Assembly (NCBI RefSeq): GCF_038022665.1
Contig: NZ_CP150629.1
Span: forward strand, 372,001 to 436,000
Reading direction: 5' to 3'
Length of the DNA: 64,000 bases
From: Methanolobus sp. WCC4
GTDB taxonomy: Archaea > Halobacteriota > Methanosarcinia > Methanosarcinales > Methanosarcinaceae
Shown: positions 1 through 64,000 of the stretch, piece after piece
How the letters are laid out: the number at the start of each line of letters is the position of its first letter
How positions within the stretch are numbered: the first letter of the stretch is position 1
The notes under the pieces: model-generated
The model's input: the letters and a program-made list of their open reading frames with translations, nothing else
Told to the model about the DNA's origin: nothing
Database searches by the model: none
Made by a program: the position numbers and the translations under genes

Positions 1-1365
1 GATCTGAAGGTCAATGCTTCCTTCTGAAGGAGAGGCAACGGTAAGGGAACTGTTGGTCCAGTAGTCACCGGCAGAATTGGTAAGTATAGCTGTTGCACTT
101 GCATTTACAGATGAGACATCAACTGTCACACTGCTTATGTTACTTGCATTTGAACCACCTGTGTCAACTGCACTGACATTGAGGTAAATTGTGGAACCGT
201 TGTTCACCCATGGGTCCGAGGAGACCGGAGATATTGCAGTAACAACAGGTGCCACATTGTCCACCCATACATTGAAACTGACACTGTTGTTCACATTGCT
301 CACGTTATCTGTGGCCGTAACAGGCACAGCAACGGAACCCTGTGTACTGGTACCTACAATCATTGTGTCATTTATCCAGTATCCTCCTGAGGATGACATA
401 GATACTGAACCCAGAGAGTCATTCACATTGCTTCCATCAACAGAGACAGAGAGGAGACCAGAGCCTGAACCATCATCTACAGTGGTATTTAGAGTGATCG
501 TTGTCCCATTGTTGACCCATGTAGGAGTATCTCCGAATGTATTTAGTGTGACCGTTGGTTCGGTGTTATCTACCCAAACGGTGAAATTGACACTGTTGTT
601 CACATGGGATACGTTATCATATGAAGTGATAGGCAGGTCATGCTGACCATCGGTAGCACTTACCATGAATGAACTGTTAATCCAGTAGTTGGAGAATAGG
701 TCAAGGTTGATCACTCCGGCACTTGCATTGACAGAAGTGATATCAACAGTTGCATTCTTCACACCTGAGGCTGCATCGGTAATTGATGCATTGAAATAAA
801 GAGTTGTACCGTTCTTTACCCACGTCTGAGGGGACAGGGTGTAATTCACGGCAGTTACTGATGGCTCACCATCTATAGTCAGATAGATGGCCACATCGGA
901 TGGTGTTGCACTTGTATTAAGATTGAAGGAATAAGTTGTATTGGTAAGGGAACCCCAGGAATAGCTCAAATTTGCACCGTGCAGATCGATAGAGAACACA
1001 GTTCCGCCATGAACTATTATATTAGTTCCATTAGAAATACTCAGTACATTGCCACTGAAAGATACGTTTGAGGCAGATACGTTCTCAAAACCTGTAAGAT
1101 CATAGTTGGATGCACTCGAATTATCAAAAGTGATTCCAGAAGGGAAGGTCAGATTCAATGATGTGATAGCCACACTATCATTTGCAGTGAAATTCAAGGT
1201 TGAATTTACCGAATGTTCAGTTATGTTCGACCCGTAGTCTGTTACCACACCATTCCCGGAAATGGTTATTCCACAACTGGCTGGAAATACAAAAAATGTA
1301 AAAATTATCAGAATTGTCCCTAATAGCAACAAAAATCTGTTGCAGTTCACTTGTTTCCTTATCAA
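1..1365 (-). CDS. Secreted surface protein with Ig-like repeats (C-terminus outside window)
   Basis: Open frame of 455 codons running off the left edge. It starts at a TTG (1365-1363) about 6 nt after GGAGAGG. Residues 1-32 look like a signal peptide (basic RKQ start, long L/I/F core, then PASCG). A beta-rich region to about residue 170 is followed by at least three repeats of about 90-100 residues. Each opens with a motif like TWVNNGTTIYLN, has a Y-W-I/T-N core and ends with VNNSVNFTVWVDNTEP. Many N-x-S/T sequons suggest a glycosylated envelope or S-layer-associated protein. The repeats resemble bacterial Ig-like surface modules of methanosarcinal archaea. No enzymatic motif is visible; the anchor, if any, lies outside the window. 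Confidence 0.8.
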   Translation of the reverse strand, partial: MIRKQVNCNRFLLLLGTILIIFTFFVFPASCGITISGNGVVTDYGSNITEHSVNSTLNFTANDSVAITSLNLTFPSGITFDNSSASNYDLTGFENVSASNVSFSGNVLSISNGTNIIVHGGTVFSIDLHGANLSYSWGSLTNTTYSFNLNTSATPSDVAIYLTIDGEPSVTAVNYTLSPQTWVKNGTTLYFNASITDAASGVKNATVDITSVNASAGVINLDLFSNYWINSSFMVSATDGQHDLPITSYDNVSHVNNSVNFTVWVDNTEPTVTLNTFGDTPTWVNNGTTITLNTTVDDGSGSGLLSVSVDGSNVNDSLGSVSMSSSGGYWINDTMIVGTSTQGSVAVPVTATDNVSNVNNSVSFNVWVDNVAPVVTAISPVSSDPWVNNGSTIYLNVSAVDTGGSNASNISSVTVDVSSVNASATAILTNSAGDYWTNSSLTVASPSEGSIDLQI

Positions 1366-1695
1366 ATGTATCCTCTCCGTCAATATGAGTAGATTATACT
1401 TAGCACATATATCTAAAGTACACAATAAAATATCGATATTAAAGCTGATAGATATTGATTATCAAAATTAAACGTATTTATTTGAATATACCTCAATTCT
1501 ATATATTCAGCATATTATATGTACATTATCAATTGTTGAGCAAGTCGATCAGATATGAAAAATATCAGTGTACAGACAAGAAGAAGATAGAATAAAATCA
1601 AATCGCGGAGATCTGCAACCCAGATGACGCTTCTGGAGCGCGAGAAGAGGTATAACGCTTCGCGTGATACCTCAAGAGTTAAGTGAACATAGAAA
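1366..1695. other. Intergenic region with hairpins and possible tRNA remnant
   Basis: No convincing gene. AT-rich upstream region of the surface protein (to about 1550), then a more GC-rich island at 1602-1673. The 11-mer ATCGCGGAGAT at 1602-1612 repeats the tRNA-Pro 3' end at 1703-1713, and similarity extends loosely for about 25 nt. Two hairpins follow (listed separately). Confidence 0.5.
1620..1673. other. Two tandem hairpins beside tRNA-Pro
   Basis: Hairpin 1: CCAGA (1620-1624) with TCTGG (1632-1636), 7-nt loop. Hairpin 2: GAGGTAT (1647-1653) with ATACCTC (1667-1673), one A/G mismatch, then ACGC (1655-1658) with GCGT (1662-1665) around a TTC loop. They lie just downstream of the minus-strand tRNA-Pro, so they could act in termination or belong to a small RNA or a remnant element. 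Function unknown. Confidence 0.5.
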
Positions 1696-1773
1696 TGGTG
1701 GGATCGCGGAGATTTGAACTCCAGTCGCTAGACCCCCAGCCTAACAGGATGGACCAGGCTACCCTACGATCCC
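1696..1773 (-). tRNA. tRNA-Pro (GGG), CCA encoded
   Basis: Minus-strand cloverleaf: acceptor GGGATCG with CGATCCC, D stem GGGT/ATCC, anticodon stem TTAGG/TCTAG with loop CTGGGGG (anticodon GGG), T loop TTCAAAT, discriminator A at 1699. The sequence CCA follows directly (1698-1696), so the 3' end is genome-encoded. No intron is seen. Confidence 0.93.
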
Positions 1774-1849
1774 GCAGGATTGTTGTTAAATAGACATTAC
1801 AGTATTTTAGTGTTTCCGAGAACAGAAGGTCAAAAAGAAGAGGAAGATA

Positions 1850-2584
1850 TCACTGGGACTTCAGCCAGATATCGTAAGCCTCAACGACTTCCTCACCCTC
1901 GACAAAGACAAGGTCATTGTCCTTACCATAATTGATAGCATCATCCTTCTCAAGAGCACGGCCTGTCTCATCATCCAGCATCTCACAGACAACCATTGCA
2001 GGAGTTATGCCAGCGATCTTCGCCAGGGCAATGGAGAGTTCTGTCTGACCCATACGTTCATGGACCAGTCCCTTTGCAGCACGCAGGGTCGCAACGTGTC
2101 CCGGTGTCCTGAACTCGGTTCCGAAATGGACCTCATCACCTTTGAGTGTCTTCTCGACGATCTCGCCAAGCTTGTTGATGGTAAGTGCACGGTCATTGTC
2201 AGGGATTCCGGTACGGGTGTCCCTGTGGTTTACCCAGATAGAGAATGATGAACGTGAATCATATTTGAGGTCCCCTCCCTTTTCCACGATCTTGTGAAGG
2301 GCTGTGCTGCACTGGTTAGCTTCCCTCATGACATCCGCCATGAATGGGAGACCAAGTTCCTCAGATGCATCGGAATCGAGAGCTACACAGATAAGTCCGC
2401 CTGCATCCTTGCGCATCCACCTGACATCTTCAGGAGTCACTGCATTTGCAGCAATGGTGAAGTCGGTCTCAGCCTCGCGACCCTCAAGATCGAAAAGCAG
2501 GATCATCTCACCTCTCTGGAGAGCCTTGATCGCCTTCTGTATATTCTTACTGTAATTTTCAATTGAATCCGCGCTTGAACTCAT
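1850..2584 (-). CDS. ribB: 3,4-dihydroxy-2-butanone 4-phosphate synthase
   Basis: 244 aa. Converts ribulose 5-phosphate to dihydroxybutanone phosphate plus formate, giving the four-carbon unit of riboflavin (needed for FMN, FAD and the F420-type deazaflavin chromophore branch). Family motifs: LFDLEGREAETDFTIAA (metal/substrate loop near residue 30), DAGGLICVAL, FRTPGHVATLRA and GQTELSIAL. The length fits a stand-alone RibB without a RibA domain. The ATG at 2584 has GTGAT upstream. It lies 34 nt after ribK on the same strand, so the two are probably co-transcribed. Confidence 0.95.
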   Translation of the reverse strand: MSSSADSIENYSKNIQKAIKALQRGEMILLFDLEGREAETDFTIAANAVTPEDVRWMRKDAGGLICVALDSDASEELGLPFMADVMREANQCSTALHKIVEKGGDLKYDSRSSFSIWVNHRDTRTGIPDNDRALTINKLGEIVEKTLKGDEVHFGTEFRTPGHVATLRAAKGLVHERMGQTELSIALAKIAGITPAMVVCEMLDDETGRALEKDDAINYGKDNDLVFVEGEEVVEAYDIWLKSQ

Positions 2585-2618
2585 ATTATCACTTATCCTC
2601 TTCCTGACTTTCCGGTCA

Positions 2619-3290
2619 TCACTTGCATTTTTGCGGGTTTTTCACCACTATCTTTACTTCGTCGCCATCGTTTAATCTGAGAACTTCCCGCAACTTCACA
2701 GGTGCGATTATCTCAAGAAGGTCTGCCGGATAATGTGTCCTGTCCGGTATGATGACTGCACTTTTTATGCCCTCGATCTCGATCGGATAGCATTTCCCTC
2801 CACCGAAACTGCGCTCCCCATCATTGAAACCTTTAATCATCATAGGCTCCATGAAATCCATATTGTCACGCATCTGAGCACTCTCATCATTGAGACGGAC
2901 ATTGAGCGTTCCGGGGAATGGGTCGAGACCGAGCTTGTCCCTGAACTGGGACATGTAGCCGTCCTTTGCAATGTAGTACTGTCCTTCTCCAAGACCTGTT
3001 ATGACCTCACCGTAGAGTTCAAGGTCCGGGTGGTCCTTGCAGAATATCTGTTGATAGTCGGTATACTCATTTTTGAGAAGCACGACACCTTCTTCCGTTA
3101 GATGGACCATCTGCCCTCCTGCAACGAGCTGTCTTGAGATGAAACCATCATCCTCAAGCTGTTTGAGCACCCTTGCAGCAGTCTTGGAACTGGCGTCTAT
3201 GTGGTGCATGAACTCAGTGGAAGATATCTTCACAGGTTTCTCGATCGCACCGAGCAGTGCCAGTTTCTTGAGGGACGTTGTTGTGTACAT
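2619..3290 (-). CDS. ribK: CTP-dependent riboflavin kinase with N-terminal winged helix
   Basis: 223 aa. The C-terminal part (about residues 90-220) is the archaeal RibK fold that phosphorylates riboflavin to FMN using CTP. Diagnostic segments are VITGLGEGQYYIAKDGY, LGLDPFPGTLNVRL and GGGKCYPIEIEG. Residues 1-85 form a MarR-like winged helix (SSKTAARVLKQLEDDGFISR), the arrangement seen in archaeal RibK proteins that also act as repressors of riboflavin genes. It is the first gene of ribK-ribB. That this copy autoregulates the operon is inference. ATG start preceded by GTGATTGG. Confidence 0.93.
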   Translation of the reverse strand: MYTTTSLKKLALLGAIEKPVKISSTEFMHHIDASSKTAARVLKQLEDDGFISRQLVAGGQMVHLTEEGVVLLKNEYTDYQQIFCKDHPDLELYGEVITGLGEGQYYIAKDGYMSQFRDKLGLDPFPGTLNVRLNDESAQMRDNMDFMEPMMIKGFNDGERSFGGGKCYPIEIEGIKSAVIIPDRTHYPADLLEIIAPVKLREVLRLNDGDEVKIVVKNPQKCK

Positions 3291-3371
3291 TGACCAATCA
3301 CTTCAATCTCATATTTGAGCAGAATCTCATTTATGAGATGGGACTAGATAAAGGTTTTGATACTGGAAAGT

Positions 3372-3386
3372 TTGCCAGTTTGGCAA
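3372..3386. promoter_or_regulatory. Palindrome in the ribK / mntA divergent promoter region
   Basis: Perfect inverted repeat TTGCCA - GTT - TGGCAA, extended by AAGTT/AACTT with a one-base bulge. It sits between the divergent ribK and mntA starts, upstream of a possible TATA (ACTTAATAA, about 3410). It could be an operator for the antitoxin promoter or for RibK; the sequence does not decide. Confidence 0.45.
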
Positions 3387-3422
3387 CTTCAGGGAATTAC
3401 TCCTGCATGAAACTTAATAAGA

Positions 3423-3752
3423 ATGATAACCAATATGGTTGTGAATATGAACTCTGCTAAGAAGAAAGAGAATCAGATCGATGAATACAGGGAAACCATT
3501 ATTCCGATACTTGTCAGGAATGATGTGGATAAAGCCGGTATTTTTGGCTCGTTTGCCAGGAATGAGGCAAGAGAAGATAGTGACATCGATATTCTTGTAA
3601 GCTTCAGGAGCAGAAAAAGCCTTTTTGACCTTTCCAGACTTGAAATGGAACTTGAAAATGAATCACACAGGAAAGTTGAGGTCGTTACCTACGATTCCAT
3701 AAGTCCTCTTATACGGGATAGAATCCTGAAAGAGGAAGTGAAGATACTATGA
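3423..3752 (+). CDS. mntA: MntA-type minimal nucleotidyltransferase antitoxin
   Basis: 109 aa if started at 3423; ATGs at 3435 and 3447 are equally plausible. The MNT core GSFARNEAREDSDIDILV carries the G-S motif (42-43) and metal-binding Asp pair (D54, D56). Known MntA proteins AMPylate the partner HEPN toxin on tyrosine and so neutralise it. The gene overlaps hepT by 4 bp (ATGA, 3749-3752), the usual antitoxin-first arrangement. Activity is inferred from intact motifs and context. Confidence 0.9.
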   Translation: MITNMVVNMNSAKKKENQIDEYRETIIPILVRNDVDKAGIFGSFARNEAREDSDIDILVSFRSRKSLFDLSRLEMELENESHRKVEVVTYDSISPLIRDRILKEEVKIL

Positions 3753-4087
3753 AAGATCCTGAAGTCTTTGTGATGCATATTATTGACTCTATCGATAAAA
3801 TAGAGGACTTCACCAGCAACAAAACAAAAGATGAATTTCTGGAAGATATCCAGCTTCAGGATGCAACTATCAGAAGAATAGAGATTATAGGTGAAGCTTC
3901 GAAGAATATCCCTGAAGAATTCAGAAATAAGTATCCTGAAGTGCCATGGAGTGAAATGGCGAGAACCAGAGACAAACTGATCCACGGGTATTTTGGTGTT
4001 GATCTTAATCTCACATGGGATATAGTCCAGCATGACTTGCCAGAACTAAAACAGAAGATGTATCGGATACTCAATGATTTGAAATAA
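3749..4087 (+). CDS. hepT: HepT-type HEPN toxin (DUF86)
   Basis: 112 aa, all-alpha HEPN protein. The RNase motif R-x4-H-x-Y is intact (R74, H79, Y81 in RTRDKLIHGYF); Y81 is the residue targeted by MntA AMPylation in studied systems. The N-terminal half matches DUF86 (RRIEIIGEASKNIPEEFR). It is translationally coupled to mntA. Known HepT toxins cleave tRNA or mRNA; the target here is unknown. Confidence 0.9.
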   Translation: MKDPEVFVMHIIDSIDKIEDFTSNKTKDEFLEDIQLQDATIRRIEIIGEASKNIPEEFRNKYPEVPWSEMARTRDKLIHGYFGVDLNLTWDIVQHDLPELKQKMYRILNDLK

Positions 4088-4120
4088 TGAAGCTATTAAG
4101 CAGCAATTACCAATCTTGTG

Positions 4121-4294
4121 TTAACCAGCTTTTACTTCAAAATAGAGCTCTATTGCCTCTTTGATACGCTGGTTGAGTTCATCAAGTGTCTCTGCCTGAG
4201 TATGACAGCCCGGCAATTCCGGCACTGATGCTACATAGATGCCATCCTCATCCTGTTCAATTACAACGGTGAATTCTTCCATGATCATAAACAT
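4121..4294 (-). CDS. hicB: Orphan HicB-like antitoxin domain protein
   Basis: 57 aa. Core: FTVVIEQDEDGIYVASVPELPGC followed by the helix QAETLDELNQRIKEAIELYFE, the partial RNase-H-like fold of HicB (DUF1902/UPF0150). In-frame ATGs at 4294, 4288 and 4282; no clear SD. No HicA (double-stranded RNA-binding toxin) frame exists on either side: downstream is hepT (convergent) and upstream is palindromic promoter DNA. So this is a solitary HicB without a C-terminal DNA-binding domain, common in archaea, of unknown role. Confidence 0.8.
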   Translation of the reverse strand: MFMIMEEFTVVIEQDEDGIYVASVPELPGCHTQAETLDELNQRIKEAIELYFEVKAG

Positions 4295-4390
4295 TTTGTA
4301 TTATAAAGAAAGATAGTAATCTGGATGAAAATAGATGACTGTTCGAGCGTTAATAAACTTGTTTAAATGCTGTTTTGAAATAACCAATAC

Positions 4391-4446
4391 TATTTGGTCT
4401 AGCAAACCAAATAAAATACTGTTTATTTGGTCTACTAGACCAAATA
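4391..4446. promoter_or_regulatory. Twin palindromic operators and TATA box of the AAA_14 ATPase gene
   Basis: Two 23-bp copies starting 33 bp apart, about three helical turns. Copy 2 (4424-4446) is perfect: arms TATTTGGTCTA and TAGACCAAATA around one C. Copy 1 (4391-4413) keeps arms TATTTGGT and ACCAAATA with a diverged centre. Copy 2 abuts the TATA box AGATATAA (about 4446-4453), so a bound protein would block TBP/TFB. The TATA centre is 27 nt before the ATG at 4477, indicating a leaderless transcript. Confidence 0.7.
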
Positions 4447-4476
4447 GATATAAGCAAAGAACACTCAGTATAAAAC

Positions 4477-5733
4477 ATGGACAAAGAGAAACTAAATATC
4501 CTGCTGAAAGAGCAGAATGAGCAGGTAAGGGACATACCGGATATTGTCAAAAGGGAACTGCTAGAGGAAATAAAAGGCAGGAAGTCAGAGCTTATCACAA
4601 TAGTTGCAGGGCTTCGCAGAGTTGGGAAATCAACGCTTATGAATGAGATCAGGAAAGATCATCTTCATGAAAGCTATTTTGTGAACTTTGATGATGAGAG
4701 GTTCTTTGATTTTACAATAGAGGACTTCCAGACGATGCAGGAACTGCTCATCGAGCTGTATGGAGAAAGAGACATCTACTTTTTTGATGAGATACAGAAC
4801 ATACTGGGATGGGAGAGATTTGTCAGAAGGCTTCATGACAATGGAAAGAAGGTGTATGTCACCGGCTCCAATGCAAGCATGCTGAGCCGTGAGATGGGGA
4901 CACATCTTACTGGCAGGCATCTAAGTTACTCACTGTACCCTTATTCGTTCAGAGAGTTCCTTCATTTCAAAGAATACGAGCTTCCAGTTCCAGAAGCATT
5001 AACTACTGTTGAGAAAAGCACACTCAAAAGACACTTCAATGAGTATATTGAAGCAGGAGGAATACCGGAATTTGTAAAGAACCGGGATGAGCTCTATGTC
5101 AAAACACTGTATGAGAATATAATCTACAGGGACATAATCGCAAGATATAACCTCAAAGATGAAAAGCCACTCAAAACAACAGCCTACTTTGCAGCATCCA
5201 ACATCGCAAAGGAGATAAGTTACAATAATGTCAGGAAGCTGACAGGGCTTTCCAGTGCAACTACAATAAAAGAATACTTCGAGTACCTTGAGAACAGCTA
5301 TCTTGCATATCTTTTACCTAGATTCTCCACATCCTTGAAGACACAGGTCTATTCTAACAAAAAAGTGTACTTCATAGACACAGCCATCGCAAAGATACTG
5401 GGTTTTAGAACATCAGAGGACTATGGAAGGATACTTGAGAATATGGTGTTCATGGAACTCAAAAGAAGGGATCTTGATATCTACTACCACAGAGAAAAGA
5501 AAGAATGTGATTTTGTCATTCGGAATGGTTACAACATAGCAGAAGCGATCCAGGTCACACAAAGCCTTGAAAATACAGATACAAGAAAAAGGGAAATTGA
5601 AGGATTGATTGAAGCTCTGGAAACCTACAACCTTAGTGAAGGTCTTATTCTTACGGATGATACCGAAGATGAGATGGGAATTGATGGGAAGAAGATAAAT
5701 GTGAAACCTATCTGGAAATGGATGCTCGAATGA
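4477..5733 (+). CDS. AAA_14 / DUF4143 family ATPase
   Basis: 418 aa. The N-terminal P-loop ATPase has Walker A GLRRVGKST (about residues 45-53), Walker B YFFDEIQ (about 101-107) and a sensor-like VTGSNAS. A middle helical/winged part (LTGLSSATTIKEYFEYLEN) leads to a C-terminal DUF4143 region with a PD-(D/E)XK-like pattern: ENMVFMEL, YYHREKKECDFVI, AEAIQV. These widespread archaeal/bacterial ATPases remain poorly characterised; proposed roles include DNA-linked defence and stress. The leaderless promoter is covered by twin palindromes. It adjoins toxin-antitoxin genes, consistent with an accessory locus. Confidence 0.88.
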   Translation: MDKEKLNILLKEQNEQVRDIPDIVKRELLEEIKGRKSELITIVAGLRRVGKSTLMNEIRKDHLHESYFVNFDDERFFDFTIEDFQTMQELLIELYGERDIYFFDEIQNILGWERFVRRLHDNGKKVYVTGSNASMLSREMGTHLTGRHLSYSLYPYSFREFLHFKEYELPVPEALTTVEKSTLKRHFNEYIEAGGIPEFVKNRDELYVKTLYENIIYRDIIARYNLKDEKPLKTTAYFAASNIAKEISYNNVRKLTGLSSATTIKEYFEYLENSYLAYLLPRFSTSLKTQVYSNKKVYFIDTAIAKILGFRTSEDYGRILENMVFMELKRRDLDIYYHREKKECDFVIRNGYNIAEAIQVTQSLENTDTRKREIEGLIEALETYNLSEGLILTDDTEDEMGIDGKKINVKPIWKWMLE

Positions 5734-5850
5734 ATATAAACCAGAACGAAGGGCACTACAACATTTCTACTAGGTATTATGGAAAGTGCCGCCTACGGCG
5801 GATGGTTGCACCAATATCGATCCATGACTAAACATTTCCACAAAACAATT

Positions 5851-6543
5851 TCACTCATCATCCACGAACATCTTCGCCACAAGACCCAGATGGTCCTCGT
5901 GGAAAGGTTCAAGTTCCTTCCTCTCAAGCACCTCGAACTCGATGTCAAAGCCGCTTTCCAGTTTGCGGACCTCTTCCTTGAATATCTTTTTGGGACTGGC
6001 TACGGTGTCGATGCTCCTTGACTTGATGGAGAGCATCAGGTGGCCGTGTTCTTCAAGGAAGTATTTTGAATTGATTGCTGCGATCTCAGCCTGGTTGGGC
6101 TGGGCAACGTCCTGGAAGATGACATCCGCTTTTTCCACTATATGAGCATATGATTGTGGCTTGTTTGCGTCTGCAAGGATAGGGATTATGTTCGGACGCT
6201 GATCACATAACTGTATAAGGTCACGCATGGTACGTGGGGAGAATTCTACTGCGTATACAAGTCCATCTGTAAGAATATCAGATACATGGCTTACTGTTGT
6301 TCCTGAGGCTGCACCGAGATAGAGCACTATGGAATCTGCTTCCAGAGGGATATCGAAGTTCTTGAGAACCATGGCTCCTAGCTTACTTCTGTTAGGGTCC
6401 CACTGGCGATATTCAATGCCATCATCTGTAATGAGGCGTTCACCGTAGACACTCATACCAGGAGTCATATTCCTTGTTGCAAGCATCTTCCTGTCATCGA
6501 TATCCAGTTCATAGATGCCACTGGATAATTCTCTTACCGGCAT
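5851..6543 (-). CDS. flpA: Fibrillarin-like rRNA/tRNA 2'-O-methyltransferase
   Basis: 230 aa, full length for archaeal fibrillarin. It is the SAM-dependent catalytic subunit of C/D box sRNPs. Rossmann signature LYLGAASGTTVSHVSDI; later VYAVEFSPRTMRDL, ILADANKP and DVIFQDVAQPNQ carry the family's catalytic residues. The ATG overlaps the nop5 stop codon by one base (TGATG), coupling it to its structural partner. Confidence 0.96.
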   Translation of the reverse strand: MPVRELSSGIYELDIDDRKMLATRNMTPGMSVYGERLITDDGIEYRQWDPNRSKLGAMVLKNFDIPLEADSIVLYLGAASGTTVSHVSDILTDGLVYAVEFSPRTMRDLIQLCDQRPNIIPILADANKPQSYAHIVEKADVIFQDVAQPNQAEIAAINSKYFLEEHGHLMLSIKSRSIDTVASPKKIFKEEVRKLESGFDIEFEVLERKELEPFHEDHLGLVAKMFVDDE

Positions 6544-7619
6544 CAGTTCTTACCTCCTGATTTTTTGCCTTTACCTCTTCCTCTGCCTTTGTTACGTTTA
6601 CCGCCCCTGCCCTTTGGTTTGGCCTCCGGTTTCCTCTCCGGTGGGTTCGGATTGGCCTTTCTTACACTTTCCAGTTTCCTGTCAAGGGCTTCCCTGATAG
6701 ATGGATCCAGTTCACCGGAATAGAAGTCGGTCCTTGCAGCAAGACTTATCTTGGCAGCAAGTGCCCTTGCAAGTTTTCCTCTCTGCCACCAGGGCGCATT
6801 CTTGATAACAGGATTGTTGAAGATTATTCCGTGCTTTGGGGACGGTGCCCGGGAGCGAAGATGTTTGAAAAGCGCCCTGTTCGCACCGATCACCTGTACC
6901 GTGCTGGACGGGAAAGCAGCCAGTTTCTCAAGGCTTCCTGCCATGCTCATAAGGCGGGCACCGATCGAGGCACCGGCAATGTCACAGAGGTTCGGTGCAA
7001 CGGAACCCATGCTCGTATTAATATAATTCTCGATATACCTGCGTGTGTCATACAGGCTGCAGATGTTCTTTGCAAATGCCCTCAGAAGTTCCTCATCCGC
7101 GAAAAGAAGTTCAGCACCCATTGACTGCGATGCTCTCTGTGACAACTCATGGTCATCAGGCACATTCGCCCTTGAGCCATAGGCAGAAACGAATATTGCA
7201 AGCTCCTCACCTGTCATTTCCAGTTCCGGGAAGTACCTTCCGTACCACTCGAACAGGCGCTCACTGAGCTCATTCACATTCCTGTCGATATCATCCAGCG
7301 CCTCAACGGCCTGTATTATCCTTGAATCATCGGTATCGGTCTTTGATATCTGGCTCTTCGCCGCCCTGATGCATACATCCCTCAACAGGACATCATAATC
7401 CTCATCAAGTTCGACAAAACCGCATTCCATTGCAGCATCCCTGAGGTCTGGCCTGTTTAAAGGAACAGACAGGGAATTATCATGATACATCTCCTGCAAC
7501 TCAACAACCATCTCGGCCAGCTTTTCAGGGTCATTAGCAAATGGTTCACAATCCCTGATCCCACCATCTTCATCCAGTTCGATCTTACCGAACCATGCAG
7601 TGAATTCCAAACCTGCCAC
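6543..7619 (-). CDS. nop5: Nop5/Nop56-like C/D box sRNP core protein
   Basis: 358 aa from a GTG at 7619, seven nt after GGAGGG and 1 nt beyond the upstream gene's stop. It bridges fibrillarin and L7Ae on guide RNAs. Visible parts: N-terminal fibrillarin-binding domain, coiled coil around residues 110-220, and the Nop domain with GASIGARLMSMAGSLEKLA and VIGANRALFKHL. The C-terminal tail is rich in K/R/G (KPKGRGGKRNKGRGRGKGKK), typical for archaeal Nop56. A longer frame from a GTG at 7643 has no better SD and would overlap the previous gene. Confidence 0.95.
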   Translation of the reverse strand: MAGLEFTAWFGKIELDEDGGIRDCEPFANDPEKLAEMVVELQEMYHDNSLSVPLNRPDLRDAAMECGFVELDEDYDVLLRDVCIRAAKSQISKTDTDDSRIIQAVEALDDIDRNVNELSERLFEWYGRYFPELEMTGEELAIFVSAYGSRANVPDDHELSQRASQSMGAELLFADEELLRAFAKNICSLYDTRRYIENYINTSMGSVAPNLCDIAGASIGARLMSMAGSLEKLAAFPSSTVQVIGANRALFKHLRSRAPSPKHGIIFNNPVIKNAPWWQRGKLARALAAKISLAARTDFYSGELDPSIREALDRKLESVRKANPNPPERKPEAKPKGRGGKRNKGRGRGKGKKSGGKN

Positions 7620-7620
7620 T

Positions 7621-8580
7621 TCAGACCCTCCTGATCTCTGCACCGGTGTTGTTCGCCTTCGTCACCAGAACCCTGCCTCCTATTGTCCTGTCAAGGAGTT
7701 CCTGTACATCTTCCTGCAGATAAGCAGCATCCTCATGGCTGTCGACAATACCATACACTGCCGGTCCGAATGAGCTCATACCGGCACCATATGCACCGTT
7801 ATCCTGCATCAGTGTCATAACATCCCTCACAGCCTGATGCTGAAGGGCCACCTCACATTTCTTGAAACCGATGTTCTGTATGTGATTGATACAGTATCCA
7901 AAAGCTCCGATGTCCTGCTCCATTATGGCAGGCATCATTTTCATAAGAATGATATGTGAGAGTTCCTGAACCTCGTTCAGGGGAATAGGGCACTCCTTCT
8001 GGAATATATCCACCTCTTTTGCATCGTGTGCACCCTGGGTTTCAGGTAATGCAAGTACTATATCCCAGTCAGGGAAATCATGTCTGAAAAGAACCGGAGC
8101 AGGGTCTGCCCTGCTTGCAGATGAAGGCGAGAATGAACCCTTATCACTGAACCTGTGACCACCATCAACGATAAAACCGCCCATCTCAAATGATGCTACG
8201 CCAATCCCTGAAGTACCCCCGCGTCCAACGGCAATGGCAAGCTCCCTTACGCTCATGCCAAGGTCGTACAGTTCGTTCACAGCAGCAGCAGCCGATAACG
8301 CTGCCTGTGTGCCGGAGCCAAAACCAACATGTGCCAGCATATCCTCTTCGATCTTAAGAGTGATGCCTTCACCTTCGGGAAGGATCTGTTTCGCAGCATT
8401 GATCATCCTCTCTGAAAGGAACGAGTCACCCACCACCTCAATGGCATCTGACCTCTCTGCTGATATCACAACATGAGGGGAATCCAGAGAGATACCTGCT
8501 CCTCCATCCACCCTGCCAAGTTTGGCATTCATATCGATAAGGGTCAGATGGAGCCTTGATGGGGACTTAATAGTGATCAT
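7621..8580 (-). CDS. mptG: Beta-ribofuranosylaminobenzene 5'-phosphate synthase
   Basis: 319 aa GHMP-fold protein. It makes beta-RFAP from PRPP and p-hydroxybenzoate, releasing CO2 and PPi, the committed step to tetrahydromethanopterin or tetrahydrosarcinapterin. Recognised from the N-terminal SPSRLHLTLIDMNAKLGR-VDGGAG signature and the glycine-rich loop HVGFGSGTQAALSAA (about residues 106-120). A second motif is GRGGTSGIGVASFE. Pantoate kinase, also GHMP-type, differs at the N-terminus. It lies directly upstream of nop5 and 27 nt downstream of the DUF2953 gene, so it probably belongs to one operon. Confidence 0.88.
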   Translation of the reverse strand: MITIKSPSRLHLTLIDMNAKLGRVDGGAGISLDSPHVVISAERSDAIEVVGDSFLSERMINAAKQILPEGEGITLKIEEDMLAHVGFGSGTQAALSAAAAVNELYDLGMSVRELAIAVGRGGTSGIGVASFEMGGFIVDGGHRFSDKGSFSPSSASRADPAPVLFRHDFPDWDIVLALPETQGAHDAKEVDIFQKECPIPLNEVQELSHIILMKMMPAIMEQDIGAFGYCINHIQNIGFKKCEVALQHQAVRDVMTLMQDNGAYGAGMSSFGPAVYGIVDSHEDAAYLQEDVQELLDRTIGGRVLVTKANNTGAEIRRV

Positions 8581-8607
8581 GTCATGGATTATCAGTTACA
8601 CATACTA

Positions 8608-9315
8608 TTAAAGATTAACACCTGATCCTTCGGATATTTTTGATCCCCCTTTGGACCTCCTGGACCCAAGGTATTTCCAGGAGAAACGCAGGACATTCCG
8701 GTTCAGGATGAACATAAGGATTACAGGGATGAATCGATACAATCTTATACGGACGGTTCCCGACATATCAACATCAAGTCTGGAATCCATGAAATCCGGT
8801 TCCAGTTGCAGGTCCAGATTCCCGGGATGGGTTTGAAGATATCCGGTGACTGCACATGCATATCCACATACCATACCAGTATATGCAGGGTCGGGAAAAC
8901 CATATGTTACATTGATCCTGGCATAAGGGACCCTCATTGCGAAGATGATACCCTTTAGCAGCCTGACCACAGGCGACCTCAGTTGCCTGAAAGCCTGCAA
9001 GGCCTCTGAAAAGGACATATCCATCTTCTTTTTCTTCTTTACCTCTTCATCAGTTCCCTGGAAATAAGAAGTTACACGTTCTGTCACAAACCTCTCTGCT
9101 TCCTTCACATCATCAGGTATCCCTTCGTCAACTGTTTCATCTTCATCCTGTGACGGACTGATGACCCGGGAAAAAATAAGCCAGTGGGCAGTAACCTTAT
9201 GCTCCACGTAAACAGACGAGCCATGTGCCTCAAAAATAATATCAATAGCAGCAATCAAGACTAACAGAACTGCAATTACGATAAGAAGCAGTATCACTGT
9301 CAATACAGGTGGCAT
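8608..9315 (-). CDS. DUF2953 membrane-anchored protein
   Basis: 235 aa from the ATG at 9315 (a TTG five codons earlier is possible). One N-terminal membrane helix (VLTVILLLIVIAVLLVLIAA), then a domain with a charged linker (KKKKKMD) and a conserved core near LLKGI, PYARINVTYGFPDPAYTGMV and LQLEPDF. This matches DUF2953, whose Bacillus member YtfI sits beside ytfJ/gerW. Here too the GerW-like gene is immediately upstream (25 nt apart). Function unknown; membrane location inferred. Confidence 0.8.
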   Translation of the reverse strand: MPPVLTVILLLIVIAVLLVLIAAIDIIFEAHGSSVYVEHKVTAHWLIFSRVISPSQDEDETVDEGIPDDVKEAERFVTERVTSYFQGTDEEVKKKKKMDMSFSEALQAFRQLRSPVVRLLKGIIFAMRVPYARINVTYGFPDPAYTGMVCGYACAVTGYLQTHPGNLDLQLEPDFMDSRLDVDMSGTVRIRLYRFIPVILMFILNRNVLRFSWKYLGSRRSKGGSKISEGSGVNL

Positions 9316-9355
9316 AGCTGCTCTTGACAAGGAAAGTCACAAAAAAATGGAAGGA

Positions 9356-9769
9356 TCAGTCTTCAGAAGACTCATCTGTCCCTTCGCCGGGTTCAGAACC
9401 TTCCTCAGAACATTCCTCCGTCTTGCATTTCTTCATAGACTTGACCTTCGCGATAAGTCCAGGAACGGATTCCAGTATCTTACCGAAGTCTGTCTGACCG
9501 GATAAGGTCATCAGCTTTGTGCCTTCCGGCGAGATCACTATGAATGCAACAGGTTCGATCTTGGCACCAGCACCGCCACCGCCGCCAAAGCCTTCTTCCT
9601 CACCTTTCTTCTTGCCCTCTCCGCCACCGGTACCAAATCCGAATGATACCTTGGTTACGGGGATGATTGTGGTCTCACCTACGACCATAGCCTCCCCGAC
9701 AACGGTCTTTGTGCTTACAAGTCTTTCAAGTTCTCCAGATACTTCTTTCATCAGGTCTTCAAGTGACAT
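9356..9769 (-). CDS. GerW/YtfJ-family protein
   Basis: 137 aa. Begins LEDLMKEVSGELERLVSTK, then VVGEAMVVGETTIIPV and a glycine-rich low-complexity centre (GFGGGGGAGAK). Next comes the family strand IEPVAFIVISPEGTKLM and an acidic tail (EECSEEGSEPGEGTDESSED). This is the YtfJ/GerW family, named from Bacillus spore germination but widespread in non-sporulating archaea. SD AAGGGG precedes the ATG. First gene of a probable operon with DUF2953, mptG, nop5 and flpA. Role in methanogens unknown. Confidence 0.88.
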   Translation of the reverse strand: MSLEDLMKEVSGELERLVSTKTVVGEAMVVGETTIIPVTKVSFGFGTGGGEGKKKGEEEGFGGGGGAGAKIEPVAFIVISPEGTKLMTLSGQTDFGKILESVPGLIAKVKSMKKCKTEECSEEGSEPGEGTDESSED

Positions 9770-9872
9770 ATACTAAAACCCCTTAAAGAATAGATCTACC
9801 TCATTGGTAATATCATTTCCTAAAAGAAATTGACCTTCACTATATAAAGAAGTTATTCTGTGTTATTCCGCA

Positions 9873-12053
9873 TTATTCTGCATTATCCTGGAAGAAGTTC
9901 ATCAGTGAATACTTGACCTTCTCAGGCTCTACATCGATGAACTCATCCCTTTCATCATCAGGGAACATCTCGAATACAGAGAATTTTCCGAACTTCTTTG
10001 GTGCATCCGTGGTGAACCTTCCATCAAGAAGTATCCTTACACCATAATCAACAGGAGAGCGCACGACCCTTCCCATTGCCTGACGTATCTTGCGAATGGT
10101 TGGGACCTGTACAGCGAATTCCCAGCCCGCACCATACCCGAAAGTATGGTCGTATGCGGATTCCACCGCATTCATCCTGTCGTTAAGTGCCGGATAACCG
10201 ACACCTACTATAATAACTGTCCTGCCCCTGCCATCGCGATAGTCGATCCCCTCGCTGAGAGTTCCCCAGAGATATGAGACCAGTACAGCCTTCCCGTCTG
10301 ACTCACCGATCCTGAAGAAATCCTCCCTCACTTCCTGGGATGAGACACCTACCTCATCAAGGAAGACAGGAACATCAACCCTTGATTCAAGTTTGCTGTA
10401 GTATCTCCTTGCCTCGAAGGAGCTCTGGAAGAAGATTATGACATTACCCTGTGTCTGCTCCACGGCATCAAAAAGAACCTCCTCGATAGCCTGCAGGGTC
10501 TGCGGGTCATCCCTTGTCTTGGCAAAGAGAGGAGGCACTGAAACAGATAGTGTCAACCTCCTGTCCTCAGGGAACGATGTCCCGTAGGAAAGTTCGCAGG
10601 TGGTCCTCGCGATTCCCAGAGTGGACTTGACCATTTCGAAAGGACGCAGTGTGGCCGACATGAGCACGGCCGAAAAGACCGAATCGAATAAAGGCTCGGT
10701 CACGTTCTTTGGAATACATGTGAAAAGTTCTATCCTTCCGTATATCTCATCGTTGAGGTCACGCCTCACGTTGAGCACCGGATAATAGTTCAGGTTATTG
10801 GAAAGTACAAGATATGCTGAAAGGAAATCTGCAGCATAACGTATGTGTGAGCGTTTCAGGACAGCGGACAGACCTTTCTTGTACTGTTCCCGATAGTTCT
10901 CATCTAACATTGCACCGAACTCGCTCGCCTCAGAGAGAACTCTCTGTATCTCCTCCTCTTCACCGAAACCTGCTTCCTTTGCGAGTTTAAGGAACTTGCC
11001 CCGGACCATATCATTACGCTCATAGGGGTCACTGATACGCATATCATACCAGTGCCTTCCGACCCTCTCACGTTCACCGAACTTGAAACGTGAATTGTAG
11101 ATATCCCGCATCACATTGTTGAGCATCTTGAGCAGGTTGTGGATACCACCGTCAGGCATCTGGTCCAGATTCGCCTCGATCTCAGCGATAGCCTTCTCCA
11201 GTGTGTGCTCTGTAATTGTGATGGATGAGTGTGACCTTGCAGCGGACTCTATATTATGTGCCTCGTCAAAGATGACGATGACATCCTGTGGCTCTTTCTC
11301 CAGCCATTTGAGCACGGTCATGAATATATCTGAATTCAGTACATGATGGAAATTGCATATCACAAGCTCAGCATTCTTGAGCTCGCGTTTGAGAAGTTCA
11401 TAACCGCACATCCCCTTCTGGAATGCATATTCGTTCACTTCTTCGGGACTGCGGACATCCTCGAACAGCCACTGGCGGAAAGCCTCACCATCATAGCGCA
11501 GTACCTCATACAGATAGTTACAGGAGCGCTTACGAAGCTCTTTGGACTTCTCCTCTGCAACATCAAGCTCCTTTGAAAGGGCATCCCTCAGAGCTACGAG
11601 TGCAGGGTCCTTTGTCTTTTTGTAGTTCTCAAAGGCGGATTTCATCTCCTGCTTCTTAAGGACCAGTTCCCTCTCGGTCTCCATGAGATCAAAGGTATTT
11701 TCCCTTTTGAGCCTGCATTCCTCATAATCGGTCTCATCGGGACACATGGTGGCCTTGCCCTTCAGGACCACGGCCTTCAGCTCGTTGGTCTGTTTTATCT
11801 CGCGGGCCTCATTGATGAACTGCACCATCTGCTGATGGACATTGGTGGCAATAATTACTGTCTTCTGGAGTTGCTTTGCCACATTGAGTGAAGGTGCCAG
11901 GGCACTAAGGGTCTTGCCTGTACCACATGCCCCTTCAAAAAGTATGATCTCCTTATTAATGAGAGAAGCATGGATCTTATCCATTGCATCCTGCTGGTTA
12001 GGGTAGCAGGTATCCTTTGGGAAATACCTCATGTATCCGGTCTTGCCGCTCAT
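9873..12053 (-). CDS. XPD/Rad3/DinG-type superfamily 2 DNA helicase
   Basis: 726 aa. Walker A ACGTGKTLSAL (about residues 42-52), DEAH box VIFDEAHNIE, motif VI region IRQAMGRVVRSP. Four Cys for an XPD-type 4Fe-4S cluster are visible between motifs I and II: C103 in ATMCPDE, then YEEC, RSCNYLYE and KGMCGYE. This predicts a 5'-3' helicase of repair type. Archaeal XPD proteins are commonly annotated as ATP-dependent DNA helicase. Monocistronic, with 51 nt to the pilin gene upstream on the same strand. Confidence 0.9.
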   Translation of the reverse strand: MSGKTGYMRYFPKDTCYPNQQDAMDKIHASLINKEIILFEGACGTGKTLSALAPSLNVAKQLQKTVIIATNVHQQMVQFINEAREIKQTNELKAVVLKGKATMCPDETDYEECRLKRENTFDLMETERELVLKKQEMKSAFENYKKTKDPALVALRDALSKELDVAEEKSKELRKRSCNYLYEVLRYDGEAFRQWLFEDVRSPEEVNEYAFQKGMCGYELLKRELKNAELVICNFHHVLNSDIFMTVLKWLEKEPQDVIVIFDEAHNIESAARSHSSITITEHTLEKAIAEIEANLDQMPDGGIHNLLKMLNNVMRDIYNSRFKFGERERVGRHWYDMRISDPYERNDMVRGKFLKLAKEAGFGEEEEIQRVLSEASEFGAMLDENYREQYKKGLSAVLKRSHIRYAADFLSAYLVLSNNLNYYPVLNVRRDLNDEIYGRIELFTCIPKNVTEPLFDSVFSAVLMSATLRPFEMVKSTLGIARTTCELSYGTSFPEDRRLTLSVSVPPLFAKTRDDPQTLQAIEEVLFDAVEQTQGNVIIFFQSSFEARRYYSKLESRVDVPVFLDEVGVSSQEVREDFFRIGESDGKAVLVSYLWGTLSEGIDYRDGRGRTVIIVGVGYPALNDRMNAVESAYDHTFGYGAGWEFAVQVPTIRKIRQAMGRVVRSPVDYGVRILLDGRFTTDAPKKFGKFSVFEMFPDDERDEFIDVEPEKVKYSLMNFFQDNAE

Positions 12054-12104
12054 CGCACTACCTATGACCTCACATTACTTAAACGGTTTTGATACTCAAA
12101 ATGA

Positions 12105-12743
12105 TCAATCCGGAAGATGGACCAGACATTCGGATTCAGAGATAATACGTTGCGTATCCTTATCGAAAATCTTTACTGTGAGCCAACTATCCTCTTTCAG
12201 GCCATAGTTGTTGGCTGTATCCATAACCTCATTTATACTCACAGATACAGTAGAAGCTGGTCCACTACTGATAGCATCTGGTCCGTTAAGGATCAGGATC
12301 TCACCTGCCGACCACATACCATCAGAAAGGGCAGGATTTCTGGAAGCATATGCAGATTCCTTTCCATTGAAAAGAAGGTTATCGTAACTGATGAGAATAT
12401 TACCATTATGACGGGTTCCAGTCGGAACTACGCCTTCATAAGCACTCCCTTCCCCTGTAATTATTATCCTTGTAGATCTGGCATCCAATGGATCACCACC
12501 CATGTGCACCAAATGGATGAAACTCTTATCATAAGCTACCTGACTAGCTGCACTACCCTCTGCATGCTCCACTTCAATGGAAGCCATTGGAGCCTTCTTC
12601 AAAGAAGAGACCGCATCAGCACCATATACCGCTGTGACAGTGATCCCTGCCAATAGAATGGTAAGCACCAGCATCAGGATCACACCAATCACCGGTGACA
12701 CCCCATTTCTGTGAACAAGGAGTTTTAAAATTTGTTTTTTCAC
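12105..12743 (-). CDS. Archaeal type IV pilin-like protein
   Basis: 212 aa from a GTG at 12743. The class III signal peptide is clear: positive MKKQILKLLVHRNG, then VSPVIGVILMLVLTILLAGITVTAVYG, the archaeal pilin N-terminal motif cleaved by EppA/PibD. The body is beta-rich with residues compatible with a pseudopilin (SFIHLVHMGGDPLDA). A TATA box (TTTATATA, about 12765-12772) centred 25 nt upstream of the GTG suggests a leaderless mRNA. No pilus assembly genes are nearby, so the machine it joins lies elsewhere. Confidence 0.85.
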   Translation of the reverse strand: MKKQILKLLVHRNGVSPVIGVILMLVLTILLAGITVTAVYGADAVSSLKKAPMASIEVEHAEGSAASQVAYDKSFIHLVHMGGDPLDARSTRIIITGEGSAYEGVVPTGTRHNGNILISYDNLLFNGKESAYASRNPALSDGMWSAGEILILNGPDAISSGPASTVSVSINEVMDTANNYGLKEDSWLTVKIFDKDTQRIISESECLVHLPD

Positions 12744-12818
12744 AAATCGAAGTTTAATACAAACTATATAAATTAATCTTAATTAATCTAATATATTCAT
12801 TGCCAGTATAATATAATA

Positions 12819-12922
12819 GATATCGTTCTCCCTTAGCCGAAACACCCGGAGCCTCTGGAAATTCAAATGAACGATATCCGATAATGAAGTGCAGGCTCCC
12901 CTGTTTCGAAAGTATAACGATA
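12819..12922. other. Interleaved inverted repeats (pseudoknot-like) upstream of ferredoxin
   Basis: Order A-B-A'-B'. A is GATATCGTTC (12819-12828) and A' is GAACGATATC (12869-12878), a perfect 10-bp pair. B is CGAAACA-CCC-GGAGCCT (12838-12854) and B' is AGGCTCC-CC-TGTTTCG (12893-12908), 7+7 bp around a 3x2 internal loop. This interleaving is H-type pseudoknot topology if transcribed. A further AACGATA half-site lies at 12916-12922. Alternatives are tandem protein-binding sites. A TATA-like ACTATATAAA at about 12764 could start a long leader on the plus strand. Confidence 0.5.
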
Positions 12923-13031
12923 GCTTTTTATCCCACTTCTGTTATGTAGGGTGTAGATTTCTACTGATGATTCTGTAGAGAAATATGCAAAACAATTAAA
13001 CCTTGTATGCAACAAAAGGAGCGTAAAACAA

Positions 13032-13208
13032 ATGGTAGCAATTATTACTGTCGATGAATGTGTCGGTTGCGGAACATGTATAGATGAATGCCCAGCAGAG
13101 GCAATTACACTCAACGGCGACAACATCGCAGTCGTAGAAGCAGGCGAGTGCCTTGACTGCGCTGCATGTGTCGATGTCTGCCCAACAGACGCAATCGCAA
13201 TGGAATAA
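13032..13208 (+). CDS. 2[4Fe-4S] ferredoxin
   Basis: 58 aa. Two classical cluster motifs: [12 protein letters not shown] and [12 protein letters not shown], each CxxCxxCxxxCP, symmetric about a linker [12 protein letters not shown]. Small acidic soluble electron carrier, typical of methanogens (candidate partners: CO dehydrogenase, Fpo, Rnf, heterodisulfide reductase). Strong SD AAAGGAG before the ATG. High number of acidic residues fits a salt-adapted host. It is followed by T-tracts and preceded by a structured region. Confidence 0.96.
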
Positions 13209-13214
13209 GATCAA

Positions 13215-13252
13215 TTCTTTATTCCATATCTTTTACTTTTCTATTTTTTCCC
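13215..13252 (+). terminator. T-tract terminator after ferredoxin
   Basis: Pyrimidine-rich stretch with TTTT and TTTTTT runs (13231-13249) directly after the ferredoxin stop. Archaeal intrinsic termination needs such U-tracts without a strong hairpin. Confidence 0.45.
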
Positions 13253-13354
13253 CTTAAAAGGGATCGTGCATAGGTGAGTGGATTATATCCTGTGCAAAAT
13301 ATAATATATCAATATCACCTTATCTGGTCTATAATACCATTGAAAGGTGATCCT

Positions 13355-14092
13355 TTGTCAAAGAGCAGTATAATAAGAACAATATTCATGGCGATCCTGC
13401 TACTAAGTTGTACTGCCACAAGCACGTACGCATCGATGTTCGAGCTTGAGATAGTCCCCCTCTCTAAAATAAAAGAGGACCCTACTGTCTATGACAGTAC
13501 CATGGCATATCGTAAGATAAGTGTCATCGGGAACTTCTCAGAGTTGACAAAGCAATCCGCAGTCCTCACTGACGGTCCTGATTCCCTGAAGATCGATACT
13601 GCAAAGATCGAACTTTTCGATGGCTTCAATGTCAGCGAACAGGCCCTTGTTACAGGGGAATTCATACATGAGCCTATAGCAGAGGACAAACTTATACCCA
13701 CTTACATACTCCGTTATCCTATAGTGGATATGGGACTGGTCAATATAAGCGAGATCGTTGTCGACCCTGCATACCATAATGGGAAATACATGACAGTAAC
13801 AGGGAACATGTCTGCAATCGAGCAGACCATGGGAAGATATACGATCACCATCAGGGACGAGGAAGACAATGCTATGAGAATCTACTTCTATGGCTCCACT
13901 GCGCTCGAAACTGGAGACCCGATAGAGGTAACAGGGCTTTACAATGGTAATGTGCTTCACAGTGAGAGTATGGGATTGAACAGACCTCCTCTGTCAATAT
14001 CGACACTGGTCCCCGGATTCACATCCATAATGGGCGCGATCGCTATCCTGTCCATAGCGTTACTTTTAAAATCAGGAAAGCGTAACGACTAG
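13355..14092 (+). CDS. Membrane-anchored protein with tandem OB-fold-like domains
   Basis: 245 aa from a TTG at 13355 just after AGGTGATCC. Signal-like N-terminus IIRTIFMAILLLSC (the LLSC could be a lipobox), then two similar beta-barrel segments. The first is YRKISVIGNFSELT...ALVTGEFIH (about residues 45-110); the second is GKYMTVTGNMSAIE...IEVTGLYNG (about 140-205). A C-terminal membrane helix is followed by KSGKRND. The pattern resembles OB-fold/CcmE-like exported domains; ligand unknown. Eight nt before pyrH, so co-transcription is likely. A longer ATG frame from 13274 lacks an SD. Confidence 0.7.
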   Translation: MSKSSIIRTIFMAILLLSCTATSTYASMFELEIVPLSKIKEDPTVYDSTMAYRKISVIGNFSELTKQSAVLTDGPDSLKIDTAKIELFDGFNVSEQALVTGEFIHEPIAEDKLIPTYILRYPIVDMGLVNISEIVVDPAYHNGKYMTVTGNMSAIEQTMGRYTITIRDEEDNAMRIYFYGSTALETGDPIEVTGLYNGNVLHSESMGLNRPPLSISTLVPGFTSIMGAIAILSIALLLKSGKRND

Positions 14093-14100
14093 AGATCATC

Positions 14101-14805
14101 ATGTTAATCATATTATCAGTCGGTGGATCAATACTGGCAAAAGAACTTAAACCGGATAGTTTTCTGGGATATGCTGAGGCACTCAAGGAGCTTGCCAGAG
14201 AGCATGAGATAGTCGTAGTGACCGGCGGCGGTGCTGCTGCAAGGGATTACATCAGCGTGGCCCGCAGTACCGGAGCCAATGAGGTCGAATGCGATTACAT
14301 AGGCATCGACATAACACGTCTGAATGCAAAACTGCTCATATCCGCACTTGGTGACGCTGCATACCCCGAGCCACCAAAGGACTATAAAGAGGCGCAGGAC
14401 GTACTCTCTTCAGGAAAGATCATAGTCATGGGTGGGGTCATCCCCGGACAGACCACAGATGCAGTTGCAGCTATACTCACAGAGTACCTGAGGGCCGACC
14501 TTCTGGTCATATCAACAGCAGTCGATGGAGTATATTCTGCAGACCCACGTGAGGACCCCGAAGCTGTCAAGTATGAGACAATGACTGCAAAAGAACTCGT
14601 AAATACCGTGATGGCAACAGAGATGAAGGCAGGATCGAAATCACCTGTGGACCCTCTTGCTGCAAAGATAATCGAGCGCTGCAACATTGAGACAATAGTT
14701 ATGGAAGGCAGTGACCCTCAGAATGTCCTCAGAGTGATCTCAGAGGAAAGTAAGAAAAGCGGGGACAAAAAAGGTGTAGACCTTGGAACCCGTATAGTGA
14801 ACTAA
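14101..14805 (+). CDS. pyrH: UMP kinase (archaeal type)
   Basis: 234 aa, amino-acid-kinase fold. Phosphorylates UMP to UDP. Motifs: N-terminal LSVGGSILAKEL, VVVTGGGAAARDYI, GIDITRLNAKLL, VMGGVIPGQTTDAVAA and STAVDGVYSADPREDP (nucleotide-binding loop). Length and hexamer-type motifs match archaeal PyrH; glutamate or isopentenyl phosphate kinases differ. C-terminal tail is lysine-rich. Confidence 0.95.
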   Translation: MLIILSVGGSILAKELKPDSFLGYAEALKELAREHEIVVVTGGGAAARDYISVARSTGANEVECDYIGIDITRLNAKLLISALGDAAYPEPPKDYKEAQDVLSSGKIIVMGGVIPGQTTDAVAAILTEYLRADLLVISTAVDGVYSADPREDPEAVKYETMTAKELVNTVMATEMKAGSKSPVDPLAAKIIERCNIETIVMEGSDPQNVLRVISEESKKSGDKKGVDLGTRIVN

Positions 14806-14855
14806 TATTAGATTTAAAGTAAAATTAAAATCAAAACTAAGATAAAAGAAACTTT

Positions 14856-14880
14856 TTGTGGCTTTACATATAAGCCACAA
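14856..14880. terminator. Hairpin between convergent pyrH and coiled-coil gene
   Basis: Arms TTGTGGCTT (14856-14864) and AAGCCACAA (14872-14880), 7-nt loop that contains the stop codon of the minus-strand gene. May terminate one or both convergent genes; T-runs flank it on the pyrH side. Confidence 0.5.
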
Positions 14881-15178
14881 GATATTCATCTTTTTCTTCT
14901 TTGCTTTCTTCTTTGTTGCAGGAAGTTACCTGCTGCAGTTTTTCATTGGATCTTTTGAGCGTCTCTATGGTCTGCTCGAACTTTTCCATCTTCTCTTTTG
15001 CCTGGCGGACCTTCTCGTTCTCTACTTCAAGCTTTTCCATGAGGACTTTACGCTGTTCTTCTGGAATATCAGCATTTCCGATCTGTTTCTGGTAATTGCT
15101 GGAGAGTTTTACATACTTGCGGAACATCTCGTTCATGAGATTCAGATCACTTTCCAGTTCTTCAATTGTTTTTGTCAT
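14864..15178 (-). CDS. Small coiled-coil protein
   Basis: 104 aa from the ATG at 15178 (AAGGAG 13 nt upstream; a longer frame begins at 15223). Almost wholly heptad-like and charged: TIEELESDLNLMNEMFRKYV, then EEQRKVLMEKLEVENEKV and MEKFEQTIETLKRSNEKLQ. One short break sits at NADIPEE, suggesting a helical hairpin. A single CNKEESKEEKDEY tail. No family recognised; prefoldin-like architecture is possible. Convergent with pyrH. Confidence 0.65.
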   Translation of the reverse strand: MTKTIEELESDLNLMNEMFRKYVKLSSNYQKQIGNADIPEEQRKVLMEKLEVENEKVRQAKEKMEKFEQTIETLKRSNEKLQQVTSCNKEESKEEKDEYLVAYM

Positions 15179-15776
15179 ACGAGAATTCACACTCCTTAAA
15201 ATGAAGGTCCGATAACCTTTCATCAGTGTTGCAGGCTCCTTTTGCCATTATCTACAATGATAGGGTCTGCATTCTGATATATAATTATATCTATTCTAAA
15301 GTATCTAATCACCATAATGATGATGATATACGAACAATGTATCTGACTAAAAACAAGGAAAAACTAACAACCATCTGCGTTGTCAAAGACCGGCATAACT
15401 GCCTTCATAGCACTATTTATTTCAAGAATATTAAGGAGGCATGCATTTCCCTCTCGACATGCCTCCAACTGCTTTCATAAATTCTTGAGATCCCTTCTCA
15501 ATAAACTTGCTTGTTTAAATTACACCTGCTTGTGCAATTTAGTAACAAATATGATGAATTGTACATTGCATATAAATCCTACGGATAAAAAGAGCATATC
15601 TATCATGAATAAACATAATTAAATATATTTATCACAAATAAATTGATTTGCACATAATTAAGAACAAAATGTTATAACAATCCTAATAGAAAGCATTGAA
15701 ATGAGAAAACTGAATCAAAATGGTATTACTTTAAAAAAAGATAAGAGATGCATCCGGATGGATGCAAAAGAAAAAA
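15179..15776. other. 598-bp AT-rich intergenic region with one hairpin
   Basis: No supported gene. Short frames here have no family resemblance, SD or TATA support. A hairpin with 9-bp arms GGAGGCATG (15435-15443) and CATGCCTCC (15458-15466) has a 14-nt loop. An imperfect inverted repeat AAATTACA/TGCAATTT lies near 15518-15541. The rest is T/A-rich. Confidence 0.5.
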
Positions 15777-16904
15777 TTACTTTCCAAGGACTATCCTTGC
15801 AATGTCATCACCAACATCTGATGTGCCTGCTGATCCACCCATGTCGTATGTCTGGACCTTTGCATCACGAATGTTGGTCTCGATAGCTGAGACAATAGCA
15901 TCTGCTGCTTCCTTCTCACCCATCTGTTCAATGAGCATAGCGCCTGCCCAGATAGTTGCGATAGGATTGACCTTGTTCTGGCCCTTGTACTTTGGTGCTG
16001 AACCGTGGATAGGCTCGAACATACTGGTACCTTCAGGGTTGATGTTTCCTCCAGGTGCGAGTCCAAGACCGCCCTGTACCATTGCTCCAAGATCAGTGAT
16101 AATGTCACCGAACATGTTTGGTGTTACAACCACATCGAACCATTCAGGATTCTTGACGAACCACATGGTCATTGCATCAACATAGTTGAAGTCTGTAGTG
16201 ACATCAGGATGCTTTTCAGCAATTGCATTGAACTCCTCTCTCCAGAATCCGTATATGTCTGAAAGGACGTTTGCCTTGTCAACTGATGATACATGCTTCT
16301 TGCTTTTCTCAGCAAGGTCGAATGCATAGTTGATAACTCTCTGTGTGCCTTCCTTTGAGATCATACCTACCTGGTAACCGATCTCCTCACTGTCAGTCTC
16401 GATGTCAAGACCGAACTTTGCGTTGTAAAGTGTTCTGTGAACCTCAAGAAGGTCCTTGCTTGTGCCTGACTTTGCACGTCCGCCGATTCCGATATAGAAG
16501 TCCTCGGTATTTTCCCTGACAACTGTAAAGTCAATGTCTGCAGGAGTCTTGTCCTTGATAGGGCACCATACGCCATCAAGAAGTTTTATTGGGCGCAGAT
16601 TGATGTACTGGTCGAAGTAGAACCTTGCAGCAAGCAGGATACCTTTCTCAAGTACACCAGGTGCGATCCTGTCGTCTCCAATGGAACCAAGATAGATTCC
16701 CTTGTAGCCTGAAAGCTCTTTCAGGGAATCCTCAGAGATAAGTTCCCCTGTTTCAAGATAGTGGTCTGCTCCGTGTGGGAACTCAACCCAGTCAACATCG
16801 AAACCGAATTTCTCACCTGCAGCATCGATTACCTTACGTCCTTCAGCAATGATCTCAGGTCCTATACCGTCTCCTGGAATTACAGGTATTTTATACTGTG
16901 TCAT
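15777..16904 (-). CDS. leuB: 3-isopropylmalate dehydrogenase family (LeuB/AksF type)
   Basis: 375 aa beta-decarboxylating dehydrogenase. Motifs: [10 protein letters not shown] at the start, [33 protein letters not shown] (catalytic K/D region), [17 protein letters not shown], and the NAD-selective [19 protein letters not shown]. Methanogens have paralogues for leucine (LeuB) and for the 2-oxosuberate/coenzyme B pathway (AksF), and motif reading does not separate them. Same strand and 52 nt downstream of the small dehydratase subunit gene, which must share its pathway. TTAGGTGTAA precedes both starts. Confidence 0.87.
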
Positions 16905-16956
16905 AATTACACCTAATATTGATATCGTGATATATTCTTGATATTTACCTGACAGA

Positions 16957-17436
16957 TCAGATGATCTGTCTTGTGTACTCGATCAGTCCGCCGGCATCCA
17001 TAATGCCCCTTACGAACTCAGGCAGAGGTGTTGCCTGATACTGTTCGCCCTTAGTGACGTTCTTTATAACACCTGATGCAAAGTCAACATCAAGCTCATC
17101 TCCATCATCTATATTGTCGGTATCAGGGCACTCAAGGAGTGCAACACCGATGTTGATGGAGTTCCTGAAGAAGATACGTGCGAATGACTTGGCGATCACA
17201 CAGCTGATCTTTGTTCCTTTCAATGCAATTGGAGCGTGCTCTCTTGAAGAACCGCATCCAAAATTGTTACCGGCAACGATGATGTCACCTTCTTTGACCT
17301 CACCAGGGAACTCAGGTCTCACACCTTCAAAAGCATGTGCTGCAAGTTCCTCAGGAGTATTCATGATCAAATACCTTCCCGGAATTACAGCATCAGTATC
17401 AACGTCGTCTCCGAATTTCCAGACTCTTCCGCTCAT
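16957..17436 (-). CDS. leuD: 3-isopropylmalate/homoaconitate dehydratase small subunit
   Basis: 159 aa swivelling-domain subunit. Signature: [17 protein letters not shown], then [18 protein letters not shown] (active-site loop, residues about 60-77) and [20 protein letters not shown]. Works with a large 4Fe-4S subunit not in this window. The loop that discriminates isopropylmalate from homoaconitate is near VIPGRYLI, but I cannot assign specificity. Probably co-transcribed with leuB. Confidence 0.88.
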
Positions 17437-17625
17437 ATTTACACCTAATTAGTATTAATCGATAAGTATCATTAATGGATTTGAAACTATACCTTAGATA
17501 TCATCATCCTAAATAATACTACTGGCAAATCACTAATTGCAGAAATATCTTGCAGAGTAAAGGATCAGGAACTGCAGTGAACTATAACAGAGATCATTAA
17601 TAGTAGCAACCCTAAGGTTAAGGCA

Positions 17626-18069
17626 ATGGTCAGCAAAAAGGATCAACTCATATTGTCCATACTGCAAGAAGGAGCCAGGACACCGATATCAGAGATAGCA
17701 AAAGAGGTAGGTCTCAGCGAGAACGGGGTCAGATACAGACTCGAAAAGCTGGAAGATGAAGGATACATCAAGAACTATACAGTATTGCTGAACCCTAAGA
17801 AATTCGGAAAAAGTACCTTTGCGATCTTCAATCTTGAAATGGAACCAAAGAAGATGAGAGATAGCATCAAAAAACTGATGCTTATCGAAGAGTTCATCAA
17901 GATATACCAGACGACAGGCCAGTACTCTATTAAAGCATTCGGACTTTTTAATGATGAAGAGGAACTGACAAATTTCATTAACAATCGCCTTTTGTACGAG
18001 GTACCTGTCAGGAACTATAGTATAGAGATCATTACAAAGAGCATTAAGGACAGCATCTATCTTATCTGA
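17626..18069 (+). CDS. Lrp/AsnC-family transcription regulator
   Basis: 147 aa. N-terminal helix-turn-helix (LILSILQEGARTPISEIAKEV...NGVRYRLEKLEDEGYI, residues 5-50) and a C-terminal RAM-like alpha/beta domain with MLIEEFIKIYQTTGQYSIK and YSIEIITKS. Its 3' end overlaps that of ablB by 13 bp on the opposite strand. Located between leuD and the abl genes; either amino acid pathway could be its target, which is inference. SD is weak (AAGG). Confidence 0.9.
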   Translation: MVSKKDQLILSILQEGARTPISEIAKEVGLSENGVRYRLEKLEDEGYIKNYTVLLNPKKFGKSTFAIFNLEMEPKKMRDSIKKLMLIEEFIKIYQTTGQYSIKAFGLFNDEEELTNFINNRLLYEVPVRNYSIEIITKSIKDSIYLI

Positions 18070-18902
18070 TCAAGTCGTTTGTACCAGACATTCATACTTT
18101 CAATACCACCCGATATGTTGGTATTGTTCACAAGAGTACCTGCATAGACGTAGGAATTACGTGAGAACACTGTATTCATACCATATGATCTTGCCCTTGC
18201 GATCGTATACGCTGTTATGATATCCATTTCCCGCATCTTTTCTTCCATCTTACTCAGAAGATAATGAGAATATCCTTTACCCCTGAATTCAGGCAATGTT
18301 GCAAAATCTGTCATCTCAACATTTCTGTTCTGAACATCCATCTCACAGGATGCTATAGCAACAAGCTTCCCGTCTTTTCTAATACCAAAATAGATAAGAT
18401 CCTCATGCATCGTCCTTAGAAGATATAAAGGGTCCTGTATAGGGAACGGATAACTTGGGAATACCTTACCATATATCCCTGCCATTTCTTCAACATCCTC
18501 TTCTACACATATAGAGCACTCCTCATCATCCGAGAGTTCCACTTCTTTGGGACGACCGAGCTTTGAGAGGGCATTGCTCAGGACCGCTTCGACCTCATCA
18601 GGCACCTTTTCCCTTGAACGTTCATTTGAAAGGAACTTCGCCATGAAACTGGCAGCATCATTACCATTGTACATACCTGGCACATGGGCTTCTTCAACAT
18701 GACCCGAGCTCTGGAAATAGTTCCTTGCAGATGAGGGGATCTTAGAGAATATCTTTGAATAACCGTTCTCCTCAGCCAGACCCTCCACTTGAGAAGGCAA
18801 TTCCTCATAGTCCTCTGGTGAAAGTTTCATCAAATATACACGATCATTGAGAGAACCATGTTGGATGACCGATTTCCTTATTTTAATAACCTGATCACTC
18901 AA
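18057..18902 (-). CDS. ablB: Beta-lysine N6-acetyltransferase
   Basis: 281 aa from a TTG at 18902 with GGAGAGAAGG upstream, overlapping the ablA stop by 8 bp. GNAT fold in the C-terminal half: [22 protein letters not shown] includes the acetyl-CoA loop (RGKGYS), followed by [20 protein letters not shown]. Acetylates beta-lysine made by AblA to give N-epsilon-acetyl-beta-lysine, an osmolyte of salt-stressed methanosarcinal archaea. The overlap with ablA supports tight co-translation. Confidence 0.93.
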
Positions 18903-20208
18903 CGTTCCTTCTCTCCATACGTTCGGTATCTTCAGGTACAAGACTTGTCACATCATCATGATCGGACAGCAACTTTGCAATTCCAACTGACTTGCATTCC
19001 TGCGCTTCATCAAGTTTTAGCTGCAATTTGCAACCATCGCATTTGCGATCACAATAAACAGCCTCATATGAATCAGGCTCTGCATATGTAGTGATAACAC
19101 CTTCGTAGTTCCTGAGGATCACCTTGTTGGTTGACCAGGATATCAGATAGTTTGGCATCACAGGGATCTTACCTCCGCCACCGGGAGCATCGATCACGTA
19201 TGAAGGAATGGCAAAACCACTTGTATGTCCTATGAGGTGCTCCATGATCTCCATACCTTTGCCTACGGAAGTCCTGAAATGAGTAAGACCTTCTGAGAGA
19301 TCACACTGATACAGGTAATAAGGTCTGACCCTGTTCTCCACCATTTTATGGAAGAGCCTCTTCAATATCCTGTAGCAATCGTTCACACCTGCAAGAAGAA
19401 CGGTCTGATTCCCTAGAGGTATACCTGCATCTGCAAGTTTTCTCAATGCTTCCTTTGATGAAGCCGTGACTTCACGAGGATGGTTGAAATGAGTATTCAC
19501 CCATACAGGGTGGTGTTTTTTCAATACGTCCACTAAATTATCCGTTATACGATAAGGGAGAACCACAGGCATTCTGCTACCGATCCTTATTACCTCTACA
19601 TGTGGAATAGCCCTCAATTCAGTAAGGATCCAGTCCAGGTACTCGTCTGAAAGCATGAAAGGATCCCCACCTGAAAGCAGTACATCCCTGACCTCCGGTG
19701 TATTTGCTATATACTCGATCCCTTTGAGTACCTCTTCCTTGTGAGGAATGGAATCAACATCCCCTACCTTTCTTTTTCTTGTGCAATGCCTGCAGTACAT
19801 TGAACATACATTGCTTATATGGAAAAGTACCCTGTCAGGATACCTGTGCGTTATACCGGGAACCGGGCTATCGTGGTCCTCACTTAAGGGGTCTGCCATC
19901 TCAGCGCATGAAACGATAAGCTCACTGGGGGATGGAAATGACTGCATGAAGATCGGATCGTTCCTGAAATCTTCAGCTTCTATCAATGATAGATAATAAG
20001 GTGTGATGGATAAAGGGAAGGTCTCAAGTGTCCTTTTAAGCGCGGTCCTTTCTCCCGCTTCGAATTCAATATTAAGAAGGGTCTCAAATGTGGATATATC
20101 AGTGACTGAATGTCTTAATTGCCATTTCCAGTCATTCCATTTTGTGAGAGGTTCTTCGGAATCAATTCTATCTACAATGCTTTGTTGCCTGTTCTCGTAT
20201 GATCTCAT
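18895..20208 (-). CDS. ablA: Lysine 2,3-aminomutase (radical SAM, PLP)
   Basis: 437 aa from the ATG at 20208 (AAGTGAT upstream); earlier in-frame starts give an implausible hydrophobic leader. The radical SAM cluster is CSMYCRHC (CxxxCxxC). [24 protein letters not shown] and the PLP-binding loop near [15 protein letters not shown] follow. C-terminal Cys motif CDRKCDGC, as in metal-binding KAM enzymes. Converts L-alpha-lysine to L-beta-lysine, the first osmolyte step. Promoter region 20209-20438 is AT-rich with TATA-like sequences; salt induction is expected from the family, not visible here. Confidence 0.95.
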
Positions 20209-20438
20209 CGAATCACTTATCAATATGATGTACAGAAGACGATGAAAAACAGAATTCCACATCATCAAATGCCGGGCGTTTAAAATGCAATGCTTGAAGC
20301 AAAATGGATATTGTGGCTGATCTTCTGTATTTGCTTATATATTCTAACCGCATCAACCAATCTCTTGTAGAAATATATAATTTGTTTTAAGATTATGCAG
20401 ATATACTGGCCGATCTTTGCATATAAAGAAGAAATGAA

Positions 20439-21695
20439 TTATGAAATGATCGAAGGGTCGTCCCCACCATGCCAGCTAAGACGTGGCCTGACCCTGATAA
20501 TATGATGAGCTTCAGTATTATCATCAACAACCAGTGCTGCCCCTTTCTCAGAACCCATATTCATTAGAGGCTCTGAAAAACTATCCATCATATAGGTCGG
20601 CCTGACAGATTCAAGAACATCGATATCATCCCGGGATGTGAGACGATGACATATCACTATGTCGGACTGTGAGAGAACATCAGGATGGATGGATGAAGGA
20701 CGCTGCGTTGCAAGTACCAGTGACAGACCGGGTTGTCTTCCCTGCTTCAGCCACTCGTTCAAAAGTATATCCGATGCAAGTGTTCTCCCCTCAGCCGGCA
20801 GGAACTGCTGGGCCTCATCGATGAACATCCAGACCATAGGAATCCCTTTTTCAACATCTTTATCGCCCATCATGGTCCGTTCATAGGAACGCCTTGCTTC
20901 AAGTCTGAGATGATAGATATTCCTGGCAATGGAACTCAGAAGTGCGGACCTTACAGCCTCGTTCCTAATAGTACTCACATCAATGACAGATGTTGAGCCT
21001 CCTTTGACGATAGACTCTATACCCTCACCTCTTTCAGCAAAAACACCCCATGATGAAGCTGTTCGAAAATGATTCTCCACAGCACCTTTTGTAACCAGGT
21101 CCGAACGCTCATCCTCCATTATCGAATCGATGATGTCATCAAAAGAGAATGATGGTTCTTTTTTCAGTTCATCTATGATCCTGATGATAAGCACACCCGG
21201 AGGGGAAACCGCATCTACATCGAAAAGCCTGCACCACTCATAACTGTCTATCTGAGATATCGGGACCGACAGCGGGCTGACATCTATATGCCTTTCCTCA
21301 TAACCTTTCAGGCTTCCTGCGGGTACGAAGACATCGACATCGAATCCTTTTGTTTCCATTCCCCACTCATCTATGAGGGAACTCTGCATCCCATTGTCTT
21401 TAGCAAGCGTCCAGAAGATACCCATGGTATCAATAACAACAGAAGCAACACCCATTCTTACCTCATCAGGAAGCAGCATCAGCTCCTCCATGAGGACAGC
21501 CATTGTATAGGACTTTCCATACCCCCTCTTACCTGCAATGAATATTGCATGTGGCCTGTTCGCATCAAGGGACACATGGGAGCCTGAAGAACGGTCGCGT
21601 GCAAGATATCTCCCCATATAGAGAAGGACTTCCTCATCATCCCCACCAAGGATGTACTGCTGTTTTGAAACACCTGCATCTAATGAGTAGGACAT
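20439..21695 (-). CDS. HerA-like DUF87 ATPase
   Basis: 418 aa. Walker A IFIAGKRGYGKSYTMAVL (about residues 51-68), Walker B WMFIDEAQQFLPAEGR (about 299-314), and a conserved VLATQRPSSIHPDVLSQ sensor segment. This is the FtsK/HerA P-loop family. The short N-terminal HAS-like barrel (DEEVLLYMGRYLARDRSS) is reduced compared with true HerA (about 500 aa). No NurA neighbour is present, so a stand-alone HerA-like role in DNA processing or translocation is likely but unproven. Confidence 0.85.
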   Translation of the reverse strand: MSYSLDAGVSKQQYILGGDDEEVLLYMGRYLARDRSSGSHVSLDANRPHAIFIAGKRGYGKSYTMAVLMEELMLLPDEVRMGVASVVIDTMGIFWTLAKDNGMQSSLIDEWGMETKGFDVDVFVPAGSLKGYEERHIDVSPLSVPISQIDSYEWCRLFDVDAVSPPGVLIIRIIDELKKEPSFSFDDIIDSIMEDERSDLVTKGAVENHFRTASSWGVFAERGEGIESIVKGGSTSVIDVSTIRNEAVRSALLSSIARNIYHLRLEARRSYERTMMGDKDVEKGIPMVWMFIDEAQQFLPAEGRTLASDILLNEWLKQGRQPGLSLVLATQRPSSIHPDVLSQSDIVICHRLTSRDDIDVLESVRPTYMMDSFSEPLMNMGSEKGAALVVDDNTEAHHIIRVRPRLSWHGGDDPSIIS

Positions 21696-21963
21696 AATGA
21701 AGTTGGAAGTCAGGTCACCGTATATAATATTTTTTATTTTGTGCTAAATTTCATAAGGTCCATTCTTAAAAATAATACGGAAAAATAAGACTCCCTAAAA
21801 TAAAAAGAGTGATTTGAACAAACTAATAAGATATATATAGGCCTACATATATCATGGAGTCGAGGAATCTCCGTCATCACATCATTCCCCTCTGATGCAT
21901 TGATCCTTTTTAATGTATCATACCCCAAACTTCACCCAAACCATCATTATGCGAGGTTCCTCG

Positions 21964-23358
21964 TTACTTCTTATCAATGTGTGACAATATACCTTTAGCA
22001 GCCAGTATGCCGGTTGCCGATGAATTAACAAGGTCCCGTGAAAGACCAGCACCGTCGCCTGCAACAAAAAGAGCAGGTATATTCGTTTGCATGGTTCGGT
22101 CAACATCTATTTTCAGTGAGTAGAACTTCACCTCAGGCGCGTAGAGAAGAGTGGAATCCGAATCTACACCCGGGATGATCATGCTCAGAACTTCCAGACC
22201 TTCTATGATATCCATTACCATCCTGTGAGGGAGGGCCATGGATATGTCCCCCGGGGTTACATCCTTCAGAGTATTGACAACTGCATTTCGGGAGATGCGG
22301 TCAGCTGTGGACCTTCGGCCCCGTTTCAGGTCACCAAGTCTCTGGACCACAGGCTTCCCTCCACCTATGGTGGTGGCGAGCTTTGCCACAGACCTTCCAT
22401 ATTTTATGGTGTTCTCCATTGGATGTGTCAGCTCCACATGCACAAGGAAAGCAAAATTGGTATTCTCCGAGACCCTGCTGTGCATGGAATGACCATTTGT
22501 CGCAACAAAACCCTCGTATTCCTCCTTGACCACAAAACCGTGCTCGTTGGTACAGAATGTCCTCACAAAATCATCGTATTTTCGTGTATAGATGTGGAAT
22601 TTAGGATCATGATTGATCCCTGTTACAGGATCCATTATAATGGAAGGCACTTCCACACGCACACCGATGTCCACCCCACTGTACGAGTAACTTATCGAGT
22701 GCCTGTTGACAAGATCGTTCATCCATTCATAACCCACCCTTCCGGGAGCAAGCAACGTATACTCTGCACGGAGGTCTTTGCTGTCAAAGAGGATGCCCTT
22801 ACATACCCCATCCTCCAAAATGATGTCCTCTACCTTTGAATCAAGGAGGAATTCAATTCCTCTTGAAACAAGGTCATTCTTCATATTTGCGATCAGAGCA
22901 GTGGAATTATCCGAACCGATGTGACGTTGTTTTATGTCTATGAACCTCGCTCCTGCAGAGGCTGCCCTGCGCTTCAACATCTCGGCGTCCCTGCCAGTGG
23001 CAGAATAGACCTTCTGTGGCGCACCATACTTCAGGTAGATATCATCCACATAGTCTACAAGCGCCCATGCTTCCGCATCATCACCCGTGAGCTCTGACAG
23101 GTCCCCGCCGATATCAGGTCTGAGGTTCAATGTCCCATCAGAATAGGCTCCAGAGCCCCCAACACCACAAAGAATGGAACATGGGGCACAGTGGCGACAA
23201 GACAGTACCGAGGACATCGGACAATGCCTTTTGTCTATATCCTTGCCCGCATCAACAACAAGTACCTTCAAACCCCGATCTGAAAGCCCATAGGCTGCAA
23301 AAAGTCCGGCTGGACCGGCACCCACGATAACAACATCATATTCTGTTGTGTCAGAAAT
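21964..23358 (-). CDS. FAD-dependent oxidoreductase (NAD(FAD)-utilising dehydrogenase type)
   Basis: About 464 aa. The Rossmann strand YDVVIVGAGPAGLFAAYGL needs codons upstream of the first GTG (23325). No ATG, GTG or TTG lies in frame before it, but an ATT at 23358 follows GGTGTGAT. The start is therefore uncertain and possibly non-canonical. Other motifs: CRHCAPCSILCG (Cys-rich), GGSGAYSDGTLNLRPDIGG, LLAPGRVGYEWM and a C-terminal NIPALFVAGDGAGLSRDLVNSSATGI. This matches the family of putative FAD dehydrogenases widespread in archaea; substrate unknown. A sequencing error at the 5' end would also explain the start. Confidence 0.8.
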   Translation of the reverse strand: MSDTTEYDVVIVGAGPAGLFAAYGLSDRGLKVLVVDAGKDIDKRHCPMSSVLSCRHCAPCSILCGVGGSGAYSDGTLNLRPDIGGDLSELTGDDAEAWALVDYVDDIYLKYGAPQKVYSATGRDAEMLKRRAASAGARFIDIKQRHIGSDNSTALIANMKNDLVSRGIEFLLDSKVEDIILEDGVCKGILFDSKDLRAEYTLLAPGRVGYEWMNDLVNRHSISYSYSGVDIGVRVEVPSIIMDPVTGINHDPKFHIYTRKYDDFVRTFCTNEHGFVVKEEYEGFVATNGHSMHSRVSENTNFAFLVHVELTHPMENTIKYGRSVAKLATTIGGGKPVVQRLGDLKRGRRSTADRISRNAVVNTLKDVTPGDISMALPHRMVMDIIEGLEVLSMIIPGVDSDSTLLYAPEVKFYSLKIDVDRTMQTNIPALFVAGDGAGLSRDLVNSSATGILAAKGILSHIDKK

Positions 23359-23368
23359 AGTATCACAC

Positions 23369-23395
23369 CCATGGCCCTTTTGAAGAGAGCCATGG
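23369..23395 (-). terminator. Hairpin between purP and the FAD gene
   Basis: Arms CCATGGC (23369-23375) and GCCATGG (23389-23395), 13-nt loop. It lies 16 nt beyond the purP stop and could attenuate readthrough into the downstream FAD gene. Confidence 0.35.
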
Positions 23396-23411
23396 ATAAT
23401 TATAGGCCGTA

Positions 23412-24479
23412 TTAAGATAAAATTTTATCCAGTTGACCTGTTCTACTTGCAAGCTTTATTTCCTGTGCGATCCTCTTGCCTGTGGAAAGGTCTGGCTCGA
23501 CAAGATCGGAATATGGAGATCCTGCAAGGTAGATATTGGTACCTGCAACGATACGCGCGGATATCTCAAAGACCTTGATCTCAAGCTTGTCGGTGACCAC
23601 TGTCTCAAGACAGAAAGGACCGATCATACCATCGAACAGTTCAAGGGACTGCTCAACTACCTTTTCTCCAAGAGAGAATATCTTTGGCAAAAGGGACTCC
23701 CTTGCAACGAGAGGGACATTTCCGGTTACAACATAGGATGGAATGATATCCGCCTCTTCAAGCTCCTTTGGGGAACCGAGCCTGAAGATCTCATCTGCAT
23801 TGGACTCAACCCTGCGGTCCATACTGAGCATCTCAAGGATACCATTGCTGAGCTTGTAACCTTCCTCCCTCAGTGGTGAATAGAAGAAATGGAGATAATA
23901 CCTTGTACCTACGATGAATTCCTGAACAGTGAACTTCTCATTAGGGTCGACATGCTCCTTGAACTCCTCATAGTTCTTGGCAACAAAGAAACCGCGGCCA
24001 CCTTTTGCACCGTGGTACTTGACCATGACAGGGCCATCTATCTCCTCCGGTTTGACGACCTTTGGCATCTCAAGTCCCGCGCCCTCCAGCCATACGCGCT
24101 CCATCTCCCTGTCGGACTCCCATTCAAGGACAGCACGGTTCCCGAAAGTAGGGATGGCAAGGTTTGCAAATGCCTCAGCACCCATGTATTCCACAAAGGA
24201 ACCGTGGGGGATGACGATAGCGTTCTTTGCCGTGAGCTGATCAAGGACGTTGGATATCTCCTTGTAACTGTCAACAACTATGAACTCGTCCGGTTTTGCA
24301 AGCGGGAAAGCATCATAGAATCTTGGTGGTTCCTTCACACAGATACCTATGGTCCTGAAGCCTTCCTTCCTTGCGCCGTAGAATATCTGAAGGCTTGAGT
24401 GAGAACAAACAGTGGCAATGCTCAGATCATTAAGGTCGTAGTTCTCAACAATTTCCATTATTCGTTCTTTAGTTATCAT
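23412..24479 (-). CDS. purP: 5-formaminoimidazole-4-carboxamide ribonucleotide synthetase
   Basis: 355 aa ATP-grasp enzyme. Uses formate and ATP to formylate AICAR in archaeal purine synthesis, replacing the folate-dependent PurH step. Motifs: ATVCSHSSLQIFYGARKEGF, AIVIPHGSFVEYMG, GPVMVKYHGAKGGRGFF (ATP-grasp lysine/glycine loop), FTVQEFIVGTRYYLHFFYSPL and VFEISARIVAGTNIY. Length is usual for PurP. ATG at 24479. Confidence 0.95.
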   Translation of the reverse strand: MITKERIMEIVENYDLNDLSIATVCSHSSLQIFYGARKEGFRTIGICVKEPPRFYDAFPLAKPDEFIVVDSYKEISNVLDQLTAKNAIVIPHGSFVEYMGAEAFANLAIPTFGNRAVLEWESDREMERVWLEGAGLEMPKVVKPEEIDGPVMVKYHGAKGGRGFFVAKNYEEFKEHVDPNEKFTVQEFIVGTRYYLHFFYSPLREEGYKLSNGILEMLSMDRRVESNADEIFRLGSPKELEEADIIPSYVVTGNVPLVARESLLPKIFSLGEKVVEQSLELFDGMIGPFCLETVVTDKLEIKVFEISARIVAGTNIYLAGSPYSDLVEPDLSTGKRIAQEIKLASRTGQLDKILS

Positions 24480-24590
24480 GATGTAATAGCCCCTAGAATT
24501 TACCCCATATTGTTCTATCTATTCTTTAACTTTACGAGTTACGCTTGAAATAGATTAAGACTTCGAACAGAATTGAACCTAAAGGAAGAA

Positions 24591-24598
24591 ATATAAAT
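24591..24598 (+). promoter_or_regulatory. TATA box of membrane HTH regulator gene
   Basis: ATATAAAT preceded by a purine-rich BRE-like AAGGAAGAA; centred 26 nt before the ATG at 24621, so the transcript is probably leaderless. Confidence 0.6.
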
Positions 24599-24620
24599 CA
24601 ATTTCCATATAGTACGATCC

Positions 24621-25637
24621 ATGGGAGATAACGAAGAAAGTACCAACTCCGACAAGGTCCTCATTGTCCCGCTCAGTGAGGACTCGAAGCGAATCACCCA
24701 GGTACTTTCAAATGAAAAAGCAATGAAGATGCTTGATATCCTTGCAGACAGGCCTATGTCCGCCAGCGATGTCGCTGAACAGCTCGAACTTCCACTTACA
24801 ACTGTCAAATACAACCTCGACGGACTTGTCGAAGCGGACCTCATCAAAGTTAAAGAGACAAAGTGGAGCAAAAAGGGAAGGCAGATCAAGATATACGAAC
24901 CTGTCCAGAAATTCATCGTCGTTGCTCCGGGGAGTACAAAGGACGACAGGTCATCCATCATAAGCATGCTGAAGAAGTATCTGGGACTTGTTGCAGGCGC
25001 GGTCTTTGCCGCAACCGGGCTGGAAGCCCTCACAAGAAGTTTTAGTATGGGTGCCGCACCTGCGATGTCACAGGAAGCTTCAACTTCCCCTGTTCCTGGA
25101 GAAGAGCCCATGGCTTTTATGGCCAAAGATGTTGCTGAAGAAGATATTGTGGCAGATGAACTCGTTGTGAACGAGGAGATGCCCGAAGAAACAGCACTGG
25201 AAATTGAGACAGATGCTGAAAGCACAGAAATGACAGACATAGCAACAGATGACAGCGTGGATGTTCCTATCGAAGAAGAGATGCCTGTTGAGGAAGCAAT
25301 GGAATATGAAGTACCTGCTGAGGAGATGAGTGCTGATGGCATCCCCGGTGTCGACGAGGTAAGCCCGGAGATGGTAGCTTCCTCCGCACCCAATGGGAGT
25401 GAGGCCGGTGCCGGCCTTATGAGAGATGGGATGGCAAATGTCACCGGTAACCAGAAAGAGACCCTTCCTGTAACCCAGGCATTCACAGATAACATGACAG
25501 CAGTTGCTGAACCGGCAGGCAGCATCTTCAGGGACGGACTCCTGTCCCATATCAGCGTATGGTTCTTTTTCGGATGCCTATTCATCATAACCCTTCTGTT
25601 CGTGAGAGAAATGTATTATAGAAAAAAGAACATATGA
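24621..25637 (+). CDS. Membrane-anchored ArsR-like winged-helix regulator
   Basis: 338 aa. The winged helix (about residues 25-90) has KAMKMLDILADRPMSASDVA, LPLTTVKYNLDGLVEADLI and a basic wing KWSKKGRQIKIYEP. Then comes a hydrophobic helix (YLGLVAGAVFAATGLEAL, about 117-134). A long Glu-rich low-complexity region (about 150-260) follows, and a C-terminal membrane helix (SVWFFFGCLFIITLLFV) with basic end YYRKKN. This suggests a DNA-binding domain in the cytoplasm tied to the membrane, with an acidic stalk, possibly a one-component surface sensor. Fifteen nt before truA, so possibly co-transcribed. Confidence 0.85.
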   Translation: MGDNEESTNSDKVLIVPLSEDSKRITQVLSNEKAMKMLDILADRPMSASDVAEQLELPLTTVKYNLDGLVEADLIKVKETKWSKKGRQIKIYEPVQKFIVVAPGSTKDDRSSIISMLKKYLGLVAGAVFAATGLEALTRSFSMGAAPAMSQEASTSPVPGEEPMAFMAKDVAEEDIVADELVVNEEMPEETALEIETDAESTEMTDIATDDSVDVPIEEEMPVEEAMEYEVPAEEMSADGIPGVDEVSPEMVASSAPNGSEAGAGLMRDGMANVTGNQKETLPVTQAFTDNMTAVAEPAGSIFRDGLLSHISVWFFFGCLFIITLLFVREMYYRKKNI

Positions 25638-25652
25638 GGCCAGAGTGATGGT

Positions 25653-26468
25653 ATGAGAGTTGCTCTGAAAGTAGCATACGTAGGCACAGGCTACCATGGT
25701 TCCCAGGTACAGCCTGATGTTGCGACAATAGAAGGAGAATTGTTCAACGCACTCACAGACCTTGAGATCATCGATGATCCGAAGTCTGCCCGTTTTTCAA
25801 GTTCAGGACGTACCGATGCAGGAGTACATGCAAGGGAACAGGTGGTGGCATTCAATACCGACAAACCCAACCTTGCCATACCAAGGGTGATCAATTCCAA
25901 ACTCCCGAATTCTATCTGGGCCTGGGCACACGCAGAGGTGCCTGATGATTTCGACCCAAGGAGATGGGCTGTCAGCCGCAAGTACAGATACATCATGAGC
26001 GGGGAACAATACGATATCTCCAGGATAAGGGCTGCTTCCAAGATCCTTGTGGGAGAACATGATTTTGCGAATTTCTGTACCAAGGACGAGGACAAAAGCT
26101 CGATCAGGAATGTTCAAAGGATAGATGTACGTGTCAGCGGCACACTCACAAAGATAGACATACAGGCCAACAGCTTCCTCTGGAACATGGTGAGAAAGAT
26201 CGTCACAGCCCTTACAATGGTTGGAAGCGGGGTAAGGGACGAAGAATGGCTGAACCAGATGCTTGACCCCGAATCCTACGAAGAAGGCCTGGAACCTGCC
26301 GCAGCATACGGACTCACACTCATGGAGATCGAATATCCCGAACCCATTGACTGGTGCGAGGACGGCTATGCCATACGCAGGGCCGACGAGAACGTACATG
26401 ACTACCTGGTGCGCCACAGGGTCATGGCAGAGGTTATGGAAAGTCTTGTTCCAAGAGAAGAAAGATAG
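25653..26468 (+). CDS. truA: tRNA pseudouridine(38-40) synthase
   Basis: 271 aa. Modifies U38-U40 in tRNA anticodon stem-loops. Catalytic Asp in FSSSGRTDAGVHAREQVVAF (about residue 54); other TruA motifs are LALPRVI-like NLAIPRVINSKLP, DFDPRRWAVSRKYRYI, EHDFANFC and NSFLWNMVRKIV. Full length. SD GTGATGGT adjoins the ATG. Confidence 0.96.
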   Translation: MRVALKVAYVGTGYHGSQVQPDVATIEGELFNALTDLEIIDDPKSARFSSSGRTDAGVHAREQVVAFNTDKPNLAIPRVINSKLPNSIWAWAHAEVPDDFDPRRWAVSRKYRYIMSGEQYDISRIRAASKILVGEHDFANFCTKDEDKSSIRNVQRIDVRVSGTLTKIDIQANSFLWNMVRKIVTALTMVGSGVRDEEWLNQMLDPESYEEGLEPAAAYGLTLMEIEYPEPIDWCEDGYAIRRADENVHDYLVRHRVMAEVMESLVPREER

Positions 26469-26524
26469 ACCCCTTCATTTTTTACATTCCAACAAGGATG
26501 CAGTGCCAGGCAAGCATAAAGGAT

Positions 26525-27073
26525 ATGGTCATAGACTATGAGCTTATCCACAGGGATATCAAGAACCCCAGACTTGAGTTCAGGGATGGAAGATTATACC
26601 TGGTAGTCCCACATTCCCACAAGGACCATGAGATGGTCATTCACAGGCATCGCAGATGGATCTATAACAGATTCTCCCGGATGCAGAAACTAAAGGAGAT
26701 ATCAAGGGACGTAGAACTTGTAGCTGACAGGTCCCTTGCACAACTAAAGGAACTGGTACACTCCTTTGTTTCAAAGGCGGAAAAGGAACTCCACGTAGAA
26801 CCGAAGAAGATAGGGTTCCGCAGGATGAGAACAAAATGGGGAAGCTGTAGTTCAAAGGGCAACCTGAACTTCAACAGCTACATGAGACACCTGCCGGAGG
26901 ATATGATAGAGTACATCGTATTTCATGAGATGGTCCATCTTATAGAACTCAATCACAGCCAGCGGTTCTGGAACCATATCATGAAACGTTACCCGGAATA
27001 CAAGGAATCAGAGAGCATGCTTGCAGCATACTGGTCACTGATACATGAGCGATATGTTGCTCAATCCTTGTAG
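26525..27073 (+). CDS. YgjP-like M48-type metallopeptidase domain protein
   Basis: 182 aa from the ATG at 26525; an ATG at 26498 is an alternative. Zinc motif HExxH in YIVFHEMVHLIELNHS with a third His at RFWNHIMKRYP. Preceded by KIGFRRMRTKWGSCSSKGNLNFN, the YgjP/DUF45 signature. The N-terminal strands (LEFRDGRLYLVVP) match too. No signal peptide, so cytoplasmic. Function of the family unknown. The 3' end overlaps the trmG10 gene on the other strand by 13 bp. Confidence 0.88.
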   Translation: MVIDYELIHRDIKNPRLEFRDGRLYLVVPHSHKDHEMVIHRHRRWIYNRFSRMQKLKEISRDVELVADRSLAQLKELVHSFVSKAEKELHVEPKKIGFRRMRTKWGSCSSKGNLNFNSYMRHLPEDMIEYIVFHEMVHLIELNHSQRFWNHIMKRYPEYKESESMLAAYWSLIHERYVAQSL

Positions 27074-28092
27074 AGAACCGTGAACGTCCTTGTAAGACTC
27101 TTGTGGACCTTCTGGGTGAAGATATCGGCTATTGTAAAACCTGCCTTCTCCGCGAATTCCTCCACCTTCATCTCTGAGACCACCACTGCAAGCTTACCCT
27201 GTTTGAGCACACGGTACATCTCTGCAAAGGAATCAGTGTAAAGATGATGCAATGACTCTGCCCTGATAGCTGCCGAGCGACCATACGGCGGATCTGTGAC
27301 GATCGCATCCACTGATGCACTCTTAAGAGGAACACGGCAGGCATCGCCTACCAGAAGGGAATAGTCGGCATTGTACTCATCAAGGTTCATCCTGGCTCCA
27401 TGTGATATCTTATAGCGCACCTCGGTGCCGATCACATGAGCACCTACAAGACCGCCTTCCACAAGAATACCTGCAGTACCGCTGAAAGGATCGAAAAGGG
27501 TATCTCCATCCCTTACCTGTGAGATGTTCACCAATGCCCTCGCTACGCGGGGCATGAGCACTCCGGGGTAGAAGAATGGTTTCCTGTGCGGAGCCCTGTG
27601 TTCATAGGCGCCTCTGTCAATTGATGCTACGACCGAGCCGAGCACAGCCATGTCGGTCATTATGAAACGGAACGTTACATCAGGGTTCTTCATGTCCGCT
27701 CTGAAGCCCTTACGATATATGCTACCCCCAAGTCTGCCTTCAATGAATTCCCTTTTGACATCACCATGGTGATGCACCCTCTTTGCGCGGACAACATATG
27801 TCTGTCCTTCTGAAAGATGAGATGATATATCGGACCTGTCACACATGCCGATTATCTGGTCGGTCTCGACCTCACAGATACCCACCACTTTCAATATGTG
27901 ATGGGACATTGCAAGCCTGCCTGCTATAAAAGTGAGTTTCTCATCGATACCCTCGCCTTCAATATCAAGCACAAGACAATTGTCATAGGAGGCATGCTCC
28001 CTGTACTCAAGTCCTTCCATTGAAAGACATGCGAAGACCTCTTTGCACGGCAGGACAGCGTGCTCCCCGGATAACTCAAAAGCATACAGCAT
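27061..28092 (-). CDS. trmG10: tRNA (guanine10-N2)-dimethyltransferase
   Basis: 343 aa. N-terminal THUMP-containing half (about residues 1-160) and C-terminal Rossmann methyltransferase with LFDPFSGTAGILVEGGLVG and the N-methylase motif VTDPPYGRS (about residues 265-273). Methylates G10 of tRNAs using SAM, in the Trm-G10/Trm11 family. Length is standard. Downstream of the DUF1805 gene by 95 nt. Confidence 0.92.
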   Translation of the reverse strand: MLYAFELSGEHAVLPCKEVFACLSMEGLEYREHASYDNCLVLDIEGEGIDEKLTFIAGRLAMSHHILKVVGICEVETDQIIGMCDRSDISSHLSEGQTYVVRAKRVHHHGDVKREFIEGRLGGSIYRKGFRADMKNPDVTFRFIMTDMAVLGSVVASIDRGAYEHRAPHRKPFFYPGVLMPRVARALVNISQVRDGDTLFDPFSGTAGILVEGGLVGAHVIGTEVRYKISHGARMNLDEYNADYSLLVGDACRVPLKSASVDAIVTDPPYGRSAAIRAESLHHLYTDSFAEMYRVLKQGKLAVVVSEMKVEEFAEKAGFTIADIFTQKVHKSLTRTFTVLYKD

Positions 28093-28187
28093 GATAACTG
28101 CAATAGAGAATAGAAGTAGTATTTAAAGCGTTTCAATGACAGTATTCGGATGAAAGAAAAATAAAGAGATAAAGGATCTGTCGGATA

Positions 28188-28475
28188 TCAGAACATCAGT
28201 TCCAGTGCTTCTTTCCCCGTCATCCCCACCTTGATACCAAGGTCGATGGCATCAGGAGTAGCACCTACAACCTGTGCCTTGAGCACGTCATCGAATGTGT
28301 TGACACCTTTTACCCTGACAGCAACATCCCCGAGGATGCCTGCAGTATCAAGGTCCAGATAACCGCACATCACAAAACCTTTGTCCGCCCTGATAACAAG
28401 CAGAGGAGCATTCTGCATCTGGAAGCTCAGACCCATGGCCGAACCGTTCTCAAGTTCTATCTTCTCGACCTGCAT
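28188..28475 (-). CDS. DUF1805 (YunC-like) protein
   Basis: 95 aa. Compact alpha/beta protein with the conserved core APLLVIRADKGFVMCGYLDL followed by AGILGDVAVRVKGVNTFDD. The Cys-Gly-Tyr-Leu segment is a hallmark of this small family found in methanogens and Bacillus (YunC). Function unknown. Twenty-four nt after the secreted protein gene, same strand. Confidence 0.87.
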   Translation of the reverse strand: MQVEKIELENGSAMGLSFQMQNAPLLVIRADKGFVMCGYLDLDTAGILGDVAVRVKGVNTFDDVLKAQVVGATPDAIDLGIKVGMTGKEALELMF

Positions 28476-28499
28476 ATTATCACCGCATTTGTAGTCACA

Positions 28500-29282
28500 T
28501 CAAAAGCTCTTAAATGTATCGGACCTCAATTTTTCAAGGAGACCGTCAGTGATTCCCGGAAAGATCCTTTCAAGGAAGGAAGAAGCATCATCTTCCTGTC
28601 CGGAAGAAGGAGCTATTGCAGTCTCATCCTCATCGGCTTCTGGAATTTCCGGCTCCGTTACTGAGAAATGGACTGTCACCTCACCGGTGAAACCAAACTC
28701 TCCTGATATATGGGTTCCATCCTCATCCTCTTCCACAGACTCATTGTCAATGCCTTCCACGGATATCAACTCAAGTTCAGAGGGAATGTTCAGTCTGACC
28801 GGAGTATCCGGTTCCCCCTGGAACCATATGCTTGAACCATCTTCGGTAAGTGGTGTCCTGAAATCGTAGAATGTCTGGTAATTATTGACTATGTCATCCT
28901 TCTTGTTCACAGGACCCAGCAGTTCAGGGGACATGCTGGCCTCAACGTTCAGGAGAGTTACGTTCCTTGAAGAATTATCGATCATCACATCCATATTATC
29001 CTCTATGGCTTCCCTGAATGAGCCGCTGGTCTTAACTTCGGCCTTCAGCAGTTCCCACGCACTGACAAAATCATCGTTGTCACCGAACTCTGCATCTATG
29101 AAGGCCTTGAATATCACCGACCTGTCATCGGAATACTTTTCCATATATTCCCACACCATATCGTCAGTCCCTACAGTGATCTCGTTGCTCCACTCATAAT
29201 CAGCACTTGCCGGGAGAGATAGCATTGAGAACACTATGATAAGCATTGCCAATGGCCTGATATTCAACTGACTGCACCCCAT
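28500..29282 (-). CDS. Secreted protein of unknown function
   Basis: 260 aa. N-terminal signal peptide (LAMLIIVFSMLSLPASADYEW). The following domain begins EITVGTDDMVWEYMEKYSDDRS; a beta-rich region contains NVTLLNVEASMSPELLGPV and VTVHFSVTEPE. The C-terminus is acidic (PEADEDETAIAPSSGQEDD) and ends in an amphipathic stretch SFLERIFPGITDGLLEKL. No family recognised and no membrane anchor seen. Fourteen nt downstream of map. Confidence 0.75.
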   Translation of the reverse strand: MGCSQLNIRPLAMLIIVFSMLSLPASADYEWSNEITVGTDDMVWEYMEKYSDDRSVIFKAFIDAEFGDNDDFVSAWELLKAEVKTSGSFREAIEDNMDVMIDNSSRNVTLLNVEASMSPELLGPVNKKDDIVNNYQTFYDFRTPLTEDGSSIWFQGEPDTPVRLNIPSELELISVEGIDNESVEEDEDGTHISGEFGFTGEVTVHFSVTEPEIPEADEDETAIAPSSGQEDDASSFLERIFPGITDGLLEKLRSDTFKSF

Positions 29283-29296
29283 TTTCCGTTACTCTT

Positions 29297-30193
29297 TCAT
29301 CTGGTAGTGACTTCGCATCCATCCTTTGTGACAATGACCGTATGCTCTGCCTGGGAGACCATTCCACCACCTGCTTCTTTGAGAACGGGGTATGAATGTA
29401 CGATGCCAGCCCTTTCAAGCTGCATAAGCGCAAAATCAAGCTTAGGGCTCTTGAGCCACCTCTTTGCGAACGGAAGAGTACTGTATTGTTCAAGTTCCTT
29501 CATCAGGACCCTTGCCGCAGGCAAACGTACAGGCTTCTTGCCTATGAACTGGAAGATCTCAGTGAGAGAACCGTCCACTACCCTGCCAGCGCCATCCGTG
29601 GCAAAAGGCTCTATGGCAATAAAGTCACCGGCCTTCAGGTCAACACCCTTTCCAATCCTTATATTAGGGATACTCGGGTGTGCATGAGGAATATAACGTG
29701 CAAGACCATGTCCGGTGAGGTTACCCACAGGCTTGAAACCATGGGAAACTATCGCATCCTCTATGGCAGCACCGATATCTGCAGTGTTCACTCCACTTTT
29801 TACTGTATCGATAGCCGCCTCAAGTCCTGCTTCAGAAGCTTTGACGAGGTCCTTGTAGTCACCCGAAAGGTCGATAGTAATGGCAGAATCTGCAATGTAC
29901 CCATCAACATGGACACCAATATCGAGTTTGATCACATCCTCGCCAAATACAGTTGTATCGCCTGCAAGCGGGGTTGCGTGTGCTGCCTCGTTATTACGGG
30001 ATATGTTACACGGAAAAGCAGAGCCATCAGCCCCAAGCTCTATTGCCCTGTTCTCCACGAACTCTGCGATCTCAAGCAGACTGACACCTACCTTTATCCT
30101 GTCTCTTGCCTCACTCCTTACCTGTGAGAGTATCTTTCCTGCTGTGACATATTTGCCAATGATCTCTTCTATCTTCTGAACTTTGTCAGTCAT
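29297..30193 (-). CDS. map: Type II methionine aminopeptidase
   Basis: 298 aa. Removes initiator Met. Pita-bread metal ligands visible: VIKLDIGVHVDGYIADSAIT (two Asp), TGHGLARYIPH (His), FIAIEPFA (Glu) and SQAEHTVIV (Glu). The roughly 60-residue helical insert between the His and Glu regions (RVLMKELEQYSTLPFAKRWL) marks type II, archaeal/eukaryotic. Full length. Confidence 0.96.
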   Translation of the reverse strand: MTDKVQKIEEIIGKYVTAGKILSQVRSEARDRIKVGVSLLEIAEFVENRAIELGADGSAFPCNISRNNEAAHATPLAGDTTVFGEDVIKLDIGVHVDGYIADSAITIDLSGDYKDLVKASEAGLEAAIDTVKSGVNTADIGAAIEDAIVSHGFKPVGNLTGHGLARYIPHAHPSIPNIRIGKGVDLKAGDFIAIEPFATDGAGRVVDGSLTEIFQFIGKKPVRLPAARVLMKELEQYSTLPFAKRWLKSPKLDFALMQLERAGIVHSYPVLKEAGGGMVSQAEHTVIVTKDGCEVTTR

Positions 30194-30231
30194 TCAAAAT
30201 CTCCTGGAATATATTATAATCTGTACCGGAA

Positions 30232-31407
30232 CTAATATACAAATCTCTTTTCCATTTCCGTCAGGTTCTCATGACCATCCGATGTTACAAGGATAAGGTC
30301 CTCAAGGCGTATGCCGCCAACATCAGGATAGTATAATCCCGGTTCTATTGTAATGATATTGCCTTCTTCAAGCTCAACATCGCTATTACCTACAAAGGGA
30401 AGCTCGTGTATCTCAAGTCCGACACCATGTCCTGTGGAATGGATGAAACCAACCGTGGAACCTTCTCTTGTAGTGTCATAACCTTTCTCCTTGAACACAT
30501 CGCATACCTTGTTATGGATATCACTGCATTTGACACCAGGTTTGACCATTTCGATGCCAGCTATTTGTGCTTCAAGGACGGCCTCATACATATCTGCAAG
30601 TTTCTCTGAAGGGTCACCTTTGATAACGGTCCTTGTCATATCTGCGAAGTATCGCTCCTTCTTGCTGCGGGGAAAGATGTCTATGACCACAGGTTCATTG
30701 GCCTTGAGCGGACCCTGTCCCTCCCAGTGAGGATTCGCAGACCCCGTGCCACCGGCAACTATAGTGCTGTCCGACTCGCACCCATGTTCAAGAAGGGTCA
30801 GATCGATCTCCTTGCGTATCATTTCGGATGTCAGGACAAAACCACGGTAATTGAGGATGCCTTCAACATCCTCTGACTTCCTTATCATCTCAACAGCCGC
30901 TTCCATTGCAGTATTACAGGCATTCTGTACCTTTTTCACAACCTCCGCCTCTGAGGGAGCCTTCTTGGAACGTAACTGCAGGAAAGGACTTTTGATGGCC
31001 TCGATGGAGAAGCCCTCTTCCTTGAGGGTCTGTGCAATGTAATATGGAAAATCCCTTGGCACTGCAACCCGTCTTGCACCTTCTTTTTGTAAAACCTCCG
31101 CAATGCAGTCGCAATAAGCAAGTGTCGGGTCCTTTCTTTCATTTACCTTTGACCTGTAGCCAAGGTCCTGCAACGTGCGAATATCCGAGACCCTTGATTC
31201 AAGCTCTGCCCTTCCACGCTCCATGTCAGATATCAGAAGGGTCTCATTGCCATTCTTTGTCTGGAAATATGCAAACCGGTCCGAAGCGGAGAAATGAGTA
31301 GCATAAAAGATGTCTGCATTGTTCGAATTCCCTACCATCAGATACACATCTGACCTGTGGCTTTCCAGCTCAGCAGAAATATCTATGGGAACTGTTGATG
31401 AGGTCAT
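30232..31407 (-). CDS. pepQ: Xaa-Pro aminopeptidase/dipeptidase (M24)
   Basis: 391 aa. N-terminal creatinase-like domain (VYLMVGNSNNADIFYAT) and C-terminal M24 domain with ligands in VVIDIFPRSKKERYFADMTRT, STGHGVGLEIHE, IITIEPGLYYPDVGG and IRLEDLI. Cleaves N-terminal residues ahead of proline. Upstream of map by 38 nt, so two M24 enzymes may be co-expressed. Confidence 0.93.
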   Translation of the reverse strand: MTSSTVPIDISAELESHRSDVYLMVGNSNNADIFYATHFSASDRFAYFQTKNGNETLLISDMERGRAELESRVSDIRTLQDLGYRSKVNERKDPTLAYCDCIAEVLQKEGARRVAVPRDFPYYIAQTLKEEGFSIEAIKSPFLQLRSKKAPSEAEVVKKVQNACNTAMEAAVEMIRKSEDVEGILNYRGFVLTSEMIRKEIDLTLLEHGCESDSTIVAGGTGSANPHWEGQGPLKANEPVVIDIFPRSKKERYFADMTRTVIKGDPSEKLADMYEAVLEAQIAGIEMVKPGVKCSDIHNKVCDVFKEKGYDTTREGSTVGFIHSTGHGVGLEIHELPFVGNSDVELEEGNIITIEPGLYYPDVGGIRLEDLILVTSDGHENLTEMEKRFVY

Positions 31408-31622
31408 AATATTATCTAGTAGTTACTAGTACAAAATTGTTATCAGATGTACAACCCTGAATACGAAGCAGGAAATCTAAGAAAACATCTGTCCTGTTCA
31501 AGTATTCCCGGATTCATGTACATACCCATTGAGATATTAGTCCATTTAACTACATAACATGTACATAAAAAAGTGATTTTAATACATTCTAATTATATAC
31601 AGCTCCATGAAATGCTACTATT

Positions 31623-32012
31623 ATGCACAACACAGCCCTTTACAATTCACAACTGACAAACATCTCTGATTTCCTGATGGATATCAAGTATGTCATTGTG
31701 TTCTATGTACTGGGAGATTTCCTTACAACAGCCCACGCCTTGAACTACGGGTTCGAGGAAAATGATTTCCTGGCCATTATTATGCAGAACTATGGTGTTG
31801 GCTCTCTGCTGGTCCTGAAGGTCCTGTTCCTTGCAATCGTATACTGGAATTACAGAATGCTTAAGGAATCCGGTTCCCGATGGATGGATCTTCTGTGGGT
31901 AATGTCAAGGAAGTGCATTGTGCTGGTAGGATTGTTCCTGGTGGTAAACAACCTGATGGTCATTTTCATGGAATGCAGTTTGCTGCAAATCATACAGACA
32001 ATGCCCATCTAA
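31623..32012 (+). CDS. DUF5658-like small membrane protein
   Basis: 129 aa with about three to four membrane helices. Distinctive segment VFYVLGDFLTTAHALNYGFEENDFLAIIMQ, resembling DUF5658 (D-x2-T-T-x-x-A/H-L with downstream E-N). Further helices: LLVLKVLFLAIVYW and KCIVLVGLFLVVNNLMVIF. TATA AATTATATAC centred 28 nt before the ATG suggests a leaderless mRNA. Function unknown. Confidence 0.75.
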   Translation: MHNTALYNSQLTNISDFLMDIKYVIVFYVLGDFLTTAHALNYGFEENDFLAIIMQNYGVGSLLVLKVLFLAIVYWNYRMLKESGSRWMDLLWVMSRKCIVLVGLFLVVNNLMVIFMECSLLQIIQTMPI

Positions 32013-32324
32013 GAAAAATGAAAGCAAACAAAAACGTGATCATAAAACGTTTTAAAAACGAGATCTAAAAACGGATGGCAAAATCCACCACTATTTTTTC
32101 AATTACCCTTGTCAACTGTTCTTTTCTGGCATCATTAATTCAATGATACATTTTACTATTCTCCCTGACACTGTGTCCATAGAAAACATATGAAATGTTA
32201 AGCTCTGTTTCAGCTGATCATATGTTCTGCCAGAAACACAGGTATGGAATTGTTAAAAGATGCAGAAGAATGAAAAAGGTGTTTGATGTGCCTGAAACGA
32301 AACGAAGGATACCATCTGGAAGTT
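32013..32324. other. Intergenic region with no gene seen
   Basis: AT-rich spacer. A small palindrome CGTTTT-A-AAAACG near 32047-32059 follows the DUF5658 gene and may help termination. Nothing else is supported. Confidence 0.5.
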
Positions 32325-32432
32325 TCATCTGATAATAGCTGAGAACAGAGCCATAGATAACATCAGTACAAGATATACTGATACAAGAAGCATAAGTTTT
32401 GTAGCCGTTGATCTACCTGAACGAGTGAACAT
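32325..32432 (-). CDS. Possible 35-aa single-helix membrane protein
   Basis: ATG at 32432, stop at 32325-32327. Sequence: basic head FTRSGRSTATK, then one hydrophobic helix LMLLVSVYLVLMLSMALFSAII and a final Arg. A TATA box TTTATATT (32457-32464, minus strand) is centred about 28 nt before the ATG, the spacing used by leaderless genes in this window. Small size means chance is possible; conservation would decide. Confidence 0.4.
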   Translation of the reverse strand: MFTRSGRSTATKLMLLVSVYLVLMLSMALFSAIIR

Positions 32433-33013
32433 AACAGTCTGCAAAAACAACTGAATAATATAAATAGATTTCTTTTTGCCGGGAACTGCCCCGGAATTAG
32501 CGGCATAGATAGAAGAAGAGTAAATATCCACAAACATGATCATATGACTTCTTTGTCAGAAATGACAGATCGGATGCGCCGGAGAAGATCCAACTTTAGA
32601 GGGGGTTTCATTTTTTGAAGTAGCTTTAGGAGAACGCTAGAATAATCGTAGGCTCTTACCGACCTGTCTAAGCCATAGTAAAGGCAGGATCATATTTTAA
32701 TGTTACGAATGATTCGTTTTGTAATATTTTATATGCACTTTGTATATGTTCTCATATTGAAGAGGGAACCACAATATCACATCAGAAGGCAGTATTAACA
32801 TAATATCCATGAATACGGAGTATTACATCACAGAGAGTAATGAGAGAATTAGCCGAAGACAGGAGAGAACGGATAACAGATGTCCCCATATCAAATGTTA
32901 ACAAACCCAATGAACAGAATAACTCCAGACAAAAGCAGATCTGAATACAACTAGTCTTGTTCATTAAATTAAAAAGAAGAGAAAACCCGGATAAACCGGG
33001 AAAAAGAATTTAG
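32433..33013. other. Sparse intergenic region upstream of tRNA genes
   Basis: No supported gene. A perfect small palindrome ACGAAT-G-ATTCGT lies at 32705-32717, about 10 bp before a TATA-like TTTATATG (plus strand). Downstream, a 34-codon frame (32840-32944) has no SD or family signal. Possibly a promoter for an unrecognised RNA. Confidence 0.45.
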
Positions 33014-33086
33014 CGCCCGAACCGGGATTCGAACCCGGGTCGGAGCCTCGACAGGGCTCCATGATAGGCCTCTACACTATTCGGAC
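33014..33086 (-). tRNA. tRNA-Asp (GTC)
   Basis: 73-nt cloverleaf on the minus strand: acceptor GTCCGAA with TTCGGGC, anticodon stem GAGCC/GGCTC with loop CTGTCGA (anticodon GTC), T loop TTCGAAT, discriminator G as usual for tRNA-Asp. CCA is not encoded. A TATA box (rc CTTATATA at about 33135-33142) lies about 50 nt upstream. Confidence 0.95.
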
Positions 33087-33162
33087 ACTTGCGGATGAAT
33101 TACGCCTTTGAGCACCCCTAAAAGGAGGTTCTTGTATATAAGGCTTTTCATGATTTTGAAAG

Positions 33163-33271
33163 TCCCGCCTCCCAGACTCGAACCGGGGACATCGCGGTGC
33201 CTGCGCGTAATGTGATCATGTCACATGAACCAAACTACAGCCGCGCACTCTACCAACTGAGTTAAAGCGGG
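33163..33271 (-). tRNA. tRNA-Tyr (GTA) with a 36-nt intron
   Basis: Acceptor CCCGCTT with AGGCGGG, anticodon stem CGCGG/CCGCG, loop CTGTAG...A (anticodon GTA). An intron at 33199-33234 interrupts directly after position 37, the canonical archaeal site, and would be removed by the bulge-helix-bulge endonuclease. Removing it leaves a 73-nt tRNA with a normal 7-nt loop. CCA not encoded. A CGCACG/CGTGCG hairpin (33290-33308) lies in the 5' leader. Confidence 0.95.
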
Positions 33272-33458
33272 TCTTACAAATCATGCTTCCGCACGACGTT
33301 GCCGTGCGATGCAACACTTGAATACGCGCAATCATACTTATCTCTTTCGCCGTAAAGTGCATCCTTGCAGAAGAGCATATAAAGGAGAGAACAAAGAGCA
33401 GCAGAACGATACGACAAAAGAGAAGAGTCTTCGCTGAAATAGGCAGAGAATGAGAAGA

Positions 33459-33496
33459 AATTTTGAAAAATAGAAGGGGCAACCCCAAAGTTGGGG
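33459..33496 (-). terminator. Terminator after metK
   Basis: On the minus strand a hairpin CCCCAA-CT-TTGGGG (33483-33496) is followed by a U-rich stretch with TTTTT (to 33459), 18 nt beyond the metK stop. Confidence 0.65.
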
Positions 33497-33514
33497 CAGC
33501 CTTAGTAGAAAGGA

Positions 33515-34711
33515 TCAGAATGTATCGAGTTCACCAGCGATAACCATCTTGGTGATCTTGGTGATATCAGCAAGCCAGTCATCAATGACAACTTCGGCCT
33601 CAGCCCTTACAGAAGCAAAGTTCGCACCATCCTCAGGAATGATCTGAGCACTTGCCACAAGTGGCTGGTCTATTGGCTGACCGATCTGTGAAAGGAGCTT
33701 GATATAGACATCCTGAGCCTCTGGAACAGCTTTCACAATATCCCTTGCCATCTGGGTAGAGAGCAGATTGTATATCTTACCAATGTGGTTGATAGGGTTC
33801 TTACCGCTGGTTGCTTCCATGCTCATTGGCCTGTTAGGAGTGATCAGACCATTGCAACGGTTACCTCTGCCCACAGAACCATCATCACCCATCTCAGCAG
33901 AAGTTCCGGTCACTGTCAGGAACACGGAATCGCATTTCTCATTATCAGCTGCGTTGATGAAGGTCTTTACATTACGGTCAGTACGCTTAAGAGCAAGGTC
34001 TGTCACGTAATCTGCCATCTCTTCCTTGATATTGATGTAGTGGTCCATGTCATCCACATGCCTGCCCACCATACCACAGCATATTGTAAGATTGATATCA
34101 TCATTGTCCCTCAGACCCATGACCTTGATATCAGTGCCGATACCAGGGATCTTCTTCTTAAGGTCTGTGATGAGCTGCCTCTCGGACTCGTGCACGATCT
34201 GTTCGAGTTCTGAGAAAGGAGCATGACCTACACCGAATGATGTATCATTTGCTACAGGGACCCTGTCCCTCTGGAAAACATCCCTGAGATCAGATGAACC
34301 GGTACCAAGCTTACAGTCGACTATGATATCACTTTCAAGGTCGATATCCACGATAGTGTTCCTGATATAATCCCTTGCTGCCTTGAGAGCAACTGATTCT
34401 GCAGGGATCTCCACACCTTCGAACTCTTTGGTTGCCCTTCCCACAAGCAAGGTGTATATAGGCTGAATAACCTCTCCGCCTCCGAACTGCGGATTGGAAC
34501 GTCCTGCCACTATCTGGGTCTCATCTGTATTATGGTGGAGAACCACACCACACTTTTCCACATATTCATTACACAATGCACGGCTTACCGCCTCTGCAAG
34601 ACCGTCAGAGATACTGTCAGGGTGACCTACACCCTTTCTCTCAACAAGCTCAATCTGCTGTTTTTCCACCGGCGTTTCGGTCAGGTGTTCGACTTTGATG
34701 TTTCGAATCAT
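33515..34711 (-). CDS. metK: Archaeal S-adenosylmethionine synthetase
   Basis: 398 aa of the archaeal MAT family, distinct from bacterial MetK. Makes SAM from Met and ATP. Motifs: [77 protein letters not shown] and [20 protein letters not shown] before the ATG. Divergent from the his operon. Confidence 0.97.
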
Positions 34712-34874
34712 ATTAATCCTCTTATTCTCTGGAAATCACTAAGTGACAAATGAAAGGTAAGAATAGATAATTAAGGTTTATTATGTATCCTTCGCTATAC
34801 AGACTATTTACAAGTTATATAATAATTTCTATTAATAATATTACTTGCAGTAATTAATGGTTTTCCAATACATA

Positions 34875-34941
34875 AATTGAACGAATACCAGGACAGCGTG
34901 AAACCTATATGCTATAAATGTCTTTGGAAGAACGTTCAATT
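34875..34941. promoter_or_regulatory. Distant inverted repeat and TATA upstream of hisG
   Basis: AATTGAACG (34875-34883) and CGTTCAATT (34933-34941) are perfect 9-bp inverted copies 49 nt apart, just upstream of a TATA-like TTATATTA (about 34948-34955). They could be paired operator half-sites between metK and hisG. With the TATA about 30 nt before the hisG ATG, the leader would be very short. Confidence 0.4.
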
Positions 34942-34981
34942 GACACTTATATTATATTACTTAATTCACTGAAGGATCCAC

Positions 34982-35836
34982 ATGATACGTATTGCAATAC
35001 CTAATAAAGGGCGTCTGCACGAGCCCACTGTAGCCCTTCTCAAAAAGGCAGGTCTCCCTGTACTTGAAGGAGGAGGAAGGAAACTTTTTGCCAAGACCAC
35101 CGACCCTGAGATCACGTACCTCTTTGCAAGGGCAGCAGATATCCCTGAGTATGTCCAGGACGGTGCCGCAGATGTGGGCATCACAGGCCTTGATCTTATA
35201 GATGAGACCGAGTCCGATGTAGAGATATTGCTTGACCTGAAGTTCGGTGGAGCAAATCTTGTTCTGGCCGTGCCGGAAGAATCATCCATCTCCTCTGCAA
35301 AGGACCTGGAAGGGATGCGCGTTGCCACAGAGTTCCCAAATATCACGGCCAAGTACTTCAAGAATCTCGGAGTGAACATTGAAGTTATAAAGGTAAGCGG
35401 TGCATGCGAGATGACACCACATGTGGGAATTGCTGATGCGATCGTTGATATTTCCAGTTCAGGCACCACCCTTGTCACCAACCATCTCAAGATGATAGAG
35501 ACGGTATTCACATCATCAGTATATCTTATTGCCAACAAGAAGACACATGAGAACAACGGCAAGATCGGGCAGATCCAGACAGCTGTGGAAAGTGTTCTCA
35601 GGGCAAAAGGAAAACGCTACCTTATGATGAACGTTCCTGCAGATGCATTAGAAACCGTCAAGAAGGTCCTTCCGGGAATGGCAGGGCCAACTGTCATGAA
35701 AGTGGAATCCGATGATTCCATACTTGCAGTACATGCTGTGGTCGATGCCGAAAGCATATTCTCAACTGTTGACGAACTCAAGAAAGCAGGTGCAAAGGAC
35801 GTACTTGTAGTGCCTATTGAGAGAATGATGCCCTGA
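34982..35836 (+). CDS. hisG: ATP phosphoribosyltransferase, long form
   Basis: 284 aa. First step of histidine synthesis. Motifs: RIAIPNKGRLHEPTVALL, DVGITGLDLIDE, GMRVATEFPNITAKYF, the PRPP loop ADAIVDISSSGTTLVTN (about residues 150-166) and a C-terminal ACT-like domain (MAGPTVMKVESDDSILAVHAVV), so it is the long, HisZ-independent, allosteric type. First gene of hisG-hisA-hisB. Confidence 0.96.
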   Translation: MIRIAIPNKGRLHEPTVALLKKAGLPVLEGGGRKLFAKTTDPEITYLFARAADIPEYVQDGAADVGITGLDLIDETESDVEILLDLKFGGANLVLAVPEESSISSAKDLEGMRVATEFPNITAKYFKNLGVNIEVIKVSGACEMTPHVGIADAIVDISSSGTTLVTNHLKMIETVFTSSVYLIANKKTHENNGKIGQIQTAVESVLRAKGKRYLMMNVPADALETVKKVLPGMAGPTVMKVESDDSILAVHAVVDAESIFSTVDELKKAGAKDVLVVPIERMMP

Positions 35837-35842
35837 GGTAGC

Positions 35843-36583
35843 ATGAGCTTTGAAGTAATTCCTGCCGTTGATATGAGGAACGGCAAGTGCGTACAGCTTG
35901 TTCAGGGAGTTCCGGGAAGCGAGATGATCTCACTGGATGACCCCGTGGCAGTGGCAAAGGACTGGGTGTCACAGGGTGCAAAGACCCTGCACTTAATAGA
36001 TCTTGATGGTGCCATAGAAGGAAAGCGCAAGAATGCACCCATCATTAAGAGGATAGTCGAAGAATGCAAGCCACTTGGCATGGAGATCCAGGTAGGTGGA
36101 GGGATCCGCTCTTTTGAGAACGCAGCCGAATTGCTGGAACTCGGTGTGGACAGGGTCATACTCAGCACAGCCGCCATAAACAACCCCCCGCTTGTGAAGG
36201 AACTTGCCGATGCTTTTGGCAGCGAACACATCAATGTTGCACTTGACTCAAAGGACGGAAAGGTCTCCATAGAAGGATGGAAGAAACAGTCCGAATTCAC
36301 AGCTGTTGAAATGGGGATCCAGTTCGAAGAGCTGGGAGCAGGAAGTATCCTTTTCACCAACATAGACAACGAGGGACTACTTCAGGGCGTGAACACAAAG
36401 CCCACTGAAGAACTGGTGAGATCAGTGAACATCCCCGTGATAGCATCAGGTGGAGTTACTGGTCTTGATGACCTCATAGCATTGAAGAACACAGGTGCAA
36501 GGGCAGTGGTTGTAGGCAGTGCATTATATACCGGAAAGTTCACACTTCCAGAAGCAATAAATATTATCAGTTCTGACGTATAA
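35843..36583 (+). CDS. hisA: ProFAR isomerase (1-(5-phosphoribosyl)-5-[(5-phosphoribosylamino)methylideneamino]imidazole-4-carboxamide isomerase)
   Basis: 246 aa TIM barrel. Amadori rearrangement in histidine synthesis. Catalytic Asp in [15 protein letters not shown] (near residue 9), second Asp region [13 protein letters not shown], phosphate loops VGGGIRS and [20 protein letters not shown], 6 nt after hisG. Confidence 0.96.
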
Positions 36584-36615
36584 AAGGACAGAAATATCAG
36601 GAAACAGGTGCACCC

Positions 36616-37191
36616 ATGAGAAAAGCAAGCATATCACGAAAGACCAGCGAGACCGACATCAGTATCGAGCTGGACCTTGATGGGAAGGGGATTGCAGACA
36701 TCAGCACAGGGGTCGGTTTCTTTGACCACATGCTCACCGCATTCACAAAACATGGGAATTTCGACCTTACTATCAAGGCCATCGGTGATCTCATAGTTGA
36801 TGACCATCACCTCATAGAGGACACTGGAATCGTCCTTGGCCAGGTGATCGCAGAAGCACTTGGTGACAAGGCAGGCATTGCAAGGTTCGGAGAAGCACGC
36901 ATCCCCATGGATGAGGCACTTGCGACCGTAGCACTTGACCTGGGTGGACGCAGTTATCTCGTCATGGATGCGGAGTTCCGGGCTCCCAAAGTAGGGGAGT
37001 TCAGTACCCAGATGGTTGATCACTTCTTTGAGGCGATCGCACAGAATGCAAAGATAAACATGCATGCCCATGTCTATGGAGACAATGACCACCACAAGAT
37101 AGAGGCTCTTTTCAAAGCATTCGCCTATGCATTCAGGAGAGCTGCCATCATCGAAGGAGAAGGAATCAAGAGCACAAAAGGTGTGCTCTGA
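36616..37191 (+). CDS. hisB: Imidazoleglycerol-phosphate dehydratase
   Basis: 191 aa, monofunctional (no phosphatase domain). Two metal motifs: [14 protein letters not shown] with [11 protein letters not shown], and [14 protein letters not shown] with [21 protein letters not shown]. Last gene of the his cluster; T-rich run with TTTTTT at about 37210-37217 probably terminates it. Confidence 0.97.
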
Positions 37192-37233
37192 TCATTTACT
37201 TTATAATTTTACTTTTTTAATATAGTGCCTTAA

Positions 37234-39348
37234 TCAGAACTTACTTCTTAATTTATCATAGAAAACCTGTTCTTTTCCTGTTGTCTTCCGGGATAGACGC
37301 TCCACGATCAATTCAGGAGTACTCTTTGCAACATAATTGTAGCGTGGACTCCTGTCAACAATCAGATTCAGTTCTGGATCGAGTCCACTTGCCTCGATCC
37401 CGTCCACCCTTATGTCGCACGTCGTGTTCTCCATGATCTGTTCTGAAAGGTGGGATACGAATATGGACATTGTGCCACTGTTCTCACTAAGCACTTCCAG
37501 GATACCCGCCATGATCTTTGCAGAGGCACCTGGCTCGGTTATTGATTCCAGTTCATCTGCCAGCACGAATTTTTCAGATTCATCGGCAACAACTGAGAAC
37601 TCAGTAAGTGTTGTCTCGAATGCCCCTGCATCAAGAGTTCCCTTTGACTTGGCAAAGTAGTAAAAAGAATCCGTAAGAGAGAGTTCCATTGCCTCAGCAG
37701 GTACCGGGAAGCCCATATGTGCAAGGATAATACTCTGTGCCAGAAGTTCCAGAAGTGATGTCTTACCTCCTGAGTTAACACCACTCAACAAGACTACCTT
37801 ACTCGTTTCATCTTCCGGGCTGAACTTGTTCTCACCCACTGAATAATCAATTGGTATCACATCACCATGCCTGGAAAGCAGGAAAAGGTTCCTTCCGCCT
37901 TTGAAGCCGATTCCCGTGTTGTCCGATATATCGGGCATGACAAGACCATATTCAAGTGCAAAAGAACCGATGGCAAAGCCCACATCGAAATCAAGAACCT
38001 CCTTAGCCAGTTCCCTTGATAGCTCCCGGTAAGAAGAGAGTATACGAGAAACATCACGCTTATGGTCGAATTTCCTTTTCCGGGCCTTTTTATCCAGATA
38101 ATGCTTCAAAGCGGTGAGGCTATCAACATCGGCCTCTGCAGGATGTGTGATATCTTCCGGGAAAAGAGAATCGACCATCAGTCTTTCTTTCTTCTCCAAT
38201 TGAAGATCAGTGCATATCCGCTCCACTCCCTGTTTGATAATGGAGTGATAGCTCTTGTGAAGTGTCTTACCAAGCATTTCCTTAAGTTCAATGGAACCGT
38301 TCATGACCTTCAGCATATCCTGACCACTTAACGTCATCTGGCTCTTTTCAAGGCACGAGTTCAGTTCATCATTGACAAAGGCCACTGAGTCTGAAACAGA
38401 AGATTGGAGTCTTTCGATCGCGCTGGTGATCCGGTCCAGTTCTTCATCAGTCCCATGAACAATATCCCCATCCTCATCGATCAGGGACAACGTAGAGGCA
38501 AGCAGTTCAAGGGTATCATCATCCATCCTGTCAAAGAAACGGATACCTCTGGAGCGTAGCAACCTTACGACCTTTATAGATGATTCCAGTGACTTCAGAT
38601 TTCGGGAGAATGCGAATATCTCCTTTTCCGGTATAACCTTGAAATCCTCAAGGTCCTCAAGATCAGTAATGAATTCAGGCTCCACATCCTCAGGGAAATC
38701 GAAGGCCAGATAATCATCACCTACGGCGATCACCTGCGAGAATCCCCGGGAAACATCGATAAACTCTGAAAGAGAACGGGTGAAATGAACATCAATAAGG
38801 CCTGCAAAACGTTTTCTCGCATACTCATAGTTGTCCTGGTCGGATGTGATAATGACCCTGTCCCGCACCTTAGGGTACTGATGTTTGAAATTAAGCTGTG
38901 ATACCTTAGGAAGCAACTCTGCGACAGATCCATCTCCTTCAAGGACAGTTGCCGTTTCCATGTAATAAGTGACAGAATTACGGATCTCCATGATCTTTTC
39001 AGCTTTAGTAGCAGGATATGGGAAGAACACATGCAGTTTATCCTTCGAGTAACGAGTGTGGGCAAATTCCTTGATAAGGTCAAGAATTTTCTCATAGACA
39101 TCCATGGATTCCCCTGTCCTCAGGAAATCAGTAACGTTCACACCTTCCACCCTGGAAGCTACATCCTGTATAAGAGAGATGGCATAACGTTGCCCAATAC
39201 CTTCCACCTCAGAGATGCTGGCGATATCACCGGCAAGTATAGCATCAAGTGCCTGCCCCTCACTTCCAAAATGTTCAACAAAGCGTTTCGACATCTTATC
39301 CCCTATACGGGGAATGTCCTGTAGTGTTCTGACCTCGGCTAACATCAT
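37234..39348 (-). CDS. MutS-type ATPase with N-terminal tandem HhH motifs
   Basis: 704 aa. N-terminus (about residues 5-60) holds helix-hairpin-helix DNA-binding motifs: LQDIPRIGDKMSKRF and ISEVEGIGQRYAISLI. The middle is helical, MutS core/lever-like. The C-terminal ABC-type ATPase has Walker A LLSGVNSGGKTSLLELLAQS (about 522), Walker B KFVLADELESITEPG and FVSHLSEQI. There is no MutS mismatch-reading domain I and no Smr domain. It belongs to the archaeal MutS-related proteins of uncertain function. The start overlaps the DUF4130 gene stop by 4 bp. GGAGGT sits before a second ATG at 39345. Confidence 0.85.
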   Translation of the reverse strand: MMLAEVRTLQDIPRIGDKMSKRFVEHFGSEGQALDAILAGDIASISEVEGIGQRYAISLIQDVASRVEGVNVTDFLRTGESMDVYEKILDLIKEFAHTRYSKDKLHVFFPYPATKAEKIMEIRNSVTYYMETATVLEGDGSVAELLPKVSQLNFKHQYPKVRDRVIITSDQDNYEYARKRFAGLIDVHFTRSLSEFIDVSRGFSQVIAVGDDYLAFDFPEDVEPEFITDLEDLEDFKVIPEKEIFAFSRNLKSLESSIKVVRLLRSRGIRFFDRMDDDTLELLASTLSLIDEDGDIVHGTDEELDRITSAIERLQSSVSDSVAFVNDELNSCLEKSQMTLSGQDMLKVMNGSIELKEMLGKTLHKSYHSIIKQGVERICTDLQLEKKERLMVDSLFPEDITHPAEADVDSLTALKHYLDKKARKRKFDHKRDVSRILSSYRELSRELAKEVLDFDVGFAIGSFALEYGLVMPDISDNTGIGFKGGRNLFLLSRHGDVIPIDYSVGENKFSPEDETSKVVLLSGVNSGGKTSLLELLAQSIILAHMGFPVPAEAMELSLTDSFYYFAKSKGTLDAGAFETTLTEFSVVADESEKFVLADELESITEPGASAKIMAGILEVLSENSGTMSIFVSHLSEQIMENTTCDIRVDGIEASGLDPELNLIVDRSPRYNYVAKSTPELIVERLSRKTTGKEQVFYDKLRSKF

Positions 39349-40190
39349 ACCTCCGAATGGGATGCAAAACTATCCAATGTACAATTTGCAATTCCCCTTT
39401 CAACCTTGTAGCTATCCCTCTCTGACATCTTGCTCATGGATGCAGAAGCCTTAGGTTGTAACTGTCTTGCATGACCTTTGTTCCTTCTTTTAGGGATGAA
39501 CTGTGAATCATAATACATATCCCACAGGTCATCCACCTCATCGCACTTGTCTGCAAATTCCAGGCTTCCTGCGAGAGATGAAGCTACCTGTGTATAATGC
39601 TCCAGCCCCACATGACCTCCATTGCCGATCCACGCAACATCCCCTTCTATCACAGAGACCGGAAGGTCGGGATTCTTCCTTGCGAGCCAGCGGCAGAACA
39701 TGTCACCGATCTGATGAGGGGATTCCACTTTCACAGTGAGCACACCATTAACAGAATACGGACGGGCAAACATGCATAAGCGGTGATATGAACGGCTCAC
39801 ATCACGCATGTAATTATAATACTTCTTACCTGTGGCACTCTTCCCGGAGTAAAGCAGTTCAGCATTGCCCCTGCAGGAACACAGGAAATGTACAAGCTCT
39901 ATAGCTCTTGAGCTTCTATGTCTCAGCACCAAAGATACATATCCTTCAACATCAGGATCTCGCTGGAACATCCTGGGATGCTGCTTCCCAAAAAGATGCC
40001 CTGTCAGCTTAGTGGTATCCACACTACCCCTGAAACCAAGGGCTTTGACCTTTTCTATGCCGGAAAAATCCATCTTTTGCTGCAGATCCTCCCTGTCCTT
40101 CGCAGACATGAGTTCGCATCCAGGATCCTCCGCTACCTCCATACATGCAAGGAGAACACCTTCCACCGTTTCCCTGAATGCCACTATCAT
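39345..40190 (-). CDS. DUF4130 DNA-metabolism protein (radical SAM-linked)
   Basis: 281 aa. Contains the DUF4130 core: RDPDVEGYVSLVLRHRSSRA, YYNYMRDVSRSYHRLCMFARP, FCRWLARKNPDLPVSVIEGD. In bacteria this domain is a partner of, or fused to, family-4-like uracil-DNA glycosylases (TIGR03914/TIGR03915), always next to the radical SAM protein of the adjacent gene. No glycosylase domain is present here. The C-terminal tail is basic and polar (FIPKRRNKGHARQLQPKAS). It overlaps both neighbours by 4 bp. Biochemical role unknown. Confidence 0.85.
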   Translation of the reverse strand: MIVAFRETVEGVLLACMEVAEDPGCELMSAKDREDLQQKMDFSGIEKVKALGFRGSVDTTKLTGHLFGKQHPRMFQRDPDVEGYVSLVLRHRSSRAIELVHFLCSCRGNAELLYSGKSATGKKYYNYMRDVSRSYHRLCMFARPYSVNGVLTVKVESPHQIGDMFCRWLARKNPDLPVSVIEGDVAWIGNGGHVGLEHYTQVASSLAGSLEFADKCDEVDDLWDMYYDSQFIPKRRNKGHARQLQPKASASMSKMSERDSYKVERGIANCTLDSFASHSEV

Positions 40191-41329
40191 GCTCCCACCC
40201 CTGCAAAAGAGAACAGGTTAGTCTGCCTTTTTCCGTTTATCTCGATGAAAGGACGTGCACGACCGAGTACAACACCCATACGTGCAAGCTCCTTTTCCGA
40301 ACTTACAGGCCTTGACTGAAGGATCCGGTTAGCTCCCACCGGACCGATTCCCGGTACCCTGAGAAGGTCCTCCCTGCTTGCAGTGTTGATATTCACAGGG
40401 AACATATCGGGACTGCATGAGGCAAGTAGCATCTTCGGGTCTGCATCAGGCAGAAATCCGTTGTCATCAAGAACACTGTCAAGGTCGCGTGCGGTCAGAC
40501 CATAATCCTTCAAAAGATAGGATGTCTGATACAGCCTCACCTCCCTCCACAGAGGTGATGCCTCGTTGTTCTCAAGAGGAGTGAACGGAACCGGGTCAAA
40601 GCTCATGAAATAAGGCCTCCTTAGTTCGTATTTATCCATGAACCTCTCGACAGTCCCTATGATCTCCCTGTCAGGTTCCTGTAATGCGCCCACTACGAAC
40701 TGCGTGTCGTTGGCACCTATTATCCTTCCCCTGAAACCTGCCTCACGTCTTTTCTTATTGATGAGGTCACGCGTCCATTGTAAACGCTGGAGTACATCGT
40801 TCTTATAATCGAAATTCGGACATATTTCAGAATAGTTCATTGAACTGGTGGTCTCTGCGTTCACACCGAACTTATTCGCAGTATCAGCGATCTCCTCAAG
40901 AAGATACTTCGGGGTACCCGGCATCACACGTATGTGTATGTAACCGGTAAAGCCCTGGTTGCGCAGAAGACTTGCAACCTCCAGTTGTTTCTCAGCCGTC
41001 CTTTCTGCATCTCCAATTACGCCAGATGACAGGAACAGGCCCTCTATTGCATTCCTTCTATAGAAGGACCATGTTATCTTCACGATCTCCTCAGGTGTAA
41101 GTGATGCACGCACAGAGTCCCTGCCACATCTGTTAGGACAATACGTACACTCCCCTGAGCACGCATTGGTCATCAGTGTCTTATAGAGCTGTATGCAGCG
41201 TCCATCCGGTCCAAAGGCATGACAGACAGCACTCTGGTTGCAACTGTCATACTTCGTGCCCTCGGACAATACTCTCATCCTTTCCATAAGCGTCATATGG
41301 TGCTCATTAACAGGATTTCTGTGACTCAT
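40187..41329 (-). CDS. Putative DNA modification/repair radical SAM protein
   Basis: 380 aa, TIGR03916-like (UDG-linked radical SAM). The cluster motif CSGECTYC (CxxxCxxC) is preceded by other Cys residues (YDSCNQSAVC, DGRC) and followed by NRCGRDS. Motifs LFLSSGVIGDAERT and NAETTSSMN fit the SAM barrel. The C-terminus carries a helix-hairpin-helix, PVNINTASREDLLRVPGIGP (about 315-334), so it likely binds DNA. First gene of the three-gene operon with DUF4130 and the MutS-type ATPase. Lesion and reaction unknown. Confidence 0.88.
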   Translation of the reverse strand: MSHRNPVNEHHMTLMERMRVLSEGTKYDSCNQSAVCHAFGPDGRCIQLYKTLMTNACSGECTYCPNRCGRDSVRASLTPEEIVKITWSFYRRNAIEGLFLSSGVIGDAERTAEKQLEVASLLRNQGFTGYIHIRVMPGTPKYLLEEIADTANKFGVNAETTSSMNYSEICPNFDYKNDVLQRLQWTRDLINKKRREAGFRGRIIGANDTQFVVGALQEPDREIIGTVERFMDKYELRRPYFMSFDPVPFTPLENNEASPLWREVRLYQTSYLLKDYGLTARDLDSVLDDNGFLPDADPKMLLASCSPDMFPVNINTASREDLLRVPGIGPVGANRILQSRPVSSEKELARMGVVLGRARPFIEINGKRQTNLFSFAGVGA

Positions 41330-41521
41330 CGATCAGGAATATGCAGGACATGGATATAAGGAACTGGCAAGCGGGGTGAAAGTATTATCCATGGCTGCCA
41401 TCGAAGAGAACGAAGGACATCATAGTGAGGGAGTCCACAATATAGTTCAGTAAAGAGAAAAAAGAGAGGATAGAAATACAAAGAAGAGACAGGAGATATA
41501 AAATGAATAGATGTAAGAGGA

Positions 41522-42076
41522 CTATTCCTCTTTTATCTTCACATTCACTTTCAATATGCTTATTGGCTCAAGTTTCTTCCACATGACGGTGGAGTCCTTA
41601 TCAAAAACGAACTCGTTGACATTCTGATCAGAGAATTCGCCATTGACCTCGTAGATGAAGAAGCCATCTTCACCGTTGGTGGACACGACATTATCCTGAC
41701 CGTGGACATTCTTGACCTCCACAACAGCAGCCTTCTTAAGTGTTTCAAGAAGAGTAGCACCTTTTTCAACTTCTACAGTCCTTGCAGGTGCGAATATATC
41801 AAGTGCATGGAAAATATTCTTGTTATTGAGTTGCAGGACATGTGTCTTGCCATATACCTTACGCTGAATAAGGTCTGCAGCTTCCAGAATGTTCGCATGC
41901 TTTGCAGCAACCGGAACAGAAATGCACAGCTCCCTGGCAAGCTCTGATATATGCATCTCGCCCTCAGTAAGCTTCTGCAACATCCTGAGTCTGGTCTCGC
42001 TTCCAAGAGCACTGAACAGTTTCAAACGGTCTGCGTTCTCCTGGTCCATAGAATCATTGTTATCATTAGTGCTCAT
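41522..42076 (-). CDS. ArsR-family transcription regulator
   Basis: 184 aa. Winged helix (about residues 17-80): KLFSALGSETRLRMLQKLTEGEMHISEL, VAAKHANILEAADLIQRK. A beta-rich C-terminal half (DGFFIYEVNGEFSDQNVNEF) may be a sensor; no Cys metal-binding box is visible. The gene stands alone between the DNA-repair operon and cbiZ cluster. Confidence 0.88.
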   Translation of the reverse strand: MSTNDNNDSMDQENADRLKLFSALGSETRLRMLQKLTEGEMHISELARELCISVPVAAKHANILEAADLIQRKVYGKTHVLQLNNKNIFHALDIFAPARTVEVEKGATLLETLKKAAVVEVKNVHGQDNVVSTNGEDGFFIYEVNGEFSDQNVNEFVFDKDSTVMWKKLEPISILKVNVKIKEE

Positions 42077-42218
42077 AATTAGAAGTAATTGTTGTGACTT
42101 ATATATAGGTTTCTATGTAAACCAGTCAGTAAACAGTTCAATTTTGAGTGAAAGATAAATATATACAAAAATATGAGTAAAAATGGGAAGATAATATATG
42201 GGATCATTCCGAATAATA

Positions 42219-43199
42219 TCATCCGTGTAAAGCTCTTTTCTGTGTAGCTATCTTCTCATCAAGGGAAGAAAGATCGGTCGAAATGAACTCATGTGTCAGG
42301 AAAGCAGGAGAAACGAGATTAATGATCTCACGACATCTATTGCTTGTAAAAGGCATATGATGGTCCATCTGTTCAAGGACCCCTATTGTAGAAATGAGAC
42401 GTTCATGAAAGGACATTTCATCAAAACCTTCCGGGACCCCCATTTCCAGAGAACTCCGCATATACTCACCTGAGAGACTGCAATGGAAATGCATACCTTC
42501 TATCTTTTCTATGAACTCGTCCGAATGAGCAGAAAGGACATCAAGAACCACATCTATAGCACAATCCTCATTTTCACAGCGCATTGTCGCATTCATCAGA
42601 TGTCCCGTGTCAAGTATGAATGCCCAGTTATCAAAATCCAGCATATCAGCAAAGTGCTCCACGTTCATCGGCTCAAGGAAAGTAAGTCCCGGCCACCAGA
42701 GGTTCTCAAAGAAAAGACGTACTGGCGGTTCACCACCAGGATACCTGGAGACTGCTTCGTTGAGGAAGTCTGCTGTCGTCTGGAGAACATCGTGGTCTGT
42801 GCAATCAAAGCAGCGTGTGAAGACCTGCTCCATTTCAGCATAGGAAACATGGAACACACCATATGAGACATCCAGCTTAGCTGCGTTCTCAAGAGAAGCA
42901 CAGAAATTATCTATGACCTCGGCTTTGCTCCCTCCTCCGAAAACATAGACCTTCTCGAACTCCTCCATCTCCTGAGAGAATGCTGAAGGGTCTGTCCATG
43001 CCCTGTGGCGCCCCATCCAGTATGGAAGATGAACACTTTCTATAATGTCCACCGGAATATCCGGAAGGGGTGATGAATCCACAAATAGCTCCACACCATC
43101 GAGATCATGTCTTACAAGGAAATTCCTTATCAGATCCCAGTTAGAATCGAACATCCCCATGTCAGACTCGTAAAGGGACAGGTTCATCAGTTCTTTCAT
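42219..43199 (-). CDS. TIM-barrel (AP endonuclease 2 / xylose isomerase-like) protein
   Basis: 326 aa from the ATG at 43199 with SD AAAGGTG. TIM-barrel pattern: DLDGVELFVDSSP, VHLPYWMGRH, RLFFENLWWPGLTFL, WAFILDTGHLMNA, EGMHFHCSLSGEYMRS. His, Glu and Asp residues at strand ends suggest a metal site. It follows cbiZ by 44 nt on the same strand. A role in cobamide lower-ligand or remodelling chemistry is a guess from position only. Confidence 0.75.
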   Translation of the reverse strand: MKELMNLSLYESDMGMFDSNWDLIRNFLVRHDLDGVELFVDSSPLPDIPVDIIESVHLPYWMGRHRAWTDPSAFSQEMEEFEKVYVFGGGSKAEVIDNFCASLENAAKLDVSYGVFHVSYAEMEQVFTRCFDCTDHDVLQTTADFLNEAVSRYPGGEPPVRLFFENLWWPGLTFLEPMNVEHFADMLDFDNWAFILDTGHLMNATMRCENEDCAIDVVLDVLSAHSDEFIEKIEGMHFHCSLSGEYMRSSLEMGVPEGFDEMSFHERLISTIGVLEQMDHHMPFTSNRCREIINLVSPAFLTHEFISTDLSSLDEKIATQKRALHG

Positions 43200-43243
43200 G
43201 ATCACACCTTTAAAATTACATCCTTATCCGGGATAGGAACCTA

Positions 43244-44431
43244 TCATCGGGAACTGCAGACCCCTTCAGTATTACAGTTCTTTGCCATCCATGCAGTGAC
43301 ACGTATCCAGTTCTCGATTATGGAATCCTTCTCATCTGTCAGGACCTCAAAAGGTATCGAGGCCTCCATCTCAAGCATCATTGGCAGGCCCTTCATGATA
43401 GAAACAGCTACCCTCCTGCCGGCAGTTTCCGGTATGAGTCCCCATGAGATCTCATCCACTATATGCAGGATGGAACCTGTTGCTCCGACAAGTACTGGAT
43501 TCCGGGATAATTCCCTGAGTATCTTGAAAAAGGTCGCCTTGCGGTTATCACCTTCCATATGTGAGGCTACCTTCCAGTAATGCCCCTCATCGATACCAAA
43601 CCTCTCAAGCCTCACAAGCATATCCCTCTGTGAGAGGACCGTGAGGTCGGACTGAAGTTCAAGGGCCTTGTGGGTGCACTCAATGACAACCTTACCAATA
43701 AGCTCCCCTAATTTGGAATGATGTCCGGCATCAGTCAACAAAAGAGAGCTTGTACCATCCGATACCACAGCCATCATATCAGTACCCGAACCAGTAGCGA
43801 TACCTGTAGAATATCGACTGGGTGCCATGAGTTGCTGCAGAGCTGCGGTCTTGGCCTCCGTTGCAGTGATGACCGCCCTTTCCATTGCATAGACGGGAAG
43901 GTCTGCACCGATCACCAGAATGGTGTTTATGGTACCCTGAATGAACTGATGTGAACCGTCCTCCTGATAATAAGATGCAGGGTCTCCGGCACGACCGCCA
44001 TTGACCTCGATACCTGCGGTCATGATAGCCGTCACTTCCACACCACGGAAGGAACTCGTCACTATTGCAACATTATCCATGTTAGCAGCGGTCAGAAGCC
44101 CCGAAGATGTGTCAGGGTCCGCACCCAGTCTTTTTGCAATAATAGAAAGATACGCATGAATGCTTCCCCCTTCCAGCTCCTTTGGAGCATGCTTACCTTT
44201 TGGAACCCTGTGATTGAAGATGGTCCTTATGTCCTCCCTGTATCCGCCATTAAGCCAGGATGTGGTAAGTGCTTTCCTTCCTTCCGGCAGACTGAGGACG
44301 ATAGAATCCTTGCGACGGTAGACCTTCTCCTTACCGGTAGTCTCGAAAAGAAGGAGATCCTTTTCTTCCTGATCATTTCCCCGGGACTCATGTCCACCCT
44401 GGTCTTCTGCGTTTGTGATTCTATCTGTCAT
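43244..44431 (-). CDS. cbiZ: Adenosylcobinamide amidohydrolase
   Basis: 395 aa. CbiZ cleaves the aminopropanol side chain of adenosylcobinamide so that archaea can salvage it through cobyric acid. Family segments: VLSLPEGRKALTTSWLNGGY, DTSSGLLTAANMDNVAIV, VTAIMTAGIEVNGGRAGDPA and the YSTGIATGSGTDMMAVVSD motif. A charged N-terminal extension (about 25 residues) and a long C-terminal part make it larger than the minimal CbiZ. Fits corrinoid-dependent methylotrophic methanogenesis. Confidence 0.9.
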   Translation of the reverse strand: MTDRITNAEDQGGHESRGNDQEEKDLLLFETTGKEKVYRRKDSIVLSLPEGRKALTTSWLNGGYREDIRTIFNHRVPKGKHAPKELEGGSIHAYLSIIAKRLGADPDTSSGLLTAANMDNVAIVTSSFRGVEVTAIMTAGIEVNGGRAGDPASYYQEDGSHQFIQGTINTILVIGADLPVYAMERAVITATEAKTAALQQLMAPSRYSTGIATGSGTDMMAVVSDGTSSLLLTDAGHHSKLGELIGKVVIECTHKALELQSDLTVLSQRDMLVRLERFGIDEGHYWKVASHMEGDNRKATFFKILRELSRNPVLVGATGSILHIVDEISWGLIPETAGRRVAVSIMKGLPMMLEMEASIPFEVLTDEKDSIIENWIRVTAWMAKNCNTEGVCSSR

Positions 44432-44553
44432 GGATACCTCTTATTTTGAGTCACGGTCCTGACAGGGCATCCATTGAAAAGGGACAAAGGATACACAGGA
44501 CATAAAAATGTATATCCGTGTATCTTAAATATCTTTTGAATTACAGGTACACA

Positions 44554-45489
44554 TTACTTATTGTATACCCGTGCAAAAGCACCGAGATCAAGAATATCTA
44601 TCATCCCATCATCGTTGAAATCCGCCCATTCACCAGATCCCGTTGTGGTTGTATCATAGATGCGGGCAAATGCACCTAAATCAATAATATCTACCATTCC
44701 ATCATCGTTAGAATCGCCTTTCATTCCTGAACTCTCTTCATTGACGGTCCAGGCCCATGTTCTTGATACATCCCCTTCTGAACCCGATGCCACCACCTTT
44801 ACCTGATAGGTACCGGAAGCAGGCGGAAGTATCTCAAAGTATGAAGACAACACATCAATCTCGGTCTTCAAATTCTCCTCGTCAAAGTACCAGGAAATAT
44901 CACATTCATAGTTTGCCGTGACTGAAAATGTGATGGGCTCTACACCGGACACGACCGTATCATCTGAGGGACTGGAAGAGATCAGCTCCAAAGGTTCACT
45001 TACAGCATCATTCCAACCGAAATCCTGTGTGTACATGGCAACGTTGCTATAACCGGAGTATTCCCCTACCCAGATACCTATACCTATCTCGTTATAGTCA
45101 GGACTGAGTATGTTCGCCCTGTGGCCGGGAGATGACATAAGGTCCTCATGGGCTGCAACAAGGTTTGGAGGGTATCGCATGGCAATATTCTCACCTGCGT
45201 ATTTGATAGTATAACCTGCATTTATCAGCCTTTCCGAAAAAGCGGTGCCATCATAGGAATCATGCGAAAAATAATCCTTTTCGATCATCTCTTTACTATG
45301 TTCACTTGCAGCTTCATTCAAAACAGCATTGAACTTCAATGGTGCCAGACCATGTTCTGCTCTTTCCTCATTGATAAGGTCAAGCATCTCCTGCTCCTCT
45401 GCAGCATATTCACCACTGGCACCTGCGATCCCGACCAGGATACTAAAAATAATGGTCAGGACAATAATTGTTTTTCTTGTTCTTGACAT
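44554..45489 (-). CDS. Secreted CAP-domain protein with C-terminal dockerin-like repeat
   Basis: 311 aa from the ATG at 45489. Signal peptide IIVLTIIFSILVGIAGASG. CAP/SCP domain (about 30-150): MLDLINEERAEHGLAPL, EHSKEMIEKDYFSH, AGENIA, and HRANILSPDYNEIGIGIWVG. An Ig/PKD-like beta domain follows (about 165-250). The C-terminus has two Ca-binding dockerin type I segments: GDSNDDGMVDIIDLGAFARI and DFNDDGMIDILDLGAFARVYN. Dockerins bind cohesins; no cohesin protein is in the window. Likely envelope-attached or complex-forming. Confidence 0.9.
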   Translation of the reverse strand: MSRTRKTIIVLTIIFSILVGIAGASGEYAAEEQEMLDLINEERAEHGLAPLKFNAVLNEAASEHSKEMIEKDYFSHDSYDGTAFSERLINAGYTIKYAGENIAMRYPPNLVAAHEDLMSSPGHRANILSPDYNEIGIGIWVGEYSGYSNVAMYTQDFGWNDAVSEPLELISSSPSDDTVVSGVEPITFSVTANYECDISWYFDEENLKTEIDVLSSYFEILPPASGTYQVKVVASGSEGDVSRTWAWTVNEESSGMKGDSNDDGMVDIIDLGAFARIYDTTTTGSGEWADFNDDGMIDILDLGAFARVYNK

Positions 45490-45596
45490 ATAAACCAAAT
45501 AACCTGTAGTTGATTATTTGGATATAAATAAGAGAGTATATATAAATATTGTATTAAAATAATGCGCCAGTTGAATTATCGACAATGAAAGAGGCA

Positions 45597-47039
45597 TTAT
45601 GCCCTCAGTTCCTCATGCTCGGGCAATTTATGCATAACATCAACATTCCTTCCTGACCTCAACAGCCTGCCAACGTAGATCCTGGCCCATACAAAGATGA
45701 AAAAGGAACCCATGATGTTACCTACAACCATTCCCCACCAGATGCCTGTAAGTCCCTGGCCAAGGGTGAAAGCGAAGAACAGCGTGAAGATAGGAGTGAA
45801 TATAAGGACACGCAATATGGTTGCAAAGAGGGCACTCAGACCCTTTCCAACTCCCTGGAAAAGAGCCGATGAGAGCATTCCAAGGGAAACTGCCGGATAG
45901 AATATGCAGATTATCCTGAGGAAGGTGATAAGGTCATCTGTGATATGTGCAGCACTTTCTGAAAGAGTGAAAACGGCAGCTATCTGTGGAGCAAGGACGA
46001 AGGTAAAGACAGCTATCCCTGTCTCAACAAGAAGACCCACCTTTATGGAGTATATATGGGAGAAAGATACCTTGTCGTATGAACCCTCACCATATGCAAA
46101 ACCGGTCATAGTGACCACAGCCGTTGCAACACCTATCAGAGGAGCGATCGCAATGGTGACAACACGCCATCCGACCGTATAGACTGCCACACCATCGGTA
46201 TCACTGACAGCTATTATGATCACGTTCATCAAAAGCATCATCAGGGCCATTGAGGTCTGCTGAACAGAAGCAGGGATGCCGACCCTGGATATATCCCTGA
46301 GGATGTCCTTTCTAAAAACGAAGCCTTTGAGATCGAATGAAAGATATGTGTCCTTCCTGAAAAAGAGCCAATTTGACATCAAAACAGCGGTCACACCCAT
46401 GGATATTACAGTAGCCCATGCAGCACCTGTGACACCCATATCGAGTGTGTATATGAACAACGGATCAAGGATGATGTTCAGTACAGAACCCAATATCATG
46501 GCAGTCATTGCCCTCCTGGTATCACCTTCACTGCGAAGGATCGCATTCGCTACATTGGTGAAGAAAAGAAGGATACTGCCACCAAAGATGACACGGCCAT
46601 AGGAACTCGCCATACCGGCGGTCTTTCCGGCACCGATCAACACGAAGACAGGTTCTGCAAATATATAGAGCGGTATTGTGAAGGCAGCTGCCAGCAGGAC
46701 CATCAGGACCATGCTATGGACCGCTACATTGTCAGCACCTTTCTTGTCCCTGGAGCCGAGCCTGCGGGATATCGCCGAACCGGCACCCACACCAAGACCA
46801 TTTGAAAGAGCAATGATAGTGAAGAAGAACGGAAAGACAAAACCTACGGCTGCAAGGGCATCGGCACCAAGTCCTGAGACCCAGAATGTATCCACGAGAT
46901 TGTACAGGGTCTGGACCGACATGCCAAGCATCATCGGCAGTGCCAGTTTGACAATAGCCTTTTTCGGGTCACCCAGCAGAGCCTTCATTCCGACAGTTGT
47001 CTTGCCAGGTCCGGGACCTTTAGCGTCCTTATCGATCAT
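45597..47039 (-). CDS. MATE-family multidrug exporter
   Basis: 480 aa with about 12 membrane helices. MATE signatures: MMLGMSVQTLYNLVDTFWVSGLGADALAAVGFVFP-type N-lobe start, GVGAGSAISRRLG, and the mirrored C-lobe GIPASVQQTSMALMM. Proton- or Na-driven efflux. Overlaps the upstream MarR gene by 11 bp, so the regulator probably controls it. Confidence 0.93.
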   Translation of the reverse strand: MIDKDAKGPGPGKTTVGMKALLGDPKKAIVKLALPMMLGMSVQTLYNLVDTFWVSGLGADALAAVGFVFPFFFTIIALSNGLGVGAGSAISRRLGSRDKKGADNVAVHSMVLMVLLAAAFTIPLYIFAEPVFVLIGAGKTAGMASSYGRVIFGGSILLFFTNVANAILRSEGDTRRAMTAMILGSVLNIILDPLFIYTLDMGVTGAAWATVISMGVTAVLMSNWLFFRKDTYLSFDLKGFVFRKDILRDISRVGIPASVQQTSMALMMLLMNVIIIAVSDTDGVAVYTVGWRVVTIAIAPLIGVATAVVTMTGFAYGEGSYDKVSFSHIYSIKVGLLVETGIAVFTFVLAPQIAAVFTLSESAAHITDDLITFLRIICIFYPAVSLGMLSSALFQGVGKGLSALFATILRVLIFTPIFTLFFAFTLGQGLTGIWWGMVVGNIMGSFFIFVWARIYVGRLLRSGRNVDVMHKLPEHEELRA

Positions 47040-47517
47040 TTGAAGCCTTCTTTATTTCATTCTCTTCTGCAATGTTCATTGCTGCTTTTCCGATCAGAGA
47101 GATGAACATGGCTTTCTCTTCTTCACTGAAACCCCTGAGAAGCACATCGTTCAGCTTTGTGCTGATGCTGAACAATGCAGATTCCATCTCACGTCCTTTG
47201 TCGGTGAGGAAAACACAATACGCACGCTTATCATTGGGGTCTCTTTTCCTTGAGACATAACCCATTTCCTCAAGCTTGTTCACTGAACGGGTGATAGTTG
47301 CCCTGTCATATCTCAACATGCTGGCAAGTGATTCCTGACTGACCCCTTCGTGATGCAGTAAACGCATGAAGAACGGGAACTGTCCGCTGCCGATACCATA
47401 TGGCTCCAGCTCTTTTGAAAGGTAGATATTTATCGATCGGAAAAGATGAGAGATGTCCCTCCCTATGGATTCATGTTTGTTGATACAGCTGATCGGTCTA
47501 CTGGCGGTGTCGGTCAT
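47029..47517 (-). CDS. MarR-family transcription regulator
   Basis: 162 aa. Winged helix: GVSQESLASMLRYDRATITRSVNKLEEMGYVSRKRDPNDKR-type region (about 70-110), where the DxRxY wing reads DPNDKRAY. First gene of marR-mate. SD GGTGAC 6 nt before the ATG. A nested palindrome lies 30-60 nt upstream, most simply its own operator. Confidence 0.93.
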   Translation of the reverse strand: MTDTASRPISCINKHESIGRDISHLFRSINIYLSKELEPYGIGSGQFPFFMRLLHHEGVSQESLASMLRYDRATITRSVNKLEEMGYVSRKRDPNDKRAYCVFLTDKGREMESALFSISTKLNDVLLRGFSEEEKAMFISLIGKAAMNIAEENEIKKASNDR

Positions 47518-47548
47518 GGGATGTCACCTGGCGGTCATATCAAATATT

Positions 47549-47577
47549 GTTGCATTAGCAATTATTGCATATGCAAC
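47549..47577. promoter_or_regulatory. Nested palindromes upstream of marR (candidate operator)
   Basis: Outer arms GTTGCAT (47549-47555) and ATGCAAC (47571-47577); inside, GCAAT-T-ATTGC (47558-47568) and the perfect 12-mer TTGCATATGCAA (47565-47576). Position just upstream of the marR start fits autoregulation, common in this family. Confidence 0.6.
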
Positions 47578-47635
47578 TATCTAATAAAAAGACATCCATC
47601 TAAGAAAAGTACCTGGAATTACGACCAACAAGAAG

Positions 47636-48550
47636 TCAGTCAACAAAAAGCTCGACACCCATCAGTTCAAGGAAGATCTCCTCAAGTGATGGAACGATAG
47701 TACGCATCTCAACGATGTCCCCACCTTTTACTGCAACCCACTTGGTTGTCCGGTTGACGACATCGATGTCATTGGTGATGACAATATAGTTCCCATCTGC
47801 TTCCTTTACATCGGAGATGGTGTAATCCTCGATATCATCCACCTTGAACTCAAGGCGGTACTGGATCTTTCCATACTCCTTACGGATCTCCTCGGCACTG
47901 CCAAGGGTTACCAGTTTACCATTCTTGATGATAAGGATCCTGTCACAGAGACTCTCTACCTGATACAGGTTGTGCGCACTGAATATGATAGTCTTCCCTG
48001 ACTGTTTCAGTGAACGTACATAGTCCGTGATATAGCGGGAGGTCATGGGATCCAGACCTGATGCCGGTTCATCATATATCAGGATGTCAGGGTCATTGAT
48101 AAGTGAACGTGCTATGGCTACCTTACGTTTCATACCCTTTGAAAGGTCACCTATCTTCTTGCCATCGGCATTGAGGGCAAGGTCAAAGAGAAGGTCACGT
48201 ATCCTCTTCTTTGCACGGTCCTTTGGAACAGAATACAGTTCTGCGAAGAACATCAGATAATCGTCTACGGTCATACCCTCATAGAGAGGAGACTCCTCCG
48301 GCAGGAAACCAAGGAACGACTTGATCTCCACGGCGTCCTTTGAGATATCCAGGCCCTTTATGTAGATGTTACCGGAAGTAGGCCGGATAAGACTGCTGAG
48401 CATCTTCAGGGTGGTTGACTTACCTGCACCGTTAGGTCCCACTATGCCGAATATCTGCCCTTTTCCCACTGAAAAAGAAAGGTTATCAACAGCAACGAAA
48501 TCGCCGTATTCTTTCCTGAGTCCGTTAACTTCGATTATACCGGGTTCCAC
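47636..48550 (-). CDS. ABC-2 type transporter ATP-binding protein
   Basis: 304 aa from a GTG at 48550; a TATA box TTTATATA (48573-48580) centred 26 nt upstream indicates a leaderless mRNA. Walker A GIVGPNGAGKSTTLKML, Q-loop FLGFLPEESPLYEGM, signature LSKGMKRKVAIARSL, Walker B DILIYDEPASGLDP, then AHNLYQVESLCDRI. NatA/CcmA-like, with a short C-terminal domain. The ABC-2 permeases are on the other strand 1.1 kb away, across the mscS gene, and are its probable partners. Confidence 0.92.
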   Translation of the reverse strand: MEPGIIEVNGLRKEYGDFVAVDNLSFSVGKGQIFGIVGPNGAGKSTTLKMLSSLIRPTSGNIYIKGLDISKDAVEIKSFLGFLPEESPLYEGMTVDDYLMFFAELYSVPKDRAKKRIRDLLFDLALNADGKKIGDLSKGMKRKVAIARSLINDPDILIYDEPASGLDPMTSRYITDYVRSLKQSGKTIIFSAHNLYQVESLCDRILIIKNGKLVTLGSAEEIRKEYGKIQYRLEFKVDDIEDYTISDVKEADGNYIVITNDIDVVNRTTKWVAVKGGDIVEMRTIVPSLEEIFLELMGVELFVD

Positions 48551-48695
48551 AATAGGACTATATTCGTTACTATATATAAACCGTGTTATAATTATAAACA
48601 AAGCTGTGGTGTCAACTGTATCCTTCCAGTTGTAATTATACCTGTAACTCTAAAAATAGAAAGGAGCATAGTTGAGAATAACTATGCACCAACCT

Positions 48696-49505
48696 TTATT
48701 CCTTTATCATATGTACATCCAGCTGAGGGAATGGTATCTCAACACCTTCCTTACCATATGCTGCATGTATTGCTATTGTAAGATCGTTCTTAACTGCCCA
48801 GAAATCAGCAGTGTTCACCCATGCACGTAACTGAAGGTTCACAGAAGAATCTGCCAGTGCAGTGGTAACAACTGCCGGAGCAGGGTCAGCAAGCACACGG
48901 GAATCCTGTTTGATGACATCAAGTGCCACCTGTACAGCTCGTGGGACATCGGTGGAATAGCTCACACCCACATCAACACCAACCCTTCTGGTTGGCATAC
49001 GTGTGGCATTGACTATCGGGCTACCCCATACTATCTTGTTGGGAACAGTGATGAACTGGTTATCGGGTGTAAGGAGTTCTGTAGCCATTATGCCGACCGC
49101 ATGGACCTTGCCAGAAAGACCATTCACTGTTACGAACTCATCCTTATCAAGTGGCCTCAGGGATGCTATCCACACACCTGCAGCCAGGTTGTTCAGCGAA
49201 TCCTGCATACCAAATCCAAGAACCAGGCCTATGACCGCTGAAAGACCAACGACAACAGAACTGATATCTATGCCAAGAGCACTTACAACTGCAAGCAACA
49301 CTGCCACATACAGCAATGCTTTCAGGAAACGAACCAGGAACTCGATCACAAGTTCGGGAAGCTTTGTTTTGTGCAGTCCTTTTCTGAACATGCCGGAAAG
49401 GATCCCGGCAACTACAAGACCAGCAATCAATACTATCACAGCAAACACGATCTGTGCCACTGTGGTTGACGTATAAGGTATAGTCTGAGCTAAGATATCT
49501 GCCAT
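48696..49505 (-). CDS. mscS: Small-conductance mechanosensitive channel (MscS family)
   Basis: 269 aa. Three membrane helices at the N-terminus (TVAQIVFAVIVLIAGLVVAG, LLYVAVLLAVVSALG, and pore helix VVVGLSAVIGLVLGFGMQDSLNNLAAGVWI), then the beta domain with GKVHAVGIMATELLTPDNQFITVPNK and C-terminal alpha/beta RVGVDVGVSYSTDV. Relieves osmotic downshock, consistent with an osmolyte-accumulating host. Divergent from the permease genes. Confidence 0.94.
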   Translation of the reverse strand: MADILAQTIPYTSTTVAQIVFAVIVLIAGLVVAGILSGMFRKGLHKTKLPELVIEFLVRFLKALLYVAVLLAVVSALGIDISSVVVGLSAVIGLVLGFGMQDSLNNLAAGVWIASLRPLDKDEFVTVNGLSGKVHAVGIMATELLTPDNQFITVPNKIVWGSPIVNATRMPTRRVGVDVGVSYSTDVPRAVQVALDVIKQDSRVLADPAPAVVTTALADSSVNLQLRAWVNTADFWAVKNDLTIAIHAAYGKEGVEIPFPQLDVHMIKE

Positions 49506-49631
49506 TCTGCCACTCCATAGGAATATATGATAATTACTTATTCATGTTCTCCTGTCTGCATATAATGTTTTTTGATTATATCAGGATTTATGAAATAGCT
49601 ATTAATATAATAAGCTACTAATAAAATGATA

Positions 49632-51452
49632 ATGGCAGGCTGGTTCACTATCGCGAAGTGGGAACTCTTAAGGTCCAAGCTTAAATTCGACATCAGGTCT
49701 CTGATAATACTGACCCTATCCATGATACTGGTAATAGTGGTCTCCTATGCAGCATCCCAGACAGGGATGAGCATGAACCAGAAGATATACCTTGCTGCCG
49801 TATCACAGCCCGATGTCCAGCCGATCATCGCCACAGACCAGCGCTTCGATCAGATAATGGTGGACCGGTTCACCGCAAGTACCTATTACGAATATGGTGC
49901 TGACATAGGGATCATCGGAAATAATGTCTACGTCGGAGATACACGCAAGGCAGCAGCTGCCGGAGACGCACTGGAGAACACCTTTACAACATACAGGGAA
50001 CTGGTGCTTACTTCCTATAATGATGTTAACAACAGTCACCCTGTATGGGTAACTGTCCATGACCTCGAAAGACCCCAGACCTTCCAGCTCGCAGGTGCAG
50101 AAGAAACAGCACAGAGTTTCACAAGCAGGTTCAATGAGACAACAGGTCTTCCGGAGGGAGTTGAAGGAGAGAGCACTGGAGGCACCGATGGAGAAGCCAG
50201 TGGATCAGTAAGGACCGGATCATCGACCATATCACCAGAGGAGATAGCAGCCCTTGATGAGATGGAAGGAAAGACTTTCTTTGAGAAACAGACACTTTCA
50301 ACACCTACCAACTTCTCACCACCGATACCGTTCACAGCCATACTCTATGCGTTCCTCTTCATCTTCCCGATATATTTCGTCTCACAGTTCTATTCCACCA
50401 GCCTGATGGATGAACGTACGAACAGGAAAGGAGAACTTGTACTGGCAGCACCACTCAGGGGAAGGGATGTTGTCATCGGCAAGACAGTACCATATCTTCT
50501 GATCACAATGCTGATACAGACAGCCATCACGCTCTATATCATAGGAGTTCCCACAGACCTTGCAGGTCTTGAGAGGATATTCCTGGTACTTGCAGCCATA
50601 TTCCCTGTCATACTGCTATTCTTCGCACTCTCATTCTACAGTGCTATACTTTCAAGGAGCTTCAAGGAACTGACATTCGCAAGCGTCTTCCTGTCAGTTG
50701 TGATATCAGGATACCTGTTCTTCCCTGCAATGTTCGCGAACATCCATGCCGTAAGTTCCATCTCACCAATAACACTCATAGTCAGGCTCATTGAAGGTGA
50801 AACTGTACTGATGAACACATATCTGTTCTCTACCCTTCCGTTCTACTTCGTAGCTATCTCAACATATGCGTTCGGAACATTCATCTTCAGGGAAGAGGAC
50901 CTGTTCACACAGAAGCCCATCAGCGGGAAGATCGTGGACTGTTTCGAGATGTTCCTTGCATACCCGTACGGCTCAGTGTTCCTGCTGAGTATAATATTCA
51001 TTCCTTTTGTCTACATGACACAACTGATGCTCATTGTCATGCTTTTCAACCTGCCTTTACCATACTCCATAATCGCAATGATAGTTCTTTCCGCAATGGC
51101 CGAAGAACTCGTAAAGACAGTAGGTATATACACACTGTTCAAGAGAAAGATAGCTGCCATAAATTTGAAGAACGTAGCGAAGTATTCAATACTTTCAGGA
51201 GCAGGTTTCTTCGTTGGAGAAAAGGCTGTTGCCGTCCTCACACTGGCACCTATCGCAAGTTCTGCATTCGGTTCTGTGATGACAATGGGTGCATTGCTAC
51301 TTATTCCACTGGTACTTCACACTACCACTATACTTGTCAGTTCACTGGTGATGTACAAAGCGGGAACACGTTACTATCTTGTATCCGTGGTCCTGGCAAC
51401 CCTTGTTCACAGTATCTATAACATATTCATTCTCAGGGGGTTGTTCTTTTGA
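49632..51452 (+). CDS. ABC-2 permease fused to PrsW-like intramembrane protease
   Basis: 606 aa from the ATG at 49632 (another at 49626). The TATA AATATAA is centred 26 nt before 49632, so leaderless. N-terminal ABC-2 permease: first helix, a large external domain (about 45-220), then TILYAFLFIFPIYFVSQFYSTSLMDERTNRKGELVL-type membrane core to about residue 420. The C-terminal 170 residues are a second multi-helix domain with AMAEELVKTVGIYTLF (EExxK, about residue 489), GAGFFVGEKAV, LHTTTILVSS and LVHSIYNIF, the PrsW/CPBP glutamic protease pattern. The fusion is unusual. Confidence 0.82.
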   Translation: MAGWFTIAKWELLRSKLKFDIRSLIILTLSMILVIVVSYAASQTGMSMNQKIYLAAVSQPDVQPIIATDQRFDQIMVDRFTASTYYEYGADIGIIGNNVYVGDTRKAAAAGDALENTFTTYRELVLTSYNDVNNSHPVWVTVHDLERPQTFQLAGAEETAQSFTSRFNETTGLPEGVEGESTGGTDGEASGSVRTGSSTISPEEIAALDEMEGKTFFEKQTLSTPTNFSPPIPFTAILYAFLFIFPIYFVSQFYSTSLMDERTNRKGELVLAAPLRGRDVVIGKTVPYLLITMLIQTAITLYIIGVPTDLAGLERIFLVLAAIFPVILLFFALSFYSAILSRSFKELTFASVFLSVVISGYLFFPAMFANIHAVSSISPITLIVRLIEGETVLMNTYLFSTLPFYFVAISTYAFGTFIFREEDLFTQKPISGKIVDCFEMFLAYPYGSVFLLSIIFIPFVYMTQLMLIVMLFNLPLPYSIIAMIVLSAMAEELVKTVGIYTLFKRKIAAINLKNVAKYSILSGAGFFVGEKAVAVLTLAPIASSAFGSVMTMGALLLIPLVLHTTTILVSSLVMYKAGTRYYLVSVVLATLVHSIYNIFILRGLFF

Positions 51453-51478
51453 TCAGGCTCGGTCCTTCCGGAAGCAAA

Positions 51479-52552
51479 ATGAAGACCATCGCAAAGAAGG
51501 AGTTCAAAGAGCTTCTAAGCGAGAAGACCTTCATCCTCGCCATTGTGATCCAGCTGTTCATAGCGTCGTTCTCCACATTCCTTGTGATCGGGCTCACCTC
51601 ATTCTATGACCCGGGCATGTTGAACAATGTTGAGATGGAAAGTACATCCATAGCAGTGGTGGGCCTTGAAAGTGATGAGCTTTACCAGATATTGCAAGAG
51701 GAAAGGAATGTCAAAACATACCTCTATAATGACTTCAGGATGGCTTACACGGATTTCTTTGACCGCAATGTTGATGCTATCATCGTTGCTCCCGCGGGGA
51801 CAGCCGAAGGAACGGGGCTTTTGAACGTTGACATATACCTGCCGAAATCTGAGATCAAGGCAACAGTGGTCTCCCTGCAACTCAAGGAACCACTGGAGAG
51901 ATACGAACAGAGTGTAAGGGATGTAAGAACACAGAGACTTGAAGGATACGAACCTATCGAGTTCAATATTATAAAGAGAGAGATAAGGACCACTTCAACA
52001 TATTTCGAATTCATATATGTGGCACTCCTGCCTTTACTTGTATTCACACCAGCATTCATTTCAGGCGGACTTATAGTTGATTTCATCACAGAGGAATACG
52101 AACGCAAGACCATGGAACTGCTTTTAGTATCTCCTGCCTCCATGAAAGAGATAGTCAGTGGGAAGGCCTTCCTTGCAACATTGATAGTTCCGTTGCAGTC
52201 GCTGGCCTGGATGTTGCTGTTGTCAATGAACTGGATACGCATACATAATCCAGTACAGATACTCCTTGTTGTGACGATAGTAGCCTTCATACTGGTCATG
52301 GCAAGTACCATGATATCCATACTGTTCAGGGACAGGGGAGTTGCACAGCTTCTCTATTCACTAATACTGATATTCCTGTTCATGTCATCATACCTGTTCA
52401 CGAACTCACCACTCAACCTTGTCACACGTCTTTCCATTGAAAGCATAGGTGCTCTGGAATCATGGACATGGATCGGCATCTATGCAGCGGTGGGATTTTT
52501 CCTTTACATCGCTATGTTAACAGTTGTAAAACACGATCCAAATAACATTTAA
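51479..52552 (+). CDS. ABC-2 type permease
   Basis: 357 aa from the ATG at 51479; a TTG at 51449 overlapping the previous stop is an alternative. One N-terminal helix (TFILAIVIQLFIASFSTFLVIG), a large external domain, then five or so helices including VALLPLLVFTPAFISGGLIV and the ABC-2 coupling region ITEEYERKTMELLLVSPAS (typical NatB-like sequence). Likely forms a heterodimer with the PrsW-fused permease, energised by the divergent ATPase. Substrate unknown. Confidence 0.88.
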   Translation: MKTIAKKEFKELLSEKTFILAIVIQLFIASFSTFLVIGLTSFYDPGMLNNVEMESTSIAVVGLESDELYQILQEERNVKTYLYNDFRMAYTDFFDRNVDAIIVAPAGTAEGTGLLNVDIYLPKSEIKATVVSLQLKEPLERYEQSVRDVRTQRLEGYEPIEFNIIKREIRTTSTYFEFIYVALLPLLVFTPAFISGGLIVDFITEEYERKTMELLLVSPASMKEIVSGKAFLATLIVPLQSLAWMLLLSMNWIRIHNPVQILLVVTIVAFILVMASTMISILFRDRGVAQLLYSLILIFLFMSSYLFTNSPLNLVTRLSIESIGALESWTWIGIYAAVGFFLYIAMLTVVKHDPNNI

Positions 52553-52579
52553 AACATAAAAATACATAAATGATAGCTG

Positions 52580-54397
52580 ATGCCAATTAAAAAGTTGTTT
52601 TCTGTTATTTTCATCCTCCTTATACTTACATCCAGTGTCAACGCCCTTGGCATCAGGGAAGAGGACATATGGATATTCCAGGGTGCCTATGAACTGGGCA
52701 CAGGGGACAGGGCATATCTTGAAGGGGCCATGCTCAAAGTACATGAGATAGATACCTCTGATGAACCAACCACAACCCTGCTGATATACAGGAACTCCGT
52801 CTTCAAGAAAGCTTTCGAAGCAGATACCGGCCTTAACAATGAGTACATATACGACAGTGAGCTCAAGATAGATATCATAGGGATCGATAACGGAAAAGTC
52901 TCCCTTGAGATATACAAGAAAAAGACCGAACTTGTATGGATCACCGACATACCCAAGACATCATTCAGGATAGGAGACTCACTTTCAGGAGATAATTATC
53001 GCATTACTTTTACAGGCATCAATGAAGAAGGTGCCCGGATATCGGTTGAATATGATGGCACTGAACTGGAAGGCACCTATGCTTCAGGAGAGAATCAGAA
53101 ATTCTCAGAGGATTTCATGTTGAACGTCGTGTATCTGAAAAGGGATACCCAGGAGGTCTTCCTTGAGACTCTCAAACCCGGTGCACCTGAGATACATATC
53201 GAATCGGCAGCCCTCATTGAAAGTTATGAACCGAACGAGCATGTGGAATACGAACTCATAGTCACCAACAATGGAACCATACCACTACATGGGATCATGC
53301 TTACAACTGAATGCGAGGAAGGGGATGTGGAAATAACGACACAGCAACATTCCATACTTGAATCCGGTAAGTCGAAGGTCTTCCAGATAAAAGTAGACCC
53401 GGACATCAAACCACTTGGAAATGATGTCAGCATCATCTCAAAGGTACAGGGATACGATTACAAGGGCAACGAGTACAATGCGGAATTAACTACCGTGGCA
53501 CACGTCAGGCCCTACATCTCCATTGAGAAGGAAGTGATCTCAAAGGACAAGGCATCAGATGACCCCGAGTTTGGAACTGACCGGTATTTCCAGGTACTTA
53601 TCACTCTTGAGAACAAGGCAAACTTCCCTGTTGCAGCTACGGTCAACGATGAACTACCGGGATCGTTCATCCCGAATGACCTTGATGATACCGAATGGGT
53701 CCTGCCCCTGGCTGCAGGAGAAACAAGGACTATAGAATATTTTGCATCACCTACCGAACCGGGAGATTTTACATTCTCACCTGCAACTGTCACATGGAAA
53801 GATGGCGGAGAAACATACACACTCACATCCGATGGGACTCCGCAGACATTACACGTGGGAGGTTCAAAGGTGGTCCTGACAAAGAAGATAAGCTCCAGCT
53901 ACATGTATGTTGGGGAAGAGAATAGCATCCAGCTTATGGTCAGCAACGATGGTGACAGGACCATTGAGGCATCGTTCCGGGAAAGCATCCCTGAAGAGCT
54001 TGTATTTGTAGATGGGGATGACTGGTGGCAGGGAACACTTAAAGCAGGAGAGAGCAGGGAGTTCAGTTATACTGTCAGAGCAGAAGCCCAGGGAGAGATA
54101 TACCTGCCAGGTGCAGAACTGAGCTACACTGATGAGAATGACAGGAAAGAAAAAGCCACTACTGAAGATATATTCCTTTACATAGACGAACCGATCCCTG
54201 TGGATGAACCTTACTTTGAGGAGATTGCAGGGGAAGAGAACACCGAATATATCGCTTATCCTGAAAGCACAGAGCAGACCGGGATCACCAGACTTGGAGC
54301 TGCAGGCTTCCTTGTATCCTCATTTGTGAGCCTGTTTGCCATTCTGGCACTGGTACCTGCCTTTGCATATTTATATATAATCAGAGTATATAAGTAA
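52580..54397 (+). CDS. BatD-like/CARDB surface protein with membrane anchor
   Basis: 605 aa. Signal peptide FSVIFILLILTSSVNALG; then several beta-sandwich domains. One is NEHVEYELIVTNNGTIPLHG (about 215-235), a second YFQVLITLENKANFPVAATV (about 335), a third VGEENSIQLMVSNDGDRTIEA (about 445). These are DUF11/CARDB-type Ig-like folds. A C-terminal membrane helix (GFLVSSFVSLFAILALVPAFAYLYII) with a basic tail anchors it outside the cell. Same strand and 27 nt downstream of the permease; probably the extracellular part of the transport module. Confidence 0.8.
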   Translation: MPIKKLFSVIFILLILTSSVNALGIREEDIWIFQGAYELGTGDRAYLEGAMLKVHEIDTSDEPTTTLLIYRNSVFKKAFEADTGLNNEYIYDSELKIDIIGIDNGKVSLEIYKKKTELVWITDIPKTSFRIGDSLSGDNYRITFTGINEEGARISVEYDGTELEGTYASGENQKFSEDFMLNVVYLKRDTQEVFLETLKPGAPEIHIESAALIESYEPNEHVEYELIVTNNGTIPLHGIMLTTECEEGDVEITTQQHSILESGKSKVFQIKVDPDIKPLGNDVSIISKVQGYDYKGNEYNAELTTVAHVRPYISIEKEVISKDKASDDPEFGTDRYFQVLITLENKANFPVAATVNDELPGSFIPNDLDDTEWVLPLAAGETRTIEYFASPTEPGDFTFSPATVTWKDGGETYTLTSDGTPQTLHVGGSKVVLTKKISSSYMYVGEENSIQLMVSNDGDRTIEASFRESIPEELVFVDGDDWWQGTLKAGESREFSYTVRAEAQGEIYLPGAELSYTDENDRKEKATTEDIFLYIDEPIPVDEPYFEEIAGEENTEYIAYPESTEQTGITRLGAAGFLVSSFVSLFAILALVPAFAYLYIIRVYK

Positions 54398-54425
54398 AAG
54401 GAGTCCTCTACAGGAGATATAAATC

Positions 54426-54848
54426 ATGGATATCATGGCATTCATCGGATCAGCACTCCTTTTCGCAGTATTTGCAGCAGTGGTGCTCTTTGTCCTGATA
54501 AACATGTCATCAAGACTTGCACTTGCCATTCTTTTCCTGGCACCCGTGCTTCTAATCCTTTTGATACCCGGCATATCACTCCCTTTCCTTTCATACCAGC
54601 ATATGTTACTTGCAGAAGGACTTGTACCCATCAATAATTACCATATATTGCTGATGCTCTGGTCAACACTTATAGGATTGATCCTCTACACTGAGTTCCT
54701 GACATGGTACATTGCCAGAGGAAGCAGCATAAGAACAAAAAAACCAGGTATAAGTATGAGCCCTGGTTCCAGCCCTTTTGCAACCTTCAGGGAGAACCTG
54801 TCCTTTGCTATCGAGCAGGCAAAGAAGGACCTTCAGAAACGTAATTGA
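54426..54848 (+). CDS. Small membrane protein with four hydrophobic helices
   Basis: 140 aa. Hydrophobic stretches: FIGSALLFAVFAAVVLFVLI, LALAILFLAPVLLILLIPG, and YHILLMLWSTLIGLILYTEF, followed by a soluble basic tail (SFAIEQAKKDLQKRN). AGGAGAT lies about 9 nt before the ATG. No family recognised. Co-directional with the BatD-like gene, 28 nt apart. Confidence 0.75.
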   Translation: MDIMAFIGSALLFAVFAAVVLFVLINMSSRLALAILFLAPVLLILLIPGISLPFLSYQHMLLAEGLVPINNYHILLMLWSTLIGLILYTEFLTWYIARGSSIRTKKPGISMSPGSSPFATFRENLSFAIEQAKKDLQKRN

Positions 54849-54888
54849 TATACCCATATCGAATTTTATTTTTTCTTTACTTCCACTT

Positions 54889-55233
54889 TTGTCAAACTTT
54901 ATTACAGGTGCAGAGCCTATACAATATGAGGGAAGAATTCTGACAGATGAAGAAGACAAGTTCGTAATAGAAGAGAATACCGAACAGGAAATGATATTTT
55001 CACCCTGGAGATCTGCATTCTATTCCCTGGTGTTCCCGGGACTCGGCCAGATGAACAATGGAGAACAGGGAAGGGGATCGTATTATTTTGTTATTACATT
55101 CATACTGATAATTTCATCATATCTTGTAATTCCAGCCATTGTACTGGCGATCTTCTGGCCGTATAACATATACCAGGCCTATACCTATGCCAGAAAGAAT
55201 CAGCTGAAAGACAGAGATGAGCCTGAAAAATAG
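54889..55233 (+). CDS. Small TM2-like membrane protein
   Basis: 114 aa if a TTG at 54889 is the start; the exact start is uncertain because no ATG with an SD is near. Core: SPWRSAFYSLVFPGLGQMNN-GEQGRG, the PGLGQ-x-x-N-G pattern of TM2/DUF5683-like proteins, then helices SYYFVITFILIISSYLVIPA and IVLAIFWPYNIYQAY. Acidic N-terminal arm, charged C-terminus (LKDRDEPEK). Last gene of the transport module. Confidence 0.7.
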   Translation: MSNFITGAEPIQYEGRILTDEEDKFVIEENTEQEMIFSPWRSAFYSLVFPGLGQMNNGEQGRGSYYFVITFILIISSYLVIPAIVLAIFWPYNIYQAYTYARKNQLKDRDEPEK

Positions 55234-55259
55234 AAGTAAAAAGGAGTATCTGACTCCTT

Positions 55260-56090
55260 TTATACGGGGTTGTTACTGTTATAAGGTGCAGCTGCAAGGG
55301 ATGCAACACTACCCCCGGCGATCTGGTAATATGCCGGCTGGGTGGGTGCGAGCCATACAGCCCCGGTTCCCTCGAATGTCTGAAGATGTCCTTCACCGGA
55401 GGTCAGTTTGCTTGCAATACCATTACCTCCCCTTACCACGCTGAAGTTGACCGAATCGGACCTCAGGAGAGCAAAGTTACCATCGACCTGGATCTTCTCA
55501 TTATCCAGGTTGTATTTCAGGATCTCACCCATTGGAACAGGACTCTCAAGGATACATATACCTGTACCACTGATCTTCGTCTGGAACCAGCCTTCTCCAC
55601 CACGCAAGCCCGCACTGAGGTTCTTATGGGTCGCAACACCGACTTCCAGAGTTGATTCAGAGCAATAGAAGATGCCCTTGTCAACTATTATAGAACCATT
55701 ATCCAGTTTTACAATGAGGAAATGGCTGAAACTGGGTTCAAGGAATATCTCACCTGTACCCTTGTAGAGAGGATTGAAGGTTGATTCGTTGGTGAGCTTG
55801 TTCTTTATCACCTTCTTTGCAAGACCGCCAACTCCACCTATGTTGGCATCACATGATATGTTACCTTTGAGGAACTGAAGTGCTCCCGGTTCGAGAATAA
55901 CACCACTGTTGTCAAGTGTGATCTTCACCTGTTTCAGGGACATTCCTGCTTTGTCAGCATAATAGAGATGCTTTGCAAGAGCAGGGTTCTTGCTACCGGT
56001 AAGGGTCTTGTACTCAAGGATCTCTGCCTTGAAGTTACCCTTATCTGCACTATCGAGAACATTGATATTATCATAGAATTTTTCTGACAT
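55260..56090 (-). CDS. AIM24-family protein
   Basis: 276 aa from the ATG at 56090 (a longer frame from 56117 is less likely). Beta-rich AIM24/TIGR00266-like fold: GVILEPGALQFLKGNISCDA, GTGEIFLEPSFSHFLIVKL, KGIFYCSESTLEVGV, SSGLRGGEGWFQTKISGTGI-type segment, and GHLQTFEGTGAVWLAP. These are widely conserved and may associate with membranes; the function is not settled. Convergent with the TM2-like gene. Confidence 0.85.
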   Translation of the reverse strand: MSEKFYDNINVLDSADKGNFKAEILEYKTLTGSKNPALAKHLYYADKAGMSLKQVKITLDNSGVILEPGALQFLKGNISCDANIGGVGGLAKKVIKNKLTNESTFNPLYKGTGEIFLEPSFSHFLIVKLDNGSIIVDKGIFYCSESTLEVGVATHKNLSAGLRGGEGWFQTKISGTGICILESPVPMGEILKYNLDNEKIQVDGNFALLRSDSVNFSVVRGGNGIASKLTSGEGHLQTFEGTGAVWLAPTQPAYYQIAGGSVASLAAAPYNSNNPV

Positions 56091-56245
56091 ATAACCACAT
56101 CCAATAAACAGCATCAATAGCCATATACCATTGCTGCAGAGTAAATATATTAGTTAATAGATACTACAAAAGCTTATCTATATGTGTTTTAACCTTTCAG
56201 CCCAACATAAGTGAGCAGGACATCAGAAAGGACACAGGGTCTATA

Positions 56246-57037
56246 ATGAGAACAAATCCCAGAAAGTATGGAGATGGTCCTTACAATATTGCAGTCATCC
56301 ACGGTGGACCGGGGGCTCCCGGGACTGTAGCAGAGCTTGCAATCGGACTCTCGGAGAGATTAGGTAAAGGAGTACTTGAACCTCTCCAGACATCAATGAG
56401 CATTGACGGCCAGATCAGTGAACTGAAGAGGATGCTTGACAGGCATGGAAAAAGACCCCTGATAATGGCAGGACATTCATGGGGTGCATGGCTTGCCTTT
56501 TTGTTCACCGCACGTTATCCTTCCTATGTCAGGAAACTCATACTCATCTCAAGCGGACCTTTTGAAGAGAAGTATGCAAGCACAGTAATGCAGAAGCGAC
56601 TTGACCGCATGAGCCGGAGTGAAATAGATGAGTACCTTCATCTCAGTTCAAAGATGAGCGACCCTTCCGTGAGGAATAAGAACCATTTCTTCACCAGGTT
56701 CGGAAAGCTCATGTCCTCTGCCGATTCTTTCGACCTTGTACCTTTTGAGGAAACACATCTTGGTTTCCACCATGATGTGAACAAGAGCATCTGGAGCGAG
56801 GCAAGTTATCTCAGGAAAAGCGGGAAACTCCTGAGGACAGGGTACCAGATCAAATGTCCTGTGGTTGCCATACACGGCTGCTATGACCCGCATCCATTTG
56901 AAGGAGTGGAAGAGCCACTCTCAAGAGTGATAGATGACCTCAGGTTCCATCTTCTGGAAAAATGCGGGCACTACCCGTGGCTGGAAAAACATGCTTCGGA
57001 AGAGTTCTATCAGTTGATGGGAAAAGAGCTTTTGTAG
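56246..57037 (+). CDS. Alpha/beta hydrolase
   Basis: 263 aa. HGGPGAPGT oxyanion-hole motif near residue 19, nucleophile elbow MAGHSWGAWL (Ser78), an acid near VVAIHGCYDPHP, and final His in EKCGHYPWLEKHA. Overall like proline iminopeptidase/esterase-type hydrolases; no lid insertion obvious. Cytoplasmic (no signal). Substrate unknown. Confidence 0.88.
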   Translation: MRTNPRKYGDGPYNIAVIHGGPGAPGTVAELAIGLSERLGKGVLEPLQTSMSIDGQISELKRMLDRHGKRPLIMAGHSWGAWLAFLFTARYPSYVRKLILISSGPFEEKYASTVMQKRLDRMSRSEIDEYLHLSSKMSDPSVRNKNHFFTRFGKLMSSADSFDLVPFEETHLGFHHDVNKSIWSEASYLRKSGKLLRTGYQIKCPVVAIHGCYDPHPFEGVEEPLSRVIDDLRFHLLEKCGHYPWLEKHASEEFYQLMGKELL

Positions 57038-57074
57038 AAAAAAGGACGCTGTAGAAATTCCGTACATACAATAA

Positions 57075-57197
57075 AACCACAGATGAACGCAGATGCACAC
57101 AGATGTAAATAACCACTATCTGCGTGACCTGCTGAACGAAAGTTCAGCAGGCATCCAACTCCGAAGGAGATGGATGCATCTGTGTTTATCTGCGGTT
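57075..57197. repeat. Structured inverted-repeat element with two internal hairpins
   Basis: Outer arms: 57075-57095 (AACCACAGATGAACGCAGATG, 21 nt) pairs with 57177-57197, 18/21 with two extra G-U pairs. A further ACACAGATG copy lies at 57097-57105. Inside: CCTGCTGAAC-GAAA-GTTCAGCAGG (57128-57151), a perfect 10-bp stem with a GNRA tetraloop, immediately followed by GCATCCA-A-CTCC-GAA-GGAG-A-TGGATGC (57151-57177). Together it folds as a junction of three stems. CACAGATG-type repeats are common across bacterial and archaeal genomes; this may be a dispersed palindromic element. Confidence 0.65.
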
Positions 57198-57264
57198 CTG
57201 GTTCAAAACTCGTTGAGGTGTATAATCTCTACAGAGCCGAAAAAGAAAAAAGAAAGAAAAGGGG

Positions 57265-59037
57265 TTACTCATCCAGAATATCGTGGTAGTAATACTCTCC
57301 CTTAGCCTTCTGTTCCCTGTCAAGTCTTGAGTCAGGTTTGTTGACCCTCGGACGGGATGTGTCCTCATCACGCCTGAATGTGATATCCAGATTTGCGAGG
57401 AACTTGTTCATACCATTCTGCATGGATAAAGGCTCGTGCGCTTTACCATAGACCGCAGGTTCACCCTCGAATACGATCAGACGCTCACTGAGCATATCTA
57501 TCATGTATATATCGTGGTCTACAACCATTGCGGTCTTACCGTTGTTCTCTGCGAACCTTTTGATGACCTTTGTTGCCATGGAACGCTGCTCTACATCAAG
57601 GTGAGCGCTTGGCTCGTCAAGGATGTACATATCAGCTTCCTGCATGAGACATGCTGCAATGGCAACTCTCTGGAGTTCACCACCACTGAGGTCTGTGACC
57701 AGACGGTCGTAGAACTTCTCGATGTTCAATGGTTTAGCGATCTCTGACTGGAAATAACTGCTATCGAACTTGTTGGAGATTCCACGCAGGAAATACTGTA
57801 CAGGGATCGGGTTGTCAGCCTTGATGTACTGTGGCTTGTACGCGATCTTGATATCAAGGTCCAGTTCTCCCTCGTCAGGTGCTACCTCCCCTGCAAGGAT
57901 CTTTACGAACGTGGATTTACCGATACCGTTCGGACCCACTATACCGAGCACCTCGCCCTCTTTCAGAGAGCCGCCATCGGTGGACAGGGAGAAGCCTTCT
58001 CCATATTTCTTGGAGAACGAATCATAGTCAACAAGGGTGTTGATATCGGTGGCAGCCCTTGGAGGATGTACCTCGAACTTGATGGCATCGGTACGTATAC
58101 GCACGTTCTCTTCAGGCAGGTAACCTTTGAGATACTGATTGATGGCAACACGTACACCTTTTGGATGGGTGACCACACCGTAGGCCCCCGGTTCACCGTA
58201 TGCAACGTGAACTACATCAGCAAGCATATCAAGTATCGCAAGGTCGTGCTCAACAACGAGCACAGCCTTATCCTTAGCGATCTCCTGTATGAGCTGTGCG
58301 GAGTTGATACGCTGGTGGATATCAAGATAAGGACTTATCTCATCGAAGAAGTAGAAATCGGCATCTTTGGCAGCACATGCTGCAATGGCTACCCTCTGGA
58401 GTTCTCCACCACTGAGCTCTGTTATCTTGCGGTCAAGGACGTGTGAGAGGTTGAGACGTTCGACAAGTTCCGGGAGCGCTCCCTTTTCATCGGTCTTGTC
58501 AAGGAGCTCACTGGTCTTGCCCTGGAAGGCCTTGGGGATAAGGTCCACATACTGTGGCTTCTGGGAAACCTTGATGTTACCGTCCACCACGTCACTGAAG
58601 TAATCATAGAGAGCGGTTCCTGCGTAGTGTTCAAGCACCTTTTCCCAGTTACCGGTCTCCTGTGAGAAGTTAGGCACAAGTGTACCTGAGAGGATCTGTA
58701 CCGCAGTACTTTTACCGATACCGTTAGGACCGAGTATACCTGTTACCCTTCCTACCTGTGGCACCGGAAGACCGTAGAGTGCGAAACCGTTGGGTCCGTA
58801 CCTGTGGGTCGGTTCTTTAAGGGCTTCAGGAAGCCCGATAATCATAATAGCTTCAAAAGGACATTTGTGGATGCATATACCACATCCGACACACATCTCT
58901 TCGGATATTATCGGTTTTCCGTCATCACCGAAGATAATGGTCTCATCCCCGGTCCTTACACGGGGACAGTATTTCTCACATTCATGACTGCAACGTCGTG
59001 GCTGACATCTGTCTTTGTTCAATATGGCAATTCGCAT
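57265..59037 (-). CDS. abce1: Ribosome recycling ATPase ABCE1
   Basis: 590 aa. N-terminal 4Fe-4S pair: CQPRRCSHECEKYCP and CVGCGICIHKCPFEAI. Two ABC domains: Walker A GILGPNGIGKSTAVQIL (about residue 101) and GIVGPNGIGKSTFVKIL (about 370); signatures LSGGELQRVAIA twice; Walker B DFYFFDEISPYLD and MYILDEPSAHLDVEQR. Splits ribosomes after termination. Full length, highly conserved archaeal gene. Confidence 0.98.
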   Translation of the reverse strand: MRIAILNKDRCQPRRCSHECEKYCPRVRTGDETIIFGDDGKPIISEEMCVGCGICIHKCPFEAIMIIGLPEALKEPTHRYGPNGFALYGLPVPQVGRVTGILGPNGIGKSTAVQILSGTLVPNFSQETGNWEKVLEHYAGTALYDYFSDVVDGNIKVSQKPQYVDLIPKAFQGKTSELLDKTDEKGALPELVERLNLSHVLDRKITELSGGELQRVAIAACAAKDADFYFFDEISPYLDIHQRINSAQLIQEIAKDKAVLVVEHDLAILDMLADVVHVAYGEPGAYGVVTHPKGVRVAINQYLKGYLPEENVRIRTDAIKFEVHPPRAATDINTLVDYDSFSKKYGEGFSLSTDGGSLKEGEVLGIVGPNGIGKSTFVKILAGEVAPDEGELDLDIKIAYKPQYIKADNPIPVQYFLRGISNKFDSSYFQSEIAKPLNIEKFYDRLVTDLSGGELQRVAIAACLMQEADMYILDEPSAHLDVEQRSMATKVIKRFAENNGKTAMVVDHDIYMIDMLSERLIVFEGEPAVYGKAHEPLSMQNGMNKFLANLDITFRRDEDTSRPRVNKPDSRLDREQKAKGEYYYHDILDE

Positions 59038-59091
59038 GTAGGATCCCTGTCAATATAATGGAATAAAGATAAAGATAGAAAAAGAGAAAGA

Positions 59092-59508
59092 TCAATTAAG
59101 GAGCAGTGTCCATGTCACAAGACAGAAGTCTATAACGATGAACTCAACATAGAACCAGTCCTTGAAGCCGAATTCCTTCGCCTTGATCTTGAAGAGCGGG
59201 AAGGAGAATTTCATTACATAGAAGGAGATACCCACTATGAACATCATTATGACGTACCACTTGACGGTAGGGTCATCAGCAATACCGATCTGCATATAGG
59301 CAACTATACCTGCTATTATTCCGATAATAGCCGCAACTGCCGTTTTGATGATACCCTCCTTGTGAGCTAATCTCTTTTCTTCCGGTGATCTGGGTTTGTA
59401 TGAGGTCCTCCTGCCGGAACCGGATGAAGTAGGAGCTGGTTGATTATTATCAGCAGGGTCTTTTGTTTCGACCTCTGCAGATTGTTTTTTCCTGGATGAT
59501 TTAGACAA
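59092..59508 (-). CDS. Three-helix membrane protein, EMC6-like
   Basis: 138 aa from a TTG at 59508. Polar, low-complexity N-terminus (about 50 residues, Lys/Ser/Pro). Then three membrane helices: IIKTAVAAIIGIIAGIVAYMQI, WYVIMMFIVGISFYVMKF, and DWFYVEFIVIDFCLVTWTLLL. Size and three-helix pattern resemble archaeal EMC6-like proteins, relatives of a subunit of the eukaryotic membrane-insertase complex. I assign this with modest confidence. Fifty-four nt upstream of abce1 in transcription order, same strand. Confidence 0.6.
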   Translation of the reverse strand: MSKSSRKKQSAEVETKDPADNNQPAPTSSGSGRRTSYKPRSPEEKRLAHKEGIIKTAVAAIIGIIAGIVAYMQIGIADDPTVKWYVIMMFIVGISFYVMKFSFPLFKIKAKEFGFKDWFYVEFIVIDFCLVTWTLLLN

Positions 59509-59595
59509 TTGATCTGATCTCCTGATACAACTTGGATAGTGTGGATACTATAAACCCAGATACTTATATAAATGTTTATCCTGAAAAATGTAACA

Positions 59596-60609
59596 TTATA
59601 CAAATTCATTGCTCAGGACATTTTCGATCATATCGATGGAGATCGCGTTAAAACCGATTGAATCGAGGTGTCTTGCGAACCTTCCCGGCCTGTGGCCATT
59701 GGGATGATAGACCACCGTGAACTCGGGGTCGATGTCCTTTACCATGTCCACAAGACCCCTGGCATCGAGATGGTCACTTATCTGGATCGCAGGATAACGA
59801 TAATCACTGCGTCCTGTCATCACATATTTGGATATGTGAGATGGCAGCTTGCCAAGGTCCCAGGGCGGTACTATACTTATGCAGTCACTACATGAATTGC
59901 CGATGTAGTCCAGTTCTCCGGCATCATCGAGGAGTGTCCTTGTGAGAGACAGGGATTGCTCATCCATCTCAATGACCCCATCGTAACCGAGTTCCCTGAG
60001 AAGTTCCACTGCCCTCTGTGCCTTGCCGAATGCATAGGCTCCGAATGCTATGGAAGGATCATCCCTGAAAGCACACTCGAAACCTGAGATATCATCCTCG
60101 AAATAGCAGCTTGTGTCCCCGGGGTCGCCATAGTTGGCTTCCGTGATAAGGACATCACACTCAGGAAGCATGGAAGCGTCCTTTACATCACCTGTCACAA
60201 GTATCCTCACACCGGTCTCGTTCTCCCACATGAAAGCTACGGAACCTACGGTATGGAAGTTAGGGAAGGTCTTCACCTTAACGCCTTTGATATCTATGGT
60301 CTCCCCTACTTTGAACGTCCTGCCTGCATAGGTACGCTGGTGACGTATCTCAAGGGCAAGGGCGGTCTTCTCGGAACAGACCGCACGCTCGGATAGCATT
60401 GCGGATTTGCCATGATGATCGGAATGGGCATGTGTGATAAGATAGGCATCAGGCTGTTTGTATTTGGCAGGGGTACGACTCGTATCCACAGAGAATGTCA
60501 CAAGGTCCCCTTCAACGGACCGGAACTTAATAGAAAGATGAGGTTTGAAGGAACCGCGGGAGTTCTTCTCCCTGAATACCATTACACCAAGATCGATCAG
60601 TTCTTTCAA
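59596..60609 (-). CDS. Metallo-beta-lactamase-fold nuclease-like protein
   Basis: 337 aa from a TTG at 60609 with GAGGG 9 nt upstream (an ATG nine codons later is an alternative). HxHxDH motif in LITHAHSDHHGKSAM (about residues 59-64); FPNFHTVGSVAFMWE, ILVTGDVKDASM and ISDHLDARGLVDM supply further ligands. YHPNGHRPGRFARHL suggests a beta-CASP-like exonuclease related to mRNA 3'-processing or SNM1-type families. Substrate, DNA or RNA, not decided. Confidence 0.82.
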   Translation of the reverse strand: MKELIDLGVMVFREKNSRGSFKPHLSIKFRSVEGDLVTFSVDTSRTPAKYKQPDAYLITHAHSDHHGKSAMLSERAVCSEKTALALEIRHQRTYAGRTFKVGETIDIKGVKVKTFPNFHTVGSVAFMWENETGVRILVTGDVKDASMLPECDVLITEANYGDPGDTSCYFEDDISGFECAFRDDPSIAFGAYAFGKAQRAVELLRELGYDGVIEMDEQSLSLTRTLLDDAGELDYIGNSCSDCISIVPPWDLGKLPSHISKYVMTGRSDYRYPAIQISDHLDARGLVDMVKDIDPEFTVVYHPNGHRPGRFARHLDSIGFNAISIDMIENVLSNEFV

Positions 60610-60733
60610 TTTGCTAAACCCTCGAAGCTGGAATGATCTTAAATTATTTACGCTTTTTGAAAACGAGAGGATGGATCGTTGTAGTGAATTGTAAAAAGAT
60701 GATTACAAAAGAAAGGAGAGGAACAAAAAGTGC

Positions 60734-61003
60734 TTAAAGCACCTTGTTCAGTTCCTCGATGAGGACGCCGGCTGTTGTCAGACCGGTGAAGCGCTTTGCA
60801 ATCTCCCCATCTTTGAGAATAACAAGTGTTGGTACTGCCTGTACACCATACTGTGCAGCAAGGGACTGGTTCTGGTCAACATCTATGACCTTGACAGCGA
60901 CCTTGTCACCGAGTTCTGCCTCCACCTTTTCAAGATGTGGTTTCTGCATCTTACATGGTCCGCACCAGGTTGCACTGAAATCTAATAATTCTACATTGCT
61001 CAT
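60734..61003 (-). CDS. Thioredoxin
   Basis: 89 aa. WCGPC redox motif at residues 13-17 (FSATWCGPCKMQKPHLEKV), cis-Pro segment YGVQAVPTLVILKDGE. Slightly short but complete fold, as in methanogen thioredoxins. Cytoplasmic disulfide reductant. Confidence 0.95.
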   Translation of the reverse strand: MSNVELLDFSATWCGPCKMQKPHLEKVEAELGDKVAVKVIDVDQNQSLAAQYGVQAVPTLVILKDGEIAKRFTGLTTAGVLIEELNKVL

Positions 61004-61213
61004 GTTAAAACACCTTTGTCTCTGTTACTGTAGTAATCATAGTAATATATCGATCATTTATAGCTATCGATACCTGCAATACATGACATGACCGAAGGGA
61101 CCACGGCTCTTAAAACCCCAAAAAGCACAGCCCTCCTGAGTCGGTAATGCATGTTCTATACACAACCATGTCATTATTTCAATATATAGTTTTCGCTTAG
61201 CTTATATACTTAT

Positions 61214-62005
61214 TTAAATACGCCTTATCTTCGATGTCAGGTCAAGAGGAGCTGCATAATAAGGTGCCGTGGTAACGATAACATCCACATGCTCCGCATA
61301 CCGGGATATCATACCCAGGTCCACACCACCCACGGCGATCTCAAGATGTGGGTTCAAAGCACGCAGTTCAGGAACGAATGTCTCCAGTTCCTCTGGAGTG
61401 TAATGATCAAGAAGGAGCATATCAGCCACCGGAGCAGCTTCAAGAGCTTCCTCCCTCGTGCGCGGCTCGATCTCTATCTTCTTCATGGCCTTGAGATCCA
61501 CCTGTTTCTCCATGACCTCAAGGTGATTCTGTGTCACAAGAATGGAATCACTCAGTGAATTACGATGATGTGTCCCCCCTCCGGTCTTTACGGCCTTTAA
61601 CTCATACTTACGAAAACCCGGATGGGTCTTGCGGCTTGTGGCTATCAGTATATCAGGGTTCGTCTTCCTCGCAAGCTCAACAGCGAACCGTGTCTTAGAA
61701 GCGATGGCACAGACCATCGAGAGAAATGTCTGGGATATCCTCCAGAGTTTGAAGATGGTAGGAAGGTCTCCCTGCGCCTCAAAGATGACATCGTTGGGAT
61801 TGAACTCATCCCCATTCGGAACCATGCTCACGACCTCAAGCCCATTCTTCCTGTAGAAGCCCGCAAGGTCGTCCATACACGCAGCCACACCGTGTTCCCT
61901 TGATTTGATACGGATACGCCCGTTGCCCTCTATACCAAGGAACTCTGTGGTCTCATCGCCGTAAGGACAATCCTCTGAAAGATAAAGGTCAAAAAGATCG
62001 ATCAT
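61214..62005 (-). CDS. ModD/NadC-family phosphoribosyltransferase-like protein
   Basis: 263 aa from the ATG at 62005, 5 nt after AGGTGA; a GTG at 62014 is the next option. NadC fold: EDCPYGDETTEFLGIEG (D-x-T-T entry), CAIASKTRFAVELARKTNPD, ATSRKTHPGFRKYELKAVKTGGG and HRNSLSDSILVTQNHLEV (phosphate/PRPP loop). The ATSRKT-PG and GGGTHHR features favour the ModD branch over true quinolinate phosphoribosyltransferase, but both are possible. No nad or molybdate genes are adjacent. Confidence 0.75.
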   Translation of the reverse strand: MIDLFDLYLSEDCPYGDETTEFLGIEGNGRIRIKSREHGVAACMDDLAGFYRKNGLEVVSMVPNGDEFNPNDVIFEAQGDLPTIFKLWRISQTFLSMVCAIASKTRFAVELARKTNPDILIATSRKTHPGFRKYELKAVKTGGGTHHRNSLSDSILVTQNHLEVMEKQVDLKAMKKIEIEPRTREEALEAAPVADMLLLDHYTPEELETFVPELRALNPHLEIAVGGVDLGMISRYAEHVDVIVTTAPYYAAPLDLTSKIRRI

Positions 62006-62104
62006 GGTGCTCACCTATTAATATTATAGGTAGAGTATGGTTCATAACTATTGCTATTTTTAATAATAAATATCAGGTTCAAAAAAGAAAATGAAAGGAG
62101 GAGA

Positions 62105-63994
62105 TCAGTCCTCCAGTGTTGAAACGTCTCCGGGGTCCTGGCCGAGTTCCTGTGCTTTCAGAAGGCGGCGCATGATCTTGCCGCTTCGGGTCTTTGGAAG
62201 TGATTCCACGAACTCGATCTCAGATGGCATGGCTATAGGACCGAGGTTCATCCTTACATGGTAGACGAGATCGGTCTTGAGCTTTGCACTTGCCTCGAAG
62301 CCCATACGCAGGATGATGAACGCCTTGATGGAATCTCCCTTGAGCGGGTCGGGTTTGCCGATAACAGCAGCCTCTGCCACAGCCTCATGTGAGACAAGGG
62401 CACTCTCCACCTCTGCACTGCCGATATTGTGGCCTGCAACTATCAGGACATCATCGGAACGTCCGAGGATCATGATGTATCCGTCCTCATCCTTAACAGC
62501 AAGGTCACCGGCTGCATAGTAATTGCCGATGGTGCTCCAGTACTGGCGGTATCTCTCATCGTTATTGTAGACGGTCCTCATCATGGAAGGCCACGGTTCC
62601 TTGATGACAAGGAAACCACCTGTTCCTGCCGGGACAGGTTCACCGTTCTCATCAACAACATCCGCAATGACACCGGGGACAGGTCTGCCTGCAAATCCGG
62701 GCTTCATGGGTTCGCCAACTGCTGTTGTCAGCATGTGCATACCAGTCTCGGTCTGCCACCACGTATCAAGGATCGGACATTTCTCCTTACCTATGACACG
62801 GAAGTACCACTCGAAAGCCTCCGGGTTGAGCGGTTCACCGACAGATCCCAGTATACGCAGGGAACTGAGGTTGTACTTCTCAGGCCATTCCTCACCCATC
62901 CTCATGAACATACGGATAGCTGTAGGTGCCGTGTAGAGAATCGTGACATCGAACTCCTCCACCATGCTCCACCAGACACCGGGGTCCGGATAATCCGGTG
63001 TTGTCTCGGAAATCATTATCGTAGCGCCCATGGAGAGCGGACCGTAGACGATGTAACTGTGACCTGTGATCCATCCGGGATCTGCGGTACACCACATGAC
63101 ATCATTGTCCTTCAGGTCGAACATGTTCTTGGTGGTGTAGTAGGTGCCCACCATGTAGCCACCACATGCATGAACGATTCCCTTTGCAGGTCCGGTGGTC
63201 CCGCTGGTGTAGAGTATGAAAAGCGGGTCCTCAGAATCCATGACCTCAGGTTCGCACTCTTTCTCCACATCCTCCATGATCTCATAGAAATCAACCTCGA
63301 TCTCAGAGAAGAGCTCTATCTGGGGAGTCATCCTCCTGAGGACGACGATCTTCTCAACGGATGATGAATTGACGACAGCTTCATCCACAAGGGTCTTGAG
63401 GTCGATACGCTTTCCACGCCTGAGGGTCGCATCTGCCGTGATGACGATCTTTGCCTGCGCATCCTTTATCCTTGAATGCAGTGCATTGGCTCCGAAACCA
63501 CCGAAGACCACACTGTGGACCGCACCGATACGTGCACATGCAAGCATTGCAATGATCTGCTCAGGAACAAGAGGCATGTATATACATACCCTGTCACCCT
63601 TCTCAACACCAAGGGACTTCAGACCGTTGGCGAACCTCATGACCTCACGGTAGAGCTGGCGGTATGTGAGGATCTGTTCCTCTCCGTCATCGCCCACCCA
63701 GATAAGGGCCACCTTGTTCCTCTTACCGTTGAGCACATGCCTGTCAAGGCAGTTATGTGTGACATTGAGCTTTGCACCCGTGAACCATTTTGCATATGGG
63801 TGCTCCCATTCCTTCACTTTATCCCATTTCTCGAACCATTCGAGTTCCTCTGCAACGTTCTCCCAGTGTTTCTCCGGGTCTTTCAGGAACTCATTATAGG
63901 CAGTTTCATAATCCTGTATCCATGAATCCTCCTTTACAGAAGGATCAGGCAGGTAGCTTTTACTATCCAGCTTTACATCAAAATTCTCAGACAT
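62105..63994 (-). CDS. acs: Acetyl-CoA synthetase (AMP-forming)
   Basis: 629 aa. Activates acetate to acetyl-CoA via acetyl-AMP. Motifs: LFILYTSGTTGPAKGIVHACGG (P-loop-like A3), WCTADPGWITGHSYIVYGPL, TWWQTETGMHML, YYAAGDLAVKDEDGYIMILGRSDDVLIVAGHNIG, and the acetylatable lysine in TRSGKIMRRLLK (about residue 612). Full length. Upstream neighbour lies beyond the window. Use for acetate assimilation, since methanosarcinal acetoclastic activation usually runs through Ack/Pta or Acs in different lineages. Confidence 0.97.
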   Translation of the reverse strand: MSENFDVKLDSKSYLPDPSVKEDSWIQDYETAYNEFLKDPEKHWENVAEELEWFEKWDKVKEWEHPYAKWFTGAKLNVTHNCLDRHVLNGKRNKVALIWVGDDGEEQILTYRQLYREVMRFANGLKSLGVEKGDRVCIYMPLVPEQIIAMLACARIGAVHSVVFGGFGANALHSRIKDAQAKIVITADATLRRGKRIDLKTLVDEAVVNSSSVEKIVVLRRMTPQIELFSEIEVDFYEIMEDVEKECEPEVMDSEDPLFILYTSGTTGPAKGIVHACGGYMVGTYYTTKNMFDLKDNDVMWCTADPGWITGHSYIVYGPLSMGATIMISETTPDYPDPGVWWSMVEEFDVTILYTAPTAIRMFMRMGEEWPEKYNLSSLRILGSVGEPLNPEAFEWYFRVIGKEKCPILDTWWQTETGMHMLTTAVGEPMKPGFAGRPVPGVIADVVDENGEPVPAGTGGFLVIKEPWPSMMRTVYNNDERYRQYWSTIGNYYAAGDLAVKDEDGYIMILGRSDDVLIVAGHNIGSAEVESALVSHEAVAEAAVIGKPDPLKGDSIKAFIILRMGFEASAKLKTDLVYHVRMNLGPIAMPSEIEFVESLPKTRSGKIMRRLLKAQELGQDPGDVSTLED

Positions 63995-64000
63995 GCTATC

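Follow-up and report, generated by a model that had tools for sequence, protein, structure and literature searches.

Do three overlapping genes encoding a radical SAM protein, a DUF4130 protein and a MutS-type ATPase specify one DNA repair machine in the archaeon Methanolobus sp. WCC4, or is one of them a later companion of the other two? The genes lie in a window of 64,000 nucleotides (contig NZ_CP150629.1, positions 372,001 to 436,000), and a preliminary description of this stretch favored a three-part machine for the recognition and repair of lesions. To our knowledge, the radical SAM (rSAM), DUF4130 and UDG families concerned have so far been labeled as putative DNA repair proteins from gene context alone. 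Literature searches by the names TIGR03915, TIGR03916 and PF13566, and on radical SAM in combination with clamp, returned nothing, and the papers searched included none dealing with rSAM or DUF4130 biochemistry; enzymatic evidence was found for no family member. COG4277 is named in one study (PMC8565304) and DUF4130 in another (PMC3765255).

Results

Organization of the gene cluster

The cluster consists of the following genes:

40187..41329, minus strand: first gene, radical SAM protein with a C-terminal helix-hairpin-helix (HhH), 380 aa, TIGR03916-like/COG4277
39345..40190, minus strand: second gene, DUF4130 protein without a glycosylase domain, 281 aa
37234..39348, minus strand: third gene, HhH-MutS ATPase, 704 aa, probably of the archaeal MutS5 type

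The ORF coordinates confirm the 4-bp overlaps (ATGA) described previously, located at 40187-40190 between rSAM and DUF4130 and at 39345-39348 between DUF4130 and MutS, and such overlaps recur in relatives beyond chance. Among 35 named relatives having all three genes, the first overlap is kept in 26 and the second in 15, the DUF4130/MutS junction otherwise being a gap of at most about 44 bp. The nearest gene upstream of the cluster is ~190 bp distant, which makes a predicted rSAM-DUF4130-MutS operon plausible.

The first two genes form a conserved pair, as had been claimed: among 393 genomes of the phylum, every DUF4130 carrier also has the rSAM (51/51), and the two genes adjoin in every sampled pair where the contig allows. 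The same two-gene order characterizes the bacterial TIGR03916/TIGR03915/TIGR03914 pair, in which the partner of the COG4277 rSAM is a DUF4130-UdgX fusion. The bacterial and window proteins also share the CX3CX2C and CHxFxxxGRC motifs, an HhH following the radical SAM domain, and a C-terminal clamp motif, whereas the window proteins fall under both NCBIfam cut-offs, lack the UdgX domain, carry a PIP box instead of a beta-clamp motif and have a MutS gene attached. The COG1573-COG4277 operons are predicted to be under LexA/SOS regulation in Bacteroidetes and have also been reported in Verrucomicrobia and Alphaproteobacteria (PMC8565304). On a Thermoplasmata contig, a DNA_alkylation (AlkD-type) gene is situated two genes after the pair.

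No glycosylase was found in the three genes, in agreement with the preliminary description, although its absence is not special to this locus, as pairs in Bacteroides and Pusillibacter also lack one. A glycosylase hidden in the operon can be rejected: the genome has a single PF03167 match, 2.2 Mb away, whose motif is GEAPG, as is typical for family 4, rather than the GEQPG of UdgX (PMC10359453).

The radical SAM protein and its C-terminal tail

Four features define the rSAM protein:

41195..41224, minus strand: accessory motif CHxFxxxGRC, residues 36-45, a signature of rSAMs adjoining DUF4130
41138..41161, minus strand: [4Fe-4S]-cluster motif CX3CX2C of the radical SAM protein (C57, C61, C64), unchanged throughout alignments A3, A4 and A8
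40283..40396, minus strand: C-terminal HhH, residues 312-349 (PF12836 and PF00633)
40205..40225, minus strand: C-terminal PIP box QTNLFSF, residues 369-375, a predicted PCNA-binding motif

Pfam assigns 33.4 bits to the Radical_SAM domain and 30.4 bits to the C-terminal HhH. The score against TIGR03916 (rSAM_link_UDG) is 290.1 bits across residues 26-370, below the curated cut-off of 343.5. The NCBIfam names given earlier to the pair are thus apt with respect to domain traits (the CX3CX2C motif, the HhH and an adjoining DUF4130 gene) but not curated scores, DUF4130 reaching 32 against a cut-off of 112 for TIGR03915. Presence of CHxFxxxGRC closely tracks that of a DUF4130 neighbor, with both found in 115 cases, neither in 30 and a mixed outcome in 8.

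By its sequence pattern, the C-terminus of the rSAM is a PIP box, a new feature overlooked in the preliminary description. The window protein ends in KRQTNLFSF, and FEN1 of the same genome in GQSTLDKWF. The pattern Qxx[LIMV]xx[FWYH] is matched by 76 of 118 archaeal rSAM tails versus 17 of 982 background ORF tails, with 2.65 expected from shuffled tails. The motif is retained in several deep archaeal clades. Counting distinct rSAM tails, it is present in all those from Methanosarcinaceae (33/33), Methanocella (3/3), DPANN archaea (3/3) and Archaeoglobi-like genomes (11/11); the PIP glutamine has been lost in Methanothrix (0/19) and most Thermoplasmata (1/12). Bacterial rSAM tails carry a beta-clamp motif, namely pentapeptides of the QLx[LIM][FLWI] (QLSLF) type in 19 of 20 and the hexapeptide QLLLDF in the remaining one, and this motif occurs in none of 66 bacterial background tails and none of 145 archaeal rSAMs. 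Archaea and bacteria seem to have arrived at clamp tethering by separate routes, and the separate motifs in both domains make the rSAM a predicted sliding-clamp-associated enzyme that would, in archaea, bind PCNA.

The DUF4130 protein

Two features were mapped on the second protein:

39450..39872, minus strand: DUF4130 domain (PF13566), residues 107-247, from Pfam; predicted structure m9cae729f69bc, pLDDT 83
39366..39377, minus strand: PIP-like C-terminal tail LDSF, residues 272-275, without the canonical Q

PF13566 matches at 36.1 bits (cut-off 27), and TIGR03915 at 32.2 bits, under its curated cut-off of 112.25; at a loose E-value, DUF4130 is the only Pfam family matched in number. An L..F element within the last 15 residues is found in 84 of 88 archaeal DUF4130 sequences versus 253 of 982 in the background. 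In a structural comparison of the DUF4130 model, about 30 of the 32 highest-ranked matches are DHH/DHHA1 phosphoesterases (RecJ, NrnA, PggH), with TM-scores <0.5, which weakly suggests a DHH-like predicted fold. In contrast to those enzymes, the conserved residues of DUF4130 (R143, H159, W223, Y227, S229, Q230, R235, N237 and P246) include no Asp and none of the metal-binding DxD or DHH residues, and sequence profiles miss the DHH family; an active DHH phosphoesterase is rejected on the basis of these missing catalytic residues.

The HhH-MutS ATPase

The third protein contains two recognizable domains:

39166..39330, minus strand: N-terminal HhH, residues 7-61 (PF14520), with Topoisomerase V and XPF HhH matches
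37438..37791, minus strand: MutS domain V ATPase, residues 520-637 (PF00488)

These are the only Pfam matches (HhH_5, 30.4 bits; MutS_V, 34.7 bits), and the mismatch-binding domain I was not found among them, consistent with the previous account of an ATPase devoid of the classical mismatch-recognition domain. Walker A (GVNSGGKT, residues 523-530) and the DE pair (598-599) are invariant in 17 homologues, and profile alignment to the PDB is confined to residues 404-638 plus the HhH. The same genome encodes a further MutS, of 895 aa, with a MutL at a distance of about 2.5 kb from it (C1:327-331 kb); the HhH-MutS is hence an extra gene, and its assignment as a classical mismatch-repair protein is rejected. 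A PIP box on this protein is likewise unsupported (4 of 59 tails).

Like archaeal MutS5 (Haloferax MutS5a/b and Pyrococcus MutS5), the protein is a MutS-type ATPase apart from MutS1, and it is probably of this type. Haloarchaeal-type genomes mostly contain at least two matches to the window family, the best one full length, as MutS5a/b would give. The window protein differs in its N-terminal HhH and in adjoining the rSAM/DUF4130 pair. Pyrococcus MutS5 reportedly binds Holliday junctions. The fold matches include structure 7qv3; for MutS2-like proteins the target can be a collided ribosome, so this arm of the operon need not serve DNA repair.

Origin of the association with MutS

The MutS gene is found in 233 of the 393 genomes, and in 182 of these the pair is absent. 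The three-gene order has a single origin, in Methanosarcinaceae, where it is conserved among related genomes as anticipated, the genes overlapping or lying a short distance apart in six or more genera. MutS is a later, lineage-specific neighbor of the pair.

One account of this order is that MutS5 has no functional relation to the pair and that they owe their shared position to an ancestral his-region cluster, inherited in a family whose genomes rearrange slowly. In relatives L043-L045 the cluster is bordered by the his genes and ArsR; L033 retains the his-MutS-ArsR synteny, with MutS between ArsR and hisB and the pair absent; and Methanocella G085 has MutS, hisB, hisA and the pair within about 14 kb, though not as one operon. 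Because the order stems from a single event and the his/ArsR flanks are equally conserved, it is weak evidence of shared function. The Methanosarcinaceae genes are nonetheless co-directional with overlapping or near-abutting junctions, suggesting selection for joint expression, and we regard simple carry-over as rather unlikely.

The originally proposed machine, with MutS, DUF4130 and rSAM acting as one obligate complex on damaged DNA, draws on the same conserved order and short junctions and on the HhH motifs in both outer proteins (C-terminal in rSAM and N-terminal in MutS), which the Pfam matches uphold. Against it stand the 182 genomes of the phylum that have MutS but not the pair, the arrangement in L033, and the pairs of Methanocella, Methanothrix, Thermoplasmata and DPANN archaea, which no MutS gene adjoins. 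A search for all three genes across the 393 genomes leads us to reject obligate operon-wide co-occurrence, and such a machine is improbable.

Candidate chemistry of the radical SAM enzyme

Direct reversal of a UV lesion in the manner of spore photoproduct lyase (SplB) had been suggested for the rSAM. Both are radical SAM enzymes tied to DNA repair, SplB also appearing in predicted SOS networks, and the HhH and repair gene context of the rSAM would suit such a role. However, a profile search of solved structures returned HhH proteins and, as best rSAM matches, ThiH and HydE, both weak, with no spore photoproduct lyase there or in Pfam or NCBIfam. Membership in that family, judged by sequence profiles, is rejected, and from the clamp motif a post-replicative role seems likelier than spore-type repair; we consider this chemistry very doubtful. 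Least probable of all is a tRNA- or cofactor-modifying enzyme with a misleading DNA link: cofactor enzymes (ThiH, BioB, LipS) come out as its best radical SAM relatives by profile, and a solo homologue (L105) adjoins a putative RNA methyltransferase gene, but the clamp motifs in both domains, the HhH, the UdgX fusion partner and the predicted SOS control all point elsewhere.

Discussion

Gene content, overlaps, domain content, conservation and clamp motifs at this locus are established; we infer that the rSAM binds PCNA and has DNA as its substrate, and that there is a functional partnership with MutS. The reading we favor, with a probability of about 0.6, is a DNA repair or modification pair docked on the replication clamp, to which a MutS5-like ATPase was recruited once, in Methanosarcinaceae, as an accessory. 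The rSAM would bind DNA through its C-terminal HhH and be tethered to PCNA by its PIP box, which occupies the same place as the beta-clamp motif of the bacterial homologues. DUF4130, the constant partner, probably helps to position or process the substrate, and direct reversal and base rewriting are candidate chemistries. The ATPase probably joined the operon for co-production of a branched- or damaged-DNA factor with the pair, to which it is dispensable outside this family.

We count in favor of the clamp-docked pair the invariable co-occurrence of its genes, the clamp-motif frequencies, the UdgX fusions, the predicted SOS control and the AlkD-type neighbor. Clamp binding is predicted from motifs, and the tails lacking the PIP glutamine in Methanothrix and most Thermoplasmata count against it. 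The link to MutS gains from the short or overlapping junctions and single origin of the triple, and is weakened by its dependence on one evolutionary event.

A broader proposal, which we advance tentatively and at somewhat less than even odds, is that TIGR03916/COG4277 proteins are clamp-guided rSAM enzymes that repair or rewrite DNA bases behind the fork in bacteria and archaea, each domain having evolved its own C-terminal motif (QLSLF fitting the beta clamp, QxxLxxF fitting PCNA), and that in Methanosarcinaceae the enzyme is co-produced with a branched-DNA ATPase of the MutS5 type, which links the handling of lesions to recombination.

The similarly placed C-terminal clamp motifs, evidently gained separately in bacteria and archaea, predict the sliding clamp as the workplace of this enzyme and therefore action during or just after replication. 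A radical enzyme tethered to the clamp and acting on DNA would, if true, constitute a new type of repair, and the Methanosarcinaceae operon offers a setting for asking whether MutS5 shares in the task of the pair.

Organization of the three-gene cluster

The window occupies C1:372001-436000 of a complete 2.85-Mb genome and contains a cluster whose closest named relative is that of Methanolobus profundi (97% identity in the radical SAM [rSAM] protein). Its features are as follows.

37234-39348, minus strand: gene 3 (HhH-MutS), 704 aa, N-terminal HhH and MutS domain V ATPase
39345-40190, minus strand: gene 2, 281 aa, DUF4130
40187-41329, minus strand: gene 1 (rSAM), 380 aa, Radical_SAM domain and C-terminal HhH
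41522-42076: gene for an ArsR-type regulator, immediately upstream of the operon
Flank of the cluster, plus strand: hisG-hisA-hisB

The 4-bp overlaps reported in the preliminary description are exact (40187-40190 and 39345-39348). For genes 1 and 2, its TIGR03916 and TIGR03915 assignments hold as relations to these NCBIfam families, but both scores fall below the curated cut-offs. The ArsR-type gene, a candidate regulator of the operon, lies upstream of it in several Methanosarcinaceae. Further upstream (42219-44431), an AP_endonuc_2/xylose-isomerase-like protein with weak, below-cut-off similarity to CbiR adjoins a CbiZ adenosylcobinamide amidohydrolase, a gene pair that suggests corrinoid salvage.

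Distribution and origin

Among 60 relatives searched, 30 genomes carry the DUF4130 gene, situated, contig breaks aside, between the rSAM and MutS genes. Across 393 genomes of the phylum, HhH-MutS is present in 233, rSAM relatives in 131 and DUF4130 in 51, and all 51 DUF4130 carriers also have both rSAM and MutS. The co-occurrence check suggested earlier gave a divided answer: the order is kept across several Methanosarcinaceae genera, but MutS and the rSAM/DUF4130 pair are each found apart. The triple order occurs in Methanolobus, Methanococcoides, Methanohalophilus, Methanosalsum, some Methanomethylovorans and ANME-3; the pair lacks an adjacent MutS in Methanocella, Methanothrix, Thermoplasmata, Methanomassiliicoccales, Micrarchaeota and Woesearchaeota; and MutS occurs without the pair in other Methanosarcinaceae genera (g2, g5, g7 and g11, of which those with large genomes are presumably Methanosarcina). 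In Methanohalophilus profundi (L153:5119-5978), the DUF4130 frame is broken into ORFs of 157 and 144 aa by a frameshift or a sequencing error.

The rSAM tree groups the triple-bearing proteins in one clade (100/99), to which Methanocella is the sister (100/99), and a single origin of the operon is therefore most likely. Locus L033 (genome G030) retains ArsR-MutS-hisB-hisA-hisG despite lacking the pair, and Methanocella genome G085 holds MutS, hisBA and the pair within ~14 kb. Taken with the distribution and the tree, these loci identify the pair as the functional unit and MutS as a lineage-specific companion. Gene order alone is no proof of joint function: conservation of the his and ArsR flanks equals that of the triple order.

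Clamp motifs of the rSAM protein

The PIP box and the beta-clamp motif have known consensus forms. The window rSAM ends in KRQTNLFSFAGVGA, which matches the PIP box. The genome has two XPG/FEN1-type genes (G000:C1:720028 and G000:C1:1858211; L222 and L223), one with a clear PIP box, the FEN1 C-terminus GQSTLDKWF. Scored as Qxx[LIMV]xx[FWYH] within the last 20 residues, the pattern occurs in 76 of 118 distinct archaeal rSAM sequences, against 2.65 expected from shuffled tails and 17/982 unrelated ORFs from the same loci.

PIP pattern in distinct rSAM tails. Clade labels of part of the genomes are inferred, from kinship among other things; clade counts are not independent events, because sequences within each clade are related.
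Methanosarcinaceae: 33/33
Archaeoglobi-like solo proteins: 11/11
Methanocella: 3/3
DPANN: 3/3
Methanomicrobiales-like: 5/9
Thermoplasmata and allies: 1/12
Methanothrix: 0/19

Tails of the last two groups are mostly of an xTTLxxW type, with the Q missing.

The PIP box is absent from the 20 bacterial homologues examined, all of which carry a beta-clamp motif at the C-terminal end: pentapeptides such as QLSLF, QLALF, QLKLF and QLSIF in 19, and the hexapeptide QLLLDF in Bacteroides. The pentapeptide pattern was found in none of 66 other bacterial ORFs and none of 145 archaeal rSAMs. The archaeal motif directly follows the HhH, whereas most bacteria have a linker of variable length before it; given this differing spacing, the two motifs look independently acquired. 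These motifs are new in this analysis, and the argument for predicted tethering rests on several deep archaeal clades and on the change from one type of motif to the other between archaea and bacteria. TIGR03916 relatives also occur in 10 phage-labelled records (H66-H75), mostly human gut 'Bacteriophage sp.' fragments, which are either genuine phage genes or bacterial contigs that were wrongly assigned.

In Alpha- and Betaproteobacteria the rSAM partner is a DUF4130-UdgX fusion, and in Pusillibacter and Bacteroides DUF4130 alone. In Bacteroidetes, COG1573-COG4277 operons are predicted to be LexA targets; such operons have also been reported in Verrucomicrobia and Alphaproteobacteria (PMC8565304). 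On a Thermoplasmata contig (L168:312-3452), four genes lie in a row: rSAM, DUF4130, one for an OmdA-domain protein and, two genes beyond the pair, an AlkD-type gene for DNA alkylation repair.

Partner proteins

The rSAMs adjoining DUF4130 are distinguished by a CHxFxxxGRC motif on the N-terminal side of the radical SAM cysteines (115 both, 30 neither, 8 mixed, counts inflated because loci overlap between genomes); several mixed cases are contig ends or missed ORFs. DUF4130 has been termed a predicted mutagenesis-related enzyme (PMC3765255). Archaeal DUF4130 tails end in (T)LxxF in 84/88 cases against a background of 253/982, and are PIP-like only, because the Q is missing. The predicted structure of DUF4130 is good (pLDDT 83). 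Its leading PDB matches, at TM-scores below 0.5, are almost all to DHH-superfamily phosphoesterases; an active metallophosphoesterase is nevertheless unlikely, as no aspartate is conserved in the DUF4130 alignment.

The HhH-MutS ATPase has a Walker A motif (GVNSGGKT) and a conserved DE pair, and its model (pLDDT 85) matches the cores of MutS and MutS2. Alignment to profiles is confined to the HhH and the clamp/ATPase part, which upholds, at the level of sequence, the proposed absence of mismatch-recognition domain I. We infer from distribution, not direct comparison, that it is of the MutS5 type. Haloferax MutS5 is listed among proteins without a role in mismatch repair (PMC7776575), and Pyrococcus MutS5 is reported to bind Holliday junctions (cited in PMC11276520).

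The rSAM/DUF4130 pair is thus most likely a DNA repair or modification module with predicted tethering to the clamp, probably co-expressed with a MutS5-type ATPase in one methanogen family.
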